DNA of 62,476 nt from Acidobacteriota bacterium (GTDB lineage Bacteria > Acidobacteriota > Thermoanaerobaculia > Thermoanaerobaculales > Thermoanaerobaculaceae), in the NCBI GenBank assembly GCA_003158745.1, contig PMLC01000075.1, positions 1-62,476 of the forward strand, in the 5' to 3' direction. The notes under the pieces are model-generated. The model had not been told where the DNA came from and made no database searches. It saw only the letters and a program-made list of their open reading frames with translations. How positions within the stretch are numbered: position 1 is the first letter of the stretch; every line of letters starts with the position of its first letter. The position numbers and the translations under genes are program-made. This document shows, in pieces, positions 1 through 62,476 of this stretch.

Positions 1-148
1 CTTCGACCGTCCATAAGGTCGTGTGCGCAGTCTCCAGCTGCCGTCGGCTCTCCGACATCGAGTAGACTATTCCTATGTGTTGCAGGCATCGGGCCGTCAC
101 TCACATCTGCCGCTCAGAAACGTCGTCACCCCGTCGAGGAGGCTCTAC

Positions 149-1015
149 ATGTTCCTGCGGAAGATCGCACTCAGCTCCGTTCTGCTGACCGCGGTTTTTG
201 CAACGGCTCCCGCGCTCACCGAACCGCCTGCGCAGACGGCCATTTCAAGAGGCGGCACTCTTGAAACTGCGCCGACACGCAGGCTCCGCATCACCGGACG
301 AGTCGAGAGAGTCTATGACTTGGCTCGTAGGTGGGACAAGTACACGAAGGATCTCAATCTGCCCTGGTTCAAGGACCCCATGGGCCAAGGCGTCACCCTC
401 CTTCTTGCTTCCCGCGTCTCGGACTCAGGCAACAACAATCTCCCTGTAGGTCCCCAGCAACCCGTCTGTTGGTGCGCCCGCGGCGGATGCACATCCCTCA
501 GGGTCCTCTCCGTGCAAGGCGCTTGTGGCCGCCTCGAGACTCCGGGCGATGGCAAATGGGACCGGCACCTCAGTAGCAGCGAATGGAAGATGCTGCGCTA
601 CGGAGACACATTCGTCGCGCTCAACCTCAACATGCCGCCAACTGCGAAAGTCGTGGCGTTGAGCATTCTGGCCAACCGCTGCGCCGATGCCGGTAGTTAC
701 ATGTTCCCCATCACGAGCACTCACACCGAAATTAGCCCAGGCTCTCCTGCTCCCTTCTATCTCGTGTTCTCTCCACACGGTTCGAGAGACTTTTCCGCCT
801 CCATCGAACTGCGCATCCTTGCCGACGGCGACGGTGCGTTTGATGTCGAGCTAAAGAACGTCAAGATGGACGATCGCGACAGTGAATCAAGGACCTCCAC
901 TGAGAAATGCATCAAGGAGCACGGCAGCGCGCAATGTCGTTACGTGTCGCTTGAGGAGGATTTGGACGGCCTCCAGGCCGGAGTTGCAACGTGGGACTCG
1001 ACTCGCTGCAAGTGA
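149..1015 (+). CDS. Secreted protein of unknown function
   Basis: A 288-residue protein with an N-terminal signal peptide (charged MFLRK, hydrophobic core, probable cleavage after about residue 20-25), so probably periplasmic or exported. The ATG at 149 was chosen because a GAGGAGG Shine-Dalgarno lies 6 nt upstream and the signal peptide starts exactly there; the same frame is open further upstream but reads as non-coding. The mature part has several cysteines (a CWC pair near residue 110, others near 125, 175, 255 and at the C-terminus) that may form disulfides. I recognise no domain. It stands alone on this strand, convergent with the TPR lipoprotein gene. Confidence 0.6.
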   Translation: MFLRKIALSSVLLTAVFATAPALTEPPAQTAISRGGTLETAPTRRLRITGRVERVYDLARRWDKYTKDLNLPWFKDPMGQGVTLLLASRVSDSGNNNLPVGPQQPVCWCARGGCTSLRVLSVQGACGRLETPGDGKWDRHLSSSEWKMLRYGDTFVALNLNMPPTAKVVALSILANRCADAGSYMFPITSTHTEISPGSPAPFYLVFSPHGSRDFSASIELRILADGDGAFDVELKNVKMDDRDSESRTSTEKCIKEHGSAQCRYVSLEEDLDGLQAGVATWDSTRCK

Positions 1016-1099
1016 TCAGGTGAATGGTCCTTTCGGAAACCTCCTGACGATCTCGAATCGTCTGGTTACCCGAGACCGGAATACTGATTCATGGGTGCC

Positions 1100-2233
1100 C
1101 TATTTCAATGGGGCGTCAGGAAGAGAGTTCTTACGCTTCAAGGCGCCGGCCGCGGCCAACTCCTCCGCGCGGGCCAGCCAGCGCCGGGCCGCCCGCTCGT
1201 CCCCTTCCCCCCGATAACCCAAGCCCATCAGGAAGCAGAACGTGTCCTCATCAGGGCGCTTTCGGATAGCGTACTTGAGATGGCTGATGGCCGCGGCGTA
1301 GTCCCGCGCAAGGTACGCTTGACGGGCGAGTTGGTACCGATAGTAGGGGTTGCGCCAGCGGTCGTGGATCACCCTCTTCTTGTACGCGGCAGCCCGATCC
1401 CGATCGCCCAGTTGCTCGTAAAGCCGTGCCAGATTGCTCATGGCGACGAGATCCGATTCGTCCGTCTTGACGGCTTGCAGAAACGCAGCCTCGGCCTGAG
1501 CGGGATGGCCGTTTCGCAGGTATAGCGTGCCCAGGTTGGTCCAAGACGGCGAGAATGCTCGGTCGTTGGCTATGGCCCTGCGGAAATTCCAAAGACCCAA
1601 GGCCGTATCGCCCGCCAGCATGCGCTCGACGCCAATATTGTTGTAGTAGTGCGCCAGCGCCCGCGCGTCGGAGATCCTCCGCATCTCGTAGCCTATCTTG
1701 AAATCACCGGTATTGAAGTCCACCACGCGCGTGCCCGTCGGCCCGAAGTCCACGAACACGTTGATATGCCGGTTCAGAACGAACGTGTCGTTGTCGAAAG
1801 TCCAATCGGGCGGGATATCCACTTCCTGGAACTGGACATTCAGTCCCACCTCACGAGCCATCGCCACGAACATGTTGGAAAACGACAGACAGTTCCCCCG
1901 CCTAATTCGGAACGTCTCGGAGGCGGTGCGGGTCGTTTCGTCGTACTTCACCCCGAAGGTGTGCGCGTCCATGATCGACGAGACCAGTTGCTGAAGCTCG
2001 AGTTTGACGCTGCTTTTGCGGTCGACGTGCGCGTTCAGGAAGGCGCGCATCTCGGGGCTGAGAGCGAGGACCTGGTCCTTCGGGACGAGCACCGGTGCGC
2101 CCCCCGCCACGCCGAGGGGGGTCCCCGCCAAAAGCTCATCGAGGGTGATCCCCACACTGTCGGGGTTTTCCCGCCAGCCCGTACAACCAACCGCCGGGAC
2201 CACCAGACAGAGGAGAGCAGTCCGAAGCCACAC
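1100..2233 (-). CDS. Lipoprotein with transglutaminase-like domain and TPR repeats
   Basis: A protein of about 377 residues. The N-terminus is a lipoprotein signal ending in PAVGC (Cys about 17), so it should be lipid-anchored. Residues about 85-180 resemble a transglutaminase-like fold: Cys in RRGNCLSF (about 115), His in NRHINVF (about 156) and Asp in VVDFNTG (about 172) fit the Cys-His-Asp triad. Residues about 190-350 form several TPR units (NLGTLYLRNG, NLARLYEQLG). Start: GTG 2233 has an AGGGAAG ribosome site 7 nt upstream; TTG 2239 is an alternative. Domain order is seen; substrate and role are unknown. Proteolysis or peptidoglycan-linked scaffolding would be guesses. Confidence 0.8.
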   Translation of the reverse strand: MWLRTALLCLVVPAVGCTGWRENPDSVGITLDELLAGTPLGVAGGAPVLVPKDQVLALSPEMRAFLNAHVDRKSSVKLELQQLVSSIMDAHTFGVKYDETTRTASETFRIRRGNCLSFSNMFVAMAREVGLNVQFQEVDIPPDWTFDNDTFVLNRHINVFVDFGPTGTRVVDFNTGDFKIGYEMRRISDARALAHYYNNIGVERMLAGDTALGLWNFRRAIANDRAFSPSWTNLGTLYLRNGHPAQAEAAFLQAVKTDESDLVAMSNLARLYEQLGDRDRAAAYKKRVIHDRWRNPYYRYQLARQAYLARDYAAAISHLKYAIRKRPDEDTFCFLMGLGYRGEGDERAARRWLARAEELAAAGALKRKNSLPDAPLK

Positions 2234-2239
2234 GATCAA

Positions 2240-2673
2240 GCTTCCCTTTGGCGGTGAAGAGGTTGAGCCCGTGCCGCGCCCACCCGGTCACGTGGCTCGC
2301 TCGGGCCGAGGGCCGTCACCATCCCAGTGACCACCACACCGCCTGGTTCTTCGAGTCGCGCCCCGGCCGCCATGCACGTGTTCCTCTAAGAGACTCCAAT
2401 CCGGAGGTTGCGCCTTTTGTTCCCGGCGGAGCATCCCGTCATCGCGCCCGAGCGCGTCCATGCCCGGCGAAATCGACGCCATCCGGGGGATGCAAGCGCG
2501 GGCTCCGAACGCCGGGCTGAAGAGCCCCGCGAAATGCCCTCAATCTCGGGCGTGCCCAGGAGGAGAGGCAGCCCAGGCTCGGCCCGGCTTGGCTGCTCAT
2601 GGTCGGTGGGGCGGAGCCGGCCTCCGGGAGCTGACTGCTCCCCCGTCGATCAAGAAGTGGAGGGACCGCCGTT
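2240..2673 (-). other. Gene-free stretch between two lipoprotein-type genes
   Basis: About 430 bp between the PEGA gene and the TPR lipoprotein gene, both on the minus strand. Short open frames exist on both strands but have no plausible ribosome site or protein-like composition. I see no tRNA-like fold, tandem repeat or strong terminator. The TPR gene's own GGGAAG ribosome site lies at its upstream edge. Confidence 0.4.
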
Positions 2674-3495
2674 TCACTCGGGCTCGTATGAAACGACGAA
2701 CGGTTCGTTCCCTTTGATAAAGCTCGCGGTCACAACTGTTCTCTGGCCTTTGATAATCACGATGTTCGAAGACAGCTCCCGGCCATTCCACGAGACCACG
2801 ATCCGGTGTTCTCCCGCGGGAATGTATGAGATGTTCAAACTCGCGTGCGTCTTTTCCTGTGTCTTCCCGAGGATTCGAACCATGCAGTGTTCCGGGCTCG
2901 AGATCAAGCGGAGCGATCCCTTGCCCTCGTGGATGGTATCCACCTTCCCAGTCGTGAGGTCGCCTCGAACGGTGGCATCGGCTCCCGGTTCGATCCTGAC
3001 CACGCCAGAGATCCGATCGTATCCGGGTCTGCTGAAGGAGATCGTGTGCTCACCTTCGGTGAGGCCGTCGACCCGCAGGAGCGGAATGCTCTTCAGCTCG
3101 GACTTGCCGTCGATTTCGACGATGCAGTTCTGGGGGGCCGATAGGACGAGTAGGTTTCCGGCGAACTGCGCGACCTTGGCGCTGCCAGTCTCCCTCTCAG
3201 GGCGGGTCGGCGGCTCCGCGGAGAATTCCCCGACCTTCACCTCGACCGGGAGCTTCTGAACCACCACCTGGAAACTCTGTGGTGCGAACCCGTCCTTCTC
3301 GACGCGGATGATGTGCCCGCCTCCCGGCACGTTCGCCAGGAAGAGGCCGTCCTCCTTAGAGCTGGACGTGCCCACGAGCTTGCCATCGAGATAGACCCGA
3401 AGAGCAGGCTCACACGAAACCTGGATGTCGCCTGCCAACGACATCGTCGCCGCACTCGTCAAGAGAAACAGACAAAGCAAGCACAGGCGCTTCAT
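2674..3495 (-). CDS. Secreted PEGA-domain repeat protein
   Basis: A 273-residue protein: a signal peptide (MKRLCLLCLFLL..., cleaved near SLAG about residue 22) followed by about three PEGA-type beta repeats. Each repeat follows the pattern 'x-V-x-L-D-G-K-x-x-G ... L-x-x-V-x-x-G-x-H-x-I/V' (VYLDGKLVGTS near 35, VEIDGKSELKS near 125, a third near 200 with VRILGK and GEHRIVVS). PEGA domains are surface or cell-envelope modules with no enzymatic activity of their own. The start at 3495 is set by GGGAGGG upstream of the ATG. It may share a transcript with neighbouring minus-strand genes, but the gaps are over 100 bp. Confidence 0.75.
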   Translation of the reverse strand: MKRLCLLCLFLLTSAATMSLAGDIQVSCEPALRVYLDGKLVGTSSSKEDGLFLANVPGGGHIIRVEKDGFAPQSFQVVVQKLPVEVKVGEFSAEPPTRPERETGSAKVAQFAGNLLVLSAPQNCIVEIDGKSELKSIPLLRVDGLTEGEHTISFSRPGYDRISGVVRIEPGADATVRGDLTTGKVDTIHEGKGSLRLISSPEHCMVRILGKTQEKTHASLNISYIPAGEHRIVVSWNGRELSSNIVIIKGQRTVVTASFIKGNEPFVVSYEPE

Positions 3496-3632
3496 TTTAT
3501 CCCTCCCGATCACCCTGACTCCGTTCCAGTCTACATCGCCCTACCTCAGTTGAGCCGAGGGAGAGCGGACCGAGTTCGACCAGCAGCCGCTCCGAACGAT
3601 GCGGCGGTCCACCCACTTCCTCAGACAGGCCC

Positions 3633-4061
3633 TTAGCCCTTCGGCTTCGGTGGGGTTCGGTCCTTTACCAGTTGCTGGGCCGCCTCCATGCTCGCGACGA
3701 CTTCGACGCGCACGATGCGGCAGAAGGCCGGACGACCGGAATCTATGAAGGAAATCATGGCCCCCGTGTCCGAGCAGACCCGGCTGAAGTGGCCAGAAAT
3801 CGTGATGCCGGTCGCATAAGGCAGACCAACGTAGACGCTATCCATCGTCAGCAGATAGTGCTGGTCACCTTCAACTCGAACATAGACAAACCTCTCATGC
3901 AGGGGAGAGAAGCTGTCGACTCTGCGGACATCGAAACACGCTTCTTTGGTGGCCGGCCCGCTACCGCTCGTGTCGCCTTTCTGCGTCGACCTACAGGCGA
4001 GCCCCGAGAGCGTCAAGATCAAGCCCAGGAGCCACGCGGCCGCGCGCTGATTCCCTTGCAT
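3633..4061 (-). CDS. Small lipoprotein, DUF6491-like
   Basis: 142 residues. A lipoprotein signal ends in LSGLAC (Cys about 23). The mature domain carries FDVRRVDSF, an aromatic segment FVYVRVEG and two further cysteines (VCSD near 95, FCRIV near 115), a layout I associate with the DUF6491 lipoprotein family of uncharacterised periplasmic proteins. The start is supported by GGAGG 10 nt upstream. Proline/lysine-rich C-terminus. Function unknown; the family call is from memory. Confidence 0.6.
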   Translation of the reverse strand: MQGNQRAAAWLLGLILTLSGLACRSTQKGDTSGSGPATKEACFDVRRVDSFSPLHERFVYVRVEGDQHYLLTMDSVYVGLPYATGITISGHFSRVCSDTGAMISFIDSGRPAFCRIVRVEVVASMEAAQQLVKDRTPPKPKG

Positions 4062-4684
4062 CCTGGCAACCTCCGTTTCTGCTCGAGTCGTCGTGGCCGC
4101 CGTGACCGCGCCTCATCATCGAGCAACTACCAGCAGTCTTGGCAGCACTACGTAAGCACCTCACGCACAAAACCTTATCACGAAGGGCAAGCTCGCGAAA
4201 ATAGGCTACCAACCCATCGAAGGCGACAATCTCCGCGTTCGCCGTGGTGGACCTGCCTTTCGAGGCCAGGCCAGAGGCGGGTCGGATCACAGACTCTGCC
4301 GACAGACAAAGCCCCACTGGCAACCGAGAGAAAGGTGGCGGTGACTCTCTCGAGATCGCCGCGTCTGCCGCTGGGTTGTTCGTGGGGGTTCGTCGCGAGA
4401 ACGCGGAGGTGTCTGCCACGGTAGGCAACCATCTGTCGCGAAGGGCACGGCGGCCACACCGCTCACCCAACCGGCGCATCGAGCACCCCACGCCCCCGAG
4501 CTCGCGAGGCCAAGCCTCGCGAGCTCGGGGGTGAGGAGCCGAGTCGTGTCCTCTGCGACACGTAGCAGGCTCCAAAGCCCGAGGACGCACGCCAAACCGG
4601 AGAGAGCCACGTTCGCAGCAGAACCCCCGTAGATAGTCCAGGCTAGAATGCGATTGGTGGGCTTTACTGTCCGAGGGAGGCAGG
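4062..4684. other. Long intergenic region with a perfect hairpin
   Basis: 623 bp between the lipoprotein gene and kdsD (divergent). Open frames on both strands lack ribosome sites. One minus-strand frame (4287-4733) has a hydrophobic stretch near its start, but the rest reads as non-coding and it overlaps the kdsD start, so I do not call it. The main structure is the perfect inverted repeat at 4493-4531 listed separately. A TAGAAT hexamer at about 4645 could be the -10 element for kdsD, but no convincing -35 accompanies it. Confidence 0.4.
4493..4531. repeat. Perfect 18-bp inverted repeat with 3-nt loop
   Basis: Left arm 4493-4510 and right arm 4514-4531 are exact reverse complements around a CAA loop. 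The arm itself contains the palindromes GAGCTC and CTCGCGAG, so each arm could also fold alone. There is no T-tract on either side, so a simple intrinsic terminator is unlikely. Confidence 0.85.
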
Positions 4685-5641
4685 ATGTCGCTGGAATTGG
4701 CACGAGAGGTTCTGACCACGGAAGCCGAAGCAATCCTGCGGCTGCGAGATCGCCTCGACGACTCCTTCATGCAGGCGGTGGAGATGCTCGCGGGCTGCCA
4801 GGGGCGTGTCGTATGGACCGGCATGGGCAAGTCCGGCATCATCTGTCGGAAGCTCGCCGCGACCATGGCGTCCACCGGTACTCCGGCGCTGTTCCTCCAC
4901 CCGGCCGAGGCAATCCACGGGGACCTCGGAATGGTCGCGCCGGGCGACGTCGTCGTCGTGGTCTCCAACTCCGGCGAGACGGACGAGCTGATCCATCTGG
5001 TCGAGTACCTCAAGAGGCTCGGAAACCCGCTTATCTCCATCACGTCCAACCCTTCCTCCACCCTGGCCGGCCACGCCGACATCCACCTCAACCTCGCCGT
5101 CGACCGGGAGGCGTGCCCGCACAACCTCGCGCCCACCGCCTCCACTACTGCGGCGCTCGCTCTAGGCGACGCCCTCGCGATGGTCGTGTCGGTACGCAAG
5201 GGTTTCAAACCACAGGATTTCGCCCAGCTTCACCCCGGCGGCAGGCTCGGCAAACGGCTGCTCACCGTTGGGGAGCTGATGCACGCCGGGGAACTCGTGC
5301 CCCGCGTCGCAGTCGACACGCCGATGAAGGACGTGATCTACGAGATGTCGCGCAAGGGCCTCGGGATCACAACGGTTCAGGACAGCGAAGGGAGACTGCT
5401 CGGAGTCATCACGGACGGGGACTTGCGCCGTCTGATGGAGACGGATCCCAGTCCCCTCTCGCGCCCGGCGGGTGAAGTCATGCATCCGGACGGCGTGACC
5501 ATCGCGCCCGGCGCGCTGGCAACCGGGGCCCTGCGTCTACTGGAGACGCGCCGGATCACGTCACTGATCGTGAGCGATGAGCACAGCCACGTGGTCGGGA
5601 TCCTGCATCTCCACGACCTCTGGGGTGTCGGCCTGTTCTAG
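4685..5641 (+). CDS. kdsD: Arabinose-5-phosphate isomerase (KdsD/KpsF family)
   Basis: Interconverts ribulose 5-phosphate and arabinose 5-phosphate, the first step of Kdo synthesis for lipopolysaccharide; cytosolic. 318 residues, close to the usual 320-330. The N-terminal SIS sugar-isomerase domain (about 35-175) shows GMGKSGIICRKLAAT and SNSGETDE. A tandem CBS pair follows (about 205-318; GVITDGDLRR and VVGILHLHDLW). The family HPGGRLG linker is present at about 195. A GGAGGCAGG ribosome site precedes the ATG. It stands alone, with no other Kdo genes beside it. It implies an LPS-type outer membrane. Confidence 0.95.
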   Translation: MSLELAREVLTTEAEAILRLRDRLDDSFMQAVEMLAGCQGRVVWTGMGKSGIICRKLAATMASTGTPALFLHPAEAIHGDLGMVAPGDVVVVVSNSGETDELIHLVEYLKRLGNPLISITSNPSSTLAGHADIHLNLAVDREACPHNLAPTASTTAALALGDALAMVVSVRKGFKPQDFAQLHPGGRLGKRLLTVGELMHAGELVPRVAVDTPMKDVIYEMSRKGLGITTVQDSEGRLLGVITDGDLRRLMETDPSPLSRPAGEVMHPDGVTIAPGALATGALRLLETRRITSLIVSDEHSHVVGILHLHDLWGVGLF

Positions 5642-5898
5642 GCCCCCAGAGGGGCAGTCAACAGCCTCCACCCGCCCTCCGGCCCAATGGACGGTTGACA
5701 GTTCGCCCACCCACCCAAAGTACCGACCCTGCCCGTCGGCATCTTCTTGCTGTTGCTGCGGTTGTTTGACTCTTGGGGGCTATCCCTTTGATTCCACTGA
5801 CCACAACCTTCATGGGGTGAGGTATGGACAATAAGAAAGGCGATGCTGCCGAACTTGACACTATGCCAAGGCAAGAACCTCATTGTTCACACGAGGAA
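5642..5898. other. Intergenic stretch after kdsD
   Basis: About 260 bp without a gene. It contains GCCCC-loop-GGGGC just after the kdsD stop (weak hairpin, no T-tract) and GTCAAC (about 5657) facing GTTGAC (about 5694), possibly a decayed member of the word-repeat family seen at 51951, 52995, 59580 and 32561. Confidence 0.3.
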
Positions 5899-5922
5899 CG
5901 GGCGGCCGCATGCGGCCGCCCG
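5899..5922 (-). terminator. 24-bp perfect palindrome downstream of cytochrome operon
   Basis: A perfect self-complementary GC-only block centred on GCATGC lies 25 nt beyond the stop of the tetraheme cytochrome gene, at the end of a minus-strand operon. It would fold into a strong 10-bp stem. It lacks a clear T-run, so it may be a Rho-assisted or transcript-stabilising hairpin rather than a classical intrinsic terminator. Confidence 0.5.
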
Positions 5923-5946
5923 CATCCATCGTGCCGGAGCCCGGAC

Positions 5947-6396
5947 CTATGGGGTTGGGGCCTTGTGGGCGTGAACGTCCTTGGTGAAGACCATCTTCTT
6001 GTGGTGGTCGTTCCCATCGTGGCAGCCGTCGCAGGTCGTCTGCGTCGGGATCACGAGACCGGCCGCCTTCGCCTTCGCCAAGTCCTTCATGACCGACAGG
6101 CCCTTGAAGTCCGAGCCCGCGCCGTGACACGCCTCGCACTGGACGCCCGCCATAGCCTCGTCCTTGTTGGTTGCATGGCAGGTCAGGCAGGCCGCTTCGA
6201 ACTTCATCTTCGTGGAGGCCTTCGCGTTCTCCGTGGCCTTCGCGTGCTTTGTCTGCCCCCAGGAGTCGTACTGCAGCTTGTGACACATCTTGCACTTTTC
6301 TGCACCAACAAAGGTCGGGGCGGCACTCGCCGTCAGTGCAGAAAGGCCGAGGATGGCTACCACCACCGCAATCACGATTAGAGTCCTCTTTATCAT
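5947..6396 (-). CDS. Tetraheme periplasmic cytochrome c (c554-like)
   Basis: 149 residues: a signal peptide (MIKRTLIVIAVVV..., cleaved after ASA about 26) and four CXXCH heme sites (CKMCH, CLTCH, CEACH, CDGCH). The motif order and GAEKCKMCH opening resemble the cytochrome c554/NrfB-like tetraheme electron carriers. Third gene of a minus-strand operon after the 11-heme cytochrome and cytochrome b, 97 nt from the latter, so it probably shuttles electrons in the periplasm to or from the membrane cytochrome b. The ATG at 6396 has an AGGAGGG site; an upstream in-frame extension has no coding character. Confidence 0.9.
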   Translation of the reverse strand: MIKRTLIVIAVVVAILGLSALTASAAPTFVGAEKCKMCHKLQYDSWGQTKHAKATENAKASTKMKFEAACLTCHATNKDEAMAGVQCEACHGAGSDFKGLSVMKDLAKAKAAGLVIPTQTTCDGCHDGNDHHKKMVFTKDVHAHKAPTP

Positions 6397-6493
6397 ATCC
6401 CTCCTTTCGCCCGGCACAGTGGGCCTGACCAATATTAGACGGGCTCCGGCGCTGACGCAACTCTGACAAGCCGGCGCCAGAGTCCCGGCACGC

Positions 6494-7309
6494 TCACGAC
6501 GTCCCTGCCACCTTGAAAACCTCAATTCCTGCCGCCGAGCCACGCATCCACGCAACGAGGAGCACTACACCCAGCACGATGGCCAACGTGACGGCCAGAA
6601 AAACGACTATCCGCCAAACCTGAATAGGCGCCGGGGACGGCTCCTCGCCTCGGCGCAGACGTGCGAGCTCGAGAGGATGCTCCTCGGCGTACTCTTCGGC
6701 ACCCAGCTTGCCGGTGAAGATCGACGTGTTCCAGTGGCGGATGTGCACGAAGTAGAAGTGCCACGTCAGAATTGACAGGAAGGCGAGGATCGCCTCGCCG
6801 CCGTGGGCGGCCTTCGCCGCCAACACTACCTCACCCGGGAACAGCGATGTCCATCGCACGGGGTACAGCAGCAGGAGACCAGTCAGCACCATGACGACGG
6901 TGCCCCAGACCAGCGCCAGGTACTCCAGCTTTTCGGCGAACGTGTAGCGATCCATCCGAGGAGGCCGCTTCTCCAGCCCGAGGTTGAACTTGATCTGCCG
7001 CATGAAGTTCTTGACGTCGTCCAGCATCGGCACCATCGGCATCGCGCTGCGGCGCACGAGCTGCAGCCAGGCGACTTCGATTGCGTGCCATACGAGTTGC
7101 AGCGCCATCAGCGTGCCGAGCACGTGGTGAATGAAACGGACCCGCTCGACGCCACCAATCAGCAGCACGATCCCCTTGGCCCACATCTCGCCCGCGTACT
7201 TCTGGGGCAGCCCCGTAAGGACGAGGCCGAAGAAACACACCAGCATCACAAGATGGTTGACGATATGCCGTCTCCCGAAGCGCCGGATCCTCTCTCCCGG
7301 AGCGCTCAT
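6494..7309 (-). CDS. Membrane cytochrome b subunit (di-heme, b561/PhsC-like)
   Basis: 271 residues, integral membrane. Four main helices with paired histidines: RRHIVNHLVM (about 15), RFIHHVLG and LVWHAIE (about 65-80), HGGEAILAFL and LTWHFYFVHIRHW (about 185-205), then a C-terminal anchor helix (about 240-262). This matches the cytochrome b subunits of formate dehydrogenase, hydrogenase and thiosulfate reductase-type complexes, which exchange electrons with quinone. The start overlaps the stop of the 11-heme cytochrome gene (ATGA), indicating translational coupling and partnership. No catalytic molybdopterin or iron-sulfur subunit is nearby, so the pair probably passes electrons between quinol and periplasmic hemes. 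Confidence 0.85.
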   Translation of the reverse strand: MSAPGERIRRFGRRHIVNHLVMLVCFFGLVLTGLPQKYAGEMWAKGIVLLIGGVERVRFIHHVLGTLMALQLVWHAIEVAWLQLVRRSAMPMVPMLDDVKNFMRQIKFNLGLEKRPPRMDRYTFAEKLEYLALVWGTVVMVLTGLLLLYPVRWTSLFPGEVVLAAKAAHGGEAILAFLSILTWHFYFVHIRHWNTSIFTGKLGAEEYAEEHPLELARLRRGEEPSPAPIQVWRIVVFLAVTLAIVLGVVLLVAWMRGSAAGIEVFKVAGTS

Positions 7310-8544
7310 GACGACCTCCGAATGCGACGGCGTCCCACGATGTCGACCGCGATGTACAGCAGGAAGAAAGCGATCGTTCCCGGGATTACCAGGCGGTAGA
7401 AGACTCGAACCCAGTAGATCAACGGGTACTTCGTCGGCGACGGCACGTAATGTCCCGTCCAGGCAGAGAGGAAGCTCGCCGTAGCAGCCTTGTGGCAGGC
7501 CTGGCAACGGGTCAGCAGGCGTTGCTTGATCTGAGCATCGCCAGAGGATCGGACAGACTCAACGTCGTGGTAACCGTGACAGTCGTAGCAGACGGCCTGG
7601 TTGAGGGGCTGGTCGGGAGACGCGGCGCGGAACAGTTCGGCCGTGGTGCCGTGGAAGTCGGCGACATAGGTGGAGTACACCTGCGTCGAGAGCCCATACT
7701 TCGCCATGATCTTCTCGCTGGCGTGGCAGCGCCCGCAGGTCTTCGGGGAAGCGAGACGGAACTTGGGGAGTGCGGGATCCAGCGTGCCGTGGGCCTCGTG
7801 ACAGTCGACGCACGTCGGCACGTCCGGGTTGTCGTTTGCGGTCAGCGCGGCTCCGTGCGCGCTCTTGCGGTACGCCTCAGCCACCCGGCCGTGGCACTTG
7901 CCACAGGTGAAGGAGATGTTGCGTCGGGCGACGCGCGACCCCTTCTCAGAGGGCGCAAGGATATCGTGCGAGCCGTGGCACGAGACGCAGGTGGCGGAGA
8001 CGTCAAGGCCCGCCAACTGGATCGCCTGTCCATGCACGCCGACCAGGTATTCCTTCTTCGCGTGGCACGCCAGACAGCGGGACGCCACGTTGACCGGCGC
8101 CATCGCAGAGCCTGGGTCTTTGACCGACCTCACGTCATGCGCGCGGTGACACGCCCAGCACGGCGCCCTGAGCTGGCTGCCACCCAAGGGGTCACGGTGG
8201 GCGCTCTGATTGACCTGTTTAAGCGCATCTTCGTGACAGGCTCCGCAAGGGCTTTGCTTCAGCGTATCCGCGGGGTGAGGGATCTCGCTCGCCTTGGGAT
8301 GGCAATCAACGCACGCAATCCCCGTGTGCGCGTTTCCAGGCTCAGCCGGGTGTTTGACCAGCCGTTCGATCCTCTCTGCCGTCAGCTTGAGGTCCATCGC
8401 GCTGGCCGCATCGGCCACCTGTTGATTGGAGCCGTGGCACTCCAGGCACACCTTGTCGTCCGCTGCCAACCCCAACTTCCCTGATAACGCCACCGGCAGA
8501 GCCACAAGGTAGTAAGCGAGGTTAATGAACCGTTTCGATTTCAT
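7306..8544 (-). CDS. Eleven-heme c-type cytochrome with C-terminal membrane anchor
   Basis: 412 residues. A signal peptide is followed by 11 CXXCH motifs (starting CLECH at about 33, ending CQACH at about 348) and one C-terminal transmembrane helix (about 380-402) with a basic cytoplasmic tail, so the heme domain sits in the periplasm. Spacing with CVDCHEAHG and CVSCHGSHD blocks is typical of multiheme cytochrome c3/c7-like electron conduits. First gene of the operon with cytochrome b and the tetraheme cytochrome. Divergent from dsbD (125 bp apart), whose product keeps apocytochrome cysteines reduced. Terminal acceptor unknown. Confidence 0.9.
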   Translation of the reverse strand: MKSKRFINLAYYLVALPVALSGKLGLAADDKVCLECHGSNQQVADAASAMDLKLTAERIERLVKHPAEPGNAHTGIACVDCHPKASEIPHPADTLKQSPCGACHEDALKQVNQSAHRDPLGGSQLRAPCWACHRAHDVRSVKDPGSAMAPVNVASRCLACHAKKEYLVGVHGQAIQLAGLDVSATCVSCHGSHDILAPSEKGSRVARRNISFTCGKCHGRVAEAYRKSAHGAALTANDNPDVPTCVDCHEAHGTLDPALPKFRLASPKTCGRCHASEKIMAKYGLSTQVYSTYVADFHGTTAELFRAASPDQPLNQAVCYDCHGYHDVESVRSSGDAQIKQRLLTRCQACHKAATASFLSAWTGHYVPSPTKYPLIYWVRVFYRLVIPGTIAFFLLYIAVDIVGRRRIRRSS

Positions 8545-8669
8545 TACTCTCCCTCTCGTTCGTCATCTTCTGCGATGTGCAGCCCTACGTCAAGTGATGT
8601 GGAACCACGGAGTGGCCGCCGGCAAAGTGCTAGAGTGAACCGCCGGCGTCGAGCCGGTCGGGAGGTTGT

Positions 8670-10445
8670 GTGCGCCGCTTACTTCTCCTGGCAGGTGGTG
8701 CTTGCCTTGCGTTGTTTTCCGGTCCGGCGAGTGCCGCCGGGCCGGTGTTCTCAGTGGCGGCGAGGTGGATGGACGCCCCTCCCGAACCGAACGGCAGCGC
8801 CGTCCTCGAACTCGTAGTGACCGTCCTGCCTGGCTGGCATGTCAACTCCGATACGCCTCTCGACCCCTATCTGATCCCTACCAAGGCGAGCCTCAACCTG
8901 CCGCCGGGATGGACTGCGGCCAAGCCCACCTACCCCCGTTCAAAAGTCGTCAAGCTGGCTTTCAGCGAGGACAAACTCGCGGTCTTCGAGGGCCGGTGCT
9001 CGATTACGATCCCGATCAGCCTCGCCGTTGGTGCCGCTCGCCCGGATGCCCTGCACGGCCTCGTCGAGGCCCAGGCCTGCAACAACCAACTCTGCCTGGC
9101 GCCAGCGGAGGTTCCTTTTGCCGTGGCGCTCGCCGCCGCGGTGACGACCGCCCCGCCAAGCAGCGGTCAAGAACAAGGCGTGACGGACCGCATCGTTGTA
9201 CCGGAGGGTCCAAACCCAGCCACGGCTCAGGCAGCAGCTGGCGTGCCCAAGGGTTTTGGTGGCGCGGGCCTCCTCCTGCAGCTTGCGATAGTCTTCCTCG
9301 CCGGACTTGCCCTGAACCTGACCCCGTGCGTCTACCCGCTCATTCCAATCACGGTGGGCTTCTTCGCCGCCCAGAGGCAGGACAGCCGCGGACGAACCTG
9401 GCTCCTCGCCTCCACCTATGTTCTCGGGATGAGCGTGACCTACTCCGCGCTCGGGGTGCTCGCTGCCCTCTCCGGCCGCCTCTTCGGTTCAGCGATGCAA
9501 TCTCCCTGGGTGGTCGCGCTCATCGTCGTCGTGCTGTTGGCGCTCGCGGCGTCGATGTTCGGCCTCTGGGAGCTGCGCATTCCGGCATGGGCCTCGCGGG
9601 CCTCGGGCGGACGCAGCGGGCTCGCCGGAGCACTGGTCATGGGGCTCGTGGTTGGGCTGGTGGCAGCGCCCTGCATCGGGCCCTTCGTCCTCGGCCTGCT
9701 GACGTACGTCGGTCAGAGGCAGGATGTCTTGCTTGGCCTCGTGCTCTTCTTCGCGCTTTCGCTCGGTCTCGGCCTCCCCTATCTGCTGCTCGGCGTCTTC
9801 ACGGGGGCGCTCGACCGCATCCCGAACTCGGGCGTGTGGATGAGCGGCGTCCGCCAGCTCTTCGGCGTCCTGTTGATCGCCTTGGCGGGCTATTTCCTGC
9901 GCCCACTCCTCCCGCGGCCGACAGGAGATCTTCTCTTCGCGGGTCTCCTCGTGGCCGGCGGTCTGTATCTCCTCCTCGCCGCCCGACCCGGCCACGAGCA
10001 GGCCTGGGTGGACCGCTTCATGCGCCTCGCAAGCGCGGCCATACTCCTCGCCGGCGTTCTTCTCTTTCCGGCAACCGGCAAGACCCAGAGCGACGAGGTG
10101 ACCTGGGAGACGTACGACGAGGCGTCAGTGCAGAAAGCGATTTCAAGTGGAAAGCCGGTTGTGCTGGACTTCTATGCCACGTGGTGCGTCCCGTGCAAGG
10201 AACTTGACGAGAAGACGTTCGCTCAGCCCGAGGTGGCCGCCCGCCTAGCCGCTTTCGAGCGCTTCAAGGTGGACCTCACCACAAGCAATCCGGCGACCGA
10301 AGCACTACGCCGCCGGTTCGATGTGGCTGGCGTCCCGACCATTGCGTTCTTTGTGGCAGGCCGTGAGGTCGGCTCCGCGCGGCTGACGGGCTTCGAGCCT
10401 CCCAGTGCCTTTCTCGAACGCTTGGCGAGCGTCGAGGGCAGGTAA
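8670..10445 (+). CDS. dsbD: Thiol:disulfide interchange protein DsbD
   Basis: Carries reducing power from cytoplasmic thioredoxin across the inner membrane to the periplasm, for disulfide isomerisation and cytochrome c maturation. 591 residues in the standard three-part layout: signal peptide and DsbD-alpha domain (about 25-160, with the C-N-N-Q-L-C pair); eight-helix beta domain (about 200-470) with LTPCVYPLIP and APCIGPFVLG cysteines; and a thioredoxin-like gamma domain with WCVPC at about 506. GTG start at 8670 with GGGAGG upstream. Divergent from the multiheme cytochrome operon, which fits a role in heme attachment. All redox cysteines are present. Confidence 0.95.
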   Translation: MRRLLLLAGGACLALFSGPASAAGPVFSVAARWMDAPPEPNGSAVLELVVTVLPGWHVNSDTPLDPYLIPTKASLNLPPGWTAAKPTYPRSKVVKLAFSEDKLAVFEGRCSITIPISLAVGAARPDALHGLVEAQACNNQLCLAPAEVPFAVALAAAVTTAPPSSGQEQGVTDRIVVPEGPNPATAQAAAGVPKGFGGAGLLLQLAIVFLAGLALNLTPCVYPLIPITVGFFAAQRQDSRGRTWLLASTYVLGMSVTYSALGVLAALSGRLFGSAMQSPWVVALIVVVLLALAASMFGLWELRIPAWASRASGGRSGLAGALVMGLVVGLVAAPCIGPFVLGLLTYVGQRQDVLLGLVLFFALSLGLGLPYLLLGVFTGALDRIPNSGVWMSGVRQLFGVLLIALAGYFLRPLLPRPTGDLLFAGLLVAGGLYLLLAARPGHEQAWVDRFMRLASAAILLAGVLLFPATGKTQSDEVTWETYDEASVQKAISSGKPVVLDFYATWCVPCKELDEKTFAQPEVAARLAAFERFKVDLTTSNPATEALRRRFDVAGVPTIAFFVAGREVGSARLTGFEPPSAFLERLASVEGR

Positions 10446-10527
10446 GGACCAAGCAGCAGCGGGCGCCCATGCACGAGCGCAGCTGTTGACCCGGATCTCT
10501 TTGGAACTTCGGGGCCTCGATCTTCTC

Positions 10528-11409
10528 CTAGCGCTCGTTTCCCGCGTCTTGAGTCGCGGCCGCGTCCTCCCAGGCCCAGATCGATTCGTCTTCGTCGAAC
10601 TCCGGCAACTTGGGCATGTGACCCCTTGCCGCGTTGGCGCGCCACTCCCACAGAATCGCCCACTTCAGGTAGGTCCCGAACGCCTGCAGCATGCAGAAAA
10701 CGAGGCCGGGCATTCCGTCGAGGAACCCGCCCTGAAGCAGGTACATGCGAACAAAGCGCCAGAGCGGCCGGCCGAAAACCTCTGCGAAGCCGGACCCGCG
10801 GCTCGTGGTCCAACCCTGAGCGGCTCCCCAGAAACCATACTTCACGATCCGCGGGAGGTACTGGTCGAACGACTCGATCATGTAGTGCAGCATGGGGTTC
10901 TTCAGAACGAGTGCCGGGCCTCGCGTCTGCATGTCCGCGTGCACACGCTTGTTTGGGTAGCGCCCCGCACCCCGCTTGACGAGACGGACGACCCGGTCGT
11001 GCTGCCAGCCCGAGTAGCGGATCTCGCGGTCCATGAAGTACACACGCCTCTTGATCGTGTAGGCGTCGGCCCGCGGACCCGACGCGAGCAGGGCGGCGAT
11101 CTCGGCTTGAAGCTCGGGGGTACAGCGTTCGTCCGCATCGAAGATCAGCAGCCACTCGAAGCGGGTCTGATCCATCGCCCAGTTCTTCTGCGACGCGGAA
11201 CCCTTGTACGGCCGCTGAAGGCAGCGGACCTTGGCGAACGACCGCGCTATCTCGGGCGTCCGGTCGGTTGAGAAGGAGTCGACGACCACGATCTCGTCGC
11301 ACCACAGCAGCGACTCGATGCAGTCACCGAGATTTCGCTCCTCGTTGAACGTCGTGACGACCGCCGAGACGCGTGGACGGTCCTGTGGGTGCGCCTCACC
11401 CGTTGCCAT
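10528..11409 (-). CDS. Family 2 glycosyltransferase, KdtX/WaaE-like
   Basis: 293 residues, cytosolic or membrane-associated. GT2 features: VSAVVTTFNEERNL at about 14, VVDSFSTDRT at about 41, and the metal-site IFDADERC at about 89. The QKNWA and LNPMLHY-type stretches and the length match the WaaE/KdtX group, which adds glucose to the LPS core. A hydrophobic C-terminal segment (about 225-255) may attach it to the membrane. The acceptor cannot be deduced; lipopolysaccharide core is an inference from the family. Convergent with dsbD. Confidence 0.8.
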   Translation of the reverse strand: MATGEAHPQDRPRVSAVVTTFNEERNLGDCIESLLWCDEIVVVDSFSTDRTPEIARSFAKVRCLQRPYKGSASQKNWAMDQTRFEWLLIFDADERCTPELQAEIAALLASGPRADAYTIKRRVYFMDREIRYSGWQHDRVVRLVKRGAGRYPNKRVHADMQTRGPALVLKNPMLHYMIESFDQYLPRIVKYGFWGAAQGWTTSRGSGFAEVFGRPLWRFVRMYLLQGGFLDGMPGLVFCMLQAFGTYLKWAILWEWRANAARGHMPKLPEFDEDESIWAWEDAAATQDAGNER

Positions 11410-11488
11410 GCCTACCTCCGCACCGGCATGTTACACGGCAACGGGGAGAGAGGGGCCCTGGCGCGACCGCCTCGGGGCGCTTCGCGCC

Positions 11489-12733
<1,245 letters not shown>

Positions 12734-12851
12734 GGCCCCCCCCCTTTTTCGGCCGAACACGCTATGCCGGGCGGAGGGTACACACGAGCCGTCACAGGGT
12801 CAAGAACCCGCCCACTTGTGAACGGCCCCACCGGGGGGTTAAGGTGGTGGA

Positions 12852-13253
12852 ATGGAACTGGCTCCGGTGACCATCGAACGGCTCATCGAGGCGGCGCGTC
12901 GAGCCCAGCAGAAGGCGTACGCGCCGTATTCGCAGTTCCCGGTCGGCGCGGCGGTGCTCGCCGAAGACGGGCGGATCTTCGCGGGCTGCAACGTGGAGAA
13001 CAGTTCGTTCGGCCTCACCGTGTGCGCCGAGCGAAACGCCGTTGCGGCGACGATCGTGGCAGGCGCGCGTCCATGCGCCGTAGCAGTCGTCGCCAGCGCC
13101 TCACTCGTCGCGCCGTGTGGAGCCTGCAGGCAGGTCCTCGCCGAGTTTTCGCCCGAGATGCCCGTGGTCCTCGCAAACTCTGCTACGGACGGAAGACAGC
13201 TCACCGCGCTCGATGCGCTCCTGCCCGACGCTTTCCACTTCACCAGAGATTAG
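12852..13253 (+). CDS. cdd: Cytidine deaminase
   Basis: Hydrolytic deamination of cytidine and deoxycytidine in pyrimidine salvage. 133 residues, the usual size of the homotetrameric class. Zinc ligands and catalytic Glu in TVCAERNAV (about 55-60) and PCGACRQVL (about 90-97). Substrate-binding FPVGAAVL and GCNVENSSFG are intact. AAGGTGG lies upstream of the ATG. Divergent from icd and overlapping the convergent regulator gene by 4 bp at its stop. Confidence 0.95.
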   Translation: MELAPVTIERLIEAARRAQQKAYAPYSQFPVGAAVLAEDGRIFAGCNVENSSFGLTVCAERNAVAATIVAGARPCAVAVVASASLVAPCGACRQVLAEFSPEMPVVLANSATDGRQLTALDALLPDAFHFTRD

Positions 13254-15061
13254 TTCTTCGCGGCGCGCCGGCGCAGGAACCTGTAGTCCGGCACCTCGTA
13301 GTCCTTGAGCTTGGCGATCAGGGCCCCGCGCGAGATTCCCAGAGTACGCGCGGATTTCGACTGGTTGCCCTTGAGTCGGCGCATCACACGGTCGATGATC
13401 ATCCGCTCGACGCGCGGAACAACCTCCTTAAGGCTGTCGGATGCCAGCACATCGCTCAGACCAGCCACAGTATCGCCACCCTTGCCGTCGACGAGGGGCC
13501 TGCCTGAGGTCAGGTTCTCGCACCTGACCATCTCCCGATCCGGCGTAGCGGTGACGAGACGATTGATCTCGCCGACCAACTCGGCCATCTCTCCCGGAAA
13601 CGAGTGCGCAAGAAGCGTGTTGAGGCACTCGAGTGTGATCCCCCTCAGACTCTTGCCCTGCTCGCCGGAGACTTGCCGAAGCAGGCCGGCTATAAGCAGG
13701 GGCAGGTCCTCCCGCCGCTCCGCCAGACGCGGCACACGCAGCATGCGACGGGAGAAGAGCATGAACAGCGTAGAGGCAAGCATGCCCTGCTGAACGAGGG
13801 CGAGCGGGTCTTCCCCACACGTCACGACCCAGAGGAGCGACTCGCCGTCCGCGGGAACACGTTGCTGCGCCGAAATCAAGCCGGCGAGCTCGGCCTGTAG
13901 CGCCAGCGAAAGTCTATCCACGTTCCGGAGTATCAGCGCGCCTCCGCGCGCCTTCCCTAGAGCTCCCTCGGCACTTCCGGTGAGAGTCGGATGGCCCACG
14001 GTGCCAAACAAGAGGTTGCGCACACCTGCGTCATCCAGCCCCTGGCCATCCACGACCACAACCGGGCGTCCCTGCATCGTGCCGATCGTGGCCAGGAACC
14101 GAGCCGTCTCCGTGCGACCGGTGCCCTCACCGCCGCAGATGAGAACGGGATCGCCCCCGAAAGCCGCCCCGAGCATCCCGGCCCGTAGCACCTGGACTGC
14201 CTGAGAGCTACCAAGAACCTGGGCCTCCAGGCGCTGACCCGCCTCCTTTTCCCCGCTACCGACCGAGCCGCCCTCACGGCCGATGTCACGCCATCGCATC
14301 CCGAGGAGGCGCGCCGCCTCGCACAGGAGGCCGACACCTTCGCTTCCGAGGCTGCCAATCGGACGAGCTGCCACGACCGCCACCAAGTCCTTGGCCGGGG
14401 TGACAACGGGAACGACGGCGGCGACGCCCGCCCCATAGGGGACCTGGGCGTACCGCCCCGGCGCTCGAAGTTCGCCCAACACCGAAGGAGCCAGGCGCGG
14501 CAGGTTGCCGGCCCAAACCGACGCCAGCGCAACGGCGTCGCCGTCCCCTCCCGGGACCAGCACCGCCACTTCAACGTCTGGCAATGCGTCTTGAACCGCA
14601 CCTATCAAGCGCTGAAAGCAATCGCGCCGGGGCGTTGCGAGGATCTCGCTGAACTTGTTTCTTGCAACGGCGAAACCCGTGGGATCGGGCAGGAACACCG
14701 TCTGTTCCACGGCCTCGCGCGGCCTCGCGGTGGACCCCTTCCTGGGAACCTCCGGTTTGTCGGCCTCGACGCCCTGCCCGCTGCCCCGGAAAACCAGGGT
14801 CACGCCGCCAAAGCGGATCTTGTCCCCGGGGTTGAGGAGGCCTCGCGCCCGTCTCTCGCCGTTGAGAACGACCGTGAGGCGATCGCCCGTCACAAAGGTG
14901 AACACATCGCCGTTGCGATGGATGACGAGGTGTCGCTCGGCGACACCTGGGGACCGCACGACGACGTCGTTCTTGCTTGACGAGCCGACCGTGATGTGGC
15001 TGCTGGAAAGACGATAGGTCAGCATGGCACCGTTTTCCGTTTCAAGTGCGAGCATAACCAT
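13250..15061 (-). CDS. FHA / degenerate sigma-54-type AAA+ / Fis regulator
   Basis: 603 residues. N-terminal FHA phosphothreonine-binding domain (about 10-95; VGSSSKNDVVV, RHLVIHR). A GAF-like middle follows (about 120-255), then a domain aligning with sigma-54 activator AAA+ (about 280-500) and a Fis-type HTH at the C-terminus (KSARTLGISRGALIAKL, about 570). The ATPase core is not canonical: Walker A is GEGTGRTE with Arg for the invariant Lys, the GAFTGA loop reads PTLTGS, Walker B reads ILRNV instead of FLDEI, and the arginine-finger FRxDL segment is lost. It probably binds DNA but cannot remodel sigma-54 polymerase. ATG at 15061 has GGGAGG upstream. Confidence 0.85.
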   Translation of the reverse strand: MVMLALETENGAMLTYRLSSSHITVGSSSKNDVVVRSPGVAERHLVIHRNGDVFTFVTGDRLTVVLNGERRARGLLNPGDKIRFGGVTLVFRGSGQGVEADKPEVPRKGSTARPREAVEQTVFLPDPTGFAVARNKFSEILATPRRDCFQRLIGAVQDALPDVEVAVLVPGGDGDAVALASVWAGNLPRLAPSVLGELRAPGRYAQVPYGAGVAAVVPVVTPAKDLVAVVAARPIGSLGSEGVGLLCEAARLLGMRWRDIGREGGSVGSGEKEAGQRLEAQVLGSSQAVQVLRAGMLGAAFGGDPVLICGGEGTGRTETARFLATIGTMQGRPVVVVDGQGLDDAGVRNLLFGTVGHPTLTGSAEGALGKARGGALILRNVDRLSLALQAELAGLISAQQRVPADGESLLWVVTCGEDPLALVQQGMLASTLFMLFSRRMLRVPRLAERREDLPLLIAGLLRQVSGEQGKSLRGITLECLNTLLAHSFPGEMAELVGEINRLVTATPDREMVRCENLTSGRPLVDGKGGDTVAGLSDVLASDSLKEVVPRVERMIIDRVMRRLKGNQSKSARTLGISRGALIAKLKDYEVPDYRFLRRRAAKN

Positions 15062-15084
15062 TGCGCCTCCCATCAGACTGTCTA

Positions 15085-15113
15085 ACTATACTCCAACTCA
15101 AAGAACGCTCCAA
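15085..15113 (-). promoter_or_regulatory. Sigma-70-type promoter for the FHA/Fis regulator
   Basis: Read on the minus strand, TTGGAG (15113-15108) and TATAGT (15090-15085) are separated by exactly 17 nt. They sit 24 nt upstream of the start codon of the regulator gene. An AT-rich patch in otherwise GC-rich DNA supports it. Confidence 0.6.
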
Positions 15114-15226
15114 TCGCGGATGTTCGTGACTCGTGCATTGCTAATCCAGTTTGAAAATGCGACAAGGCCAGTCTCCCGTAAGGATTCGGTGGCACCATTG
15201 CCCGCGCCGGCACGGATGCTCTCGGG

Positions 15227-16680
15227 TCACTCGGGAATGGCGAGTCTCATCCTATTTGGCAGGAAGATCGTTGGAACACCGCTTAGCTGCCACCGTCGTT
15301 GAATCGCAAAGGCCGTGTCGTAGTGCAGGAACCGGCAGTAGAGCTTCTCCTGATCGAACACGAACTTGACCAGGAAGAACGCACCTTTCGGGAACTCCCT
15401 GTGTACCTCGTCGCACAACTGCTCGGCTTTCAGAACCACTTCGGTTCCCATTCGCTACCGGTACGCCGCCACGAAGCCGAGGCCTCGTGCGAAGTCCACG
15501 TAGCGCTTCAATCCGCTCTCGGTGCTTGCGATAGGGGATTCGACCTCGGTCTTGCCCTTGAAGCGGCCAGAATCGACAACCCCCACCGAGAGAAGAACCA
15601 CGTTCTTGTAGTACCCCGGAAAGAGCCTCTGGATCGAGAGCAGCGCATGCATCCCAAGGCCGCCATATCCGGACACCATGAGCATCGCCACAGGCGCAAT
15701 GCAATCGACTCCGGCCGTCACTGGCGCGGCTCCATCGGTTGGGATTTCCTTGAGCATTGCGCCGAACTCAGCGATTTCGCGCTGGACGGTACGGTAGTGC
15801 CCCTGAACCAGGATGCACAGGACAATCAGACAGGACGTGATGGCGAAAGTCAGCCACCTACCCTCAGCGAACCTCTCTTAGGTCGTGATCGCGAGGATCG
15901 CGATGGAGAGAATGAGGGTCACAGTATGAAGCGCCACCGTGCCGAGCAAACGCCGCTCACGGTGTCGTTCCGTCAGCCACATCTTCGCCATTCTGATCTG
16001 CGTGAGGCTGAAGGTGTGAACACGTTGATCGCGCAAAGCACGACCAGGAACGACCCGCGTCCCTGGGCGTACACTATCAGCAAAGCAGCAGCGGCGGCCA
16101 TCAGCCAGGCGCCGATGCCCCACCCTCCGATGGCCCATGAGCCCATCATTCGATCGAGGAGCACGGCGCTCACGGTCCCCCCTCCTGGGGTGACGCATGC
16201 CAGAGGAGGTAGCAGACGAGAATCCCGCCCGCCATAAAGGCGAGGGAAAGGGCCATGTAGGCCATCGTGCGTTTCGCGGTCGCGAACCTGGGTTCTTTCA
16301 AGATCTGCAGACCGTTGGACACCGCCTCGATCCCCGTGTAGTTCCCCGCACCCAGTGAGTACGCGCGCATGAACAGCAGAAAGACAGCCAAAGCGCCTAT
16401 CTGGCTCACGTCCCGCGCCATGGCCGTGTGAGTGCCGCGCACAACTTCCGGCAGGACCCAGAGGTGGTTCGCGAGGCCGTCCAGGATCAGCACTGCGTGG
16501 GTCAGGATGAACAAAAGGAGGATCGGAAGCAGCACCTTGACCGGCTCCTTGGCGCCTCAAAGGTCGAGCACGAGAAGCACGGCCAGGATGCCCAGGTCGA
16601 GTGGCACTTTGTACGACTGCCAGGCCAGCGGCAGAAAATTCAGGTTAGCATCGACGCCCGAGCAGATCGAAGGAGCCAGG
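15227..16680 (-). pseudogene. Decayed APC-superfamily amino-acid permease
   Basis: Pieces of one APC-type transporter can be read in order on the minus strand. LPLAWQSYKVPLDLG begins near 16640; then come NYTGIEAVSNGLQILKEPR and KRTMAYMALSLAF, a short membrane segment near 16100, QIRMAKMWLTERH near 15990, and a soluble C-terminal domain ending GVPTIFLPNR at 15227. The reading frame is broken by in-frame stops at 16557 (TGA), 15878 (TAA) and 15455 (TAG) and by a frameshift at about 16170-16198. The first 140 or so residues expected of the family are missing where the LuxR-type gene begins. Not functional. Confidence 0.85.
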
Positions 16681-16768
16681 AACATATCACAGGGAGAAGG
16701 CTGCGCCGCGCGGCCGCGCGCGGGGTAAACGTTTGTCAGTGCCGTGACTTCCGCGTAGACTGACTTTG

Positions 16769-17680
16769 ATGTGGCGGCCTCCAATCCTCTTGACGCAGAC
16801 CATGCCCCCGACCGACGACCCGGCTGTCGCGGCGATTCTGCACGGTCTTGCCAGGGCGACGGGGGCCCGGGGATGCGTCCTCTCCATTCAACTTCTCCCC
16901 GACGGCCCGAGGACAACCTACAGGTTCGGTCCGGACGGATCCCACGCACCGCTCGTTATCCGCCTCGAGACGGCCGAGAGCTTTCGAGGGGTTTTCGAGC
17001 TCTACGGGGCCGGCGGTGGCCCTGCCGCGAGCCCGGCTGCCCTGGAAAGCATGCGTCCCGTCCTGGAGGGGGCGGTCCTGGCGCTTATCGAGAGGAACAA
17101 CGCGAGCCATCAGATCGACATCCTCATGCAGATCCTCGGCGCTCAGGAGGAGGCCAACCTCCTGATGGACGCGACGGGTGAGATCCTGTTCGCCAACACA
17201 CGAGGGGAGGAACTCCTCTCGTTACACACCGAACAGCCGCAGGCCCAGCTTGCCAACGACGCGCGACCTGCTCCCCTGCTCTCTCTCATCGTGGCCGAGA
17301 TGGCGAAGCTACGGGAGTCCGGCAACTGTGTGCGACGACAGATCGTGACGACCGGAGATGGCGGCCGCTGGCGACTCGAGATTGTGGCCCTGACCGGCCT
17401 CGGGAGCGTCGTCTACTCACTGGTCGTCCTCGCGCCGATCCGCCTGCCCGATCCCAACGAGATCCGGCAGCGCTTCACCGGTGTTCAGATTTCGCGCCGC
17501 GAAGCCGAGGTTCTGGCATCCGTGCTGAAGGGACACAAGGCCGGCGAGATCGCCTGCCAGCTCGGGATCACCGAGTACACGGTCAAGGACCACCTCAAGC
17601 ACGCTTACGCGAAGCTCGGCATTACGTCGCGCGGTCAGCTCCTTTCACGGCTCGCAGTGGTCGTCCCGGGCACTACGTAG
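16769..17680 (+). CDS. LuxR-type transcriptional regulator with sensory N-terminus
   Basis: About 303 residues. The C-terminal helix-turn-helix (about 235-290) has the GerE/LuxR pattern: SRREAEVLASVLKGHKAGEIA, then TVKDHLKHAYAKLGI. The middle (about 125-220) looks like a PAS domain (LLMDATGEILFANTRGEELL). The N-terminus (about 15-110) may be a GAF-like module. No receiver aspartate site, so it is probably a one-component sensor. Start uncertain: ATG 16769 is used, with TTG 16766 and ATG 16802 as alternatives and no clear ribosome site. It lies 27 bp upstream of the dihydrouridine synthase gene in the same direction. Confidence 0.8.
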   Translation: MWRPPILLTQTMPPTDDPAVAAILHGLARATGARGCVLSIQLLPDGPRTTYRFGPDGSHAPLVIRLETAESFRGVFELYGAGGGPAASPAALESMRPVLEGAVLALIERNNASHQIDILMQILGAQEEANLLMDATGEILFANTRGEELLSLHTEQPQAQLANDARPAPLLSLIVAEMAKLRESGNCVRRQIVTTGDGGRWRLEIVALTGLGSVVYSLVVLAPIRLPDPNEIRQRFTGVQISRREAEVLASVLKGHKAGEIACQLGITEYTVKDHLKHAYAKLGITSRGQLLSRLAVVVPGTT

Positions 17681-17707
17681 GCCGTAAGCGGCTTGTTATA
17701 CTCAAGC

Positions 17708-18682
17708 GTGCTGCACATAGGGGCCGTCACCGTCGATCCCCCACTGATCCTAGCTCCCATGGCCGGCATCACCGATCGGGACTTCCGATTGCTGATCCGG
17801 CGGATCGGCGGATGCGGACTCGTGTCGATGGAGTTCATCTCCAGCGAGGGCCTGACCCGGCGGCGCCCCAGCACACTCAAGATGCTGCACTTCGTGGACA
17901 ATGAGCGGCCGATCGCCATCCAGATATACGGATCCGATCCGGCACGGATGGGCGAGGCCGCCCAAGTCGTCGAAGCGATGGGAGCAGATGTCTGCGACAT
18001 CAATATGGGGTGTCCCGCCAACAAGGTGCTCAAGGGTTGTGCCGGAGCGGCGCTGACGGCCGATCTACCCCTGGCCGCAGCGATCGTACGAGCCGTCCGG
18101 ACCAGGATCCGGACTCCCCTCACCGTGAAGTTCCGACTCGGCATGACGGATGCGTCCAAGACCTTTCTCGAGCTCGGGCGGATCTGCCAAGAGGAGGGAG
18201 CCGACGGCGTCACGCTCCACCCCCGAACCGCCAAGCAACAGTTCAGCGGGCACGCCAACTGGGACGCCATCGCACAACTCAAACGGGCGCTCGGCATACC
18301 GGTGATCGGAAACGGCGACATCACCACACCCGAGATGGCTCTCGAGATGCTGCGCCGGACGGGTTGCGATGCCGCGATGATCGGCAGAGCCAGCCTCACG
18401 AACCCGTGGATCTTCAGGCAGGCGAGCGCGCTCCTGCGGGGCCAGGAGGTTTGCCAGGTCAACCTCGCGGAGCGCCGCACCCTGATGCGGTTGCACTTCG
18501 ACGAGGTGGTCCGGCGGGAGGACGAGCGGACCGCCCTGCACAAGCTCCGGAAGTTCACGGGCTGGTATACACACGGGCTCCCCGACGGCCGCAGCCTCCG
18601 TCGCCACCTCTCCGATGTGGCCTCCGCACAGGAGCTGCTGGGCGCCGTGGAGAACTATTTCGCCAACCAGGGAGCGGCCTGA
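17708..18682 (+). CDS. dusB: tRNA-dihydrouridine synthase (DusB-type)
   Basis: Reduces uridines in the tRNA D-loop with FMN and NADPH. About 324 residues. FMN-barrel opening LILAPMAGITDRDFR, catalytic Cys in DINMGCPANKVLK (about 98), substrate block LHPRTAKQQFSGHANW and phosphate-binding IGNGDI plus MIGRASLTNPWIF are all present. The start is taken as GTG 17708 because the family begins just before the APMAG strand; an in-frame TTG at 17693 is an alternative. Followed by the methyltransferase gene with 1 nt between. Confidence 0.92.
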   Translation: MLHIGAVTVDPPLILAPMAGITDRDFRLLIRRIGGCGLVSMEFISSEGLTRRRPSTLKMLHFVDNERPIAIQIYGSDPARMGEAAQVVEAMGADVCDINMGCPANKVLKGCAGAALTADLPLAAAIVRAVRTRIRTPLTVKFRLGMTDASKTFLELGRICQEEGADGVTLHPRTAKQQFSGHANWDAIAQLKRALGIPVIGNGDITTPEMALEMLRRTGCDAAMIGRASLTNPWIFRQASALLRGQEVCQVNLAERRTLMRLHFDEVVRREDERTALHKLRKFTGWYTHGLPDGRSLRRHLSDVASAQELLGAVENYFANQGAA

Positions 18683-18683
18683 A

Positions 18684-19838
18684 GTGGCTGTTCTTCCGAT
18701 GACGATCCCCTCGCGGCTCGACGAGCTCATGCCCGATATCCCGGGGAGCGTGTTCAACTCAGCGTTCAGGCTGGCCTGCGAGCGCCTCGACGGCTTCGTA
18801 GGTGCCCTGAGCGTCGAGCTGGCAGCTGAACTCGGTCTCGGCACAGGCGAGGTGCCTCCCGTGGAGAGCCTTGCGGACCAGCGTGGTTGGAAGAACGAGG
18901 GAGCGCTTTCGCTCCGGTGGCTGCTCGAGACTCTCGAGCTGTATGGGGAGGCCGAGCGCCGAGGCGACGGCTGGCGCTTGAGAGGTGGGACCCCACCAGC
19001 TTCGTCCGCCCAGCTCAGGGCTGAGGGTGAGTTCGCCCTACCAGCCACCCGTCCCGCCTACGAGGTGTTTACGCTCTCGGCCAACGCGCTGCCCGGCATC
19101 TTGAAAGGCCAGCTCCGCGGTGAGGATGCGCTCTTCGGCCCAGCCGCCATGGGACTCTGGTTCGACTACTTCTCCAACGCGAACCCTCACTACGCACCGA
19201 ACAATCAGGTTACCGCCCTGGCCGTCGAGCGAGCCGTAGGGCCCGGCGCCCGCGTGCTCGAGGTCGGAGGCGGCGGCGGGAGCGCGGCGCTTGCCCTCCT
19301 CGACGCCCTGGCGAAAGAACACAAGACCCCCTCGAACTACGTCTTCACAGAGTTGCAGCCTGCTTTCCTCCGCCGCGGCGTCCGGGCGATCCAGCAGGTG
19401 CTGCCAGGCGGCTGCGATCTGCGGTCGTTCCGTTACGACATCGACGTCGATCCGGCCGCCCAGGGCGTCGAAGCCGGACAATTCGACGCGGTCTTCGGTG
19501 TGAACACCCTGCACCTAGCACGAGAGGTCATTGGCACCCTGCAGAGGCTGCGAGCGTTGCTCCGGCCCGGCGGCGTCCTGGTCGTCGGCGAGCTACTGCG
19601 TCCTACGCCGACCGCTGCCGTACACCTCGAGCTCCCGTTCACACTCCTGACGACGTACTGTCAGGCCCCCCTCGAGGAAGGTATCCGGGTCCGCCCGGGC
19701 TTCATGAGTGTGAGCGGGTGGAGACGAGCCCTAGAAGCCGCCGGTTTCACGAAGATCAGCATCCTGCCTGCTGAGATCGAGCGGTGCTCCGAGATCTACC
19801 CAGGCTTCTATTGCGGCGCGATTACGGCCCGCGCGTGA
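18684..19838 (+). CDS. SAM-dependent methyltransferase, class I
   Basis: 384 residues. Residues about 190-340 form a Rossmann methyltransferase: motif I VLEVGGGGGSAAL, acidic FTELQPAF, then FDAVFGVNTLHL and RPGGVLVVGELLRP. The N-terminal part (about 10-180) is largely helical and resembles the dimerisation or winged-helix region of small-molecule O- or C-methyltransferases, such as those acting on polyketides. The substrate is unknown. GTG at 18684 has GGAG about 9 nt upstream and sits 1 nt after the dus stop; ATG 18699 is an alternative. Translational coupling with the tRNA enzyme may be only organisational. Confidence 0.75.
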   Translation: MAVLPMTIPSRLDELMPDIPGSVFNSAFRLACERLDGFVGALSVELAAELGLGTGEVPPVESLADQRGWKNEGALSLRWLLETLELYGEAERRGDGWRLRGGTPPASSAQLRAEGEFALPATRPAYEVFTLSANALPGILKGQLRGEDALFGPAAMGLWFDYFSNANPHYAPNNQVTALAVERAVGPGARVLEVGGGGGSAALALLDALAKEHKTPSNYVFTELQPAFLRRGVRAIQQVLPGGCDLRSFRYDIDVDPAAQGVEAGQFDAVFGVNTLHLAREVIGTLQRLRALLRPGGVLVVGELLRPTPTAAVHLELPFTLLTTYCQAPLEEGIRVRPGFMSVSGWRRALEAAGFTKISILPAEIERCSEIYPGFYCGAITARA

Positions 19839-19845
19839 GGCGCGC

Positions 19846-21255
19846 TCAGTTGCGCACGCGGACGCGATAGGTCAGCTTTGCCTCACCGTTTGCCGGAACC
19901 GGCACGGAGAACGAGATTCCGGACGCCGAGAGCTTCTCGAAGGGGTGGGAGTTCGAGACCATCTCCCAGTCGCCCCCGACCTGGTCCCGCACCTCGACCG
20001 TGACGGCGCTCTCCTTGTGGTTGCGCAGGGTGACCTCGAATGCGTCCTCGTAGAGGTTGTCCGCCAGCTTGCGGTAGTCGGTCTGTCTACGCTCTGCGAC
20101 CACGTCGAACGCGTTACCCATCGTCACCTTCACGATCTCGTCCTTGGGCGTGTGCTCGATGCGATCCTCGCCCACGAACTGGGAGGTCCCCCTTCGGTCG
20201 CGCTGGTATAGCCGGACCACACCGGCAGGCAGCGCCATGCCGAGGTGGTTGTCCGCCCGGTTGGCGATCTCGACGTCCACCCGCACGTCCTGCTTCTGTT
20301 TGCCGACTCGCTGCAGATACCACCACTGAGGGCTCTCCACCACGTAACTCCGTACGGCCCTGACGCCATCCGCCTCGAGCAGCGCAACCTGTTTCTGCTG
20401 CCGGTCCTTCACCGTGGTGGCGCGCTCGAGCGTGTAGAGGTGGTATTCGGCGAAAGCCTCCTCCCGCATCTCCGCCGAAGCCGCCTTGGCCGCCACCATC
20501 ATGTGCTGGGGCATCGACCTGGGGGCGGGCGCCAGGTGCACGTCGCCGGCGACCAGTTGCAGCGAGGCGTCCGGGTAGGAAGTTCCCGAGGCGTTGTCGA
20601 GAGTCACCCAGCCCAAGAGACTCCCCACGTCCCCGCTGCTGCCCAGCGTCAGCACGTAGTCTGCCTTCCAGGTGACGCCAGCGGTCAGGTACGTCGCCTC
20701 CAGGCGCCTCTCGTCGCTCCTCTCGGAGGCGAGGAGCCAGACCAGCGTCGGCCGCTCGCGCAGGTTCTCGGGGAGCTCACCGAACACCAGCTGACGATAC
20801 GGAGGGTTTGACACGATCTTGTCGCCGATTCGCCAGACGGTGCCATTCTCGATCGAAAGCAAGCGCCCAACCAGCTCCTTACGCACCGCTGCACCGGGCG
20901 TACTTCCAGGCTCCTCGGTCACCAGCGTCACGTCGCGTCCCAGGTACTTGGCGAGCAGAGTCTGCGGCGACAGCAGGTCGTACTCGTAGTTCTGCTCGAG
21001 GACCCTGATCCCATCACCGCTGATCGCGACCGTTTCGGGCATCACGTGCTCCGCGATGTCGCGAAACTCGAGCGAAATCGTGCCGACCGGCAGTGCGATC
21101 GGGCGCGTGTCGCGCACCAGAGCCCGACCGACGTTGTAGACGGTCAGAGACAAGGTCCGGCCGGGGCCGGCCTGGGAGACAAGCGGGGCGGTGGCGCCCG
21201 CCCACGCAAACCGCCCAGCCACCAGCACGAAACCTGCCACGACTCTCGTCCTCAT
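19846..21255 (-). CDS. Secreted DUF4139-family protein
   Basis: 469 residues. N-terminal signal peptide (MRTRVVAGFVLVAG...AWAGA, about 20), then an all-beta protein. DUF4139 features are visible: LTVYNVGRALVRDTRPI near the mature N-terminus, YLTAGVTWKADYVL at about 195, WVTLDNASGTSY, and VEIANRADNHLGMALPAGVVRLY near 335. The family is exported and widespread but has no assigned biochemical role. An ATG with GGAGG-like sequence upstream begins it, 9 nt from the selD stop in the same direction, so it is probably co-transcribed with selD. Confidence 0.8.
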   Translation of the reverse strand: MRTRVVAGFVLVAGRFAWAGATAPLVSQAGPGRTLSLTVYNVGRALVRDTRPIALPVGTISLEFRDIAEHVMPETVAISGDGIRVLEQNYEYDLLSPQTLLAKYLGRDVTLVTEEPGSTPGAAVRKELVGRLLSIENGTVWRIGDKIVSNPPYRQLVFGELPENLRERPTLVWLLASERSDERRLEATYLTAGVTWKADYVLTLGSSGDVGSLLGWVTLDNASGTSYPDASLQLVAGDVHLAPAPRSMPQHMMVAAKAASAEMREEAFAEYHLYTLERATTVKDRQQKQVALLEADGVRAVRSYVVESPQWWYLQRVGKQKQDVRVDVEIANRADNHLGMALPAGVVRLYQRDRRGTSQFVGEDRIEHTPKDEIVKVTMGNAFDVVAERRQTDYRKLADNLYEDAFEVTLRNHKESAVTVEVRDQVGGDWEMVSNSHPFEKLSASGISFSVPVPANGEAKLTYRVRVRN

Positions 21256-21264
21256 TGTTCCCTC

Positions 21265-22320
21265 CTACCCGAGACCGCCCCGGATCACCTCTGTTCCCGC
21301 CGAGCCGACGACGACGCGGCCAATCACCGCTGCCGCAACGCCCCGCTGCCGGCACGCCTGCGAGTAGCTCTCGACGTCCTCGGGCGCGATCGCCGCGAGC
21401 AGGCCACCTGACGTCTGCGGATCACACAGGAGCTGCCCGATCACGTCGTCCACACCGTACATCTCGATCTTGCCGGCCACCCAGCTCCGGTTGGCGACGA
21501 GCCCTGCGGGGATGGAACCGCCCTCGACGGCCGCTCGTGCGCCAGGCAACAACGGCACGGCGGGTGCGTCGATCTCGATCCTCACACCGCTCGCCTCGGC
21601 CATCTCGAGCCCGTGACCGAGCAGGCCGTATCCCGTGACGTCGGTGAGCGCATGGATCTGCAGACCCTCGCACGCCTCGAAGGCGGCCCGGTTCGTGGCG
21701 ACCATCGACGCGATCATCGCCTTCCGCTCCGCTTCACCGAGCACCCCCCGTTTCAGCGCGGTCGCCAACACGCCGGTCCCAATGGCCTTCGTCAAGACGA
21801 GCACGTCACCGACCTTGGCGCCGGCGTTGGTGAGCACCTTGTCCGGGTGCACGAGCCCGGTGACTGCGAGGCCGTAGGTGAATTCGGGACCCTTGATGGT
21901 GTGGCCGCCGAGAGGCAGGACACCCTCCTCGCGCAGGACGGTGAGCCCGCCGGCCAGGGTTTCCCGCAGAACTTCGAGCGGGAGGGTCTCAATCGGGAAA
22001 GCACAAATGGCCAAAGCCGAAAAGGGCTTGGCACCCATCGCGTAAACGTCGGAGAGCGCATTGGCAGCAGCGATTCGTCCGAAGTCGAAGGCGTCGTCGA
22101 CCACCGGCGTGAAGAAGTCCACCGTCTGGACCAGAGCCAACTCATCCGAGAGACGCACCACACCCGCATCGTCGAACGTCCCCGGCCCGACTAGGAGCCG
22201 GGGGTCGCCGATTTCCGGAAGCTTCGAGAGCACCTCGTGCAGGTCCGCCGGACCCAATTTGGACGCTCAACCGGCGCAGCTCACGAGGTGCGTGAGCTTG
22301 AGGATTTCGTCGCGCGTCAT
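21265..22320 (-). CDS. selD: Selenide, water dikinase, selenocysteine-containing
   Basis: Makes selenophosphate from selenide and ATP, the Se donor for selenocysteine tRNA. 351 residues if the in-frame TGA at 22269-22267 is read as Sec. From ATG 22320 the protein begins MTRDEILKLTHLVSCAG, then Sec18, then ASK, exactly matching the catalytic [C/U]xxK site of the family (Sec18, Lys21). Downstream motifs are complete: TFDDAGV, QTVDFFTPVVDD, AAANALSDVYAMGAKP, TDVTGYGLLGH and CDPQTSGGL. Calling the gene from a start after the TGA would lose the active site. A hairpin right after the TGA fits a bacterial SECIS. Confidence 0.93.
22241..22266 (-). promoter_or_regulatory. Putative bacterial SECIS hairpin of selD
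   Basis: On the minus strand, 12 nt after the TGA, GGTCC and GGACC pair (5 bp) around a GGC loop, extendable by G-U pairs. The first loop base is G at nucleotide 18 after the TGA, within the position and loop-G rule for SelB-dependent elements. This is a fold made by eye. Confidence 0.65.
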
Positions 22321-22338
22321 TCGGGTAGTATAACCACG

Positions 22339-22365
22339 AGACTATGTCATAATAGCATATAGTCT
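22339..22365. promoter_or_regulatory. AT-rich inverted repeat upstream of selD
   Basis: AGACTAT (22339-22345) and ATAGTCT (22359-22365) are exact inverted arms around 13 nt, in an unusually AT-rich patch 19 nt upstream of the selD start codon. The position suggests an operator overlapping the selD promoter. No regulator is assigned. Confidence 0.45.
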
Positions 22366-22440
22366 ATGCGTCTGTGACATTTGTCCCTCGACACTCAAAT
22401 ACGTCTACGGAACGCGGCTGGACCGCGTCGCGAGGTGGGG

Positions 22441-22542
22441 ATGATCCGAGGATATGTCCGTGAGCCTGTCCCGGCCGGCGGTATCGAGGTCCTGGCGACC
22501 GGTCTCCTTCTCCTCCTGCTGCTCTCTGGCCTGCTGTCCTGA
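22441..22542 (+). CDS. Possible 33-aa small membrane protein
   Basis: A short frame encodes MIRGYVREPVPAGGIEVLA followed by an uninterrupted leucine-rich hydrophobic stretch to the C-terminus, one plausible transmembrane helix. GAGGTGGGG stands directly before the ATG, closer than ideal. It ends 48 nt before the OsmC-like gene in the same direction. It could be a leader or a real small protein; no family is recognised. Confidence 0.35.
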   Translation: MIRGYVREPVPAGGIEVLATGLLLLLLLSGLLS

Positions 22543-22590
22543 GCCAACTGCTAGACTCTGTTGCGGGGCCGTGGCCTCGCGGAGGTTTCG

Positions 22591-23013
22591 ATGGCCGACC
22601 GTCTCAACGCAACGCTCTTCTGGGAATCCGCACTGCGGTTCTCAGCTCTTCCGGGCAGCGGACATCGCATCACCGTGGACTCGCCCTCCCGCCCCGGCCA
22701 CGCCGGCCCTTCCCCGATGGAGCTGCTCCTGATTGGCGTCGCCGGCTGCACCGCAATGGATGTCGTCGCCATCCTCGAGAAAATGCGCGAACCGCTTGCC
22801 GGGCTCGATGTCGAGGTGACTGGCGAGCGATCGCGCTCGAACCCGAAGTACTTCACCTCGATGTCGATCGTCTACCGTCTGCGCGGAGGCGGCCTCGCAC
22901 GCGAGAAGGTGCAGCGTGCCGTCGAGCTCTCCCACTCGACGTACTGTTCGGCGCTCGCCTCGCTTCGCCCTGACTGCAAGGTAACAAGCTCGATCGAATT
23001 CTTGGGAGGCTAG
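22591..23013 (+). CDS. OsmC-like peroxiredoxin family protein
   Basis: 140 residues. The OsmC/Ohr fold is indicated by SPMELLLIGVAGCTAMDVV with the first reactive Cys (about 53) and the second Cys in HSTYCSALASL (about 117), the pair that reduces organic hydroperoxides in this family. HRITVDSP near the N-terminus is also typical. GGAGG sits 8 nt before the ATG at 22591. Its stop overlaps the convergent yibQ-like gene by 4 bp. Substrate not predictable; the YhfA-like branch is more likely than Ohr from length and sequence. Confidence 0.85.
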   Translation: MADRLNATLFWESALRFSALPGSGHRITVDSPSRPGHAGPSPMELLLIGVAGCTAMDVVAILEKMREPLAGLDVEVTGERSRSNPKYFTSMSIVYRLRGGGLAREKVQRAVELSHSTYCSALASLRPDCKVTSSIEFLGG

Positions 23014-24191
23014 CTCGCGCCGCGCAGAAGTTCGGACGGACGGACCAGCCGCACGTCAGGGCCGAGCCTCGGCAACTCGTGTGCCAGGATCTCGATCGTT
23101 AGCGGGTGAACGTGACCGATCGCCACTGCGCTTCCCTGCGCCTTCGCCCGCGCCACGGCCTGTTCGAGAGCGTGCCGGATGGACTCGGGCTCACTGACGA
23201 GATCGAGGAAGACGTCCCGCCGCAGCGCGGGGATCCCAGCCTCCCGCGCCACCTGCTCGGCAACCGAGTCCGGAGTGGTGCGCGAGTCCAGGAAGTAGAG
23301 CCCTCGCGCCCGGAGCACGCCCATCACCGCACGCATCGCGGCAGGGTCCGCGGTGGCGCGCGAGCCCATGTGGTTGTTCATTCCGCGGGCGCCCGCCACG
23401 ACCCCGAGAGCCCGCTCGACACGTAAGCGGATCTCCTCGCCGGAGAGCCCGACTTCGATCGCGCCCTCACCGGCGCCGGGCCCGTGATTGCCCAGAGGCT
23501 CCATGGGCATGTGCAGCAGTAGCTCGCGCCCCTGCGCGCCCAGCCCCCTCGCCACCTCGGCCGACCGGAGGGCGTTGGGTAGGACCGCGACCGCGATCGT
23601 CGGCGGGAGCACCTCGGTCTCCCGCAAGACATCGATCGACGCGCCCGCGTCGTCCAGTACGATCGCCAGCCGTGCCGCCGACGCACGCAGTTTTACCGCC
23701 GCCTCAGGGCGCTTCACGGCCGGCGGCGGCTCGTCGCCCAGAACCAGAACCCTCCACCGCGAACCCCCGACGTCCCCTTCCAGCCTGGCGAGACCGTAGC
23801 CACCTTTCTCGGTGAGAGGACGGGGCTCCAGGCGACCCCCGAGGTTGTGAGCATGGGCCTCCAGATCCAGGACGAAGCGTTCGGTCTTGAACCCCCGCGG
23901 CGCGTGGACGGTCACGAAGGAGACAGACGCCCCTCGTTCCATGGTTGTTTCCACTGTGACCCGCTCCGGCCCGCATCCAAGCCGGCCTGCGACGGCTCGA
24001 ACCACCTCGCCCGCATCCACGACCTCGGGACCCGGGCCAGGCCGGCGTACACGCCAGGCCACGTACGCAACAACTGCCAGCGCGAGAACGACGAGAGCCA
24101 AGGCACCGATGCTGCGCAGGCGGGCTCCGTCGCCCCGCTTCCGGGCGACCGGGGGTCGCTTACGCCGCTTGTTTGACGACGGTGGCACCAC
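23010..24191 (-). CDS. Divergent polysaccharide deacetylase (YibQ/DUF610)
   Basis: 393 residues. N-terminal basic cytoplasmic tail and one transmembrane helix (about 28-47), then a periplasmic domain. The catalytic-type region (about 170-390) carries AIVLDDAGAS, LLHMPMEPLGN, GMNNHMGSRAT and FLDSRTTPDSVA, the conserved blocks of the divergent polysaccharide deacetylase family whose E. coli member sits beside envC. The GTG start at 24191 lies inside the end of the S41-like gene (32-nt overlap), so the two are coupled. Envelope or peptidoglycan role by context. Confidence 0.85.
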   Translation of the reverse strand: MVPPSSNKRRKRPPVARKRGDGARLRSIGALALVVLALAVVAYVAWRVRRPGPGPEVVDAGEVVRAVAGRLGCGPERVTVETTMERGASVSFVTVHAPRGFKTERFVLDLEAHAHNLGGRLEPRPLTEKGGYGLARLEGDVGGSRWRVLVLGDEPPPAVKRPEAAVKLRASAARLAIVLDDAGASIDVLRETEVLPPTIAVAVLPNALRSAEVARGLGAQGRELLLHMPMEPLGNHGPGAGEGAIEVGLSGEEIRLRVERALGVVAGARGMNNHMGSRATADPAAMRAVMGVLRARGLYFLDSRTTPDSVAEQVAREAGIPALRRDVFLDLVSEPESIRHALEQAVARAKAQGSAVAIGHVHPLTIEILAHELPRLGPDVRLVRPSELLRGAS

Positions 24192-25302
24192 CGGCCAGCT
24201 CCAGAGCGCGTTCCAGCACGGCGTCGGCCTCCTTGCGAGGCCGAATCCGCTCGTCGGGCTTCAATCCCGTCCCCAGGAGTGGGGTCCCCCCGGGCGCGAC
24301 GCCCCACTCCGCCGCGAGCCAGGCTTCCCCCCCGGCACCCTTGATCGCTCGCCGCAGGCCGGTATCCCCGTAACTCTCTCCACCGACAAGCGTGGCGCCC
24401 CTTGCTTTCAGCAGGCCGGCCAGCAACTCCGCCGGGCCAGCCGTCGTACCGTCAAGACACACCACGACTCTCCAGGTCCGGGACGGGCCCGTGGCCTTGA
24501 GCGTTTCGCTCCTGCCCCCGCGCATCTCCATCTTGAGTGCGGAGTCGCCTCCGACGATCTGCGCCGCTGCCTGCGCTGCGCCCTCCGGAGTCCCGAGAGC
24601 GACGCCGCGCAGGTCCACCACGATCCCTGCGGCCGTCGTGGCAGTCTGGAGGGACTGGGCGAATTTCGAAATGCCGGCTGTGTCCAGGATCGCCAGCCTG
24701 GCCACGACGATCCCGTTCCTCACCTCGGTTGCCGAACCGGGTGCCGGAAATGGAGCCTGTTTCAGCTCGACGGGGCGCTTTCCTGTCAGCTGTCTGTCGA
24801 TGACGTCCAGTGTGACGCTGCCCGCATTCCGCTCAGCCACATCCAGCAGCAATAGCGCGCGCCAGAGAGGCCGGGCGCGAACCGGCTCGCTGCCCACCCG
24901 CTCGATCAACTCCCCAGGCACGATTCCAGCCTTGGCCGCCGGTGACTCCGCAATCACCTGCAAGACAAACGGGTACGACGAGCGCTTGCCGAGCACCATT
25001 CCGAACGGCGGCAGAACGCGGGCCCGAACGCGGCCGTACTCCTCGGTCACGTCCTCCGGCACCCACTGGCCGCCGGGATCAGCAGCCTCGACCAGGCCCC
25101 CCATCGCGCCAAGTTCGAGCTTCTCGACCGGGACCTCCTCCACGTAGGAGGATCGCACCAGCGAGACCGTCTGCCCAAGAACCGCCATGAGCCGGTACAC
25201 CCCGCGACCGCCCGCCCCGGCGGCCCCGGACGCGAGCGCGACCACGCCGATGATCACCGCGACAGAGACCGCCAGAAACAGCCACCGTTGTCTCACCGCC
25301 AC
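24160..25302 (-). CDS. S41 (CtpA-like) family protein with degenerate active site
   Basis: 380 residues: N-terminal signal or anchor helix, a PDZ domain (about 100-180; SPAAKAGIVPGELI) and an S41 core (about 190-345; GIVVDLRG). In active carboxyl-terminal processing proteases the nucleophile lies in N-x-G-S/T-A-S-A-S-E and the base Lys in FGKG. Here these read DGTTAGPAE and YGDTG, so neither Ser nor Lys is present. It is probably a non-catalytic scaffold or PDZ adaptor. GTG start 25302, one nt after the EnvC-like stop. Operon order EnvC-like, Ctp-like, YibQ-like matches a common cell-division or amidase-activation cluster. Confidence 0.85.
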   Translation of the reverse strand: MAVRQRWLFLAVSVAVIIGVVALASGAAGAGGRGVYRLMAVLGQTVSLVRSSYVEEVPVEKLELGAMGGLVEAADPGGQWVPEDVTEEYGRVRARVLPPFGMVLGKRSSYPFVLQVIAESPAAKAGIVPGELIERVGSEPVRARPLWRALLLLDVAERNAGSVTLDVIDRQLTGKRPVELKQAPFPAPGSATEVRNGIVVARLAILDTAGISKFAQSLQTATTAAGIVVDLRGVALGTPEGAAQAAAQIVGGDSALKMEMRGGRSETLKATGPSRTWRVVVCLDGTTAGPAELLAGLLKARGATLVGGESYGDTGLRRAIKGAGGEAWLAAEWGVAPGGTPLLGTGLKPDERIRPRKEADAVLERALELAGGATVVKQAA

Positions 25303-25303
25303 C

Positions 25304-26440
25304 TCACTTCCCCGCCGGTTTGAGCCAGATCAGGGGGTCTTGCGCCTGCTGACCGACACGGATCTCCAAGTAAACGCTACCCCCCCCATCCTCGTCACGC
25401 CCAACGATGCCTACGGGGTCTCCGATTCCGACCCGTTGACCCGGGCGAACAAGCATACTAGCAAGCTTGGCGTAGAGCGAGTAGATCTCGCCCGAATGCT
25501 GGACGATCACCAGGTTGCCGTACCCCTTGAAAAACTGGGCGAACGACACCCGTCCCGATGCTACCGCGACCGCCTGCTCTCCTGGCGTCGCCGCGAGCAC
25601 CGTGCCGTGCGAGACGGTCACGGTGCCGTACTGCGGGTCGCGCTGCGGGCCGAACCGAAGCAGAACCCTCATTTCGCCCACAGGCCAGCGGAGACCGCCG
25701 CGCAGCAGCCTTACCTCCGATCCGACCGACACCTCTTCCTGGGTCACCACGCCCCACAGCCGCTCCAGCCGCTCCTCGGCCTCCTGGGCGCTCGCGAGTG
25801 CCGAAGCGCTCAGTCGGCGTTCCTTTTCAATGGCGGCGAGCTTGATCTCCACCCTGGCCTTCGTCTCCTCAAGCTCCTTCTGACGCTCCCCGAGGCGCGC
25901 CGCGGTCGTCGCCACTTCCTCTCGCCGGGCGGAGAGCTCGGCAAGCGTCGCTTCGCGGCGGCCCATCAGGGCGGCGGCATCGTCGCGCCTCCGCTTCTCC
26001 TCGCGAAAAACCGCCAGTGCAACCGTCACACGCCGAGTGATATCGTTGCCGGATCCGATGGCCTGGACAACGAGGGGCGCGAGCCCGGCACGCCCAAGCA
26101 CAGCGAGAAGCGAGAGCTGGAAGCGCAGTCTCTGCACGGCTCCTTCAAGCTCTGCCTGCGATGCTTCCGAGGCCTTTGCCGCCGCCTCGACGGCTTGCGA
26201 AGCCTCCCGCTGCTCCACCTCCGCCTCGTGGACGCGCCCCGCAGCCACGCGAAGCTCGAGAGCGAGTCGCTCTCTGTCTCGCCCGAGTCCGGCCTGGACC
26301 GCCTCGAGCTTCTTGAGCCGCTCTTCCAGTTCTTTCACGTCGCGCCGTGCGTTCGCGAGATCGGGGGGAACCGAGGCCAGCTGGCCAAACGCGCTCACGC
26401 TCAGCGCCACCACCCCCACCAGCAGGCCAATCCGCCTCAA
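25304..26440 (-). CDS. EnvC-like murein hydrolase activator
   Basis: 378 residues from a TTG that overlaps the previous stop (TTGA). Signal peptide, a long coiled coil (about 25-245, heptad-rich RDVKELEERLKKLEAV...), and a C-terminal LytM/M23 domain (about 265-375; VASGRVSFAQFFKGYGNLVIVQHSG). Metal ligands are degenerate: the usual YAHL is YAKL and HLYFEIR is SVYLEIR. That is as in EnvC, which activates cell-wall amidases at the septum instead of cutting peptidoglycan itself. An open upstream extension to 26659 lies inside the beta-lactamase-like gene and is rejected. Confidence 0.85.
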   Translation of the reverse strand: MRRIGLLVGVVALSVSAFGQLASVPPDLANARRDVKELEERLKKLEAVQAGLGRDRERLALELRVAAGRVHEAEVEQREASQAVEAAAKASEASQAELEGAVQRLRFQLSLLAVLGRAGLAPLVVQAIGSGNDITRRVTVALAVFREEKRRRDDAAALMGRREATLAELSARREEVATTAARLGERQKELEETKARVEIKLAAIEKERRLSASALASAQEAEERLERLWGVVTQEEVSVGSEVRLLRGGLRWPVGEMRVLLRFGPQRDPQYGTVTVSHGTVLAATPGEQAVAVASGRVSFAQFFKGYGNLVIVQHSGEIYSLYAKLASMLVRPGQRVGIGDPVGIVGRDEDGGGSVYLEIRVGQQAQDPLIWLKPAGK

Positions 26441-27564
26441 ACCTCTCCGCCTTGGCCTTCGCTGCCGGCCAGCGCTCGCCCGGCGAGCTCGTGAAACCTG
26501 CGCCGGAGAGGGTGGAGATCGCAGGTGCGCCCACCCGGGTGGAGGCGATTCGTGAGCAGCACGAACACCCGCGCGTCCTCGGGATCGACCCAGACCGACG
26601 TCCCCGTGAAACCCGTGTGGCCAAAAGCCCTTTGCGAGAGTGCGGAACCGGCTGAGCACCCTGGGCTGGCGGCGAGTTGCCAGCCTAGGCCCCGCGCCTG
26701 CTGAAGGCCCTGCGTCCAGCAGCGCGTCCCCAGCTCCGCCTCCTCCGCGGTCAACACATCGCCACCCCCCGGCAGATACTCGCTGGCCAGCCGCACCACG
26801 GCCGCAGCGGAACCGAAGAGCCCCGCGTTGCCGGCCGAACCGCCCAGCGCACGGGCGTTTCCGTCATCGCACGGCACGACCCCATCGACCGTGGGGGGCG
26901 GCACCCCGATCAGCCGTCGGTCTCCGAGGAGACGCGTTTCGACGAACCAGCTTGTCTCCCCAGCCGCAACGGGTGCGCCGACGCGCAGCGTGAAGCCCAT
27001 CTCGTCCGCGATGCCGAGCGGTTCCGCGACCATCTCGCGAAAGAGAGCCGGCACGTCCGCACCGCCGCCACGCTCGAGGGCGATAGCGATCACGATGAAC
27101 CCCAGACATGAATATTCCACCCTTACGCCGGGCGGAGCTTCGGGCCGGATGCGGCGCAGGCTCTCCAGGTATCCCTCGCGGGTCGCAGGGCCGAGAGCGT
27201 AGAGCGGTGCCCACGCCGGAAAACCGGCCGTGTGGGTCGCGCACTGAAGCAACGTCACGTCCTGCCACGGGCTCCCCAACAGCTCGGACAGGATTTCGGA
27301 GATCGGCGCTTCAAGATCGAGCCCGTCCCGACGGGCCATGAGCAGCAGGGTTGCGGTGGCCAGCGGCTTGGTGAGCGAGGCAAGGTCGAACTGGAGGTCC
27401 GCCCCGACCGGCGCGCCACCCAGTTCGGTCACGCCCGAGCACCAGCACCGCCCGTGGCCGCCGCCCCTCACCGCCAGCCCGACTCGTCCGACCGCCAGGC
27501 CCGCGTGGCCAGCCCGCCCCAGGAGCGCGGCGACCTGATCGGCTCCGGGCTCCTCGCGATCCAT
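26437..27564 (-). CDS. Serine beta-lactamase-like (class C fold) hydrolase
   Basis: 375 residues, no signal peptide seen. Penicillin-binding/AmpC-fold motifs: nucleophile SLTK at about 64 (S-x-x-K), Y-x-x motif in VEYSCLG at about 150 (usual YSN), and HTG in FGHTGFTG at about 315. Members include esterases, D-aminopeptidases and peptidoglycan-recycling enzymes; true antibiotic resistance is not implied. First gene of the operon with EnvC-like, S41-like and YibQ-like genes, with a 4-bp overlap to the next, so a peptidoglycan-related substrate is a reasonable inference. Confidence 0.8.
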   Translation of the reverse strand: MDREEPGADQVAALLGRAGHAGLAVGRVGLAVRGGGHGRCWCSGVTELGGAPVGADLQFDLASLTKPLATATLLLMARRDGLDLEAPISEILSELLGSPWQDVTLLQCATHTAGFPAWAPLYALGPATREGYLESLRRIRPEAPPGVRVEYSCLGFIVIAIALERGGGADVPALFREMVAEPLGIADEMGFTLRVGAPVAAGETSWFVETRLLGDRRLIGVPPPTVDGVVPCDDGNARALGGSAGNAGLFGSAAAVVRLASEYLPGGGDVLTAEEAELGTRCWTQGLQQARGLGWQLAASPGCSAGSALSQRAFGHTGFTGTSVWVDPEDARVFVLLTNRLHPGGRTCDLHPLRRRFHELAGRALAGSEGQGGEV

Positions 27565-27631
27565 GCCTCACCCTACCCCGGAAGACTCGGCGCTGTCCAC
27601 CGGGCCGGCCCCGCAGTGCTACGCTGCGGCT

Positions 27632-28708
27632 GTGAACGCGACGTTGCAACGGCTCGCCAGGGTCGCTCAGACGGTGCTCGGCACCTCGTACGCCAAGGCC
27701 AAACGGGAGGTCCTCGTCGGGCACGTGCTCGTGAACGGGGCCGTCGCCACCGATCCGGGGGCGCTCGTCTCACCGGCCGACGTCGTGACGCACGATTCCG
27801 GCCTGCCCAGGCGTGCGCGCGCTCCCAAGGTGCCACCCATCGAAGTGATCCATGCCGACTCGGAGATCCTGGTGGTCAACAAGCCCGCGGGTCTACTCAT
27901 CCACCCGACGGCCGAAGGCGACGAGGACACCGTTGTGAGCCGGGCGGGCGCCGAGATCGAGCGCCGCACGGGGCGTCACCGGCGTGTCCTCGTCGTTCAC
28001 CGCCTCGATCGCGACACCTCGGGCCTTCTTGTGCTCGCGCTATCTCACGACGCCGCGGAGAGCCTGCAGCGACAGTTTCGCGCGCACAGCGTCGACCGCA
28101 AGTACCTTGCCATCGTGCGCGGCCAACTGCCCGGTGAGTGCCTCGTGGACCGCGCGATCGGCCGGCCGCGGCCAGGCGCCCGACGCGCGGCGCTCGCGCC
28201 CGGAGGCGGGGGCCGCGCGGCCCGCACGGTCCTCCGCCCGGTCGAACGCCTCGGCCCGCTGTCGCTGGTCGAGGCCGAGCTCGGAACCGGGAGGACGCAC
28301 CAGGTCCGCGTCCACCTGTCCTACCTCGGCCATCCGGTGCTGGGGGACAAGGTGTACGGGGAGCCTTCAAGCGATCCTCTCTCCATCGGCCGCGTCGCGC
28401 TCCACGCCGAGACGCTCGGCTTCGTGCACCCCAGGACCGGGGAGCGCCTGCTCTTCCGCCAGCTGCCGCCCGAGGACTTCCGGAACTTGGTGACGCGGCT
28501 GCGCCGCCGGTTTCGCGTCACCTCCGAGAAACCCGGCCGAACGACGCCGACCGGTCAAGGTCCAGGAGAAAACGCAGCGGCCACTTCGCAGCCTCGCCCG
28601 CGTAGTCGACGCCCACCCTCGGCAGGCGCCCCAGCCACGAAGGTCGGCACTCGAACCCGTCCGAAGCCAGCCAGACCCCGCCGGCGAGCGTCAGGTCCGC
28701 GCCGTTGA
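27632..28708 (+). CDS. rluD: RluA-family 23S rRNA pseudouridine synthase
   Basis: About 358 residues. S4-like RNA-binding N-terminus (about 1-65), then the pseudouridine synthase core with IVVNKPAGLLIHPT-type block, catalytic Asp in HRLDRDTSGLLVLA (about 123) and GRTHQVRVHLSYLGHPVLGD. It isomerises uridines in rRNA; RluD-type specificity is inferred. Start uncertain: GTG 27632 fits the family, while ATG 27563 would add a low-complexity extension and overlap the divergent start. After the domain ends near 28510 there is a basic Pro/Arg/Ala tail of about 65 residues wholly antisense to mpg, probably not conserved. Confidence 0.85.
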   Translation: MNATLQRLARVAQTVLGTSYAKAKREVLVGHVLVNGAVATDPGALVSPADVVTHDSGLPRRARAPKVPPIEVIHADSEILVVNKPAGLLIHPTAEGDEDTVVSRAGAEIERRTGRHRRVLVVHRLDRDTSGLLVLALSHDAAESLQRQFRAHSVDRKYLAIVRGQLPGECLVDRAIGRPRPGARRAALAPGGGGRAARTVLRPVERLGPLSLVEAELGTGRTHQVRVHLSYLGHPVLGDKVYGEPSSDPLSIGRVALHAETLGFVHPRTGERLLFRQLPPEDFRNLVTRLRRRFRVTSEKPGRTTPTGQGPGENAAATSQPRPRSRRPPSAGAPATKVGTRTRPKPARPRRRASGPRR

Positions 28709-29165
28709 GCCTCCGGTCGATCCCGAGCCCCTGACAGAGCCTGGCCGGCCCGTCGAGAAGGTGTCGCCCAGCCCTAGCCCCCCGCCGGGCAACGATCAGC
28801 GGTCTGCCCCGCACCGGCACCGCGCTCCGCAGGAGCACCGCTTCGGGAATGCCTGTTTGGCGAGTGACGACGTTGCAGCAGAAGTGCATCCCGTAGGTGA
28901 AGTAGACGTAGAGGTGGCCTCCGTCACCCCACATCACCTCGTTTCGCGGCGTGCGGCGGCTACCAAACGTGTGTGCGGCCGCATCGCGGATCCCGAGATA
29001 GGCTTCGACCTCGGCCAGGCGCACCGCGACGCGACCTTCGGGCAAGTCCCGGATCACCAGCTTCCCGAGCAGATCTCGGGCCACCGTCGCGGTCGCGCGC
29101 TGGTAGAATTCTCTCTCCAGCGGCGCGAGCGCGGCGAGCGCCCCGCCGGAGAGGGGTTCTTCCAT
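28518..29165 (-). CDS. mpg: 3-methyladenine DNA glycosylase (AAG/Mpg family)
   Basis: Excises alkylated purines in base excision repair. 215 residues from ATG 29165. Family blocks: ARDLLGKLVIR, AEVEAYLGIRDAAAHTFG (catalytic Glu and intercalating region), YVYFTYGMHFCCNVVT, AVLLRSAVP, and DGPARLCQGLGI. Starts at 29207 (with GGGAG before it) or 29225 are possible, but they would lie inside the divergent epimerase gene. The start codon shares a CATG with that gene. Its C-terminus overlaps the tail of the pseudouridine synthase gene by 190 bp. Confidence 0.9.
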   Translation of the reverse strand: MEEPLSGGALAALAPLEREFYQRATATVARDLLGKLVIRDLPEGRVAVRLAEVEAYLGIRDAAAHTFGSRRTPRNEVMWGDGGHLYVYFTYGMHFCCNVVTRQTGIPEAVLLRSAVPVRGRPLIVARRGARAGRHLLDGPARLCQGLGIDRRLNGADLTLAGGVWLASDGFECRPSWLGRLPRVGVDYAGEAAKWPLRFLLDLDRSASFGRVSRR

Positions 29166-30108
29166 GAGCTCACGGACAGTGTGCGTCACCGGAGGTGCGG
29201 GTTTCATCGGCTCCCACGTGGCCAACGCGCTGCTCGCTCAAGGCCACCGTGTCCTGATTGTTGACGACCTTTCCTCGGGGCGCAAGGAGAACATCCCGGC
29301 GGCCGCTGAGTTCCACCAGCTCGACATCCGTTCCCCGGAGGCAGCCTCGCTGGTACGCGACTCCGGGGTCGAGGTACTGGTGCACCACGCGGCTCAGATG
29401 GATGTCCGCCGTTCGGTCGCGGATCCCGTGCACGACGCCAGCGTCAACGTCGTCGGGACGCTCAACCTGCTCGAGGCTGGGCGGCGTGGGTCCCTCAAGC
29501 AGGTCGTGTTCGCCTCCACAGGCGGCGCAATGTACGGCGAGCAGGAGCGCTTTCCCGCCGACGAGGAACACCCCGCCAGACCACTTTCGCCATACGGAGT
29601 CGCCAAGCTCTCGGTCGAGCGTTATCTCTACTTCTACCAGGTCGAGTACGGCATCGACGCGGTCGCCCTGCGATACGCGAACGTCTACGGACCGCGCCAG
29701 AACCCGCACGGTGAGGCAGGCGTCGTAGCGATCTTCCTCGATCGCCTTCTGAGCGCTAAGGAAGCGTTGATCAACGGCGACGGGCTCCAGACGAGGGACT
29801 ACGTCTTCGTCGAAGACATCGTTGCCGCCAACCTGGCGGTCCTCGGGCGCCCCGGGTTCTCGATCTACAACGTCGGAACGGGCCGCGAGACGACGGTCGT
29901 CGATCTCTACCGGATCCTGGCCGATGCGGTCGGCGTCGCGCGGCCTGCCTCCCACGGACCGGCAAAGGCCGGCGAGCAGCGCAGGTCGGTCATCACGTCC
30001 GACCTTCTCGCCATGGATCTGGGGTTGCGGCCCGGAGTCCGGCTCGAGGAAGGGCTCAGGCGCACGGCTGCGTGGTTTGCGGCACGTGCCACCCCTGTCG
30101 GCCGGTAG
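29164..30108 (+). CDS. NAD-dependent sugar epimerase (UDP-glucose 4-epimerase type)
   Basis: 314 residues, extended short-chain dehydrogenase fold. Dinucleotide site GGAGFIGSHVANAL at about 10, DIRSP, HHAAQMDVRRSV, and the catalytic Ser-Tyr-Lys set FASTGGAMYG, SPYGVAKLSVE. VYGPRQNPHGEAGVVAIF and DYVFVEDIV match GalE-like enzymes making nucleotide sugars for surface polysaccharide. GGAG lies about 15 nt before the ATG. Donor sugar cannot be fixed from sequence. Confidence 0.9.
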   Translation: MSSRTVCVTGGAGFIGSHVANALLAQGHRVLIVDDLSSGRKENIPAAAEFHQLDIRSPEAASLVRDSGVEVLVHHAAQMDVRRSVADPVHDASVNVVGTLNLLEAGRRGSLKQVVFASTGGAMYGEQERFPADEEHPARPLSPYGVAKLSVERYLYFYQVEYGIDAVALRYANVYGPRQNPHGEAGVVAIFLDRLLSAKEALINGDGLQTRDYVFVEDIVAANLAVLGRPGFSIYNVGTGRETTVVDLYRILADAVGVARPASHGPAKAGEQRRSVITSDLLAMDLGLRPGVRLEEGLRRTAAWFAARATPVGR

Positions 30109-30145
30109 GCACGAGCCCCGAACTCCACCAGGCGCAGCCTGCGGC

Positions 30146-30535
30146 TCAACGCCCGCGCAGCCGGTCGATCTTCCGGCGCGCGCGCTTCTCGGGCCGTCCA
30201 CTTCCCCTTGGAGGAGCCGGGGGCGGTGCGAAGCGTTCCAGGCGGCGGAGCTCCAGATCCTCCTCGCTCGGCGGCGGCGTCACATCCTCGTACAGCTCCC
30301 GCGCGAGAGCCTTGGCCACGTGGGTCTCACTCACGGAGCGAACGATCAGCTCGCGGCACAGGCCGGGAGCGACCGTCACCAGGATGCGGTCTCCCGGGCG
30401 AATGAGCCGGTGAGACTTGGCTCGCGCGCCGCCCACCTCGACCTTGCCGCCGTCGCAGAGCTCCTTGGCCTGGGAGCGCGTCTTCGCGATACAGGCCACG
30501 TCGAGCCACACGTCGAGTCGTACGCCCTCCGACAT
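30146..30535 (-). CDS. S4-domain RNA-binding protein (Hsp15-like)
   Basis: 129 residues. The S4 fold is at the N-terminus: VRLDVWLDVACIAKTRSQAKEL, then GGKVEVGGARAKSHRLIRPGDRI. The basic C-terminal tail (RPEKRARRKIDRLRGR) is typical of Hsp15-like proteins that bind stalled 50S subunits. Start ATG 30535 shares CATG with the divergent ZIP transporter gene; no ribosome site is evident. Confidence 0.85.
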   Translation of the reverse strand: MSEGVRLDVWLDVACIAKTRSQAKELCDGGKVEVGGARAKSHRLIRPGDRILVTVAPGLCRELIVRSVSETHVAKALARELYEDVTPPPSEEDLELRRLERFAPPPAPPRGSGRPEKRARRKIDRLRGR

Positions 30536-31298
30536 GATTAGATTGTACTGGCACCGGCCGGCCCTAATCGCAGCGGTGACGCTCGTGGTAGTCGCGAGTG
30601 CAACGCTGGCTGGCGGCGCAATACCCCTCCGGCTGGAACGGCACGCGCGCGTGTTCCTGTCTTTCTCGGCGGGCACCCTGGTGGCGCTCGCTCTCCTCGA
30701 GTTAGATCCCGAAGGCGCCGAAGCCATCGGCAAGGACATGCACATCACCTTGCTGGTCGTGCTGGGGGCGTTCCTGCTGACCCTGCTTCTGGACAAGTTG
30801 CACGTGCTCCACCCCCACGCTCATGCGATGGACGCCGTTTGTCCCCCTGAGGACCACGAGCACGCTCCCCTCGCCATGCATGGCGCGTTGGGCCTCCTCC
30901 TCCATTCCTCCGTCGACGGCCTCGCCCTTGCCGCCGCGATGCGGCAGTCGCCACAGACGGTCCTTGCCGTCCGCCTGGCGCTTTCGGCTCACAAGTTCGC
31001 GGACGGGATCACGACCGTGTCTCTCGTGCTCACCCACCACCATCGTCGGCGCGCGGCGATCCGCCTGCTTCTCGGCAATGCGGGCGTCCTGCTCCTCGGT
31101 TTTGCCGCGGGAACGGCGGTCACGCTCCAGAAGGGTCAGTTCGGGGACTTGCTGCTGGTTATGGCCGGATTCTCCCTGTACCTGGGCGCCAGCGACCTGA
31201 TCCCCGCGGTGATGACACCCGTTTGCCGCAAGCGCGACGTCTTTGCCACCGCATACGGGATGGCTGTGATCGTGCTGATTCCTCTGCTCGCGCACTGA
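30534..31298 (+). CDS. ZIP-family divalent metal transporter
   Basis: 254 residues with about seven hydrophobic helices. The metal-path signatures of ZIP proteins are HSSVDGLALAAA (helix 4) and HKFADGITTVSL (helix 5). A His-rich loop between helices 3 and 4 (HVLHPHAHAMD, PPEDHEHAPL) is the usual cytosolic metal-sensing loop. It imports Zn2+ or another divalent cation into the cytosol. No metal-responsive operator is recognised; the start codon overlaps the divergent S4 gene. Confidence 0.85.
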   Translation: MIRLYWHRPALIAAVTLVVVASATLAGGAIPLRLERHARVFLSFSAGTLVALALLELDPEGAEAIGKDMHITLLVVLGAFLLTLLLDKLHVLHPHAHAMDAVCPPEDHEHAPLAMHGALGLLLHSSVDGLALAAAMRQSPQTVLAVRLALSAHKFADGITTVSLVLTHHHRRRAAIRLLLGNAGVLLLGFAAGTAVTLQKGQFGDLLLVMAGFSLYLGASDLIPAVMTPVCRKRDVFATAYGMAVIVLIPLLAH

Positions 31299-31312
31299 GT
31301 ACAGAAAAGGAA

Positions 31313-31337
31313 GGAGCCGGCACGCGTCGCCGGCCCC
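31313..31337. terminator. Hairpin between convergent genes
   Basis: GCCGGC at 31316-31321 and again at 31329-31334 can pair around a 7-nt loop, flanked by GGA and CCCC. It lies 15 nt after the ZIP stop and 26 nt from the stop of the convergent membrane-protein gene. No T-tract on either strand, so strength as a terminator is uncertain. Confidence 0.45.
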
Positions 31338-31362
31338 CTCAAACCCGAGCTTGCGACGTTCT

Positions 31363-32160
31363 CTATTCCGAGGAGCCAACCCCCGCGTACTGCACTGCGA
31401 CCTGCGCCATCTCGCCAACGGGAGTGATGATGACGTTCACCGTTCGCTTCCCGCCATCCGCCTTCGCGTTGAGGTTCGCGAGCCGGACCATCCCCTGCAT
31501 CGCGGTCCGTTCCACGGCAAACCCGGCCGCCTTGAGTTCGCGCTCGTAGAACGACAGCACCTTCTCGGTGGGGTCCGCCGTTTGGAACGAGTAGTGGCCC
31601 GTGAACCCCTCGGCCGTTTTCTGCGAGGCGGTCACCAGCGATCTTCCGCCCGGATACGTCGGGACCCAGGACGGGGGTTTCTCGCCCTCAGCGTTTCCAA
31701 AGGTCATCGACCCCTTGTTGGACTGGATCCGGAAACCCTCCTTGCCCTGCTGGCCGCTCCCTTCGAAGGTGACCTCTTCGCCCTTCTCGTTCTTGAACTT
31801 GAGGCGGCCCTGCTTGATGTCCTGGGCGTTCATCGTGAGCTCTTCACCCGTCTTCTTGTTGCGGATTGTCACGGTTCCCGCATCGTCATCGCTCGAGACG
31901 ATCTCGATCTCCGGGTTGGCCATGACCGCGATCTTGGCTGCGAACACTGCCGGGTTCTTCCTAGCGGACGCCGCATACCCCTTTAGCTTGTGCGCGCCCC
32001 AATAGAGAAAAACCGCGAAAACGATCCCGACGATCACAATGAGACCGCCGCACCCCGCCAGAATCCAGACGAGCGGACTTTTCCCCTTCTTCTGCGGAGC
32101 GGGGGTCGCGGGTTGGGCCGGAGCCGTCGGCGCCGGTGGTTGCGTTGTGTTGCTTGCCAT
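31363..32160 (-). CDS. Membrane-anchored protein of unknown function
   Basis: 265 residues. A proline-rich cytoplasmic N-terminus (about 1-30), one transmembrane helix (about 34-58, preceded by KKGK), then an exported domain. That domain has a charged beta-rich half (about 85-150; VTIRNKKTGEELT) and a C-terminal domain (about 165-265) with FYERELKAAGFAVERT, a pattern seen in uncharacterised proteins tracking 'difference' or stress-type modules. ATG 32160 chosen: GGGAGG lies 8 nt upstream, while ATG 32166 is too close to it. Function unknown. Confidence 0.7.
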   Translation of the reverse strand: MASNTTQPPAPTAPAQPATPAPQKKGKSPLVWILAGCGGLIVIVGIVFAVFLYWGAHKLKGYAASARKNPAVFAAKIAVMANPEIEIVSSDDDAGTVTIRNKKTGEELTMNAQDIKQGRLKFKNEKGEEVTFEGSGQQGKEGFRIQSNKGSMTFGNAEGEKPPSWVPTYPGGRSLVTASQKTAEGFTGHYSFQTADPTEKVLSFYERELKAAGFAVERTAMQGMVRLANLNAKADGGKRTVNVIITPVGEMAQVAVQYAGVGSSE

Positions 32161-32319
32161 ATTCATGCCCTCCCTATCGTGCACGAATTGCTGAAGACGC
32201 TTCCGTTCGACCGTGCTTTGCCGACGGATTATAGCGTAGGAACCCGGACCGCGGACGCCACCAGTTGCAACCTGGGCTCGGACTCAGGACAATTGGAGTC
32301 GGTCCGCAAAGGGGGAACG

Positions 32320-32526
32320 ATGGGCGACAAGGTATACAAGAAGATCGATCTGGTCGGGTGCTCGGCGGAAAGCGTGGAGAAGGCGGTGGAGGCAGCGATC
32401 GCCAAGGCCTCGCAGTCGCTGCACGGGCTGTCCTGGTTCGAGATCAGGGAGGTCCGTGGGGCGATCCGCGACGGCAAGCCCTCCGAGTGGCAGGTGACGC
32501 TCTCCGCAGGCTTCAAGCTGGACTGA
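32320..32526 (+). CDS. Dodecin flavin-binding protein
   Basis: 68 residues, the family size. VYKKIDLVGCSAESVEKAVEAAI, the flavin-stacking Trp in GLSWFEIREVRG, and WQVTLSAGFKL match dodecins, which form hollow dodecamers that store and buffer riboflavin, FMN or FAD. AGGGGGAA lies before the ATG. Single gene; no flavin genes next to it. Confidence 0.92.
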   Translation: MGDKVYKKIDLVGCSAESVEKAVEAAIAKASQSLHGLSWFEIREVRGAIRDGKPSEWQVTLSAGFKLD

Positions 32527-32560
32527 CCGAGAAGCGACACAAGGGGCTCGACGGTTGGCC

Positions 32561-32700
32561 GGGAAGGTCAAAGGGCAGACGATAGAAGGTAGAGGAGAGG
32601 CACGATACGGCTGCCCTCCCGGCTCGAAGCCTTCCCTCTTCCGTCTCCCGTCTTCCTTACTCGCTTCGCCGACCTGGTGAACGTGCGAACCTTCGAACGA
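32561..32700. repeat. Intergenic word-repeat element D
   Basis: Between two convergent gene ends. The left half (32565-32600) reads as purine-rich 7-nt words (GGTCAAA, GGGCAGA, CGATAGA, AGGTAGA, GGAGAGG). The right half on the minus strand reads GGAAGAC, GGGAGAC, GGAAGAG, GGAAGGC, then 8-nt words of ACGTTCGA type at 32676-32699. The arms are inverted but only partly complementary. Same architecture as the elements at 51951, 52995 and 59580. Confidence 0.55.
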
Positions 32701-32714
32701 CGCTCGCGCGTCGG

Positions 32715-33947
32715 TCACCGACGCGCGAGGTCCGCAACGCCAGCGAGCAGCCGCTCGATCTCGCCCATCGTGTTGTACACCGAGACCCCCGTGCGCAGAA
32801 CACCGCCGCCATCCGCCAGACCGAGGACCTCGATCGCGCGGGCAGCGTAGAAATCCCCGTCCCACACCAGCACGCCGAGCTTCCCCAGCAACTCCGCGGC
32901 CTCGGACGGACGGACGCCGTCGATGGTGATCGAGACCGTCGGCGCGCGCCGCGGGGAGGCGAAGTTCTGTCCCCAGGCCGTCACGCCCGGGACCTGGCTG
33001 ACGTTGTTCCAGTAGAACGCCGCCAAGCCGTGCTCGTGCCGCGCTATCCCAGTCATCGCCGAGACGAGACGCTCGCGCAGCGTGACCCCGTCGCCCCGCG
33101 ACGCGATGTACTCGATTGCAGCTTTCACACCGGCGATCGCGGCGTGGTTGAGGGTTCCGGTCTCGATCCGGTACGGCGAGGCGTCGTCCTGCGTCCGCAG
33201 CTTGTCGGTCCGCAGGCGATCCAGGAGTCCCGGCCTCGTGTAGAGGATCCCCACGTGAGGTCCGTAGAACTTGTAGGCCGAGCATAGAAGGAAATCGGCA
33301 TCGAGGTCCGCCGCGTCGAGCGGGAAGTGGGGCGCGTAGTGCACCGCGTCCACCAGGAGCCACGCTCCAACCGCCTTCGAGAGTTGCCGGGCCAGCGGGA
33401 CGTCGTTGACCGTTCCGAGCGCGTTCGAAGCGTAGCCGATCGCCACCAGCCGCGTCTTCTCTCCGATCTTCGCCCGCAATTCGCCTTCGTCGAGTCGCCC
33501 GTCGGGGAGGAGCGCAACCTCCTTCACCACCACGCCCCTCTCTCGCAGGCCGAGCCACGGGGCACGGTTTGCCTCATGGTCCAGCTCGGTGATCACGACC
33601 TCGTCGCCCGGCTTCATCTCTCTCGCCAGCGCGCGGCAAAGCGCGAAGGCGAGCGTCGTCATGTTGGCTCCGAACGAGATCTCCCGCCACGACGGCGACC
33701 CGAGGAATGCCGCGACGGTCTCACGCGCGGACCTGACCAGCGCGTCCGACTCCTGGGACGTCACGAATGCACCGTGGCTGTTCGCGTTGCAGGTGCGGTA
33801 GTAGCTCGAAGTCGCCTCGATCACGGTCAGTGGAACCTGCGACCCCGCCGGCCCATCGAGGAACGCAAGCGGCACGCCGTTCTGGGTTCGCTTGAGCGCA
33901 GGGAAGTCCTGCCTGCACCTCTCTACGTCGATCTGGGTGAACGCCAT
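32715..33947 (-). CDS. Class V aminotransferase / cysteine desulfurase-like
   Basis: 410 residues, PLP-dependent. FLDGPAGSQVP at the N-terminus, ANMTTLAFALCRAL, TELDHEANRAPW, and PLP-lysine in SAYKFYGPHVG (about 225). The pattern matches the 'cysteine desulfurase-like, SufS-related' subgroup (TIGR01976-type), but the catalytic Cys loop of true desulfurases is not evident, so amine donor and product are unknown. ATG 33947 has GGAGGCG before it. Convergent with dodecin. Confidence 0.85.
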   Translation of the reverse strand: MAFTQIDVERCRQDFPALKRTQNGVPLAFLDGPAGSQVPLTVIEATSSYYRTCNANSHGAFVTSQESDALVRSARETVAAFLGSPSWREISFGANMTTLAFALCRALAREMKPGDEVVITELDHEANRAPWLGLRERGVVVKEVALLPDGRLDEGELRAKIGEKTRLVAIGYASNALGTVNDVPLARQLSKAVGAWLLVDAVHYAPHFPLDAADLDADFLLCSAYKFYGPHVGILYTRPGLLDRLRTDKLRTQDDASPYRIETGTLNHAAIAGVKAAIEYIASRGDGVTLRERLVSAMTGIARHEHGLAAFYWNNVSQVPGVTAWGQNFASPRRAPTVSITIDGVRPSEAAELLGKLGVLVWDGDFYAARAIEVLGLADGGGVLRTGVSVYNTMGEIERLLAGVADLARR

Positions 33948-34084
33948 CTCGCCTCCCCTGCTGCCCCGGGCTCCACGCCACGCAGCGAGTTGCCGACGCG
34001 ACGAAATGCCGCCGGCGTCTCCGGCCGCGCCCAGCGCACGAGTAGCATAAACCGAGAGTAGTGGACAGGCACGGAGATCGCGCA

Positions 34085-34273
34085 ATGTCCCACGCGATGG
34101 TAGGCCGGGTGATGTCGATCATAGGTGTCCTGCTGTTCCTCGTTTTCGTGGCTGCGGACTGGTTCGGAATCGGAGGGCCCCCCGGCATCGGTTGGAAACC
34201 GGTCGCGGGGATGGTGTTCGGCGTGGCCGTTGCGGCCTTGGGGATGACAAATCTCAGATCGCCAGGCCGCTGA
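34085..34273 (+). CDS. Small two-helix membrane protein
   Basis: 62 residues. Two hydrophobic helices (about 10-28 and 42-58) separated by a Gly/Pro turn (GIGGPPGIGWKP). GGAGA lies 10 nt before ATG 34085. Divergent from the aminotransferase gene. No family recognised; composition and spacing argue that it is a real small protein. Confidence 0.5.
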   Translation: MSHAMVGRVMSIIGVLLFLVFVAADWFGIGGPPGIGWKPVAGMVFGVAVAALGMTNLRSPGR

Positions 34274-34382
34274 GATTTCGCAGCGGCCCCGTGGGCCACG
34301 CCTCGAGCCAACGCCGCGTCGGCGCCTTGCTTTCGAGCAGGGGGACCGACTCCATTCGCCGCAGGCGGAGGACCGCTCGAAC

Positions 34383-34820
34383 ATGACGCCTCGGGAGGAC
34401 GTTGCCCGCTTCCGGAAAGACCGGCAGGAGAAGATCGAGAGCGCGGCGATCGCTCAGGTCAGGAAGGCCGAGAAGCTCACCAAGGCGTACAGACACCTTT
34501 CCGCCTCCCAGAAGGCGCACGTCCAATTTCTGGGAGGGGGCAGCTACGCGATATCGGGGTGCGCGTGCCCAACCAGCGTCCGAGCTTCTCCGCGCGCGTG
34601 ACCGTCTCGCTTGCGAAGCGCATCGGCATGCAGTTGGTGGTCCAGATGATGGCGATGAAGGTGTAGGCGGGCCTCCACGACTAGGACGACAAGCCCGAAG
34701 CAAAGGCGGCCAACCTCCCGGCCGTCGAGCGCTGGGAAGGCGTGCTCATGGATCCCGAGGCTGTACGGCCCGCAGATCTGCTTGTCCACGAATCGGTAGC
34801 GGCGGCTGAGATTCACTGAT
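34383..34820 (+). pseudogene. Remnant of a degraded reading frame
   Basis: Protein-like segments in successive frames: MTPREDVARFRKDRQEKIES...KAYRHLSASQKAHVQF in one frame up to a G-run at about 34541-34550, then VRVPNQRPSFSARVTVSLAKR in another from 34559, a TAG near 34674, and further readable residues to about 34820. One frameshift and at least two in-frame stops would be needed to link them. I recognise no family. It may be a decayed small gene or a chance pattern. Confidence 0.3.
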
Positions 34821-35363
34821 CCCGCTCCGTCACGCAAACGGCACGCCATGGGCACGGAGACGGTAGCCGATGAGTGTTCCCACTTCCATCACGATCGGCC
34901 ACAGGCATGAGCACCTCGAACCCGACCCAGCGCGGGGTGAGCGTCCGGTGACGTTTGTGCGGAAGGCGCCGAGAGCCGGGAGTGATCCGTCAGGGGAAGG
35001 AGACCCGCGGCCCGGCAGGATCGAACCACGGGCGGAAGGAAGTGGGAGCTCAATTTTCGATCCCCATCGTGAAGGTGCGGTGAAACCGATGGACTGGTCG
35101 CAGAAAAAAAGACCCGCGCCCCGGAACAGATCGGAGGAGCGACGGGAGCGCGGGCGCACCGAAGGAAGGGAGTCCATCCTCCCTTCGAGGATCGAAGATC
35201 GCGTGAAGACCATCCGATCTCCTCTTGAATCCCGGCGGGCACCGGCGGCGGTGTCGGAAGCCTGACACAGCGCCAGGCGGGCTACCGCGGCCTATTCCGA
35301 GCTTCTTGGAACGGACCAGCACGTGGCAAGCGCCGAGCCCGGCCCAACGGGTAGAATCCCGGC
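34821..35363. other. Gene-free stretch upstream of dinB
   Basis: About 540 bp. Open frames are present but have no ribosome site or recognisable content. A GTTCGATCC-like T-loop sequence near 35022 (minus strand) lacks a paired stem and is not a tRNA. AAGGGAG and CTCCCTT near 35163-35183 form a small hairpin. No dinB promoter or SOS box could be seen with confidence. Confidence 0.35.
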
Positions 35364-36446
35364 ATGGGTCTAGGCTCCGGGAGCCGTCGCATCCTGCACT
35401 GCGACATGGACTGCTACTACGCCGCAGTGCACATGCGGGACGACCCGTCGCTGGCGGGCAAGCCGCTTATCGTGGGCGGCGACCCGAACGGCCGCGGTGT
35501 CGTAGCCTCCGCCAGCTATGAGGCCCGGAGGTTCGGGATCCACTCGGCGATGCCGGCCTCCCGCGCCAAGCGCCTCTGTCCCAGCGCCGTCTTCATCGGG
35601 CCGGACTTTCCGCGGTACCGGCGCGAGTCCGACAAGATCTTCGCCCTTTACCGGGAGGTCACCCCCGAGGTGGAGACAGTCTCCCTGGACGAGGCGTACC
35701 TCGATGTGACCGATCACCTGGGAGCGCTCGGCTCCGCCACCGCTCTCGCAAAGGAGATCCGGCGGCGCGTCCGGGACGAACGCGGACTCACCGTCTCGGT
35801 CGGGGTCGGCCCTAACTGCTTGGTGGCAAAGATCGCCTCCGACGCCTGCAAACCGGACGGGCTCCGCGTCGTGCCCCCGCAGAGGGTGCAAGCGTTCCTC
35901 GACCCGCTCCCGGTCCGGCATCTCCACGGGGTCGGGCCGGCCACGGAGCGCGCCTTGGCGGTCATGGGTGTTGCCACAGTCGCCGACCTCCGCAAGAGGG
36001 CCATCGGAGAGCTTCTCCCCCGCTTTCACAGTCACGGACGTACGCTCTGGGAGTTCGCGCGCGGGATCGACGAGCGCCCTGTTAAGCCGTTTCACGAACG
36101 CAAGAGCCTGGGCACGGAGAACACCTATCGAGAGGACATCTCGCACATCGAGGCGATGGACGAGCAGCTCGAAGGGATGGCTCACGAGGTCGCGGACTTG
36201 CTCTCGCGCAACGAACTCGCCGCCTGCACGCTCACGGTGAAAGTGCGCTACGCCGACTTCACAACGGTGACCCGCGCGCGGACCCTGGCGATCCCGACCG
36301 CTCGACCAGGGAGGATCGCGGCCGTCGCCAAGGCCCTGCTGCGGCGGACCGATGCAGGCCGCCGCAAGGTGCGCCTGCTTGGCGTCTCCGCGTCGACGTT
36401 GATGCCGTCGACCATCCTCCAGCTCGAGCTGTTCGATGAGATCTGA
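35364..36446 (+). CDS. dinB: DNA polymerase IV (Y-family)
   Basis: Error-prone translesion polymerase. 360 residues. Palm active-site acids in HCDMDCYYAAVH and VSLDEAYLDVT, steric-gate Tyr of the YY pair, SVGVGPNCLVAKIASD, thumb HhH near LHGVGPATERAL, and little-finger domain to about 345. It ends with QLELF, a clear beta-clamp binding pentapeptide near the C-terminus. Length is normal. No LexA box was recognised upstream, so SOS control is unproven. Confidence 0.95.
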   Translation: MGLGSGSRRILHCDMDCYYAAVHMRDDPSLAGKPLIVGGDPNGRGVVASASYEARRFGIHSAMPASRAKRLCPSAVFIGPDFPRYRRESDKIFALYREVTPEVETVSLDEAYLDVTDHLGALGSATALAKEIRRRVRDERGLTVSVGVGPNCLVAKIASDACKPDGLRVVPPQRVQAFLDPLPVRHLHGVGPATERALAVMGVATVADLRKRAIGELLPRFHSHGRTLWEFARGIDERPVKPFHERKSLGTENTYREDISHIEAMDEQLEGMAHEVADLLSRNELAACTLTVKVRYADFTTVTRARTLAIPTARPGRIAAVAKALLRRTDAGRRKVRLLGVSASTLMPSTILQLELFDEI

Positions 36447-36509
36447 GGCGGCGTCACGGCCGCCGAAATCGCCTACGATGATTCGGGCTCAAACCCTGCC
36501 AGTCTCCGG

Positions 36510-36552
36510 TTGACAGTGTTGCGGGCGTGTGAGATAACTAACTAGTTAGTTA
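36510..36552 (+). promoter_or_regulatory. Promoter and TetR-type operator of the efflux operon
   Basis: TTGACA (36510-36515) and GATAAC (36533-36538) are 17 nt apart. A perfect 18-bp palindrome, TAACTAACTAGTTAGTTA (36535-36552), overlaps the -10 and the start region. It lies 29 nt before the TetR gene that heads the operon, so autorepression is the likely arrangement. Confidence 0.75.
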
Positions 36553-36581
36553 GACCGGTTGGTCAGCCCAAGGGAGAAACC

Positions 36582-37220
36582 GTGGTCACCAGAGAGGTTG
36601 CGCAACCCAGGTCCGAAACGCGCGACCGCATCCTCGACGCTGCAGGACAGCTGTTCGCGGAGCAGGGATTTGGAGGGGCGACCGTCGAGGAGATTGCACG
36701 GCGGGCGGGCGTGAACAAAGCGATGCTCTACTACCACGTCGGGGACAAGGCCGAGTTGTTCGCCGCGGTCGTCTCCGCGCACGTCGGCCGGATCCGGACG
36801 CTCGTGGCGGCCGCGGTCGCGGAGTCGGATGAGCCGCGCGAGCGCCTCGGGGCGATCCCCCGCGCTTTCGCCCGAGCCGTGCACGAGCACCCCTACTTGC
36901 CGCAGCTCATGCTCCGCGAGATCACCGCGGGTGGGCCGAACATGCCCGACGTCGCGATCCGCCAGATCGCCGAGATAATGCTGATGACAAAGCAGGTGCT
37001 CGACGAGGGCGCCGCCCGCGGCGCGTTTCGGTCTGTGAGCCCTTTTGCGACGCACCTCATGTTGGTGGGCGCGATGATGTTCATGGCAAACGCCTTGAGA
37101 CTACGCGACCGATTCGGAGACAAGCTCCCGGTCCCGCCGAGTTCTCAGCTGGACCTCGAGACGCTCTCGGAGGCGGTTCTCGACATCGTGCTCGACGGCA
37201 TCTCCCGCAAGGGAAATTGA
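36582..37220 (+). CDS. TetR-family repressor of the efflux operon
   Basis: 212 residues. N-terminal TetR HTH (about 12-58; ILDAAGQLFAEQGFGGATVEEIARRAGVNKAMLYYHVGD is continuous there), ligand-binding helical C-terminal domain including PYLPQLMLREI. GTG start with AGGGAGA upstream. First gene of a seven-gene operon and 10 nt before the fusion-protein gene; the 18-bp palindrome just upstream is its probable operator. The inducer is unknown but is likely a substrate of the pump. Confidence 0.9.
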   Translation: MVTREVAQPRSETRDRILDAAGQLFAEQGFGGATVEEIARRAGVNKAMLYYHVGDKAELFAAVVSAHVGRIRTLVAAAVAESDEPRERLGAIPRAFARAVHEHPYLPQLMLREITAGGPNMPDVAIRQIAEIMLMTKQVLDEGAARGAFRSVSPFATHLMLVGAMMFMANALRLRDRFGDKLPVPPSSQLDLETLSEAVLDIVLDGISRKGN

Positions 37221-37230
37221 GGAGGTTTCG

Positions 37231-38214
37231 ATGCGCACTTCGTTCGCCACTTTCCTCGCCGTCCCGACCGCAGCGCTGGCGCTGATCGGCTGCCACGCCT
37301 CGGCCGAGCGCAACGCCATTCACGCATCCGGGCACATCGAGGCGACGGAGGTCCGTCTGGCCTCCAAGGTCGGCGGCAGCCTCGCAGTACTTCCCTTCCG
37401 CGAGGGCGATGCCGTCAAGGCCAGCCAGGTCGTCGCCAGGCTCGACACCGCCGACGCACAACACGAACTCGCACAAGCCAGGGCCGAGTTCGACGCCGCC
37501 GACGCCCACCTCCGCCTGCTCCTCGCCGGCACCCGCAGCGAGGATCTCGAGCGCGCCGCGGCCGAGCTCGGGCGCTCCGAAGCGGACCTCGCCGGCGCTG
37601 CCCTCGACCTCCGCCGACTCGAGGGACTCGCCGACCGTGGCACGGCCACGCTCAAGGCGAGGGATGACGCACGCACCCGCAAAGTGATGCTCGATCGCAC
37701 GGTGGCTGGCGACCGCGCACAGCTGGCCGAGCTCAAGGCCGGGCCCCGCCCGCAGGAGATCGAGCAGGCCCGTGCCCAGCGCGCCGCAGCCGACGCCGCC
37801 GTGGCGGCGACCCTGCAGCGCATCACCGACGCCACGGTGACAGCGCCGTGCGACGGCGCGATCACCTCCCGAGCCGCCGAGCCGGGCGAGGTGCTGCCGC
37901 CCGGCGGACTCCTCTACGTCCTCACCGACATCGCCCACCCCTGGCTCAACGTCTACGTGGATGAGCCCTCGCTCGCCCGCATCCACCTCGGCGATCAGGT
38001 TGCCGTCCGGGTCGACGGCCACAGCGATGCGTTCACCGGAAAGGTCACGTTCGTCTCGCAGGTCGCCGAGTTCACACCCAAGAACGTCCAGACTCCCGAG
38101 GAGCGTGCCAAGCTGGTCTTCCGGATCAAGGTCGGTCTCGACAACCCAAGCGGCGTGTTCAAACCGGGGATGCCGGCCGACGCCTATTTCGGCGGCAAAG
38201 GCGGAGCCGGCTGA
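37231..38214 (+). CDS. Efflux membrane-fusion lipoprotein (HlyD/YbhG-like)
   Basis: 327 residues. The signal ends in LALIGC (Cys about 21), so it is probably an inner-membrane lipoprotein. Barrel-sandwich half HASGHIEATEVRLASKVGG, a long alanine-rich coiled-coil hairpin (about 80-200), then ATVTAPCDGAITSR-type lipoyl half and beta-barrel domain with NVYVDEPSLARI. It bridges the ABC-2 transporter to the TolC-like channel. GAGG lies 8 nt before the ATG; the stop overlaps the ATPase start (TGATG). Confidence 0.92.
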   Translation: MRTSFATFLAVPTAALALIGCHASAERNAIHASGHIEATEVRLASKVGGSLAVLPFREGDAVKASQVVARLDTADAQHELAQARAEFDAADAHLRLLLAGTRSEDLERAAAELGRSEADLAGAALDLRRLEGLADRGTATLKARDDARTRKVMLDRTVAGDRAQLAELKAGPRPQEIEQARAQRAAADAAVAATLQRITDATVTAPCDGAITSRAAEPGEVLPPGGLLYVLTDIAHPWLNVYVDEPSLARIHLGDQVAVRVDGHSDAFTGKVTFVSQVAEFTPKNVQTPEERAKLVFRIKVGLDNPSGVFKPGMPADAYFGGKGGAG

Positions 38215-39152
38215 TGGTCGCCGAAACGGTGCTCAAGGCCCGGGCGCTGGTTGTTCGCTTCAAAGCGACGACCGCGGTCGCCGGCCTCGACCTCGAGGTG
38301 CAGCGCGGCCAGGTGGTGGGGCTCATCGGCCCCGACGGGGCCGGCAAGACCTCCTCGCTGCGGGCGTTCGCCGGCCTGCTCCGGCCCTCGCAGGGAGAGG
38401 TCGACGTCCTCGGCCTCGAGGCGTGGAAGAACCGCCGGGCCCTGCATCAGCGCCTTGGGTACCTGGCGCAGCGCTTCGCGCTCTACGGTGACCTCACGGT
38501 GGACGAGAACGTCGAGTTCTTCGCGCTCCTGCTCGGGGTGAAGAGCTGGCGCGCTCGCCGCGACATGCTGCTCGATCGCGTGGGACTGGTGCCGTTCCGT
38601 GCACGTCAGGCCGACCGCCTTTCCGGCGGAATGAAGCAGAAGCTCGCCCTCGCGTGCAGCCTGATGCACGCCCCCGAGATCCTGCTGCTCGACGAGCCGA
38701 CCACCGGGGTCGACCCCGTCACTCGGCGCGAGTTCTGGCGCCTGCTCGCCGACCTCGTGGGCGAGGGTCTCACGCTCGTGATCGCGACACCGTACCTCGA
38801 CGAAGCAGAGCGCTGCACCCGGGTGGTGCTGATGCACCAAGCCCATGTCCTCGTCGACGCCTCGCCGCGCGAGATCCCGAAGCTGCTTCCGGGCGTCATC
38901 GTCGAGCTGGCGGCCGAGCCCAGGGAGCTGGTCGCCACTGCCCTTGCCGGCGTCCCCGGCGTCCTCGACGTGCGGCCGTTCGCCGCCCGTTTCCACGTCC
39001 ATCTCGAATCCGGCGCCGTGACGAAGCAACTCCGCGACGCGCTGGTGCAGGCCGGGCTCACAGTCTCGCAGGCGCAGGAGATTCCGGCCACCCTCGAGGA
39101 CGCGTTCCTATATCTCACGCGCTCGCGTATCACGACCTCGGAGGCAGCATGA
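38214..39152 (+). CDS. ABC transporter ATPase, first (YbhF N-half-like)
   Basis: 312 residues. Walker A GPDGAGKTSS (about 41), signature LSGGMKQKLALA (about 139), Walker B ILLLDEPTTGVD (about 160). An accessory domain follows after about 225. It powers the two ABC-2 permeases downstream. E. coli YbhF carries two such halves in one chain; here they are separate genes with the outer-membrane channel between. Overlaps the channel gene by ATGA. Confidence 0.93.
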   Translation: MVAETVLKARALVVRFKATTAVAGLDLEVQRGQVVGLIGPDGAGKTSSLRAFAGLLRPSQGEVDVLGLEAWKNRRALHQRLGYLAQRFALYGDLTVDENVEFFALLLGVKSWRARRDMLLDRVGLVPFRARQADRLSGGMKQKLALACSLMHAPEILLLDEPTTGVDPVTRREFWRLLADLVGEGLTLVIATPYLDEAERCTRVVLMHQAHVLVDASPREIPKLLPGVIVELAAEPRELVATALAGVPGVLDVRPFAARFHVHLESGAVTKQLRDALVQAGLTVSQAQEIPATLEDAFLYLTRSRITTSEAA

Positions 39153-40549
39153 AAGACCAAGAACAAGGTGGCCGGCACCGTGGCCTGGACTGTGTTCTTC
39201 CGTCCGCTCGAACCGCAGCGGCGCGCAGGGGCGCGGCGGCGATCGCCGGCGCCATCCTTGCCGTCACCTTCGTCGCGCCGGGGCGCGCCGAGATCGTCAA
39301 GCTCGATGCCGATACAGCAATGGTTCGCATCGTTCAGGTCTCCCATGCGGCGGCGGCCGCAAGCGAACGGGAAAGTGCGACTCGAGAAACCGTCAGCGCG
39401 GCCGACGCGGCGACGCTGCCGTCGCTCTCAGCCGGCGCGTCGCTCGCTCGGCTCAGTTCAGTTCCCGAGTTCCGGCTCCCGTTCGCCGTACCCGGGCAGC
39501 AGCCGCTGGTGCTCGTTCCCGACATCACCACGGCCTACGCGACGAACATGCGGCTGCAGCAGACGCTCTATTCCGGCGGCGCGATCAGCGGACTGCGCCA
39601 GGCGACCCGCGACGACACCGAGGCCTCGGCCCGCCTTCGCGAGCAGACCGTTGCCGACCTGCGCGTGACCGCGAGGCTCGCCTACTGGGAGGCCGTGCGA
39701 GCCGCGGCGAGCGTGGACGCCGCCCACGCCCAGGAGCGTCGCGCTGCGCGGTTGCTCGATGACACGCAGTCGCTGTTCGCGGTCGGGATGGCGGTCAACG
39801 CCGACGTCCTCGCCGCGAAGGAGCGCGTGGCCAGCGCCCGCGTCGGCGTGATCGCGGCCGAGACCGCCGCCGCCAACGCCCTCGCCCAGCTGCACTCCCT
39901 GCTGCAGATCGACCCGAGCGACACGGTCGAGCTGGCGGACTCCCTCACCGGTCCCCTTCCGAACCTCCCCGGGACCGCCGAAGAGCTGCAACACGAGGCG
40001 CTCGCGACGCGATCGGAACTGGCGGTTTCCAGCGCGCAGCTCGCAGCGCTTCACGCGCGCGAGGAGCTGGCAAAGGCGCCCTCACGTCCCGCCGTCGGCG
40101 CCGTGGCCGAGTACGACGTCAGCCGGCCCAACCAGCGGTATTTCCCGGAGACCGACCGGTGGCAGGACTCCTGGAGCGTCGGGGTCGCGGCGTCATGGAC
40201 GCTCTACGACGGCGGCAAGTCACGGGCGGACACCGCGGCGTCCAGGTTCGCCCAGCGCGCGGCGGTGCAGGACAGGGAGGAACTGACCCGCCGTATTCAG
40301 CTGGAGGTGGAAAACGACCGGCGCAACCTCGAGAGTGCTCTCGCGACTGTTGCCTCGGCCGACGCGGCGCACGACGCCGCCACCGAGCGCGAGGTCGCGG
40401 CGCGTGAGCGCCATGCGGCCGGCCTGGCGGCGATGGCGGAGATCCTCGACGCCGAGGCCCAACTGGCCGCCGCGGACCAGCAGCAGATCGACGCGCGCTC
40501 CGCCTCGTGGATGGCGGCTGCGACCCTGGCACGGGCCATCGGACGATGA
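39149..40549 (+). CDS. TolC-type outer-membrane efflux channel
   Basis: 466 residues. N-terminal signal region (about 20-47) then the duplicated coiled-coil/beta fold of outer-membrane efflux proteins: LQQTLYSGGAISGLRQA (half one) and WTLYDGGKSRADTAASRFA (half two), the strand-turn motif seen at each barrel hairpin. Alanine-rich helices between. Start ATG 39149 overlaps the previous stop. Provides the outer-membrane exit for the pump. Confidence 0.9.
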   Translation: MKDQEQGGRHRGLDCVLPSARTAAARRGAAAIAGAILAVTFVAPGRAEIVKLDADTAMVRIVQVSHAAAAASERESATRETVSAADAATLPSLSAGASLARLSSVPEFRLPFAVPGQQPLVLVPDITTAYATNMRLQQTLYSGGAISGLRQATRDDTEASARLREQTVADLRVTARLAYWEAVRAAASVDAAHAQERRAARLLDDTQSLFAVGMAVNADVLAAKERVASARVGVIAAETAAANALAQLHSLLQIDPSDTVELADSLTGPLPNLPGTAEELQHEALATRSELAVSSAQLAALHAREELAKAPSRPAVGAVAEYDVSRPNQRYFPETDRWQDSWSVGVAASWTLYDGGKSRADTAASRFAQRAAVQDREELTRRIQLEVENDRRNLESALATVASADAAHDAATEREVAARERHAAGLAAMAEILDAEAQLAAADQQQIDARSASWMAAATLARAIGR

Positions 40550-41487
40550 CCTCCGCGCAGCCGGCCGTCGTGGCCCGCGACCTCAGCCGCACGTTCGGGG
40601 CGTTCGTAGCCGTGGACCGCGTCTCGTTCGACGTCGCCCCGGGGGAGATCTTCGGTTTCCTCGGCTCCAACGGCGCCGGCAAGACAACGACGATCCGGAT
40701 GCTCTGCGGCCTGCTCGCCCCCAGCGGTGGGAGCGCGACCGTGCTCGGCTTCGACGTCGGCCGCGAGGCCGCCGAGATCAAGCGGCGGATCGGCTACATG
40801 TCACAGCGCTTCTCTCTCTACTCGGACCTGACCGTAGAGGAGAACCTCCGCTTCTGGGGTGGCGCGTACGGCCTCTTCGGCCGGGAGATCGCCGCGAGGA
40901 CGGAGTGGGCGATCGCCACCGCCGGGATCGAGGGACAGCGCCACACGCTGGTGCGCGAACTCCCGGGCGGTTTCCGCCAGCGGCTGGCGCTCGTGGCCGC
41001 GCTGCTCCACCAGCCGCCGATCGTGTTCCTCGACGAGCCGACCGGAGGGGTCGACCCCGAGGCCCGCCGCCGGTTCTGGGACCTCATCGATACGCTATCG
41101 GGGACCGGCACGACGGTCTTCGTGACCACGCACTCCATGGACGAGGCCGAGCGCTGCCACCGCGTCGCCCTCATGCATGCCGGTCGCCTGCTCGCACTCG
41201 ATTCCGTCCCGGCGCTCAAGAGCGTCTTCGCCGCCGGCGCGATCGTCGAGGTGACCTGCCATCACCCGGTTGCGGCGATGGCGGCCATCGAACGCCTGCC
41301 CGGAGTTGAGGACGTCGCGCTCTTCGGTGACCGGCTCCACGTCGTGCTCGCCCACGCGCCGGCGGAGGGCGTTGCCGCGATCGTCCAGGAGCTTCGCGGC
41401 GAGGCGCCGGTTGTCACTAAAGTCCCCCCGTCGCTCGAGGACGTCTTCATCCACATGATTGCCCGCGCCGAAGGCAGGGCGGCCTGA
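40546..41487 (+). CDS. ABC transporter ATPase, second (YbhF C-half-like)
   Basis: 313 residues. Walker A GSNGAGKTTT (about 43), Walker B IVFLDEPTGGVDPEARR (about 160), H-loop THSMDEAERC. The signature is LPGGFRQRLAL, the Pro-for-Ser variant recurrent in this subfamily. ATGA overlap with the channel gene upstream and TGATG with the permease downstream. Probably forms a heterodimer with the first ATPase. Confidence 0.93.
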   Translation: MTSAQPAVVARDLSRTFGAFVAVDRVSFDVAPGEIFGFLGSNGAGKTTTIRMLCGLLAPSGGSATVLGFDVGREAAEIKRRIGYMSQRFSLYSDLTVEENLRFWGGAYGLFGREIAARTEWAIATAGIEGQRHTLVRELPGGFRQRLALVAALLHQPPIVFLDEPTGGVDPEARRRFWDLIDTLSGTGTTVFVTTHSMDEAERCHRVALMHAGRLLALDSVPALKSVFAAGAIVEVTCHHPVAAMAAIERLPGVEDVALFGDRLHVVLAHAPAEGVAAIVQELRGEAPVVTKVPPSLEDVFIHMIARAEGRAA

Positions 41488-42590
41488 TGCTGCGCCGAAC
41501 CCTTGCCATCGCGATCAAGGAGCTGCTCCAGCTCCGGCGCGACCTTCGCACCGCGCTGACGCTGCTCGCGATGCCGGTGCTCCTCCTTTTCATCTACGGC
41601 TATGCGCTCTCCTTCGACGTCCAGCACATCCGTCTCGCGGTGGTTGACGAGGACGGCGGCCGCGCAGCGCGCGACGTCAAGGACGCCTTTCTCGAGAGCG
41701 GCTATTTCGACCTCGTGGCGTACGGAGGCGACATCCGGACGCTCGATCACATGTTCGACGCCGGTAGCGCCCAGGCCGCTCTGATCGTCCCGCCCAGATA
41801 TGGGGACGACCTCGCCGCGCACCGGCGGACGACTCTGCAGTTCGTGCTCGACGGTTCGGACTCCCAGACCGCCACGACCATCCTCGGCTATGCGCGCCAG
41901 ATCGTCGCCTCGGTGTCGCCGGTCGTGCCAGGAGGCGCGCGCGACGGCCCGGTCGCCGGCGTTCCACTCGTCTGGTACAACCCAGACATGGCTTCAGCCC
42001 GCTTTCTCGTGCCCGGGCTGCTGGCGTTCATCATGATGGTCACCGCGGTGATCGCCACGGCGCTTGCCGTCGTGCGCGAGAAGGAGCGCGGCACCATGGA
42101 GTCGCTGCGCGCAACGCCCCTGAGAGCGATCGAGCTCCTCGGCGGCAAGACTCTCCCCTACCTGCTGGTCTCGTTCGTCGCCGCCTCGGTTTCGCTGCTG
42201 CTGGCGCACCTGCTCTTCGACGTCCCGGTGCGCGGCTCACTGCTCTGGCTCGCGCTCGTCATGCTGCTCTTCCTCGCCGTAGGCCTCGGCTGGGGAATTT
42301 TCATCTCCACGCTCGCCGAAACGCAGCAGGTGGCGTTCCAGTTCGGCCTGCTCTCCGCGATGCTGCCGACCCTGCTCCTGTCGGGTTTCATCTTCCCGAT
42401 CTCGTCGATGCCCTCGGCGCTCCAGGTCATTACTTATGCCGTGCCGGCCCGCTACTTCCTCGTGGCGCTGCGCGAGATCGTCCTCAAGGGGGCCGGCCCC
42501 GAGGTCTGGTGGAACCAGGCTCTCGGCCTGGTGGCTTACGGAGTGGTCGTGCTGGGTCTTGCCACCTTCCGCACGGTCCGGAGCCTGTGA
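41487..42590 (+). CDS. ABC-2 type permease (YbhS-like)
   Basis: 367 residues. One N-terminal helix (about 22-42), a large periplasmic domain (about 45-165) with VVDEDGGRAARDVKDAF, then five helices (about 170-365). The ABC-2 signature region VREKERGTMESLRATPL follows helix 2. Integral inner-membrane half-transporter, pairing with the next gene product. Confidence 0.92.
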   Translation: MLRRTLAIAIKELLQLRRDLRTALTLLAMPVLLLFIYGYALSFDVQHIRLAVVDEDGGRAARDVKDAFLESGYFDLVAYGGDIRTLDHMFDAGSAQAALIVPPRYGDDLAAHRRTTLQFVLDGSDSQTATTILGYARQIVASVSPVVPGGARDGPVAGVPLVWYNPDMASARFLVPGLLAFIMMVTAVIATALAVVREKERGTMESLRATPLRAIELLGGKTLPYLLVSFVAASVSLLLAHLLFDVPVRGSLLWLALVMLLFLAVGLGWGIFISTLAETQQVAFQFGLLSAMLPTLLLSGFIFPISSMPSALQVITYAVPARYFLVALREIVLKGAGPEVWWNQALGLVAYGVVVLGLATFRTVRSL

Positions 42591-43777
42591 TGAACGACCG
42601 GGCACAGGGCGCAGGGCTCAGTGCGCAGCGAATCAACGGGAACGGCGCCGTCCGCCACCACCGTGGAACCGTCCGGGAGGCGCTGCGAACGCTGGGAAAC
42701 ATCCTGGTCAAGGAGCTGCTGCAGCTGCGGCGGGACCCGAAGATCCTCCCCATCCTTTTCATCGCCCCGGTGATCCAGCTCGTCATCCTGGGGTACGCCG
42801 CCACCACCGACGTTCGGCGCGTCGAGCTGGCGGTGTGCGACCTCGACCACACGGCCGCCAGCCGCGAACTCGTCGAGCGCTTCACCCGGTCCACGTATTT
42901 CAAGCGCACCGCGGTGGTCGCCTCGCAGCCCGGGCTCGACGCGCTGCTCCAGTCGGGCACCGCGCGCATCGCGCTGACGATCCCCGTGGGCTTCGCGGCC
43001 GAGCGGGCCGCGGGACGCCCGGGGAGCGTCCAGCTCCTCTCCGATGGCTCGGACGCGATGACCGGGACGCTCGGCCTTTCCTACGCGACCGATGTGCTGC
43101 AGGACGCCTCGGCGGCGGGCGACGCGCAGCCGCTCGTCGAGCTACGGCCGATCGTCCTTTACAACCCGGACTTGGTGAGCCGCAACTACATGGTGCCGGC
43201 CACGCTGGCGATGATCATCATGGTGATGACGATGATGCTGACGGCGATGGCGTTGGTGCGAGAGAACGAGCTGGGTACGATGGAGCAGCTCCTGGTCACG
43301 CCGCTGACGCCCGGCCAGCTCATCATCGGCAAGTTGATCCCGTTCGCGCTCGTCGGCCTCGTCGAGGTCTTCACCGCTCTGCCCGTCGTGCTGTTCTGGT
43401 TTGGTGTGCCGCTGCGTGGCTCGTTCGCCACCCTCATCCTGCTCACGTTGCCGTTCATGCTGTGCACGCTCGGCCTTGGACTCTTCATTTCGACACTGGC
43501 CCAAACCCAGCAGCAGGCGATGATGCTGACGGCGTTCGTCTTCATCCTCCCCCAGATGCTCCTCTCCGGTTTTGCGTTCCCGATCCAGAACATGCCCGAG
43601 ATCTTCCAGCTCGTCACCTTCCTCGTCCCGCTGCGCTACTACCTCGTGATCCTGCGCGGGGTGTTCCTCAAGGGCGTCGGCTTCGCGGTGCTCTGGCCCG
43701 AGGCCGTGACGCTCTCGGGGATGGGCGTCGTCATCCTCCTGCTCGCGCGCGTCCGCTTCCGGAGACGTCTCGGGTAG
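42590..43777 (+). CDS. ABC-2 type permease (YbhR-like)
   Basis: 395 residues. Same fold as the preceding permease: first helix about 55-75, periplasmic domain (AVCDLDHTAASRELVERF), five further helices, and RENELGTMEQLLVTPL. Slightly longer N-terminal cytoplasmic part with low-complexity start. ATG 42590 overlaps the stop of the previous gene. Last gene of the efflux operon. Confidence 0.92.
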   Translation: MNDRAQGAGLSAQRINGNGAVRHHRGTVREALRTLGNILVKELLQLRRDPKILPILFIAPVIQLVILGYAATTDVRRVELAVCDLDHTAASRELVERFTRSTYFKRTAVVASQPGLDALLQSGTARIALTIPVGFAAERAAGRPGSVQLLSDGSDAMTGTLGLSYATDVLQDASAAGDAQPLVELRPIVLYNPDLVSRNYMVPATLAMIIMVMTMMLTAMALVRENELGTMEQLLVTPLTPGQLIIGKLIPFALVGLVEVFTALPVVLFWFGVPLRGSFATLILLTLPFMLCTLGLGLFISTLAQTQQQAMMLTAFVFILPQMLLSGFAFPIQNMPEIFQLVTFLVPLRYYLVILRGVFLKGVGFAVLWPEAVTLSGMGVVILLLARVRFRRRLG

Positions 43778-43838
43778 GTTGTTTGGTCCGGCTGGGCGAT
43801 AATCGTCCGGGACGGGGGGACGGCGGGAGGAGGCCACG

Positions 43839-44834
43839 GTGGCCGTCGTGTTGGCAGGAGACATCGGAGGCACCAAGGCGCTGCTCGCCCTCGCCGAGCG
43901 CGACGGCGACTCGGTGAGGATCCTGACCGAAACCCGCTACCCCAGCCCGGAGTACCCGGGCCTCGCGCCGATCGTCCGCGAGTTCATGGGCCAGGCCAAG
44001 ACGCGCGTCGCCGCGGCATGCTTCGGCGTGCCAGGCGCGGTGCTCTCCGGGACGTGCACGACGCCCAACCTGCCATGGGTCGTCACCGAGGCCGGCCTCG
44101 CCGCCGAGACGGGCCTCTCACCCGTCCGCCTCATCAACGATTTCGCGGCCGCCGCCATGGGCGTGCTCGCCACGTCCGAGGAGGGCATCGCCACCCTCCA
44201 GGAGGGCGAGATCGTCGCTGAAGCGACCAAGGCCGTGCTCGGAGCAGGAACCGGTCTCGGCCAGGCGCAGCTGTTCTGGGATGGCTCGCGCTACCGTGTC
44301 AACCCCACCGAAGGCGGCCACGGCGGATACGCGCCCGTCGGCGAGCCGCAGCGTGAGCTGCTCGCCCACCTCGAGAAGACCCACCGTCCGGTCTCGGTCG
44401 AGCGGGTCGTCTCGGGCCCCGGCCTCGTCCGGATCTACCGCTTCCTCGTCGAGCGGGGCGTGCCGACCCTCCCGCAGGTGGAGGCCCGGATGGCGGCCGA
44501 AGACCCGGCGGCCGTGATCGGCGAACTCGCGCTTGCCCACGCGGACGTCGCCTGCGACCAGGCCCTCGACCTCTTCGCGACGGCCTACGGGGCGGAGGCC
44601 GGAAACCTCGCCCTCCGGTGCCTCGCCGTGGGCGGCGTGTACGTGGCGGGTGGCATCGCGCCGAAGATCCTGCCCCGGCTGCAGGAAAGCTCCTTCATGG
44701 CCGCGTTCCGGAACAAGGGGCGGATGAGCGAGCTTATGAAGAGTATCCCGGTGAAGGTCGTGCTCGACCCCGCCGCCGGGCTCCTCGGTGCCGCCCTCGA
44801 GGCGTGCCAGATAGCTGCATCGGAAGATCTCTGA
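43839..44834 (+). CDS. glk: Glucokinase
   Basis: Phosphorylates glucose with ATP to glucose 6-phosphate. 331 residues, of the E. coli Glk (proteobacterial) type: LAGDIGGTKALLALAE (phosphate loop), FGVPGAV, LINDFAAAAMGV (catalytic Asp), GAGTGLGQAQL, GGHGGYAP and a C-terminal VYVAGGIAPKIL block. GTG start with GGGAGGAGG upstream. 61 bp after the efflux operon. Confidence 0.95.
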   Translation: MAVVLAGDIGGTKALLALAERDGDSVRILTETRYPSPEYPGLAPIVREFMGQAKTRVAAACFGVPGAVLSGTCTTPNLPWVVTEAGLAAETGLSPVRLINDFAAAAMGVLATSEEGIATLQEGEIVAEATKAVLGAGTGLGQAQLFWDGSRYRVNPTEGGHGGYAPVGEPQRELLAHLEKTHRPVSVERVVSGPGLVRIYRFLVERGVPTLPQVEARMAAEDPAAVIGELALAHADVACDQALDLFATAYGAEAGNLALRCLAVGGVYVAGGIAPKILPRLQESSFMAAFRNKGRMSELMKSIPVKVVLDPAAGLLGAALEACQIAASEDL

Positions 44835-44907
44835 CCTGCGAGAGGACTTCCCCGAGCCCCACGGGCGAAGCTAAACTGGCAACGAAGGCGCTGGGGGAGG
44901 TGCCGTC

Positions 44908-46848
44908 GTGACCAAGGCAAAGAAGGGAACGGGGCTGTACCGAAACCCGCTGAGTTACTTCGGTGGCCTCGTCGTGGCGGGGAGCGCGATCCTCATCGTC
45001 TTCTCCCTGGCGCTCTCGCTCCTCATGAAGCAGGGCAGTCCCTACATCGGAATCCTGACCTACCTGGTTTTTCCGATCTTCCTGGTCCTCGGGGCGCTGA
45101 TCTTCGTCTACGGGATCCGGCGCGAGATCGCGCGCCGGCGGAAGCTCGGCGTCGAGGAGGCCCTCCCCTATCCGACCCTCGATCTGAACCAGCCTTCCCA
45201 GCGCAGAAAGTTCACTTACGCGCTGCTGGCTGGGTTCGCCCTGCTCCTACTGCTCTCCGTCGTCTCGTACCACGCGTTCATCTTCACCGAATCCGTCACC
45301 TTCTGCGGCCGCGTGTGCCACACCGTGATGGAACCCGAATACACGGCCTACCTTGCCTCGCCGCACGCCCGCGTTCGATGCGTGGACTGCCACGTCGGAT
45401 CGGGCGCCTCCTGGTACGTCAAGTCGAAGCTCTCCGGCGCGCGGCAGGTGATCGCCGTGACGTTCCACACCTATCCGACACCGATTGGCGTTCCTGTGCG
45501 CAACCTCCGGCCAGCGCGCGAGACCTGCGAGGAGTGCCACTGGCCGCAGAAGTTTTACGGTGCGCAGCTCATCCAGAACCCGCACTTCCGCTACGACGAG
45601 GCCAACTCGCCCGAGCAGATCTCTCTACTGGTCAAAACCGGCGGAGGCAGCACGAAGCTCGGGCAGAACGCCGGTATCCACTGGCACATGATCATCCAGA
45701 ACAAGATCGAATACGTCGCGATCGACGAACAGCTCCAGCAGATTCCGTGGATCATGGCGACCGGGCCGGACGGCAAGCGCCGGGAATACGTCAGCAAGGA
45801 CGCGGTGCCCGCCCCGGAGAAGCTCGCGGCGATGCGCCGGCACACGATGGACTGCATGGACTGCCACAACCGGCCCACGCACATCTACCAGCCCCCGGAG
45901 GGTGCGGTCGATCGGGCGATGGCCTCGGGGCTGATAGCGCCGACGCTGCCGTGGATCAAGAAGGTGGCCGTCGACGCGCTTGTCAGGGAGTACCCGACGC
46001 GCGACGCCGCCCACGCCGGGATACGCGGCGAGATCATGGCCTTCTACGAGAAACAGTACCCGTCCGTCCGCACCGGGAGGGCTGCCGATCTCGATGACAC
46101 GGTGCGACGCATCACGGAGATCTACGACCGCTCCGTCTTCCCAGAGATGAAGGTCAACTGGAAGACGTACGCCTCCAATATCGGCCACCGCAACTGGCCC
46201 GGGTGCTTCCGCTGCCACGACGGCAAGCATGTGTCGGCCGACGGGCAGACCCTCAGCAAGGAGTGCACGACCTGCCACACGATGCCGCAGCGCGGGCCAC
46301 TGTCGCCGATCGGCACGGCGATGCCGGCAAGCGACCAGAACTGGCACCCATGGGAGCTCAAGAGCAAGCACGCGCAGATCCTGTGCAATCGCTGCCACGC
46401 AGCGGGGTACCGGCCGCCGACCGCCTGCGCCGACTGCCACAAGCTCGACGCCAAGGCACCGATGATGGACGGTGGTTGCGACAACTGCCACGCCGCCGAG
46501 CAGCAGGTCAAACCGCTCAACGACTGCAAGGCGTGCCACGAGAAACTGCCGGAGCTGCACGCCAAGGGCGGCCACCCCGACGCGGCGTGCACCGACTGCC
46601 ACAAGCCCCACGGCTGGAAGGTGACCGGCAGGGACACGTGCATCGCCTGCCACGACGACAAGAAGGCGCACTACCCCGACGGCGGCGATTGCGCCACCTG
46701 CCACGAGTTCAAGGCGCCGGCCGCCAAGAGCGCGCACCTGGAACCCGCCGTCGCGGCCAGCCACGGGGCCCGACGTGCGTCGCTCCCAAGGGAGCCCGGC
46801 GGGGAGACGCCTGGACCCGGCGCGAGCTGGCGACGCTGGACCGCCTGA
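44908..46848 (+). CDS. NapC/NirT-type multiheme cytochrome, 13 heme sites
   Basis: 646 residues. Three hydrophobic helices at the N-terminus (about 18-40, 47-70, 100-122), then a periplasmic heme domain. The first heme site is CGRVCH (CX3CH) followed by VMEPEYTAY, as recalled for the NapC/NirT/NrfH quinol dehydrogenase group; then 12 CXXCH motifs from CVDCH to CATCH. It should accept electrons from quinol and pass them along the heme chain in the periplasm. The last 45 residues after CATCHEF look unlike cytochrome and overlap the next, frameshifted gene, so the true C-terminus may differ. GTG start, GGGGGAGG upstream. Confidence 0.88.
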   Translation: MTKAKKGTGLYRNPLSYFGGLVVAGSAILIVFSLALSLLMKQGSPYIGILTYLVFPIFLVLGALIFVYGIRREIARRRKLGVEEALPYPTLDLNQPSQRRKFTYALLAGFALLLLLSVVSYHAFIFTESVTFCGRVCHTVMEPEYTAYLASPHARVRCVDCHVGSGASWYVKSKLSGARQVIAVTFHTYPTPIGVPVRNLRPARETCEECHWPQKFYGAQLIQNPHFRYDEANSPEQISLLVKTGGGSTKLGQNAGIHWHMIIQNKIEYVAIDEQLQQIPWIMATGPDGKRREYVSKDAVPAPEKLAAMRRHTMDCMDCHNRPTHIYQPPEGAVDRAMASGLIAPTLPWIKKVAVDALVREYPTRDAAHAGIRGEIMAFYEKQYPSVRTGRAADLDDTVRRITEIYDRSVFPEMKVNWKTYASNIGHRNWPGCFRCHDGKHVSADGQTLSKECTTCHTMPQRGPLSPIGTAMPASDQNWHPWELKSKHAQILCNRCHAAGYRPPTACADCHKLDAKAPMMDGGCDNCHAAEQQVKPLNDCKACHEKLPELHAKGGHPDAACTDCHKPHGWKVTGRDTCIACHDDKKAHYPDGGDCATCHEFKAPAAKSAHLEPAVAASHGARRASLPREPGGETPGPGASWRRWTA

Positions 46849-47419
46849 CGACCCCGCACGCAATCCAGGGCTTCCTGGACCGGATCCCGTATAGCGCCGA
46901 CCCCGTCCATCGCTCCGCCCGCAGCGTGCTTCGCGACCGCAAGGCGCACCGCTTGACGGGGCGCTCTTCGCGGCGGCGCTGCGCCGCCGCGGCGATCCTC
47001 CCCTCTTCGTCGAGATACGCGCCGAGCACGACGACGACCACCTGATCTCCGTCTTCCAGTACCGCGGCCGGCTCGGGGCCGTCGCGAAGTCGAACTTGGT
47101 CGGGCTCCGCTACCGTGAGCCGCTGTTCCGGACGCTGCGCGAGCTCGTGCTCCTCTACTTCGAGGACTTCTACAACGTCGCACGTGAGAAGACGATGCGC
47201 TCGTACTCGGCGCCGCTCGACCTCGCGAGGTTTGACGCGATCGGATGGGAGACGCGCGACGAGGGCCTCGACGTGATCTCCGCGCGCCTCGACTCGGCGC
47301 GCCGCTTCCCCGTGCTCACGCAGGGGCAGATTGCCGAGCTGGCGCCCGTCGATGTGCGTCGCTACCGCGCGGGGTTGATGGGCTCGAATCCGAAAGGGCT
47401 CTTCCGGCCGAGACGCTGA
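46806..47419 (+). pseudogene. Transglutaminase-like family protein, frameshifted
   Basis: Two frames join into one protein-like sequence. The first runs from about 46806 (TRRELATLDRL, GFLDRIPYSAD, SVLRDRKAHR). The second runs from about 46955 (DGALFAAALRRRG, VEIRAEHDDDHLISVFQYRG, AVAKSNLVGLRYREP) to the stop at 47419. One missing base near 46953 explains the break, as family members have an FDGALFAAA-type continuation. A conserved uncharacterised family with transglutaminase-like Cys/His/Asp spacing is my best guess. Real frameshift or sequencing error cannot be told apart here. Confidence 0.6.
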
Positions 47420-47428
47420 CGGGAGGTT

Positions 47429-47605
47429 CTAGCGCGGGAGCTCGAACGAGCGATCCAGACGCGCGATCATCTCCTCGTAGCGCCGGTCGATCTCCTCGAG
47501 CGCCTCAGTGAATGCGGTGTCGTCGAGCTCGCCTCGTCGCCGCCGGGCCTCGAGCAACGCGTTCTGGTTCTCGTACCAACGTTCCGCATCAAAGTTGTAG
47601 GTCAT
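47429..47605 (-). CDS. Small charged protein, partner of RDD gene
   Basis: 58 residues: MTYNFDAERWYENQNALLEA, then a strongly charged, helix-forming region (RRRRGELDD, ALEEIDRRYEEMIARLD) ending SFELPR. The ATG overlaps the RDD gene stop (ATGA), so it should be translated with it. No domain recognised; likely a short coiled coil. Confidence 0.65.
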   Translation of the reverse strand: MTYNFDAERWYENQNALLEARRRRGELDDTAFTEALEEIDRRYEEMIARLDRSFELPR

Positions 47606-48345
47606 CTCGACCTTGGCACTCGCAGGACCACCGTGTTCGCGACGCGGTCGTGCGGGAGGCGACGGTTCGGGTCGTGCCAGAGGTAGAGCAACGACAAGCC
47701 GAGGCTGCCCGGAATGTGGAGGTAACCCACGAAGCGCTCGAGACTCTCCGCCAGCGACAGCCGGTGGCCGTCCAGCGGCGTGACGCGAATCCCGAGCAAG
47801 CGCTTGCCGATCGTCCGCCCTCCGAACGACGTGAACAAGGTGAAGTACGTCGCCAGCACGCCGTAGATCGCCAGTGCACGGAGCCCTTTGGGGACCAGGT
47901 CGCCGATCTCGATGCGCACCGTCTTGGGCGGAAGCTCCGGCTCGCCGAACTCGCCGAACCCCAGACTGAACACGAAGTTGTAGTTCTCCATCAGGGCCAC
48001 CGCGCGGTCAAGGTCGCCCTCGTCGACCGCCGCGACCGCCGCCGCCGGCATGCCGGGCGCGTGGTGGCGGGCCAGGAGCGCGACGGTGTCACGCACCGCG
48101 CCGCGGTATTCCTCTGTGCTCTCCGACCCTCGCCGAACCAGGTGCATGACTCCGTTGAGCGCCACCGGCTCCGTCACCTTCAACGACATGTACGCAACCC
48201 CCAGCGCCACGGCGACGCTGGGAAGGAGCAGCAACATGTAATCAGCCGCAAAGGCGAGCGCCCGCCGCAGCGGCGAGGCGAGGGGTTGACCGCGCAGCTC
48301 CTCGCTCACCTGCAACGGCCTCTCGCTGAGGTACCGCACGGCCAT
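47602..48345 (-). CDS. RDD-family membrane protein
   Basis: 247 residues. RDD signature pieces: RRALAFAADYMLLLLPSVAV (first helix with Arg and Asp), GRTIGKRLLGIRVTPLDG near 180, and DPNRRLPHDRVANTVV near the C-terminus. Three hydrophobic helices (about 28-50, 155-175, 205-222). A large insertion (about 55-150) between the first two helices looks soluble. RDD proteins are small polytopic membrane proteins, sometimes linked to ion transport; substrate unknown. GGAGGGG before ATG 48345. Confidence 0.85.
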   Translation of the reverse strand: MAVRYLSERPLQVSEELRGQPLASPLRRALAFAADYMLLLLPSVAVALGVAYMSLKVTEPVALNGVMHLVRRGSESTEEYRGAVRDTVALLARHHAPGMPAAAVAAVDEGDLDRAVALMENYNFVFSLGFGEFGEPELPPKTVRIEIGDLVPKGLRALAIYGVLATYFTLFTSFGGRTIGKRLLGIRVTPLDGHRLSLAESLERFVGYLHIPGSLGLSLLYLWHDPNRRLPHDRVANTVVLRVPRSR

Positions 48346-48362
48346 GCGTCCCCTCCGTTTCC

Positions 48363-50075
48363 TCAGGCTTTCTCGAGCAGCTCCCTCGCCTTGGCGACGG
48401 CCTCGCCGAGTGGCGTCGGGATCTTGGCCTTGTCCCGCCGCAGCGAGAGCTCCGCCTGGTCCTGCTCGACGCCCTTCTTGCCGATCACGGCGCGCACCGG
48501 GAATCCGACGAGGTCGGCGTCGTTGAACTTCACGCCAGGCCGCTCGTCCCTGTCGTCGTAGAAAACCTCGCAGCCCGCTGTCTGCAGCTCGGCGTACATC
48601 TTCTCGGCGGCGTCCCGGACCGCCGGCACGTCGGGGTTGAGCGCGATTAGCTCGACCTCGAACGGCGCGAGCGGCCGCGGCCAGATGATGCCGGCGTCGT
48701 CGTGGTTCTGCTCGACGGCCGCGGCCATCGTCCGGCCGACGCCGAGGCCGTAGCACCCCATGATCATCGGATGCGTCTCGCCCTTCTCGTCGAGGAAGTT
48801 GCAGCTCATCGGCTGCGAGTACTTGGTGCCGAGCTTGAAGATGTGGCCGACCTCGATCCCCCGCTTGACGGCGAGCGGCGACCCGCAGCGCGGGCACGGG
48901 TCGCCGGCGCGCGCCATCCGGATGTCGGCGACGAGGTCGGGCGCGAAGTCCCGGCCGGGGACGATTCCCACGAGGTGGTAGTCGGCGCGGTTCGCGCCGG
49001 TCGCCGCAACGGTCATGCGCATCACCTCCGGGTCGGCCACGACGCGAATGCCCGACAGACCGACCGGACCGGAGAACCCCATCCCGCCGCCGGTGACCTG
49101 CTCCACCTTGCTCTCGGCGGCGAGCTGGAGGTGCGCCGCATCGAGCACGTTCTTGAGCTTGACCTCGTTGATCTCGTCATCGCCGCGTACCAGCGCGACG
49201 GCGAACTCGCGGTCGGTCTCCACGATCATCGTTTTGATGAAGTGCGGCGCCTCGAGGTGGAGGAACGCCGCGACGTCCGGCACCGAGCTGGCCCCCGGCG
49301 TGTGCACCGCCTCGGACTTCGTGGGCACCTTGCCGGGCCACGCGGGCGGGGGGGCAATCGGCCGAGTGGCGGCCTTCTCGACGTTGGCGCCGTAGCCGCA
49401 CCGGCATGCGACGACCGCGTCCTCGCCGGTGTCGGCCAGCACCATGAACTCGTGCGACTCGCTCCCCCCGATGTTGCCGGTGTCGGCCTCCACCGCCGTG
49501 TACGAGAGCTTGCAGCGGTCGAAGATCCGTCGGTACGCCTTCTCCATCTCGCGGTAGGCCTCGTCGAGGCTGTCGGGCGAGGTATGGAACGAGTAGGCGT
49601 CCTTCATCAGGAACTCGCGGCCCCGCATGAGACCGAACCGGGGACGGATCTCGTCGCGGAACTTGGTCTGGATCTGGTAGAGGTTCGCCGGCAGCTGGCG
49701 GTACGAGGTGACTCGACGCCGGACGAAGTCGGTGATGACCTCCTCATGCGTCGGGCCAAAGCAGAAGTCGCGGTCGTGGCGGTCCTTGATCCGCAGCAGC
49801 TCCTTGCCATACTTCTGGAACCGCCCGGACTCCTGCCACAGCTCCGCGGGCTGGATGCACGGCATCACCACCTCGACCGATCCGGCAGCGTTCATCTCTT
49901 CGCGGATGATGTGCGAGAGCTTGTCCATCGAGCGCCACCCGAGCGGCAGGTAGGTGTAGATCCCGGCCGCGACCTTGTCGATCATCCCGGCGCGCGCCAG
50001 GAGCTGGTGGGAGATGACCTCGGCGTCCGAGGGGTTGTCCCGCAGCGTGTAAAGGAAGTAACGACTCCAACGCAT
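48363..50075 (-). CDS. proS: Prolyl-tRNA synthetase
   Basis: 570 residues, bacterial type with editing insert. Class II motifs: RDEIRPRFGLMRGREFLMKDAYSFH (motif 2, about 138-162) and GCYGLGVGRTMAAAVEQ (motif 3, about 440). The YbaK-like editing (INS) domain lies at about 225-400 and the anticodon-binding domain at about 470-570. Charges tRNA-Pro with proline in the cytosol. GGAAGGG lies before the ATG and 2 nt separate it from the TPR gene, so co-transcription is likely. Confidence 0.96.
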   Translation of the reverse strand: MRWSRYFLYTLRDNPSDAEVISHQLLARAGMIDKVAAGIYTYLPLGWRSMDKLSHIIREEMNAAGSVEVVMPCIQPAELWQESGRFQKYGKELLRIKDRHDRDFCFGPTHEEVITDFVRRRVTSYRQLPANLYQIQTKFRDEIRPRFGLMRGREFLMKDAYSFHTSPDSLDEAYREMEKAYRRIFDRCKLSYTAVEADTGNIGGSESHEFMVLADTGEDAVVACRCGYGANVEKAATRPIAPPPAWPGKVPTKSEAVHTPGASSVPDVAAFLHLEAPHFIKTMIVETDREFAVALVRGDDEINEVKLKNVLDAAHLQLAAESKVEQVTGGGMGFSGPVGLSGIRVVADPEVMRMTVAATGANRADYHLVGIVPGRDFAPDLVADIRMARAGDPCPRCGSPLAVKRGIEVGHIFKLGTKYSQPMSCNFLDEKGETHPMIMGCYGLGVGRTMAAAVEQNHDDAGIIWPRPLAPFEVELIALNPDVPAVRDAAEKMYAELQTAGCEVFYDDRDERPGVKFNDADLVGFPVRAVIGKKGVEQDQAELSLRRDKAKIPTPLGEAVAKARELLEKA

Positions 50076-50077
50076 GA

Positions 50078-51934
50078 TCAGCCCTTCCGCTTGCCCCGCG
50101 GGGCAAACCAACCCACGCGTGCGAGGTGGGTCAGAACGTCGGTCTTCAAGTCGCGGGCCGCGCCGTGGCGCGCCTTCTGCAGGATCTCCCGCGCGCGCTC
50201 GCCCTCGCCCATCTCGAGCAGCGCGAGGCCAAGCTGCGTCAGGATAGCCGGCGACGAGGAAATCGCAACCGCCTGCTCAAGGTACTCGACCGCGTCGGAG
50301 TATTCCTCGCGCGCCATGTGGATCCGGCCCAGCGCCGCGAGCGGGTAAGCCCGAAGCTCCCGCGGGATGAGCTCCAGCGAGGCGTGGGCGAACTCGAGCG
50401 CGCGCTCCGTGTTGCCGCCGCGCTCCAGCTCCGCGAGCGCCAGCTCGTACGCCGCAAGCCCTCGTTCGATAGGCCCCGGACCCTCGGAGAAAAGCCGCCC
50501 ACCCCACCGTTCGACGACGCGGAACCGCTTCGCCGCGCGCATCGTCTCCAGCACCGCGGTCCAGGCCGCCAGGACAGGTGTCCCCCGTCCACCCAGGCGC
50601 AGGAGCCGATGGGCGGCGGCGAGCGCCTGGCGGGGCCGGCCCGCCGCGGCCGCCAGCAACGCGAGCGAGGCCAGGATCGTCGGGTGGTCTGCCAGGCGCG
50701 AGGCCCTCTGGAGCTGGCTGAGGGCCCGCTCGATCTCGCCCGCCTCCGACGCCTGGGAGGCCTCGCGTACCAGCGCCTCGGCTTCCGGCGATAGCGGCGC
50801 CGACCCTTCGCTGCCCCCCTCGACGAGGCGGACCGCCTCCTGGTACTGCAGCCGCTGCGGGTCCATCTCCTGCACTCGCCGGAAGCACTCCAGCGCCTTC
50901 TTGTGCCAGTGGCGCTCCAGATATGCGAGGCCGAGGTAGTAGATCGCGTCCTCAAACTCGCCGTCGAGCGCCACCGCGCGCTCGAGAGCCGTGGCGGCGG
51001 CGCCCGGCCGCCCCGCGTCCAGCTCGACCATCCCCAGCAGGAAGAACGCCTGCGGAAACTCCTCCCTCTCGAGCGCCGCCTGCAGGAACCGCCGCGCGGG
51101 CTCGCCCCGGCCGGCCGCCGCGTGCAGCGCGCCAAGCGAGAAGTGCGGCAGGAAGTTCTCCGGCGCCAGCGCCACCGCGCGCTCCAGGTTCTCGATCGCC
51201 TCCCCCTCGCGCCGGGTGTCGGCCAGGATGGTGCCGAGGTAGATGCGCGCCTCGACGTCGTCGGGGTTCCATCGCAGCACCTGCCTGAAGGAGTTCTCCG
51301 CCGCGCCGAGATCGCCCCGCTCGAAGGCCATCTCGCCGAGCAGCTCCGCAAGCTCCGGATTGCGCGGGAAGCGGCGCAGCGTCTCGCTCAGCAGCTCCGC
51401 TGCCCTCAGCGGCTGACCGGCGAGCAGCGCCAGCTCGGCGGACTGTAGCGCCCGCGCGCAGGCTGCGGCGGCGCCCCGCCCCGTGGCGCGGGCGCGGGAG
51501 ACGATCGCTTCACGCTTCTGCCTCAACCGGTCGAGGATCTCCTCCCGGGCCATCTCGGTTGTGGCGGCGCGTTCCCAGGCGGCCATCACCTCGGTCTCGC
51601 GTATGACCTTGCGCCGATTCAGCAGTTCCACCAGCGCCTGGAGGCCGGAGTCCAGGAGCGCGATCCCGCGCTCGAGGTCGGTCACCCGCTCTTCGAGCCG
51701 CGCGACCGCGCTGTGAAGCCTCTTGGCCGCATCCTCGCCGCCTGAGAGGCGCTCGAGCAGGTGCTCGTCGAAGGCGAGCTTCTCGCTCTCGAGGCTGGCC
51801 TCCTCCTCCTCGAGCGTTTCCTCCGAGAAATCGCCGTTGGTCCCCGACACGACCAGGAGACGCGAGTTGCACTTGTGGCAGAGCTCGCGCCCGTCAGGGT
51901 TAGCAGCCCCACACCACTGGCACAGAACGGTCAC
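50078..51934 (-). CDS. Zinc-ribbon and TPR-repeat protein
   Basis: 618 residues. The N-terminus is a small zinc ribbon (CQWCGAANPDGRELCHKC, four cysteines). Then an acidic stretch and coiled coil (about 40-150), then at least eight TPR-like repeats from about 160 to the end (e.g. ARIYLGTILADTRREGEAIENLERAV). Soluble, probably a scaffold for protein complexes. GTG 51934 follows GGGGGGTTGGGA; TTG 51940 is an alternative. Partner unknown; proS follows directly. Confidence 0.8.
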   Translation of the reverse strand: MTVLCQWCGAANPDGRELCHKCNSRLLVVSGTNGDFSEETLEEEEASLESEKLAFDEHLLERLSGGEDAAKRLHSAVARLEERVTDLERGIALLDSGLQALVELLNRRKVIRETEVMAAWERAATTEMAREEILDRLRQKREAIVSRARATGRGAAAACARALQSAELALLAGQPLRAAELLSETLRRFPRNPELAELLGEMAFERGDLGAAENSFRQVLRWNPDDVEARIYLGTILADTRREGEAIENLERAVALAPENFLPHFSLGALHAAAGRGEPARRFLQAALEREEFPQAFFLLGMVELDAGRPGAAATALERAVALDGEFEDAIYYLGLAYLERHWHKKALECFRRVQEMDPQRLQYQEAVRLVEGGSEGSAPLSPEAEALVREASQASEAGEIERALSQLQRASRLADHPTILASLALLAAAAGRPRQALAAAHRLLRLGGRGTPVLAAWTAVLETMRAAKRFRVVERWGGRLFSEGPGPIERGLAAYELALAELERGGNTERALEFAHASLELIPRELRAYPLAALGRIHMAREEYSDAVEYLEQAVAISSSPAILTQLGLALLEMGEGERAREILQKARHGAARDLKTDVLTHLARVGWFAPRGKRKG

Positions 51935-51950
51935 TCCCAACCCCCCACCC

Positions 51951-52049
51951 AGTTGACAGTTGACAGTCGACAGTTCACAGCAAAACGACGACCGCAGAGG
52001 ACCCAGGCAGGTTCTTGACTGTCGACTGTTAACTTTCGACTGTCAACTT
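51951..52049. repeat. Intergenic word-repeat element A (7-nt inverted arrays)
   Basis: The left arm (51951-51980) is four tandem 7-nt words: AGTTGAC, AGTTGAC, AGTCGAC, AGTTCAC. The right arm (52013-52049), read on the minus strand, is AGTTGAC, AGTCGAA, AGTTAAC, AGTCGAC, AGTCAAG. The arms are inverted around about 32 nt of GC-rich spacer and can pair imperfectly. It lies between two minus-strand genes. Confidence 0.8.
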
Positions 52050-52100
52050 GACCGAAGAAGCACAGGCCGGGCGTGCCATGGGCGGCCGAGACCGTTCGCC

Positions 52101-52952
52101 TCATTTGTACTCGAAGAAGCCACGGCCGGACTTTCGGCCAAGCCATCCGGCATCGACCATCTTCACGAGCAGCGGACACGGCCGGTACCTCGGGTCGCCG
52201 ATCCCTTCGTGCAGGACCCGTAGGATCGCGAGGCATGTGTCGAGCCCGATGAGGTCCGCAAGAGCTAGGGGGCCCATGGGGTGGTTCATGCCGAGCTTCA
52301 TCACCGTGTCCACCGCTTCCGCGCTGCCGACCCCTTCGTGGACCGCGCAGATCGCCTCGTTGATCATCGGCATCAGGACCCGATTCGAGACGAAGCCAGG
52401 AGAGTCGTTGACCTCTACGGGGACTTTGCCGAGGCTCTTGGCGAGCTGCTCTACGGAGCGGAATGTCTCGTCGCTCGTGGCGAGCCCACGGACGACCTCC
52501 ACGAGCTGCATCACCGGCACCGGGTTCATGAAGTGCATGCCGATGAAACGGTCCGGCCTCGACGTCGCGCCCGCCAGCTTGGTGATCGAGATCGCGGAGG
52601 TGTTGGAGGCGAGGATCGCCTCGGGCGCGAGGAGCCGGTCCAGCTCCCTGAACACGCCGATCTTGACCTCCACGTTCTCGACGACCGCCTCGATGGCCAG
52701 GTCGCACGCAACGAGCTGATCGAGGCCGACGGCCGGCGTGATCCGCGCTAGCGCCGCGTCCCTCGCTGCCGCGGTCACTGTCCCCTTGGCGACCTGGCGG
52801 TCCAGGTTGCGGGCGATCGCCGCCATGCCCTTCTCGACGATCTGGCTCGACACGTCGGCGATGACTACGCTGAGGCCCGCCAGGGCGTTCACGTGCGCAA
52901 TCCCGCCGCCCATCTGTCCGACCCCAACGACACCGATCTGCTTGATATCCAT
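52101..52952 (-). CDS. 3-hydroxybutyryl-CoA dehydrogenase family
   Basis: 283 residues, the usual size of the stand-alone enzyme. NAD site GVVGVGQMGGGIAHV at about 7, ACDLAIEAVVENVEVK, SNTSAISITKLA, catalytic His in GMHFMNPVPVMQLVEV (about 140), and C-terminal NHPMGPLALADLIGLD. Oxidises 3-hydroxyacyl-CoA to the 3-keto form in butyrate or fatty-acid metabolism. Thiolase and crotonase genes are not adjacent, so direction of flux is open. Confidence 0.93.
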   Translation of the reverse strand: MDIKQIGVVGVGQMGGGIAHVNALAGLSVVIADVSSQIVEKGMAAIARNLDRQVAKGTVTAAARDAALARITPAVGLDQLVACDLAIEAVVENVEVKIGVFRELDRLLAPEAILASNTSAISITKLAGATSRPDRFIGMHFMNPVPVMQLVEVVRGLATSDETFRSVEQLAKSLGKVPVEVNDSPGFVSNRVLMPMINEAICAVHEGVGSAEAVDTVMKLGMNHPMGPLALADLIGLDTCLAILRVLHEGIGDPRYRPCPLLVKMVDAGWLGRKSGRGFFEYK

Positions 52953-52994
52953 CGCCTTCCCCCCCGCCCGCAGGCACGGAGCGTGTTCGGCAAG

Positions 52995-53096
52995 CTTACA
53001 GTCGAAAGTCGGAAGTTGGAAGTTCAAAGCAGGGACGGGACGTGGGGCAGCGCCGTATGGCAACTCGACTTTCGACCTCCAGCTTTCGACTTTCAA
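52995..53096. repeat. Intergenic word-repeat element B (7-nt inverted arrays)
   Basis: Left arm from about 52999: AGTCGAA, AGTCGGA, AGTTGGA, AGTTCAA. Right arm (53061-53096) on the minus strand: GGTTGAA, AGTCGAA, AGCTGGA, GGTCGAA, AGTCGAG. Spacer about 32 nt. Same 7-nt word class (AGTYGAN) as the element at 51951, 1 kb away on the other side of the dehydrogenase gene. Confidence 0.8.
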
Positions 53097-53132
53097 CCGA
53101 CCGGTGCGCGCACCGCTTCGGGCATCGAGCCC

Positions 53133-53162
53133 GAAGAGAAAGGGCCGGCTTGAGGCCGGCCC
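53133..53162 (-). terminator. Intrinsic terminator of the ferredoxin gene
   Basis: GGGCCGGC (53142-53149) and GCCGGCCC (53155-53162) pair perfectly around a 5-nt loop. On the minus strand the stem is followed by TTTCTCTT. It lies 22 nt after the ferredoxin stop. Confidence 0.75.
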
Positions 53163-53184
53163 CGTCGTGATCGATGTCAACGAA

Positions 53185-53418
53185 TCACTCGCCGTCGTTA
53201 CCGATCGCCTCCACCGGGCAGGAAGCCTTGGCTTCCTCGCACTGGGCCTCTTCGTCGCCGTTCTCAGCCTGCTTGAACACGAACGAGTGGCCCTCGTCCT
53301 CGTTGGCCTTGAAGTTGTTCGGAGCGGTCGTGCGGCAGACATCGCAGTCGATGCAACTGGAATCCACGTACCACTTGCCAGGTGCGTTGTCAGGAAGCCG
53401 ATCGTCCTTGTTGGCCAT
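53185..53418 (-). CDS. Single-cluster 4Fe-4S ferredoxin
   Basis: 77 residues. VDSSCIDCDVCRTTAPNNF supplies three cluster cysteines and SCPVEAIGND the fourth; an extra Cys (AQCEEAK) may form a disulfide. Acidic overall, as expected of a low-potential electron carrier. Homologues act with oxidoreductases, but no redox enzyme is directly adjacent. GGGGG upstream of the ATG is a plausible ribosome site. Followed by a clear terminator. Confidence 0.9.
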   Translation of the reverse strand: MANKDDRLPDNAPGKWYVDSSCIDCDVCRTTAPNNFKANEDEGHSFVFKQAENGDEEAQCEEAKASCPVEAIGNDGE

Positions 53419-53492
53419 TCCGAAACCCCCTTCTCGCCGTGACGTCGTCCGACGCCAGGTCGGGCGTGAATGTTAGCACAAGTCCGCCGGCC

Positions 53493-54584
53493 TCACCGTG
53501 CCCGCGGCGCCGGGGGCCGAAGATGCGACGGGTTAGGCACGCTCGGCGCTTGCGTCCCGCCAAGCGCCGGGGGCCACGAGAGCGCCATGCTCAGCCCTGT
53601 GGCCGTCGCGTTACAGTTGCCGTTGAAGACGCAATCCCACGGCAGCGGCTTGGTGAAGGCCTGCTCGATGTAGTCCGAGTCGTTGGAGACGTTGTCGGTC
53701 TTCGAGACATAGGCGATAAGTGCCGGCGCCGGGGACTGGGCTCCCGAGATCCACACCGGCACGGTCACGTCGAGGGTCGCTCCCTGAATGCCGTCGGCGA
53801 GCGTCTTCCCAAAGAGGTTGATGATCGCCTGATCCTCTTGATCGTGAGACAACGGCGCCATCGTGAGCGTCTCCTGGCCGATCTGAGTGCCGTCCTGGCC
53901 GGTCAGCGTCAGCTGGACGTCAAGAGTGGTCGTTCGGTCCGAGATGTTCACGAGGCCGATCGCCGTTCGATACGACGCATCCTCCCGCAGGCCGTGGAAC
54001 ACCAAGTGGTCGAGCCCCAGGCTCTTCTTACCCGGGTCGAGATAGTCGTACCACGGGAGCCCCGGGATGACCTGGCCATAGGTGTAGCTGGCGCCGCTCA
54101 AAGCCGTGCCCGAGGTGTAGTTCCGGGAGGTAACCACGATGTTGCTGGGGACGCCTGGGGAATTATTGGTCAGGGTATTGGCTTGGTACCCGAAGATCAT
54201 GAGCGCGCCCTTTGTGCCCGGGAGTGCGAAGTCCGTGCCGATGATGTCCTTGATGTAGACGGTTCGACCCGGCGGGATGTCCTTGAGGTTTGCGTCGACA
54301 TGGCCGAACCCAACCGTAGTGCGCCCGCCGAGGTGGTTCCCGATGTTCCCGAACCACGCCGAGTTGTCGTTTCCACAGCACTCCAGGAAGACTATCTCGA
54401 CGTCGATGGTCACGGAGTCCACGTTCATGATCTCGATGTCCGAGGTCCAGTTGGAGCCGTTCAGGCCTGCTATGGACGCCGCCACCGGGACGATCACCAG
54501 GTCGGCCGCCCTGAACATGGCGAACGCCCCGGAGGACGCGAGTAGACCAAGCAGCACCATCGGCAACGTTCGGGTCCACCTCAT
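53493..54584 (-). CDS. Secreted protein, unknown function
   Basis: 363 residues. Signal peptide (MRWTRTLPMVLLGLLASSGAFA, about 22), then a beta-rich exported protein with repeated immunoglobulin-like strands (NWTSDIEIMNVDSVTIDVEIVF; RTAIGLVNISDRTTTLDVQL). The two halves resemble each other, suggesting a duplicated domain. Proline-rich C-terminal tail. ATG 54584 with GGAGGTG upstream. No catalytic motif or family recognised; a surface or extracellular role is inferred. Confidence 0.65.
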   Translation of the reverse strand: MRWTRTLPMVLLGLLASSGAFAMFRAADLVIVPVAASIAGLNGSNWTSDIEIMNVDSVTIDVEIVFLECCGNDNSAWFGNIGNHLGGRTTVGFGHVDANLKDIPPGRTVYIKDIIGTDFALPGTKGALMIFGYQANTLTNNSPGVPSNIVVTSRNYTSGTALSGASYTYGQVIPGLPWYDYLDPGKKSLGLDHLVFHGLREDASYRTAIGLVNISDRTTTLDVQLTLTGQDGTQIGQETLTMAPLSHDQEDQAIINLFGKTLADGIQGATLDVTVPVWISGAQSPAPALIAYVSKTDNVSNDSDYIEQAFTKPLPWDCVFNGNCNATATGLSMALSWPPALGGTQAPSVPNPSHLRPPAPRAR

Positions 54585-54603
54585 GAACACCTCCGCGCGG
54601 AGT

Positions 54604-55920
54604 TTACCTCAACTTCCCTCTGGTGGCCGGAAGGACCACCTTCGCCGTGAGGCCCCCGTTCTTCCGGTTCGAGAGCTCGAGCCTGCCACCATGAGCGCCC
54701 ACGATTCGGTCGGCGATGGCAAGGCCCAGGCCGGTGCCGCCCTTGCGGCGTGTGAAGAAAGCCTCCCGCACGCGCGCCAGCTCGTGCTTCGGGATCCCGG
54801 GGCCGGTGTCACTCACCTCCAGCACGACATTGTCGCCCGCCCGCATCGCCCTCAGCTCGACCCGCCTCGTGGCGCGAGCTTCCATCGCCTGGACCGAGTT
54901 AAGCGCGAGGTTGACGAGGACCTGGCTCAGCTGCCCTCGGTCACCGCGTACCCGCGCCCTGCCGTCGCCGACAATTAGCTCCACGCCGGACCGCTCGCAG
55001 GCCGGGGTGAGGAGAGCCGCAACATCGCGGAGCAGGCTCTCGGAGTCGAACTCCTCGATCTGCGGCCTCGCCGGGCGCGCGTACACCAGGAAGTCGTTCA
55101 CGAGCCGGGACAGGCGCGCGACCTCGCGGCGCGCCAATCCGACCGTGTCCGCCGGCGTCTGCCGGTTCTCGAGATCCTCCTCGAGCAGTTCCAGGTTGAT
55201 CGAGAGCGCGTTCAGAGGGTTCCTGATCTCGTGCGCGAGGTTGGCTGCCAGGCTGCCCAGCGCGGCGAGATCCTCGTTCAGGCGGCGCTTCGCATCGAGG
55301 TGAGCGTTGCGCTGGACGAGGTGCCAGATGAACGCCACGGCGCCCAGGAGCAGCGCGAGCGACGTCCCTCCCGCCACGGCGGTCTGGAGCAGGAGGTTCC
55401 GCCGGAGGATCGCAATTCTGGCGGCCATGGCCGGCTTCGAGACGCTGACGACCACTGTGCCGAGGTCCTCGAGCGGCGCGCGGATCTGGTAGCTCGTTGA
55501 GCTTTCGACGACCTTCTCCGCCGAGCTCGGCACCAACAACTCGCCCGTGCCTTCCGGGAAGCCTCCCTTGAGCCCTTCGGTGCGGAACTCCGACGAGTAG
55601 ACCAGCTTGCCCTGGTCGTCGAAGACCTGCACCTTGTCGATGACCTGTTGGCGCGACAGCGCAGCGGAGATCTGCGCGAGCGCTGTCCGCTTCGTCTCGA
55701 TGACCTTGTAGAGGTTGCCCTGCCCCCTGAGCTGTCGGGCCAGATCCTCGGCCCGCTCCTTTCCGGAGAGCAGCACGTCCTCGAGGTACGAGCGTGACAG
55801 CTCCCCGACCACCAGGTACGCAAACGAGGCGAAGCTGGCCACCAGCAAAGCGGCGAAGACGGCCGCTGCCGCGAGGTACTGCCGCCCGAGTTCGTGTCCA
55901 CCCCAACGCACGCGCGCCAT
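54604..55920 (-). CDS. Membrane sensor histidine kinase
   Basis: 438 residues. Helix one (about 14-36), periplasmic sensor (about 37-175), helix two (about 185-208), then DHp with LAHEIRNPLNAL (His about 236) and HATPase_c with NLALNSVQAME, VSDTGPGIP, and GGTGLGLAIADRIV. A complete HWE-unlike, HPK-type kinase. No response regulator is adjacent, so the partner is elsewhere. Divergent from the peptide-transport operon with 80 bp between, including CGAAAC/GTTTCG inverted arms at about 55930. Confidence 0.92.
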   Translation of the reverse strand: MARVRWGGHELGRQYLAAAAVFAALLVASFASFAYLVVGELSRSYLEDVLLSGKERAEDLARQLRGQGNLYKVIETKRTALAQISAALSRQQVIDKVQVFDDQGKLVYSSEFRTEGLKGGFPEGTGELLVPSSAEKVVESSTSYQIRAPLEDLGTVVVSVSKPAMAARIAILRRNLLLQTAVAGGTSLALLLGAVAFIWHLVQRNAHLDAKRRLNEDLAALGSLAANLAHEIRNPLNALSINLELLEEDLENRQTPADTVGLARREVARLSRLVNDFLVYARPARPQIEEFDSESLLRDVAALLTPACERSGVELIVGDGRARVRGDRGQLSQVLVNLALNSVQAMEARATRRVELRAMRAGDNVVLEVSDTGPGIPKHELARVREAFFTRRKGGTGLGLAIADRIVGAHGGRLELSNRKNGGLTAKVVLPATRGKLR

Positions 55921-56000
55921 TGTAATGCTTCGAAACGCAGTGTTTCGCCCGCCCTGGTAACCTGAAGCCGTGTGAGGGGCGATAATGAACGGGGGTTGAG

Positions 56001-57635
56001 ATGAAGTCTGACACCAGAACACTTGTGGCGTTATCGTTGCTGATGTTCCTTCAGGGGGCTCTTGCGTGCCGCCGGCCGGCTGCTCCCGATCTCCCGGCGG
56101 CACCAGGCGGTGGCTCGCAGCGAGGTGGACAGGTGATCGTGGCGACAACGGCGGACGTCACGACGTTCAACGAGTACCAGTCGACCCAAGAGACAGGTGA
56201 ACTCGACACCATCGACCTCCTCTTCCCCGCGCTCATGACTGAGCAGCCCGACTACCAGCTTCACCCGCCGTCGTTTGCCCCGCGGCTCGCCACCTCGTGG
56301 GAGTTCTCCTCCAACAACCGCACACTGACGTTTCACCTCCGGCCGGATGCGCGCTGGTCCGACGGGGTGCCGGTGACGGCCGACGATGTCCGATTCACCT
56401 TCCAGGCTCAGAAGGACGCAAGGGTCGGCTCACTGGGTATGGAGATGAAGGACTTCATCAGGGATGTCGAGGTGGTGGACCCGCACACGGTGCGGTTCAA
56501 CTTCACCCGTGTCTATCCCTACCAGCTCATGGACGCCAACGATGGCCACATCGTTCCCGCGCACGCATGGGGGAAAGTGCCGTTCGAGAAATGGCATACC
56601 ACGGACTTCGAGAAGATCCTCGTAACCGGAGGCCCGTTCAGGCTCGCCGCCCACACACCGCAGCAGACGATCATCCTCGAGCGCGATCCGGGGTACTGGG
56701 GCTCGCCGCGCCCCAACCTCGACCGTCTCGTCCTGCGCGTGGTGCCGGACATGGCGAGCCAACTGGAGCAGCTGTTTGCTGGCCAACTCAACGTGGTTCA
56801 GGCGGTGTCACCTCAGGAGGCCGACCGCGTCCAGGCCAACCGCGACCTCAATCTGGTCGAGTTCCCGTCGAGGATGTGGGGCATGGTGGGCTGGAACAAC
56901 CGCCTGCCGATGTTCGCGGACCGCAGGGTGCGGAAGGCGCTCAGCCTCGGCATCAACCGCAAATCGCTCGTGGACACGGTATTCCGAGGTCACGCGACCC
57001 TCTCGGCGGGCCCGGTCCTCTCGTCGACGTGGGCGTACAACCGAACCCTCCCCCAGCTTTCTTATGACCCCGTTCAGGCCGCGCAGCTCCTCGCGCAGGC
57101 GGGCTGGAGAGACAGCAACGGCGACGGTATCCTTGATCGCGACGGCAAGCCTTTCGCCTTCGACCTTCTGTACCCGGCCAGCAACACGCTGCGGCGCCAG
57201 ATGGCGCTCCTGATCCAGGCGGACCTGGCCCGCCTGGGCATCAAGGTGCGGCCAATTCAGATGGAGTTCACGTCGTTGATCGCACGAACCGAAGCCGGTG
57301 ACTTCGACGCGACGATCTGGGTCTGGGTCGACGCAACCAAGGTCGATCTGACGAGCACATGGAGCACCCCGAGCCCTTCCCAGGGCACCAACAACTTCAT
57401 CGGCTACTCGAACCCCGATGTCGACCGTCTGATCGCTGCCGCGCGCGAAGAGCCCGACTACACCCGAGCGAAGGTGCTCCTCGACCGCATCCAGGAGCTG
57501 ATCGTGGCGGACCAGCCTGCGACATTCCTCTACGAGTCGAAGCTGCTGGTCGCCACCAGCCGCAAGCTGCGCGGCGCCGACTTCAACGCCGCCGGACTCT
57601 TCTTCAACGTGGACGAGTGGTACTGGGGCACGTGA
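56001..57635 (+). CDS. Peptide ABC transporter substrate-binding lipoprotein
   Basis: 544 residues, SBP family 5 (DppA/OppA). Lipoprotein signal ends GALAC (Cys about 23). SBP_bac_5 blocks: LTFHLRPDARWSDGVPVTADDVRFTF (about 108-133), RKALSLGINRKSLVDTVF, and a C-terminal half with DADLTSTW-type metal-free binding. Captures di- or oligopeptides (or nickel or heme in some relatives) in the periplasm. Stop overlaps the first permease start (TGATG). Confidence 0.92.
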   Translation: MKSDTRTLVALSLLMFLQGALACRRPAAPDLPAAPGGGSQRGGQVIVATTADVTTFNEYQSTQETGELDTIDLLFPALMTEQPDYQLHPPSFAPRLATSWEFSSNNRTLTFHLRPDARWSDGVPVTADDVRFTFQAQKDARVGSLGMEMKDFIRDVEVVDPHTVRFNFTRVYPYQLMDANDGHIVPAHAWGKVPFEKWHTTDFEKILVTGGPFRLAAHTPQQTIILERDPGYWGSPRPNLDRLVLRVVPDMASQLEQLFAGQLNVVQAVSPQEADRVQANRDLNLVEFPSRMWGMVGWNNRLPMFADRRVRKALSLGINRKSLVDTVFRGHATLSAGPVLSSTWAYNRTLPQLSYDPVQAAQLLAQAGWRDSNGDGILDRDGKPFAFDLLYPASNTLRRQMALLIQADLARLGIKVRPIQMEFTSLIARTEAGDFDATIWVWVDATKVDLTSTWSTPSPSQGTNNFIGYSNPDVDRLIAAAREEPDYTRAKVLLDRIQELIVADQPATFLYESKLLVATSRKLRGADFNAAGLFFNVDEWYWGT

Positions 57636-58597
57636 TGCTGCGCTGGTCGCTCCACCGCATCGCCGCCGGTGTGGCGCTGGTCTGGCTCGTCGCCACGTTC
57701 ACATTCCTCCTCGTCAGCCTGGCGCCCGGAGACTTCGCGACCCGGCTGACCGATCCGCGAATCCCGCCCGCCGCGCGTGCACGCTGGCGTCGCGACTTCG
57801 GTTTGGACCGACCACTGCCTCTGCGATACGCCAGCTGGCTGGGCGCGGCCGTAACGGGCGACCTCGGAAGCTCGTGGATCTACAAGCAGAAGGTGGTGGC
57901 GATGCTCGCCTCCGTTCTGCCCAACACCTTGCTGCTCACGTCCCTCGGCCTGGCGCTCGAGCTCGGCGGGGGCGTGGCTCTCGCGATCGTCCAACTCAGA
58001 AAACCGCACGGGACCGGGGACCGGATCATCACGCTTGCGACCCTCGCTGCGTATGCGCTCCCGGCTTTCGGCGTCGCGCTGGGTCTGATCGCACTCCTCT
58101 CGTACCGCCTGCACCTGTTCCCGCCGTCACACATGCTCTCTCTCGAGGGCGAGATGGCCCACGGCTGGCCGCGCCTGGTCGACACTGCCAGGCACCTGGT
58201 GCTCCCGGTCGCGGCTATTGGCGTCACAGGCGTCGGCGCAGTTGCCCGTTACCTTCGCGGTTCCCTTCTCGACGAGCGTACCGAGCAGTACGTGTTGGCG
58301 GCCCGCGCGCGCGGCTGCTCGCAGCGCCAGGCTCTCGTGCGCCACGCCCTTCCGAACGCTGTCCTCCCGCTCATCACCATGATGGGGATGTCGCTGCCGT
58401 TCCTGGTGTCCGGGTCGCTCGTGATCGAGGTCGTGTTTTCGTGGCCCGGGATGGGCCAGGTGATGTACAACGCGGCCCTCGGCCGCGACCTCCCGCTCGT
58501 CCTCGGCGGAACGATCGTCGCGACGGTCGCGGTCGTGGTCGGCAACCTCCTCGCCGATGTCGCGTACGCTGTGGCCGACCCACGGGTGCGTGTGTGA
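57635..58597 (+). CDS. Peptide ABC transporter permease (DppB-like)
   Basis: 320 residues, six helices. The binding-protein-dependent permease EAA loop is visible as YVLAARARGCSQRQALVRHALPNAVLPL (about 219-246). N-terminal FTFLLVSLAPGDFATRL is the usual DppB start. Pairs with the next permease. No ATPase genes (DppD/F) follow here, so the energising subunits must be elsewhere. Confidence 0.92.
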   Translation: MLRWSLHRIAAGVALVWLVATFTFLLVSLAPGDFATRLTDPRIPPAARARWRRDFGLDRPLPLRYASWLGAAVTGDLGSSWIYKQKVVAMLASVLPNTLLLTSLGLALELGGGVALAIVQLRKPHGTGDRIITLATLAAYALPAFGVALGLIALLSYRLHLFPPSHMLSLEGEMAHGWPRLVDTARHLVLPVAAIGVTGVGAVARYLRGSLLDERTEQYVLAARARGCSQRQALVRHALPNAVLPLITMMGMSLPFLVSGSLVIEVVFSWPGMGQVMYNAALGRDLPLVLGGTIVATVAVVVGNLLADVAYAVADPRVRV

Positions 58598-59562
58598 GCT
58601 TCATGACATCCCTGCCACGGTCGCCACGACGCCTGCGCGCGGGGGTCGCCCTCCTCGCGACCCTGGCCACGGGGGCCCTCGCCGGACCATGGTTCGCGGG
58701 AAGCCCGACTGCGATCCTCGACCCCGGGGTTGCCGGGCTTCTCCCCCCGGGTTCCGAGAAGGCAGTGGTGATACGCCGCGATGGCACGACACTGGCAGGG
58801 GAATCGCTTCGCCGGTCGGGGCCGGACTGGGTCATCACCCGTGCTGGCGCGGACGTGACGGTCCCCGGCACCGACGCTGCGACGGCCGGCGTGCGCCGGT
58901 TCTGGCTCGGAACCGACACGGTCGGGCGGGACGTCCTGGCCCGCCTCGTCAGCGGAGCGCGGGTCTCGCTCGGAGTCGGGGCGCTCGCCCTGGCGGTGGC
59001 ACTCGTGTTGGGTGTGGGAGCCGGGCTGCTTGCGGGCTGGGCGGGCGGGCTGGTGGACGCCTTCCTGATGAGGCTCGTCGATGCTCTGCTCGCCGTTCCG
59101 ATGCTGTTCCTCCTGCTCTTTCTGGCCGCCCTTTTCCGTCCGTCGCTTGCCGTCCTGGTCTTGTTCCTCGGCTTCTCGTCCTGGATGGGCGTGGCCCGCC
59201 TCGTCCGTGGCCAGGTGCTTTCCCTCAAGGAGCGCGATTTCGTGCTGGCCGCGAGGGCTCTCGGGGCGAGCCCGTGGCGCATCGCGTTCAGGCATCTGCT
59301 CCCGAACGCACTTACGCCGCTCGCCCAGGACGCGGCGCTCCGCCTCGGAGATCTCATCCTCGTCGAGGCGTCGCTGTCGTTCCTCGGCCTCGGCGTCCAG
59401 CCGCCGGCGGCCTCGTGGGGCACGATGGTCGCCGAGGGGCAGGAGGTGCTCGCCAACGCGTGGTGGCTGACGTTGCTGCCAACGGCGCTTGTGGCGGCCA
59501 CAGTGATCTCTGCGGCGCTGGCCGCTGATGGGCTGCAGGAACTGGCTCGCAACGAGACCTGA
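58594..59562 (+). CDS. Peptide ABC transporter permease (DppC-like)
   Basis: 322 residues from GTG 58594 (GTGA overlap with the previous stop); ATG 58603 is an alternative. One N-terminal helix, an unusually long periplasmic insert (about 35-105), then HWLGTD-like FWLGTDTVGRDVLARL and five helices. EAA loop DFVLAARALGASPWRIAFRHLLPNALTPL. The insert between the first helix and the domain carries VIRRDGTTLAGESL, probably external. Confidence 0.9.
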   Translation: MSFMTSLPRSPRRLRAGVALLATLATGALAGPWFAGSPTAILDPGVAGLLPPGSEKAVVIRRDGTTLAGESLRRSGPDWVITRAGADVTVPGTDAATAGVRRFWLGTDTVGRDVLARLVSGARVSLGVGALALAVALVLGVGAGLLAGWAGGLVDAFLMRLVDALLAVPMLFLLLFLAALFRPSLAVLVLFLGFSSWMGVARLVRGQVLSLKERDFVLAARALGASPWRIAFRHLLPNALTPLAQDAALRLGDLILVEASLSFLGLGVQPPAASWGTMVAEGQEVLANAWWLTLLPTALVAATVISAALAADGLQELARNET

Positions 59563-59579
59563 CCCGAGGAAACCAGCAG

Positions 59580-59776
59580 AGGAGCGGAGGGGCAGAGGAG
59601 CGGAGGAGCAAAGACCTTTCGGAGGTTCGAAGGTTCACCTGAGATGAAGCAGGCTCTTCCTCTCTGTCCCATCTATGGTCTTCTTGGTTGCTATCTCTGA
59701 ACTTTCGAACGTTCGAACGTGTGAACCCGCGGACGCTCCCCTGCGCCTCTGCTCCTCCGCTCCCCTGCTCCCGACG
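59580..59776. repeat. Intergenic word-repeat element C (8-nt inverted arrays)
   Basis: Outer left block: GGAGCGGA, GGGGCAGA, GGAGCGGA, GGAGCAAA. Outer right block on the minus strand: GGAGCAGG, GGAGCGGA, GGAGCAGA, GGCGCAGG, GGAGCG. Inner left AGGTTCGA, AGGTTCAC (about 59622-59637) faces inner right ACGTTCGA, ACGTTCGA, AAGTTCA (59700-59720, minus strand). The nested inverted arrays enclose about 60 nt. Confidence 0.75.
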
Positions 59777-59814
59777 CCGGCGGCGCCCGCAGGATCTGAT
59801 GTACCATCCTCGCC

Positions 59815-59994
59815 ATGGGACGACGACGGCGCGGCCGCTCGGCCTCCGAGTACTTCGTGGCAATCCTGGGCCTCGCCATCATCGCTTTCGTCGCGGTCCT
59901 CATCGCGACATCGGGATCCTGCAAGGTGAGGGTTTCTCCGGAACTTGGCATCGAGCCGGCCAACCCTCCGGCAAGACCGACCGCGGCGCCGTGA
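59815..59994 (+). CDS. Small single-helix membrane protein
   Basis: 59 residues: basic MGRRRRGRSASEYF, one hydrophobic helix (about 14-33), then a Pro/Ala-rich periplasmic tail with one Cys (GSCKVRV). No strong ribosome site before ATG 59815. The composition is typical of a real membrane tag, but no family is recognised. It ends 31 nt before the sigma-54 promoter. Confidence 0.45.
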   Translation: MGRRRRGRSASEYFVAILGLAIIAFVAVLIATSGSCKVRVSPELGIEPANPPARPTAAP

Positions 59995-60025
59995 GCCGGT
60001 TGGCAGTGTTCTCCGCGGGAGCTGC

Positions 60026-60041
60026 TTGGCACGCAAGTTGC
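60026..60041 (+). promoter_or_regulatory. Sigma-54 promoter upstream of htpX
   Basis: TTGGCACG, then 4 nt (CAAG), then TTGC. The GG (60028-60029) and GC (60040-60041) doublets are exactly 10 nt apart, matching the -24/-12 consensus. It lies 94 nt before the htpX ATG and points towards it. Needs an enhancer-binding activator. Confidence 0.75.
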
Positions 60042-60134
60042 GTAACAAAGCGAGGTCGCAGCACGCTGCTCCGGCCCCGGTAGCACGGCTCGGCCGGCGC
60101 CGGCAAGGCGCAGCCTTTAGTTTGGAGGTCGAGA

Positions 60135-60986
60135 ATGCCGAACTGGCTCAAGACGACGGTCCTCCTGGCCCTTCTCACCGGCCTTCTCCTGTGGCTCGGT
60201 GACCTCCTGGGCGGACAGCAGGGGCTGCTGATGGCGCTGGCGTTTGCCGGCGCGTTGAACTTCGCGGCGTACTTCTTCTCGGACAAGATCGCCCTGGCGA
60301 TGCACCATGCACAGCCCGTGGACGAGGCCTCGGCGCCGCAGCTGTACGCCGCGGTCGCCGAGCTCTCGCAACGGGCGGGCATCCCCATGCCGCGTCTCTA
60401 CGTGATCCCCGAGATGCAGCCCAACGCCTTCGCCACCGGCCGCTCGCCCAGCCACGCCGCGGTGGCCGTCACGGAAGGCTTGCTCCGCGTCATGGACCGG
60501 GAAGAGCTCAAGGGCGTTCTCGCTCACGAGCTGAATCACGTGCTCCACTACGACATCCTGATCTCGTCGGTGGCGGCGACGATCGCCGGCGCGCTCGCGA
60601 TGCTGGCCCGCATGGCCGGGTACGCCATGATGTTCGCCGGCCGGGGGGACCGCCAGGAGCGCGGAGGCGGCTTCGGGGGCCTGTTTTTCATCATCGTCGC
60701 GCCGATCGCCGCCATGGTGATCCAGCTCGCCATCTCGCGCTCGCGGGAGTTCGCCGCCGACGAGGGCAGCGCCAAGCTCACCGGCTCACCGACCGGTCTC
60801 GTGTCGGCCCTCCGAAAGCTCGGGGCCTACACCGAGCGTATCCCGATGGCGACCGCGCAGCCCACAACCGCGCACATGATGATCGCAAGCCCGTTTCCCG
60901 GCGGCGGCCTGATGCAGCTCTTCGCGACGCACCCGCCGATGGAGAAGCGCATCGCCCGTCTCGAGGCGATGGTCGGGAGGATGTGA
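60135..60986 (+). CDS. htpX: Membrane zinc metalloprotease HtpX
   Basis: 283 residues, M48 family, cleaves damaged inner-membrane proteins. Two helices at the N-terminus (about 5-25, 30-50), zinc site HELNH (about 136) with third ligand Glu in SREFAADEGSAKL (about 205), two central helices (about 145-200), and the C-terminal THPPMEKRIARLE. GGAGG before the ATG. The sigma-54 promoter upstream suggests envelope-stress control by a sigma-54 activator. Confidence 0.95.
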   Translation: MPNWLKTTVLLALLTGLLLWLGDLLGGQQGLLMALAFAGALNFAAYFFSDKIALAMHHAQPVDEASAPQLYAAVAELSQRAGIPMPRLYVIPEMQPNAFATGRSPSHAAVAVTEGLLRVMDREELKGVLAHELNHVLHYDILISSVAATIAGALAMLARMAGYAMMFAGRGDRQERGGGFGGLFFIIVAPIAAMVIQLAISRSREFAADEGSAKLTGSPTGLVSALRKLGAYTERIPMATAQPTTAHMMIASPFPGGGLMQLFATHPPMEKRIARLEAMVGRM

Positions 60987-61305
60987 GCGCGAGCCACGCT
61001 GCGTTCCTCACACATGGAATCAACGGCCGCACCCGAGTAGGGCTCCGCCCACGGCCCCGCGCGCGCCGAGTGTCACGACGGCGCAACAGGAGCAAATGCC
61101 CTTCTTCCGGTTTATGAGGAACTATTAGTCCCCGGTTGCTCGGCAGTCTCCAGTAGACACAACAAGATCTAGGATGATATCCTGAAACGATTTCGGAGGT
61201 CTTCATGACTCTATTACCAGAGAGTAAACCAAGCCTCCGAGTCTCGGTTTGCCCTTTTCCAATAGTCCATCTAATCCGCGTTAGGCGTGCCCCTGAGGTG
61301 TGAAG
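60987..61305 (+). other. Junction between htpX and cassette array
   Basis: About 320 bp with a drop in GC. It ends at GTTAGGC (61280-61286), the same 7-nt core as the attC site at 61864-61870, and so marks the left edge of the first cassette. A 32-codon frame (61205-61303) with a good GGAGGT site overlaps the next gene and could be a leader peptide. No inverse core or integrase gene is seen, so an attI or the scar of an excised integrase region is possible. Confidence 0.4.
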
Positions 61306-61749
61306 ATGTTCGGATCAGAAGAGAGGAGCGATGTCATTAGCCGAGTCGAGGCGCACCTGCGCCGCGAGTTCCCGCGATTGTCGTTCGAGCGAGATGGCAA
61401 ATCGTTGCGTGTACCGCCCGGAGGCGACTCGGGCTTTCAGGTCGAACTCGTGGATGCCGGACAGGAGGTCGTGCCAGTTCTCGGTGGCTGGGTCGCGTAC
61501 GGCCTGGATGAGGATCAGGCAGTGCCGCTCTTCCTCGCAGGCGTCGCCGGGGCTGCCCGCGTTCGCGAGGTGAGCCGCGCCAACGTTGCATACCGGTGGA
61601 CGGTGGAGGTTCGTCGGGACGACGCTTGGGTCTCCGAGGGCAATCACTACTCGGTTCCCCTGTTTGGCGGCGCAGTCCCTCTGTTCGGGCGGAAGCGGGA
61701 GCGCATTCTCTGGAACGACCCGAACAGGCTCGGGAAGGCTACTGGGTGA
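61306..61749 (+). CDS. Integron cassette protein 1, unknown function
   Basis: 147 residues. ATG 61306 with GAGGTG 5 nt upstream. Soluble, mixed alpha/beta: ISRVEAHLRREFPRLSFERDG, then VLGGWVAYGLDEDQAVPLFLAG and VRRDDAWVSEGNHYSVPLFGG. No family recognised. It fills the cassette almost exactly, with the attC site starting 20 nt after the stop, as expected for a cassette gene. Confidence 0.65.
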   Translation: MFGSEERSDVISRVEAHLRREFPRLSFERDGKSLRVPPGGDSGFQVELVDAGQEVVPVLGGWVAYGLDEDQAVPLFLAGVAGAARVREVSRANVAYRWTVEVRRDDAWVSEGNHYSVPLFGGAVPLFGRKRERILWNDPNRLGKATG

Positions 61750-61769
61750 GGTCATATGACGGGCGGCAC

Positions 61770-61870
61770 GCCTAACAGCGCGCTGGACCTGACGGTCCGG
61801 CCTGTCACGCCCGTTGCAGGGGCGCAACGGGCGCGCCAGTCCGGCCCGCAGGTCAGCGCGGGCGTTAGGC
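61770..61870 (+). other. attC recombination site
   Basis: Begins with inverse core GCCTAAC (61770-61776) and ends with core GTTAGGC (61864-61870), 101 bp. The arms pair: after the left core CGCGCTGGACCTG faces, on the other strand, CGCGCTGACCTG, leaving one extrahelical G, a hallmark used for strand choice. The central part contains CCTGTCAC and a GCCCGTTGC/GCAACGGGC hairpin (61809-61831). Confidence 0.85.
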
Positions 61871-61941
61871 GGCGCTCACGACCGTTCGCTTCCCGACCTT
61901 CCGCCGTTGGGGGCAGCGCAATCGCCCGCGTTGGAGCCTCG

Positions 61942-62418
61942 GTGCCCACCTGGTCACGGGCGGTACTGGACCGCCCGCACGATGGGCTGCTCACCTTCGG
62001 CTGGAAGCAGTGGATCGCGTTCGTGGGCCTGCTCGGAGGCGTACTAATAGTCGTGTACGTCGCTGTTCCGGACAATCCCATTAGAGTGTGGTACTGGCTG
62101 AACGTGGTGGGGCCCAAACAAGAAGCGCGGTACGGCTTCAAGGTGCGGCTTGGCGAGAATCAACACTATTGCATGGAAGTCAGCCAAGTCGAGTCCGGTG
62201 GCGCGTTTGATCTGGCTGGTGTGAAGGAGGGGTGGGCGATCTCCGAGCAGAGTTGTCTCGGGTTTCACGTGAGTGAACTCTTCTTCAGCGAGCTACGGGG
62301 AGCCAAGGGACAAAGCACCTTAAGGCTGGTCTTCCTCCTGGGGGGGTGTGCCGGCCTTTACGAGAAAACGTCTGAACACCGCCAGGTGAGAGTGGTCGCG
62401 CCAAAGGGCGCCGCCTAA
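61942..62418 (+). CDS. Integron cassette protein 2, membrane-anchored PDZ-like
   Basis: 158 residues from GTG 61942 (GGAG 5 nt upstream); the frame is open to 61756 through the attC site, which cannot be coding start. One helix (about 23-42) after FGWKQWIAF, then an exported PDZ-like domain: GFKVRLGENQHYCMEV, GGAFDLAGVKEGW and LRGAKGQSTLRLVFL. PDZ modules bind C-terminal peptides; no protease domain is attached. Function unknown. Confidence 0.6.
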   Translation: MPTWSRAVLDRPHDGLLTFGWKQWIAFVGLLGGVLIVVYVAVPDNPIRVWYWLNVVGPKQEARYGFKVRLGENQHYCMEVSQVESGGAFDLAGVKEGWAISEQSCLGFHVSELFFSELRGAKGQSTLRLVFLLGGCAGLYEKTSEHRQVRVVAPKGAA

Positions 62419-62476
62419 GATGCCGTTGCAGCCGCCTGTCACTCGCCTGCAAGCCGGCGCTGCGCGCCGGGCAGGC
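62412..62476 (+). other. Start of a second attC-like site, cut by window edge
   Basis: From the stop of cassette gene 2: CCGCCTAAG (core variant of GCCTAAC), then GTTGCAGCCGCCTGTCACTC, which shares CCTGTCAC and the GTTGCAG with the first attC. The rest is beyond the window. Confidence 0.55.

Follow-up and report, generated by a model that had tools for sequence, protein, structure and literature searches.

An integrase-less gene-cassette array headed by a stand-alone copy of attI in a Thermoanaerobaculaceae-like acidobacterial genome

How does an array of integron gene cassettes come to stand in a region that holds no integrase gene? The question is raised by the right end of the window analysed here, which is the entire 62,476-bp contig C140 of the MAG G000 (3.74 Mb, 163 contigs, 96% complete). 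We compared this genome with eight congeneric Acidobacteria (Thermoanaerobaculaceae-like) MAGs, giving a set of nine genomes, all of them fragmented, with assemblies that break at cassette arrays. All features described below for the window lie on its forward strand. An htpX-like M48 peptidase gene (60135-60986; Pfam PF01435, E 7.3e-33), with orthologues in 8/8 congeners, is followed by a spacer and then by a GTTAGGC core (61280), a gene for a 149-aa protein, an attC site, a second gene and a further attC site cut by the contig end. The initial annotation had read this region as a cassette array without integrase, either a CALIN or an array whose integrase lay further to the right. The contig end is indeed a real integron gene-cassette array without integrase.

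The attC of the first cassette (61770-61870) is 101 bp long and is bounded, as had been claimed, by GCCTAAC (61770-61776) and GTTAGGC (61864-61870). Folded as DNA, its bottom strand reaches -55.3 kcal/mol, which relative to 200 dinucleotide shuffles is a z of -9.5, and a GCCTAAC...GTTAGGC pair of this kind appeared in none of 60 Markov simulations of the window. The single extrahelical base described earlier comes close to this fold, which has single unpaired bases on one arm and a central spacer. An attC covariance model built from 11 sites, this one among its training sequences, scored it at 83.5 bits (E 1.1e-15). Independently of the model, attC sites of other arrays in G002 and G004 match its full length at 90-95% identity. 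The second attC starts at 62411 and is interrupted by the contig end at 62476; its covariance match, truncated at the 3' end, has an E value of 0.022, and over 64 bp it matches a whole attC of G001:C45 at 97% identity. Both sites share CCTGTCAC, as the initial annotation had noted. Across the nine congeneric genomes the model returned 83 matches at E <= 0.01, a few of which are antisense echoes, in eight. In the alignment of the attC set, which had been fitted to the structure, 88% of cells are paired, against 27-44% when slid, and 31 of 35 pairs have changed on both sides.

Neither of the two same-strand cassette genes matches a family in Pfam, NCBIfam or PADLOC, in agreement with the first reading of the sequence. 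The first (61300-61749; 149 aa) has an alternative ATG start at 61306, and a search for its product on plasmids found none. For the second (61871-62418), the mechanical ORF opens at 61756 and spans the attC, so that the true start is probably downstream of the site, beyond 61870. By eye, its product contains a PDZ-like stretch (SGGAFDLAGVKEGWAI; window 62150-62290) after a hydrophobic segment, with no Pfam match. With one whole and one cut attC and no nearby intI, the array itself belongs to a known class and is by definition a CALIN (at least two attC sites without a nearby intI).

Where, then, is the integrase? No intI was detected in the window, nor above the TIGR02249 cut-off in the whole G000 assembly. 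The suggestion that the integrase lies to the right is rejected on synteny, since the right end of the locus is lpxA and the equivalent loci of G001 and G002 run htpX-array-lpxA without intI. The right part of the window array is found on G000:C35, whose first 1.1 kb hold one gene, followed by lpxA at 1114-1905; no overlap between C140 and C35 was found and the gap between them is unclosed. The gene preceding lpxA on C35 looks acetyltransferase-like by eye.

Among the congeners, four of eight encode an intI above the TIGR02249 cut-off and the other four do not. These are true IntI integrases (413-473 bits in TIGR02249; best PDB match IntI4, 2a3v, E 4.5e-85), their genes head four of the congeneric arrays, and each reads towards its attI and array, co-oriented with them. 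In G001, G002 and G004 the intI locus has a DnaE-type polymerase gene as its neighbour. In a DNA search this polymerase gene gave strong matches in 7/8 congeners (only repeat hits in G008) and was absent from G000. As the flanking gene is missing together with intI, the absence of an integrase from G000 may reflect an assembly gap rather than true loss. The gene beside the intI locus is of the DNA polymerase III alpha type, possibly DnaE2 (L173:3656-5926, and also near intI in G001, G002 and G004).

To the left of the first gene, the GTTAGGC core that the initial annotation had also recorded lies at 61280-61286 and is preceded by an inverted L-type box (TCTAAT). A BLAST search of 61107-61290 against 60 related genomes returned matches confined to the genus. 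The segment 61107-61286, delimited by BLAST, alignment and a leader covariance model, resembles the sequence directly 3' of intI in G001 (82%), G002 (87% over 60 bp) and G004 (84% over 61 bp). It is therefore homologous to the attI adjoining intI, has the core GTTAGGC, and constitutes a stand-alone attI platform with a promoter-like site, a Shine-Dalgarno sequence, a leader ORF and the attI itself. In most copies the aligned module begins near CTGTGGACGGATTA; it ends at a GTTRRRY core, where homology between sites stops. This homology rules out the core as the tail of a lost attC, and it makes the label CALIN, correct by definition, incomplete: the left core is the crossover site of an entire attI module, which the genus also has in its integron with intI.

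The leader covariance model, built on the last 120 bp of the module, found 21 clear copies across the nine genomes, of which 4 adjoin intI and 17, the window copy included, do not. Same-strand attC sites lie within 1 kb of 9 of these 17 intI-less copies, against a chance expectation of 0.02. Several copies are degenerate. Weaker matches of the model, which also head attC arrays, represent a second leader type (type-2, alignment A7). An apparent second leader copy in G010, a member of another genus, was rejected: at G010:C32 the core is missing and the sequence has the look of a fragment of a repeat. When 84,980 species genomes were scanned for an exact pattern, there were ten matches, in Acidobacteria MAGs only (SRVP_14, FW104_bin.1, palsa_272, 37-71-11, RBG_13_68_16 and PFL15), most of them congeners analysed here; the same exact pattern had no match on viral contigs, a search for the leader on plasmids found none, and an Rfam scan gave only sub-threshold chance matches. 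In a tree of the leaders, based on fewer than 190 columns, copies group by species clade together with the intI-adjacent attI of that clade (UFBoot 100 for G000 + G001) rather than by the site of insertion, a pattern suggestive of concerted evolution or of repeated insertion.

Two other kinds of sequence were met around these copies. A GC-rich palindromic repeat of ~235 bp occurs dispersed through the genus, and several platforms have a copy immediately upstream (L050:8434-8663, L153:6642-6878, L151:2278-2511); no copy of it was detected in the window. At G000:C60:3965-4054 (L168), a truncated platform is fused to an apparent attC 3' end, apparently a deletion scar.

Comparison of equivalent loci between species shows what differs and what stays. 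At site B, which adjoins a calcineurin-like phosphoesterase gene, identity between G004 and G008 is 90-96% as far as the end of the core and 48-56% beyond it, that is, at random level (baseline 55%). Such a loss of identity at the GTT core is the signature that would be expected if IntI had inserted different cassettes into a stand-alone attI. The window locus, between htpX and the convergent lpxA, carries arrays with different first cassettes in four species, with type-1 platforms in G000, G001 and G004 and a type-2 platform in G002, and the arrays end before lpxA. In G006 the site is empty: the htpX-lpxA gap is 107 bp and the array is absent. Cassettes are also common to different platforms and species, as between G002:C13 and the first cassette at site B of G008 (87.6%). 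Of the tblastx pairs only the strong ones were used, weak pairs being uninformative in these GC-rich genomes. At the htpX locus of G008 (L056), htpX is closely followed by a 128-bp-type attC start, and no platform is recognisable there, perhaps because of a lost platform or an attG event.

The platform also has elements that may serve expression. The sequence TAGACA-18-TATCCT (61154-61183), with a TG before the second hexamer, is a candidate Pc by consensus match (one found in the scan, 0.2 expected). It is followed by a Shine-Dalgarno sequence, GGAGG (61195-61199), conserved in copies and placed 5 nt upstream of the ATG of a leader ORF, MTLLPESKPSLRVSVCPFPIVHLIRVRRAPEV (61205-61303). The leader runs in frame through the attI core and its TGA overlaps the GTG of the first cassette gene by 4 nt. 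Leader start position and Shine-Dalgarno sequence are conserved among type-1 copies, and wherever a copy has a canonical core, the frame continues across it without a stop (as GTT-AGG); that leader start and core lie a multiple of three apart is so by construction. An NTGA overlap of 4 nt between the cassette start codon and the leader stop occurs in 11/22 first cassettes and in 0/22 in the control frame (Fisher p = 0.0002). The figures for later cassettes are 13/56 and 3/56 (p = 0.013), and the difference between first and later cassettes has p = 0.03; as start-codon choice was mechanical and the cassettes are not all independent, the overlap is suggestive only. A Shine-Dalgarno sequence, an ORF open through the crossover and a stop supplied by the first cassette are the traits of an ORF-11-like leader, and by this analogy suggest translational coupling of the leader to the first cassette.

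We consider it likely that attI/expression platforms have been duplicated and dispersed in these genomes and are loaded in trans by an integrase encoded elsewhere. The array of the window would then be anchored on one of several dispersed genome copies of the platform. An IntI made elsewhere would bind the folded attC of a circular cassette and join it to the double-stranded attI of the stand-alone platform at G^TT, as at its own attI. The promoter, ribosome-binding site and leader of the platform would then express the first cassette, and the leader ORF, crossing the crossover, would take its stop codon from whichever cassette comes first, coupling the translation of the two. In other integrons both insertion at attI and the mechanism of ORF-11 are established; for the present arrays we infer the action of IntI in trans, the copying of platforms (as opposed to their being leftovers) and a working promoter and leader. 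Against this reading, G000 and four of its eight congeners have no intI above the cut-off, at least one intI-less platform of G000 (C41) bears a relic of intI, and several copies are degenerate.

The foremost alternative is that the platforms are decayed integrons, in which an intI once present in cis was deleted and the attI and its array persist as a static relic with no present loading in trans. Such loss does occur in place: the type-2 platform of G000:C41 retains ~20 codons from the end of intI (65% over 20 aa, E 2.7e-6). It matches the intI-attI junction of G010, where a type-2 attI stands beside a full intI, and some stand-alone platforms thus arise by intI loss. Site D of G003 and G006, at the polymerase-flanked locus that bears intI in G001, G002 and G004, fits the same reading. 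However, the type-1 platforms at the htpX, phosphoesterase and nucleoside-transporter sites share a discrete block of ~190 bp with no trace of intI, and beside the window platform tblastn found no intI relic, though the positive controls were detected. Moreover, cassettes differ at sites that are 90-96% identical, so insertion must have continued late, and decay would require many independent intI losses per genome. As an account of the whole pattern, we therefore regard decay as rather unlikely. On C41 itself (L167), the type-2 platform (2373-2481) with its intI 3' relic lies directly downstream of a tRNA-Gly gene (2836-2910); tRNA genes are a typical integration neighbourhood.

Cassettes might otherwise have landed at a secondary site of the attG type, with ordinary chromosome left of the core. 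Entry at genomic attG sites is known (Loot et al. 2024, as cited in PMC12901181 and PMC12444791). Such a target is by definition neither attI nor attC, whereas here a stretch of ~180 bp to the left of the core shows homology to the intI-adjacent attI of congeners and recurs at many unrelated loci. The target is thus an attI homologue, which refutes the attG reading and makes it very improbable. That unrelated palindromic repeats merely mimic attC and attI is scarcely credible: other GC-rich dispersed palindromic repeats do occur near some platforms in the genus, but the covariation of attC, the alternation of sites with ORFs, the arrays headed by intI and the break of identity at GTT refute it.

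Returning to dispersed platforms loaded in trans, the many stand-alone attI copies in related soil Acidobacteria suggest that one integrase can feed several places in a genome. A bolder version, which we advance tentatively as a possibility, sees a dispersing element in the ~180-bp promoter-leader-attI module. IntI or host recombination would copy it into intergenic sites that follow genes, and concerted evolution with the IntI-adjacent attI would keep the copies similar. One integron would thereby become a multi-locus network, one integrase supplying several arrays, each expressed from its own platform. Integrons are described with a single attI adjoining intI. If attI platforms multiply without intI, a genome would hold several capture and expression sites for one integrase. 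This would provide an origin for CALINs at conserved positions, and such platforms would have been overlooked by tools that require intI or model attC alone. It also raises a testable question, namely whether a chromosomal IntI loads attI copies elsewhere in the same genome. A literature search, with most subscription papers outside its reach, returned no account of arrays that begin at dispersed attI copies lacking intI.

Among known systems, the CALINs of Xanthomonas, which lie at conserved loci away from ilvD, are likewise intI-less attC arrays with positions conserved between species and possibly mobilised in trans; the accessible part of their description (PMC12444791) mentions no attI, whereas at the head of the array studied here an attI copy can be recognised, together with promoter-like and leader sequence. 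The sedentary chromosomal integron of Treponema has an intI co-oriented with its array, an atypical orientation (PMC3607928), and the intI of the congeners likewise reads in the same direction as attI and array; unlike Treponema, these genomes carry several extra attI platforms without intI. Sites of the attG type also bear cassette arrays away from the integron (Loot et al. 2024, cited in PMC12901181), but they diverge from attI, whereas the window site is homologous to attI over ~180 bp. The delta-attI-type gene cassettes (PMC12901181) share with our platforms attI-derived sequence outside its usual place, though there attI pieces sit at cassette ends in mobile integrons and here they form stand-alone platforms heading arrays. 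Finally, ORF-11 in the attI1 of class 1 integrons raises translation of the first cassette (review PMC8876359), and the platform leader is similarly a short ORF with a Shine-Dalgarno sequence that spans the crossover and is stopped by the first cassette. It is unrelated to ORF-11 in sequence and lineage and stands on dispersed copies; that such a leader occurs in so remote a lineage suggests that integrons may in general be built to couple translation to their first cassette.
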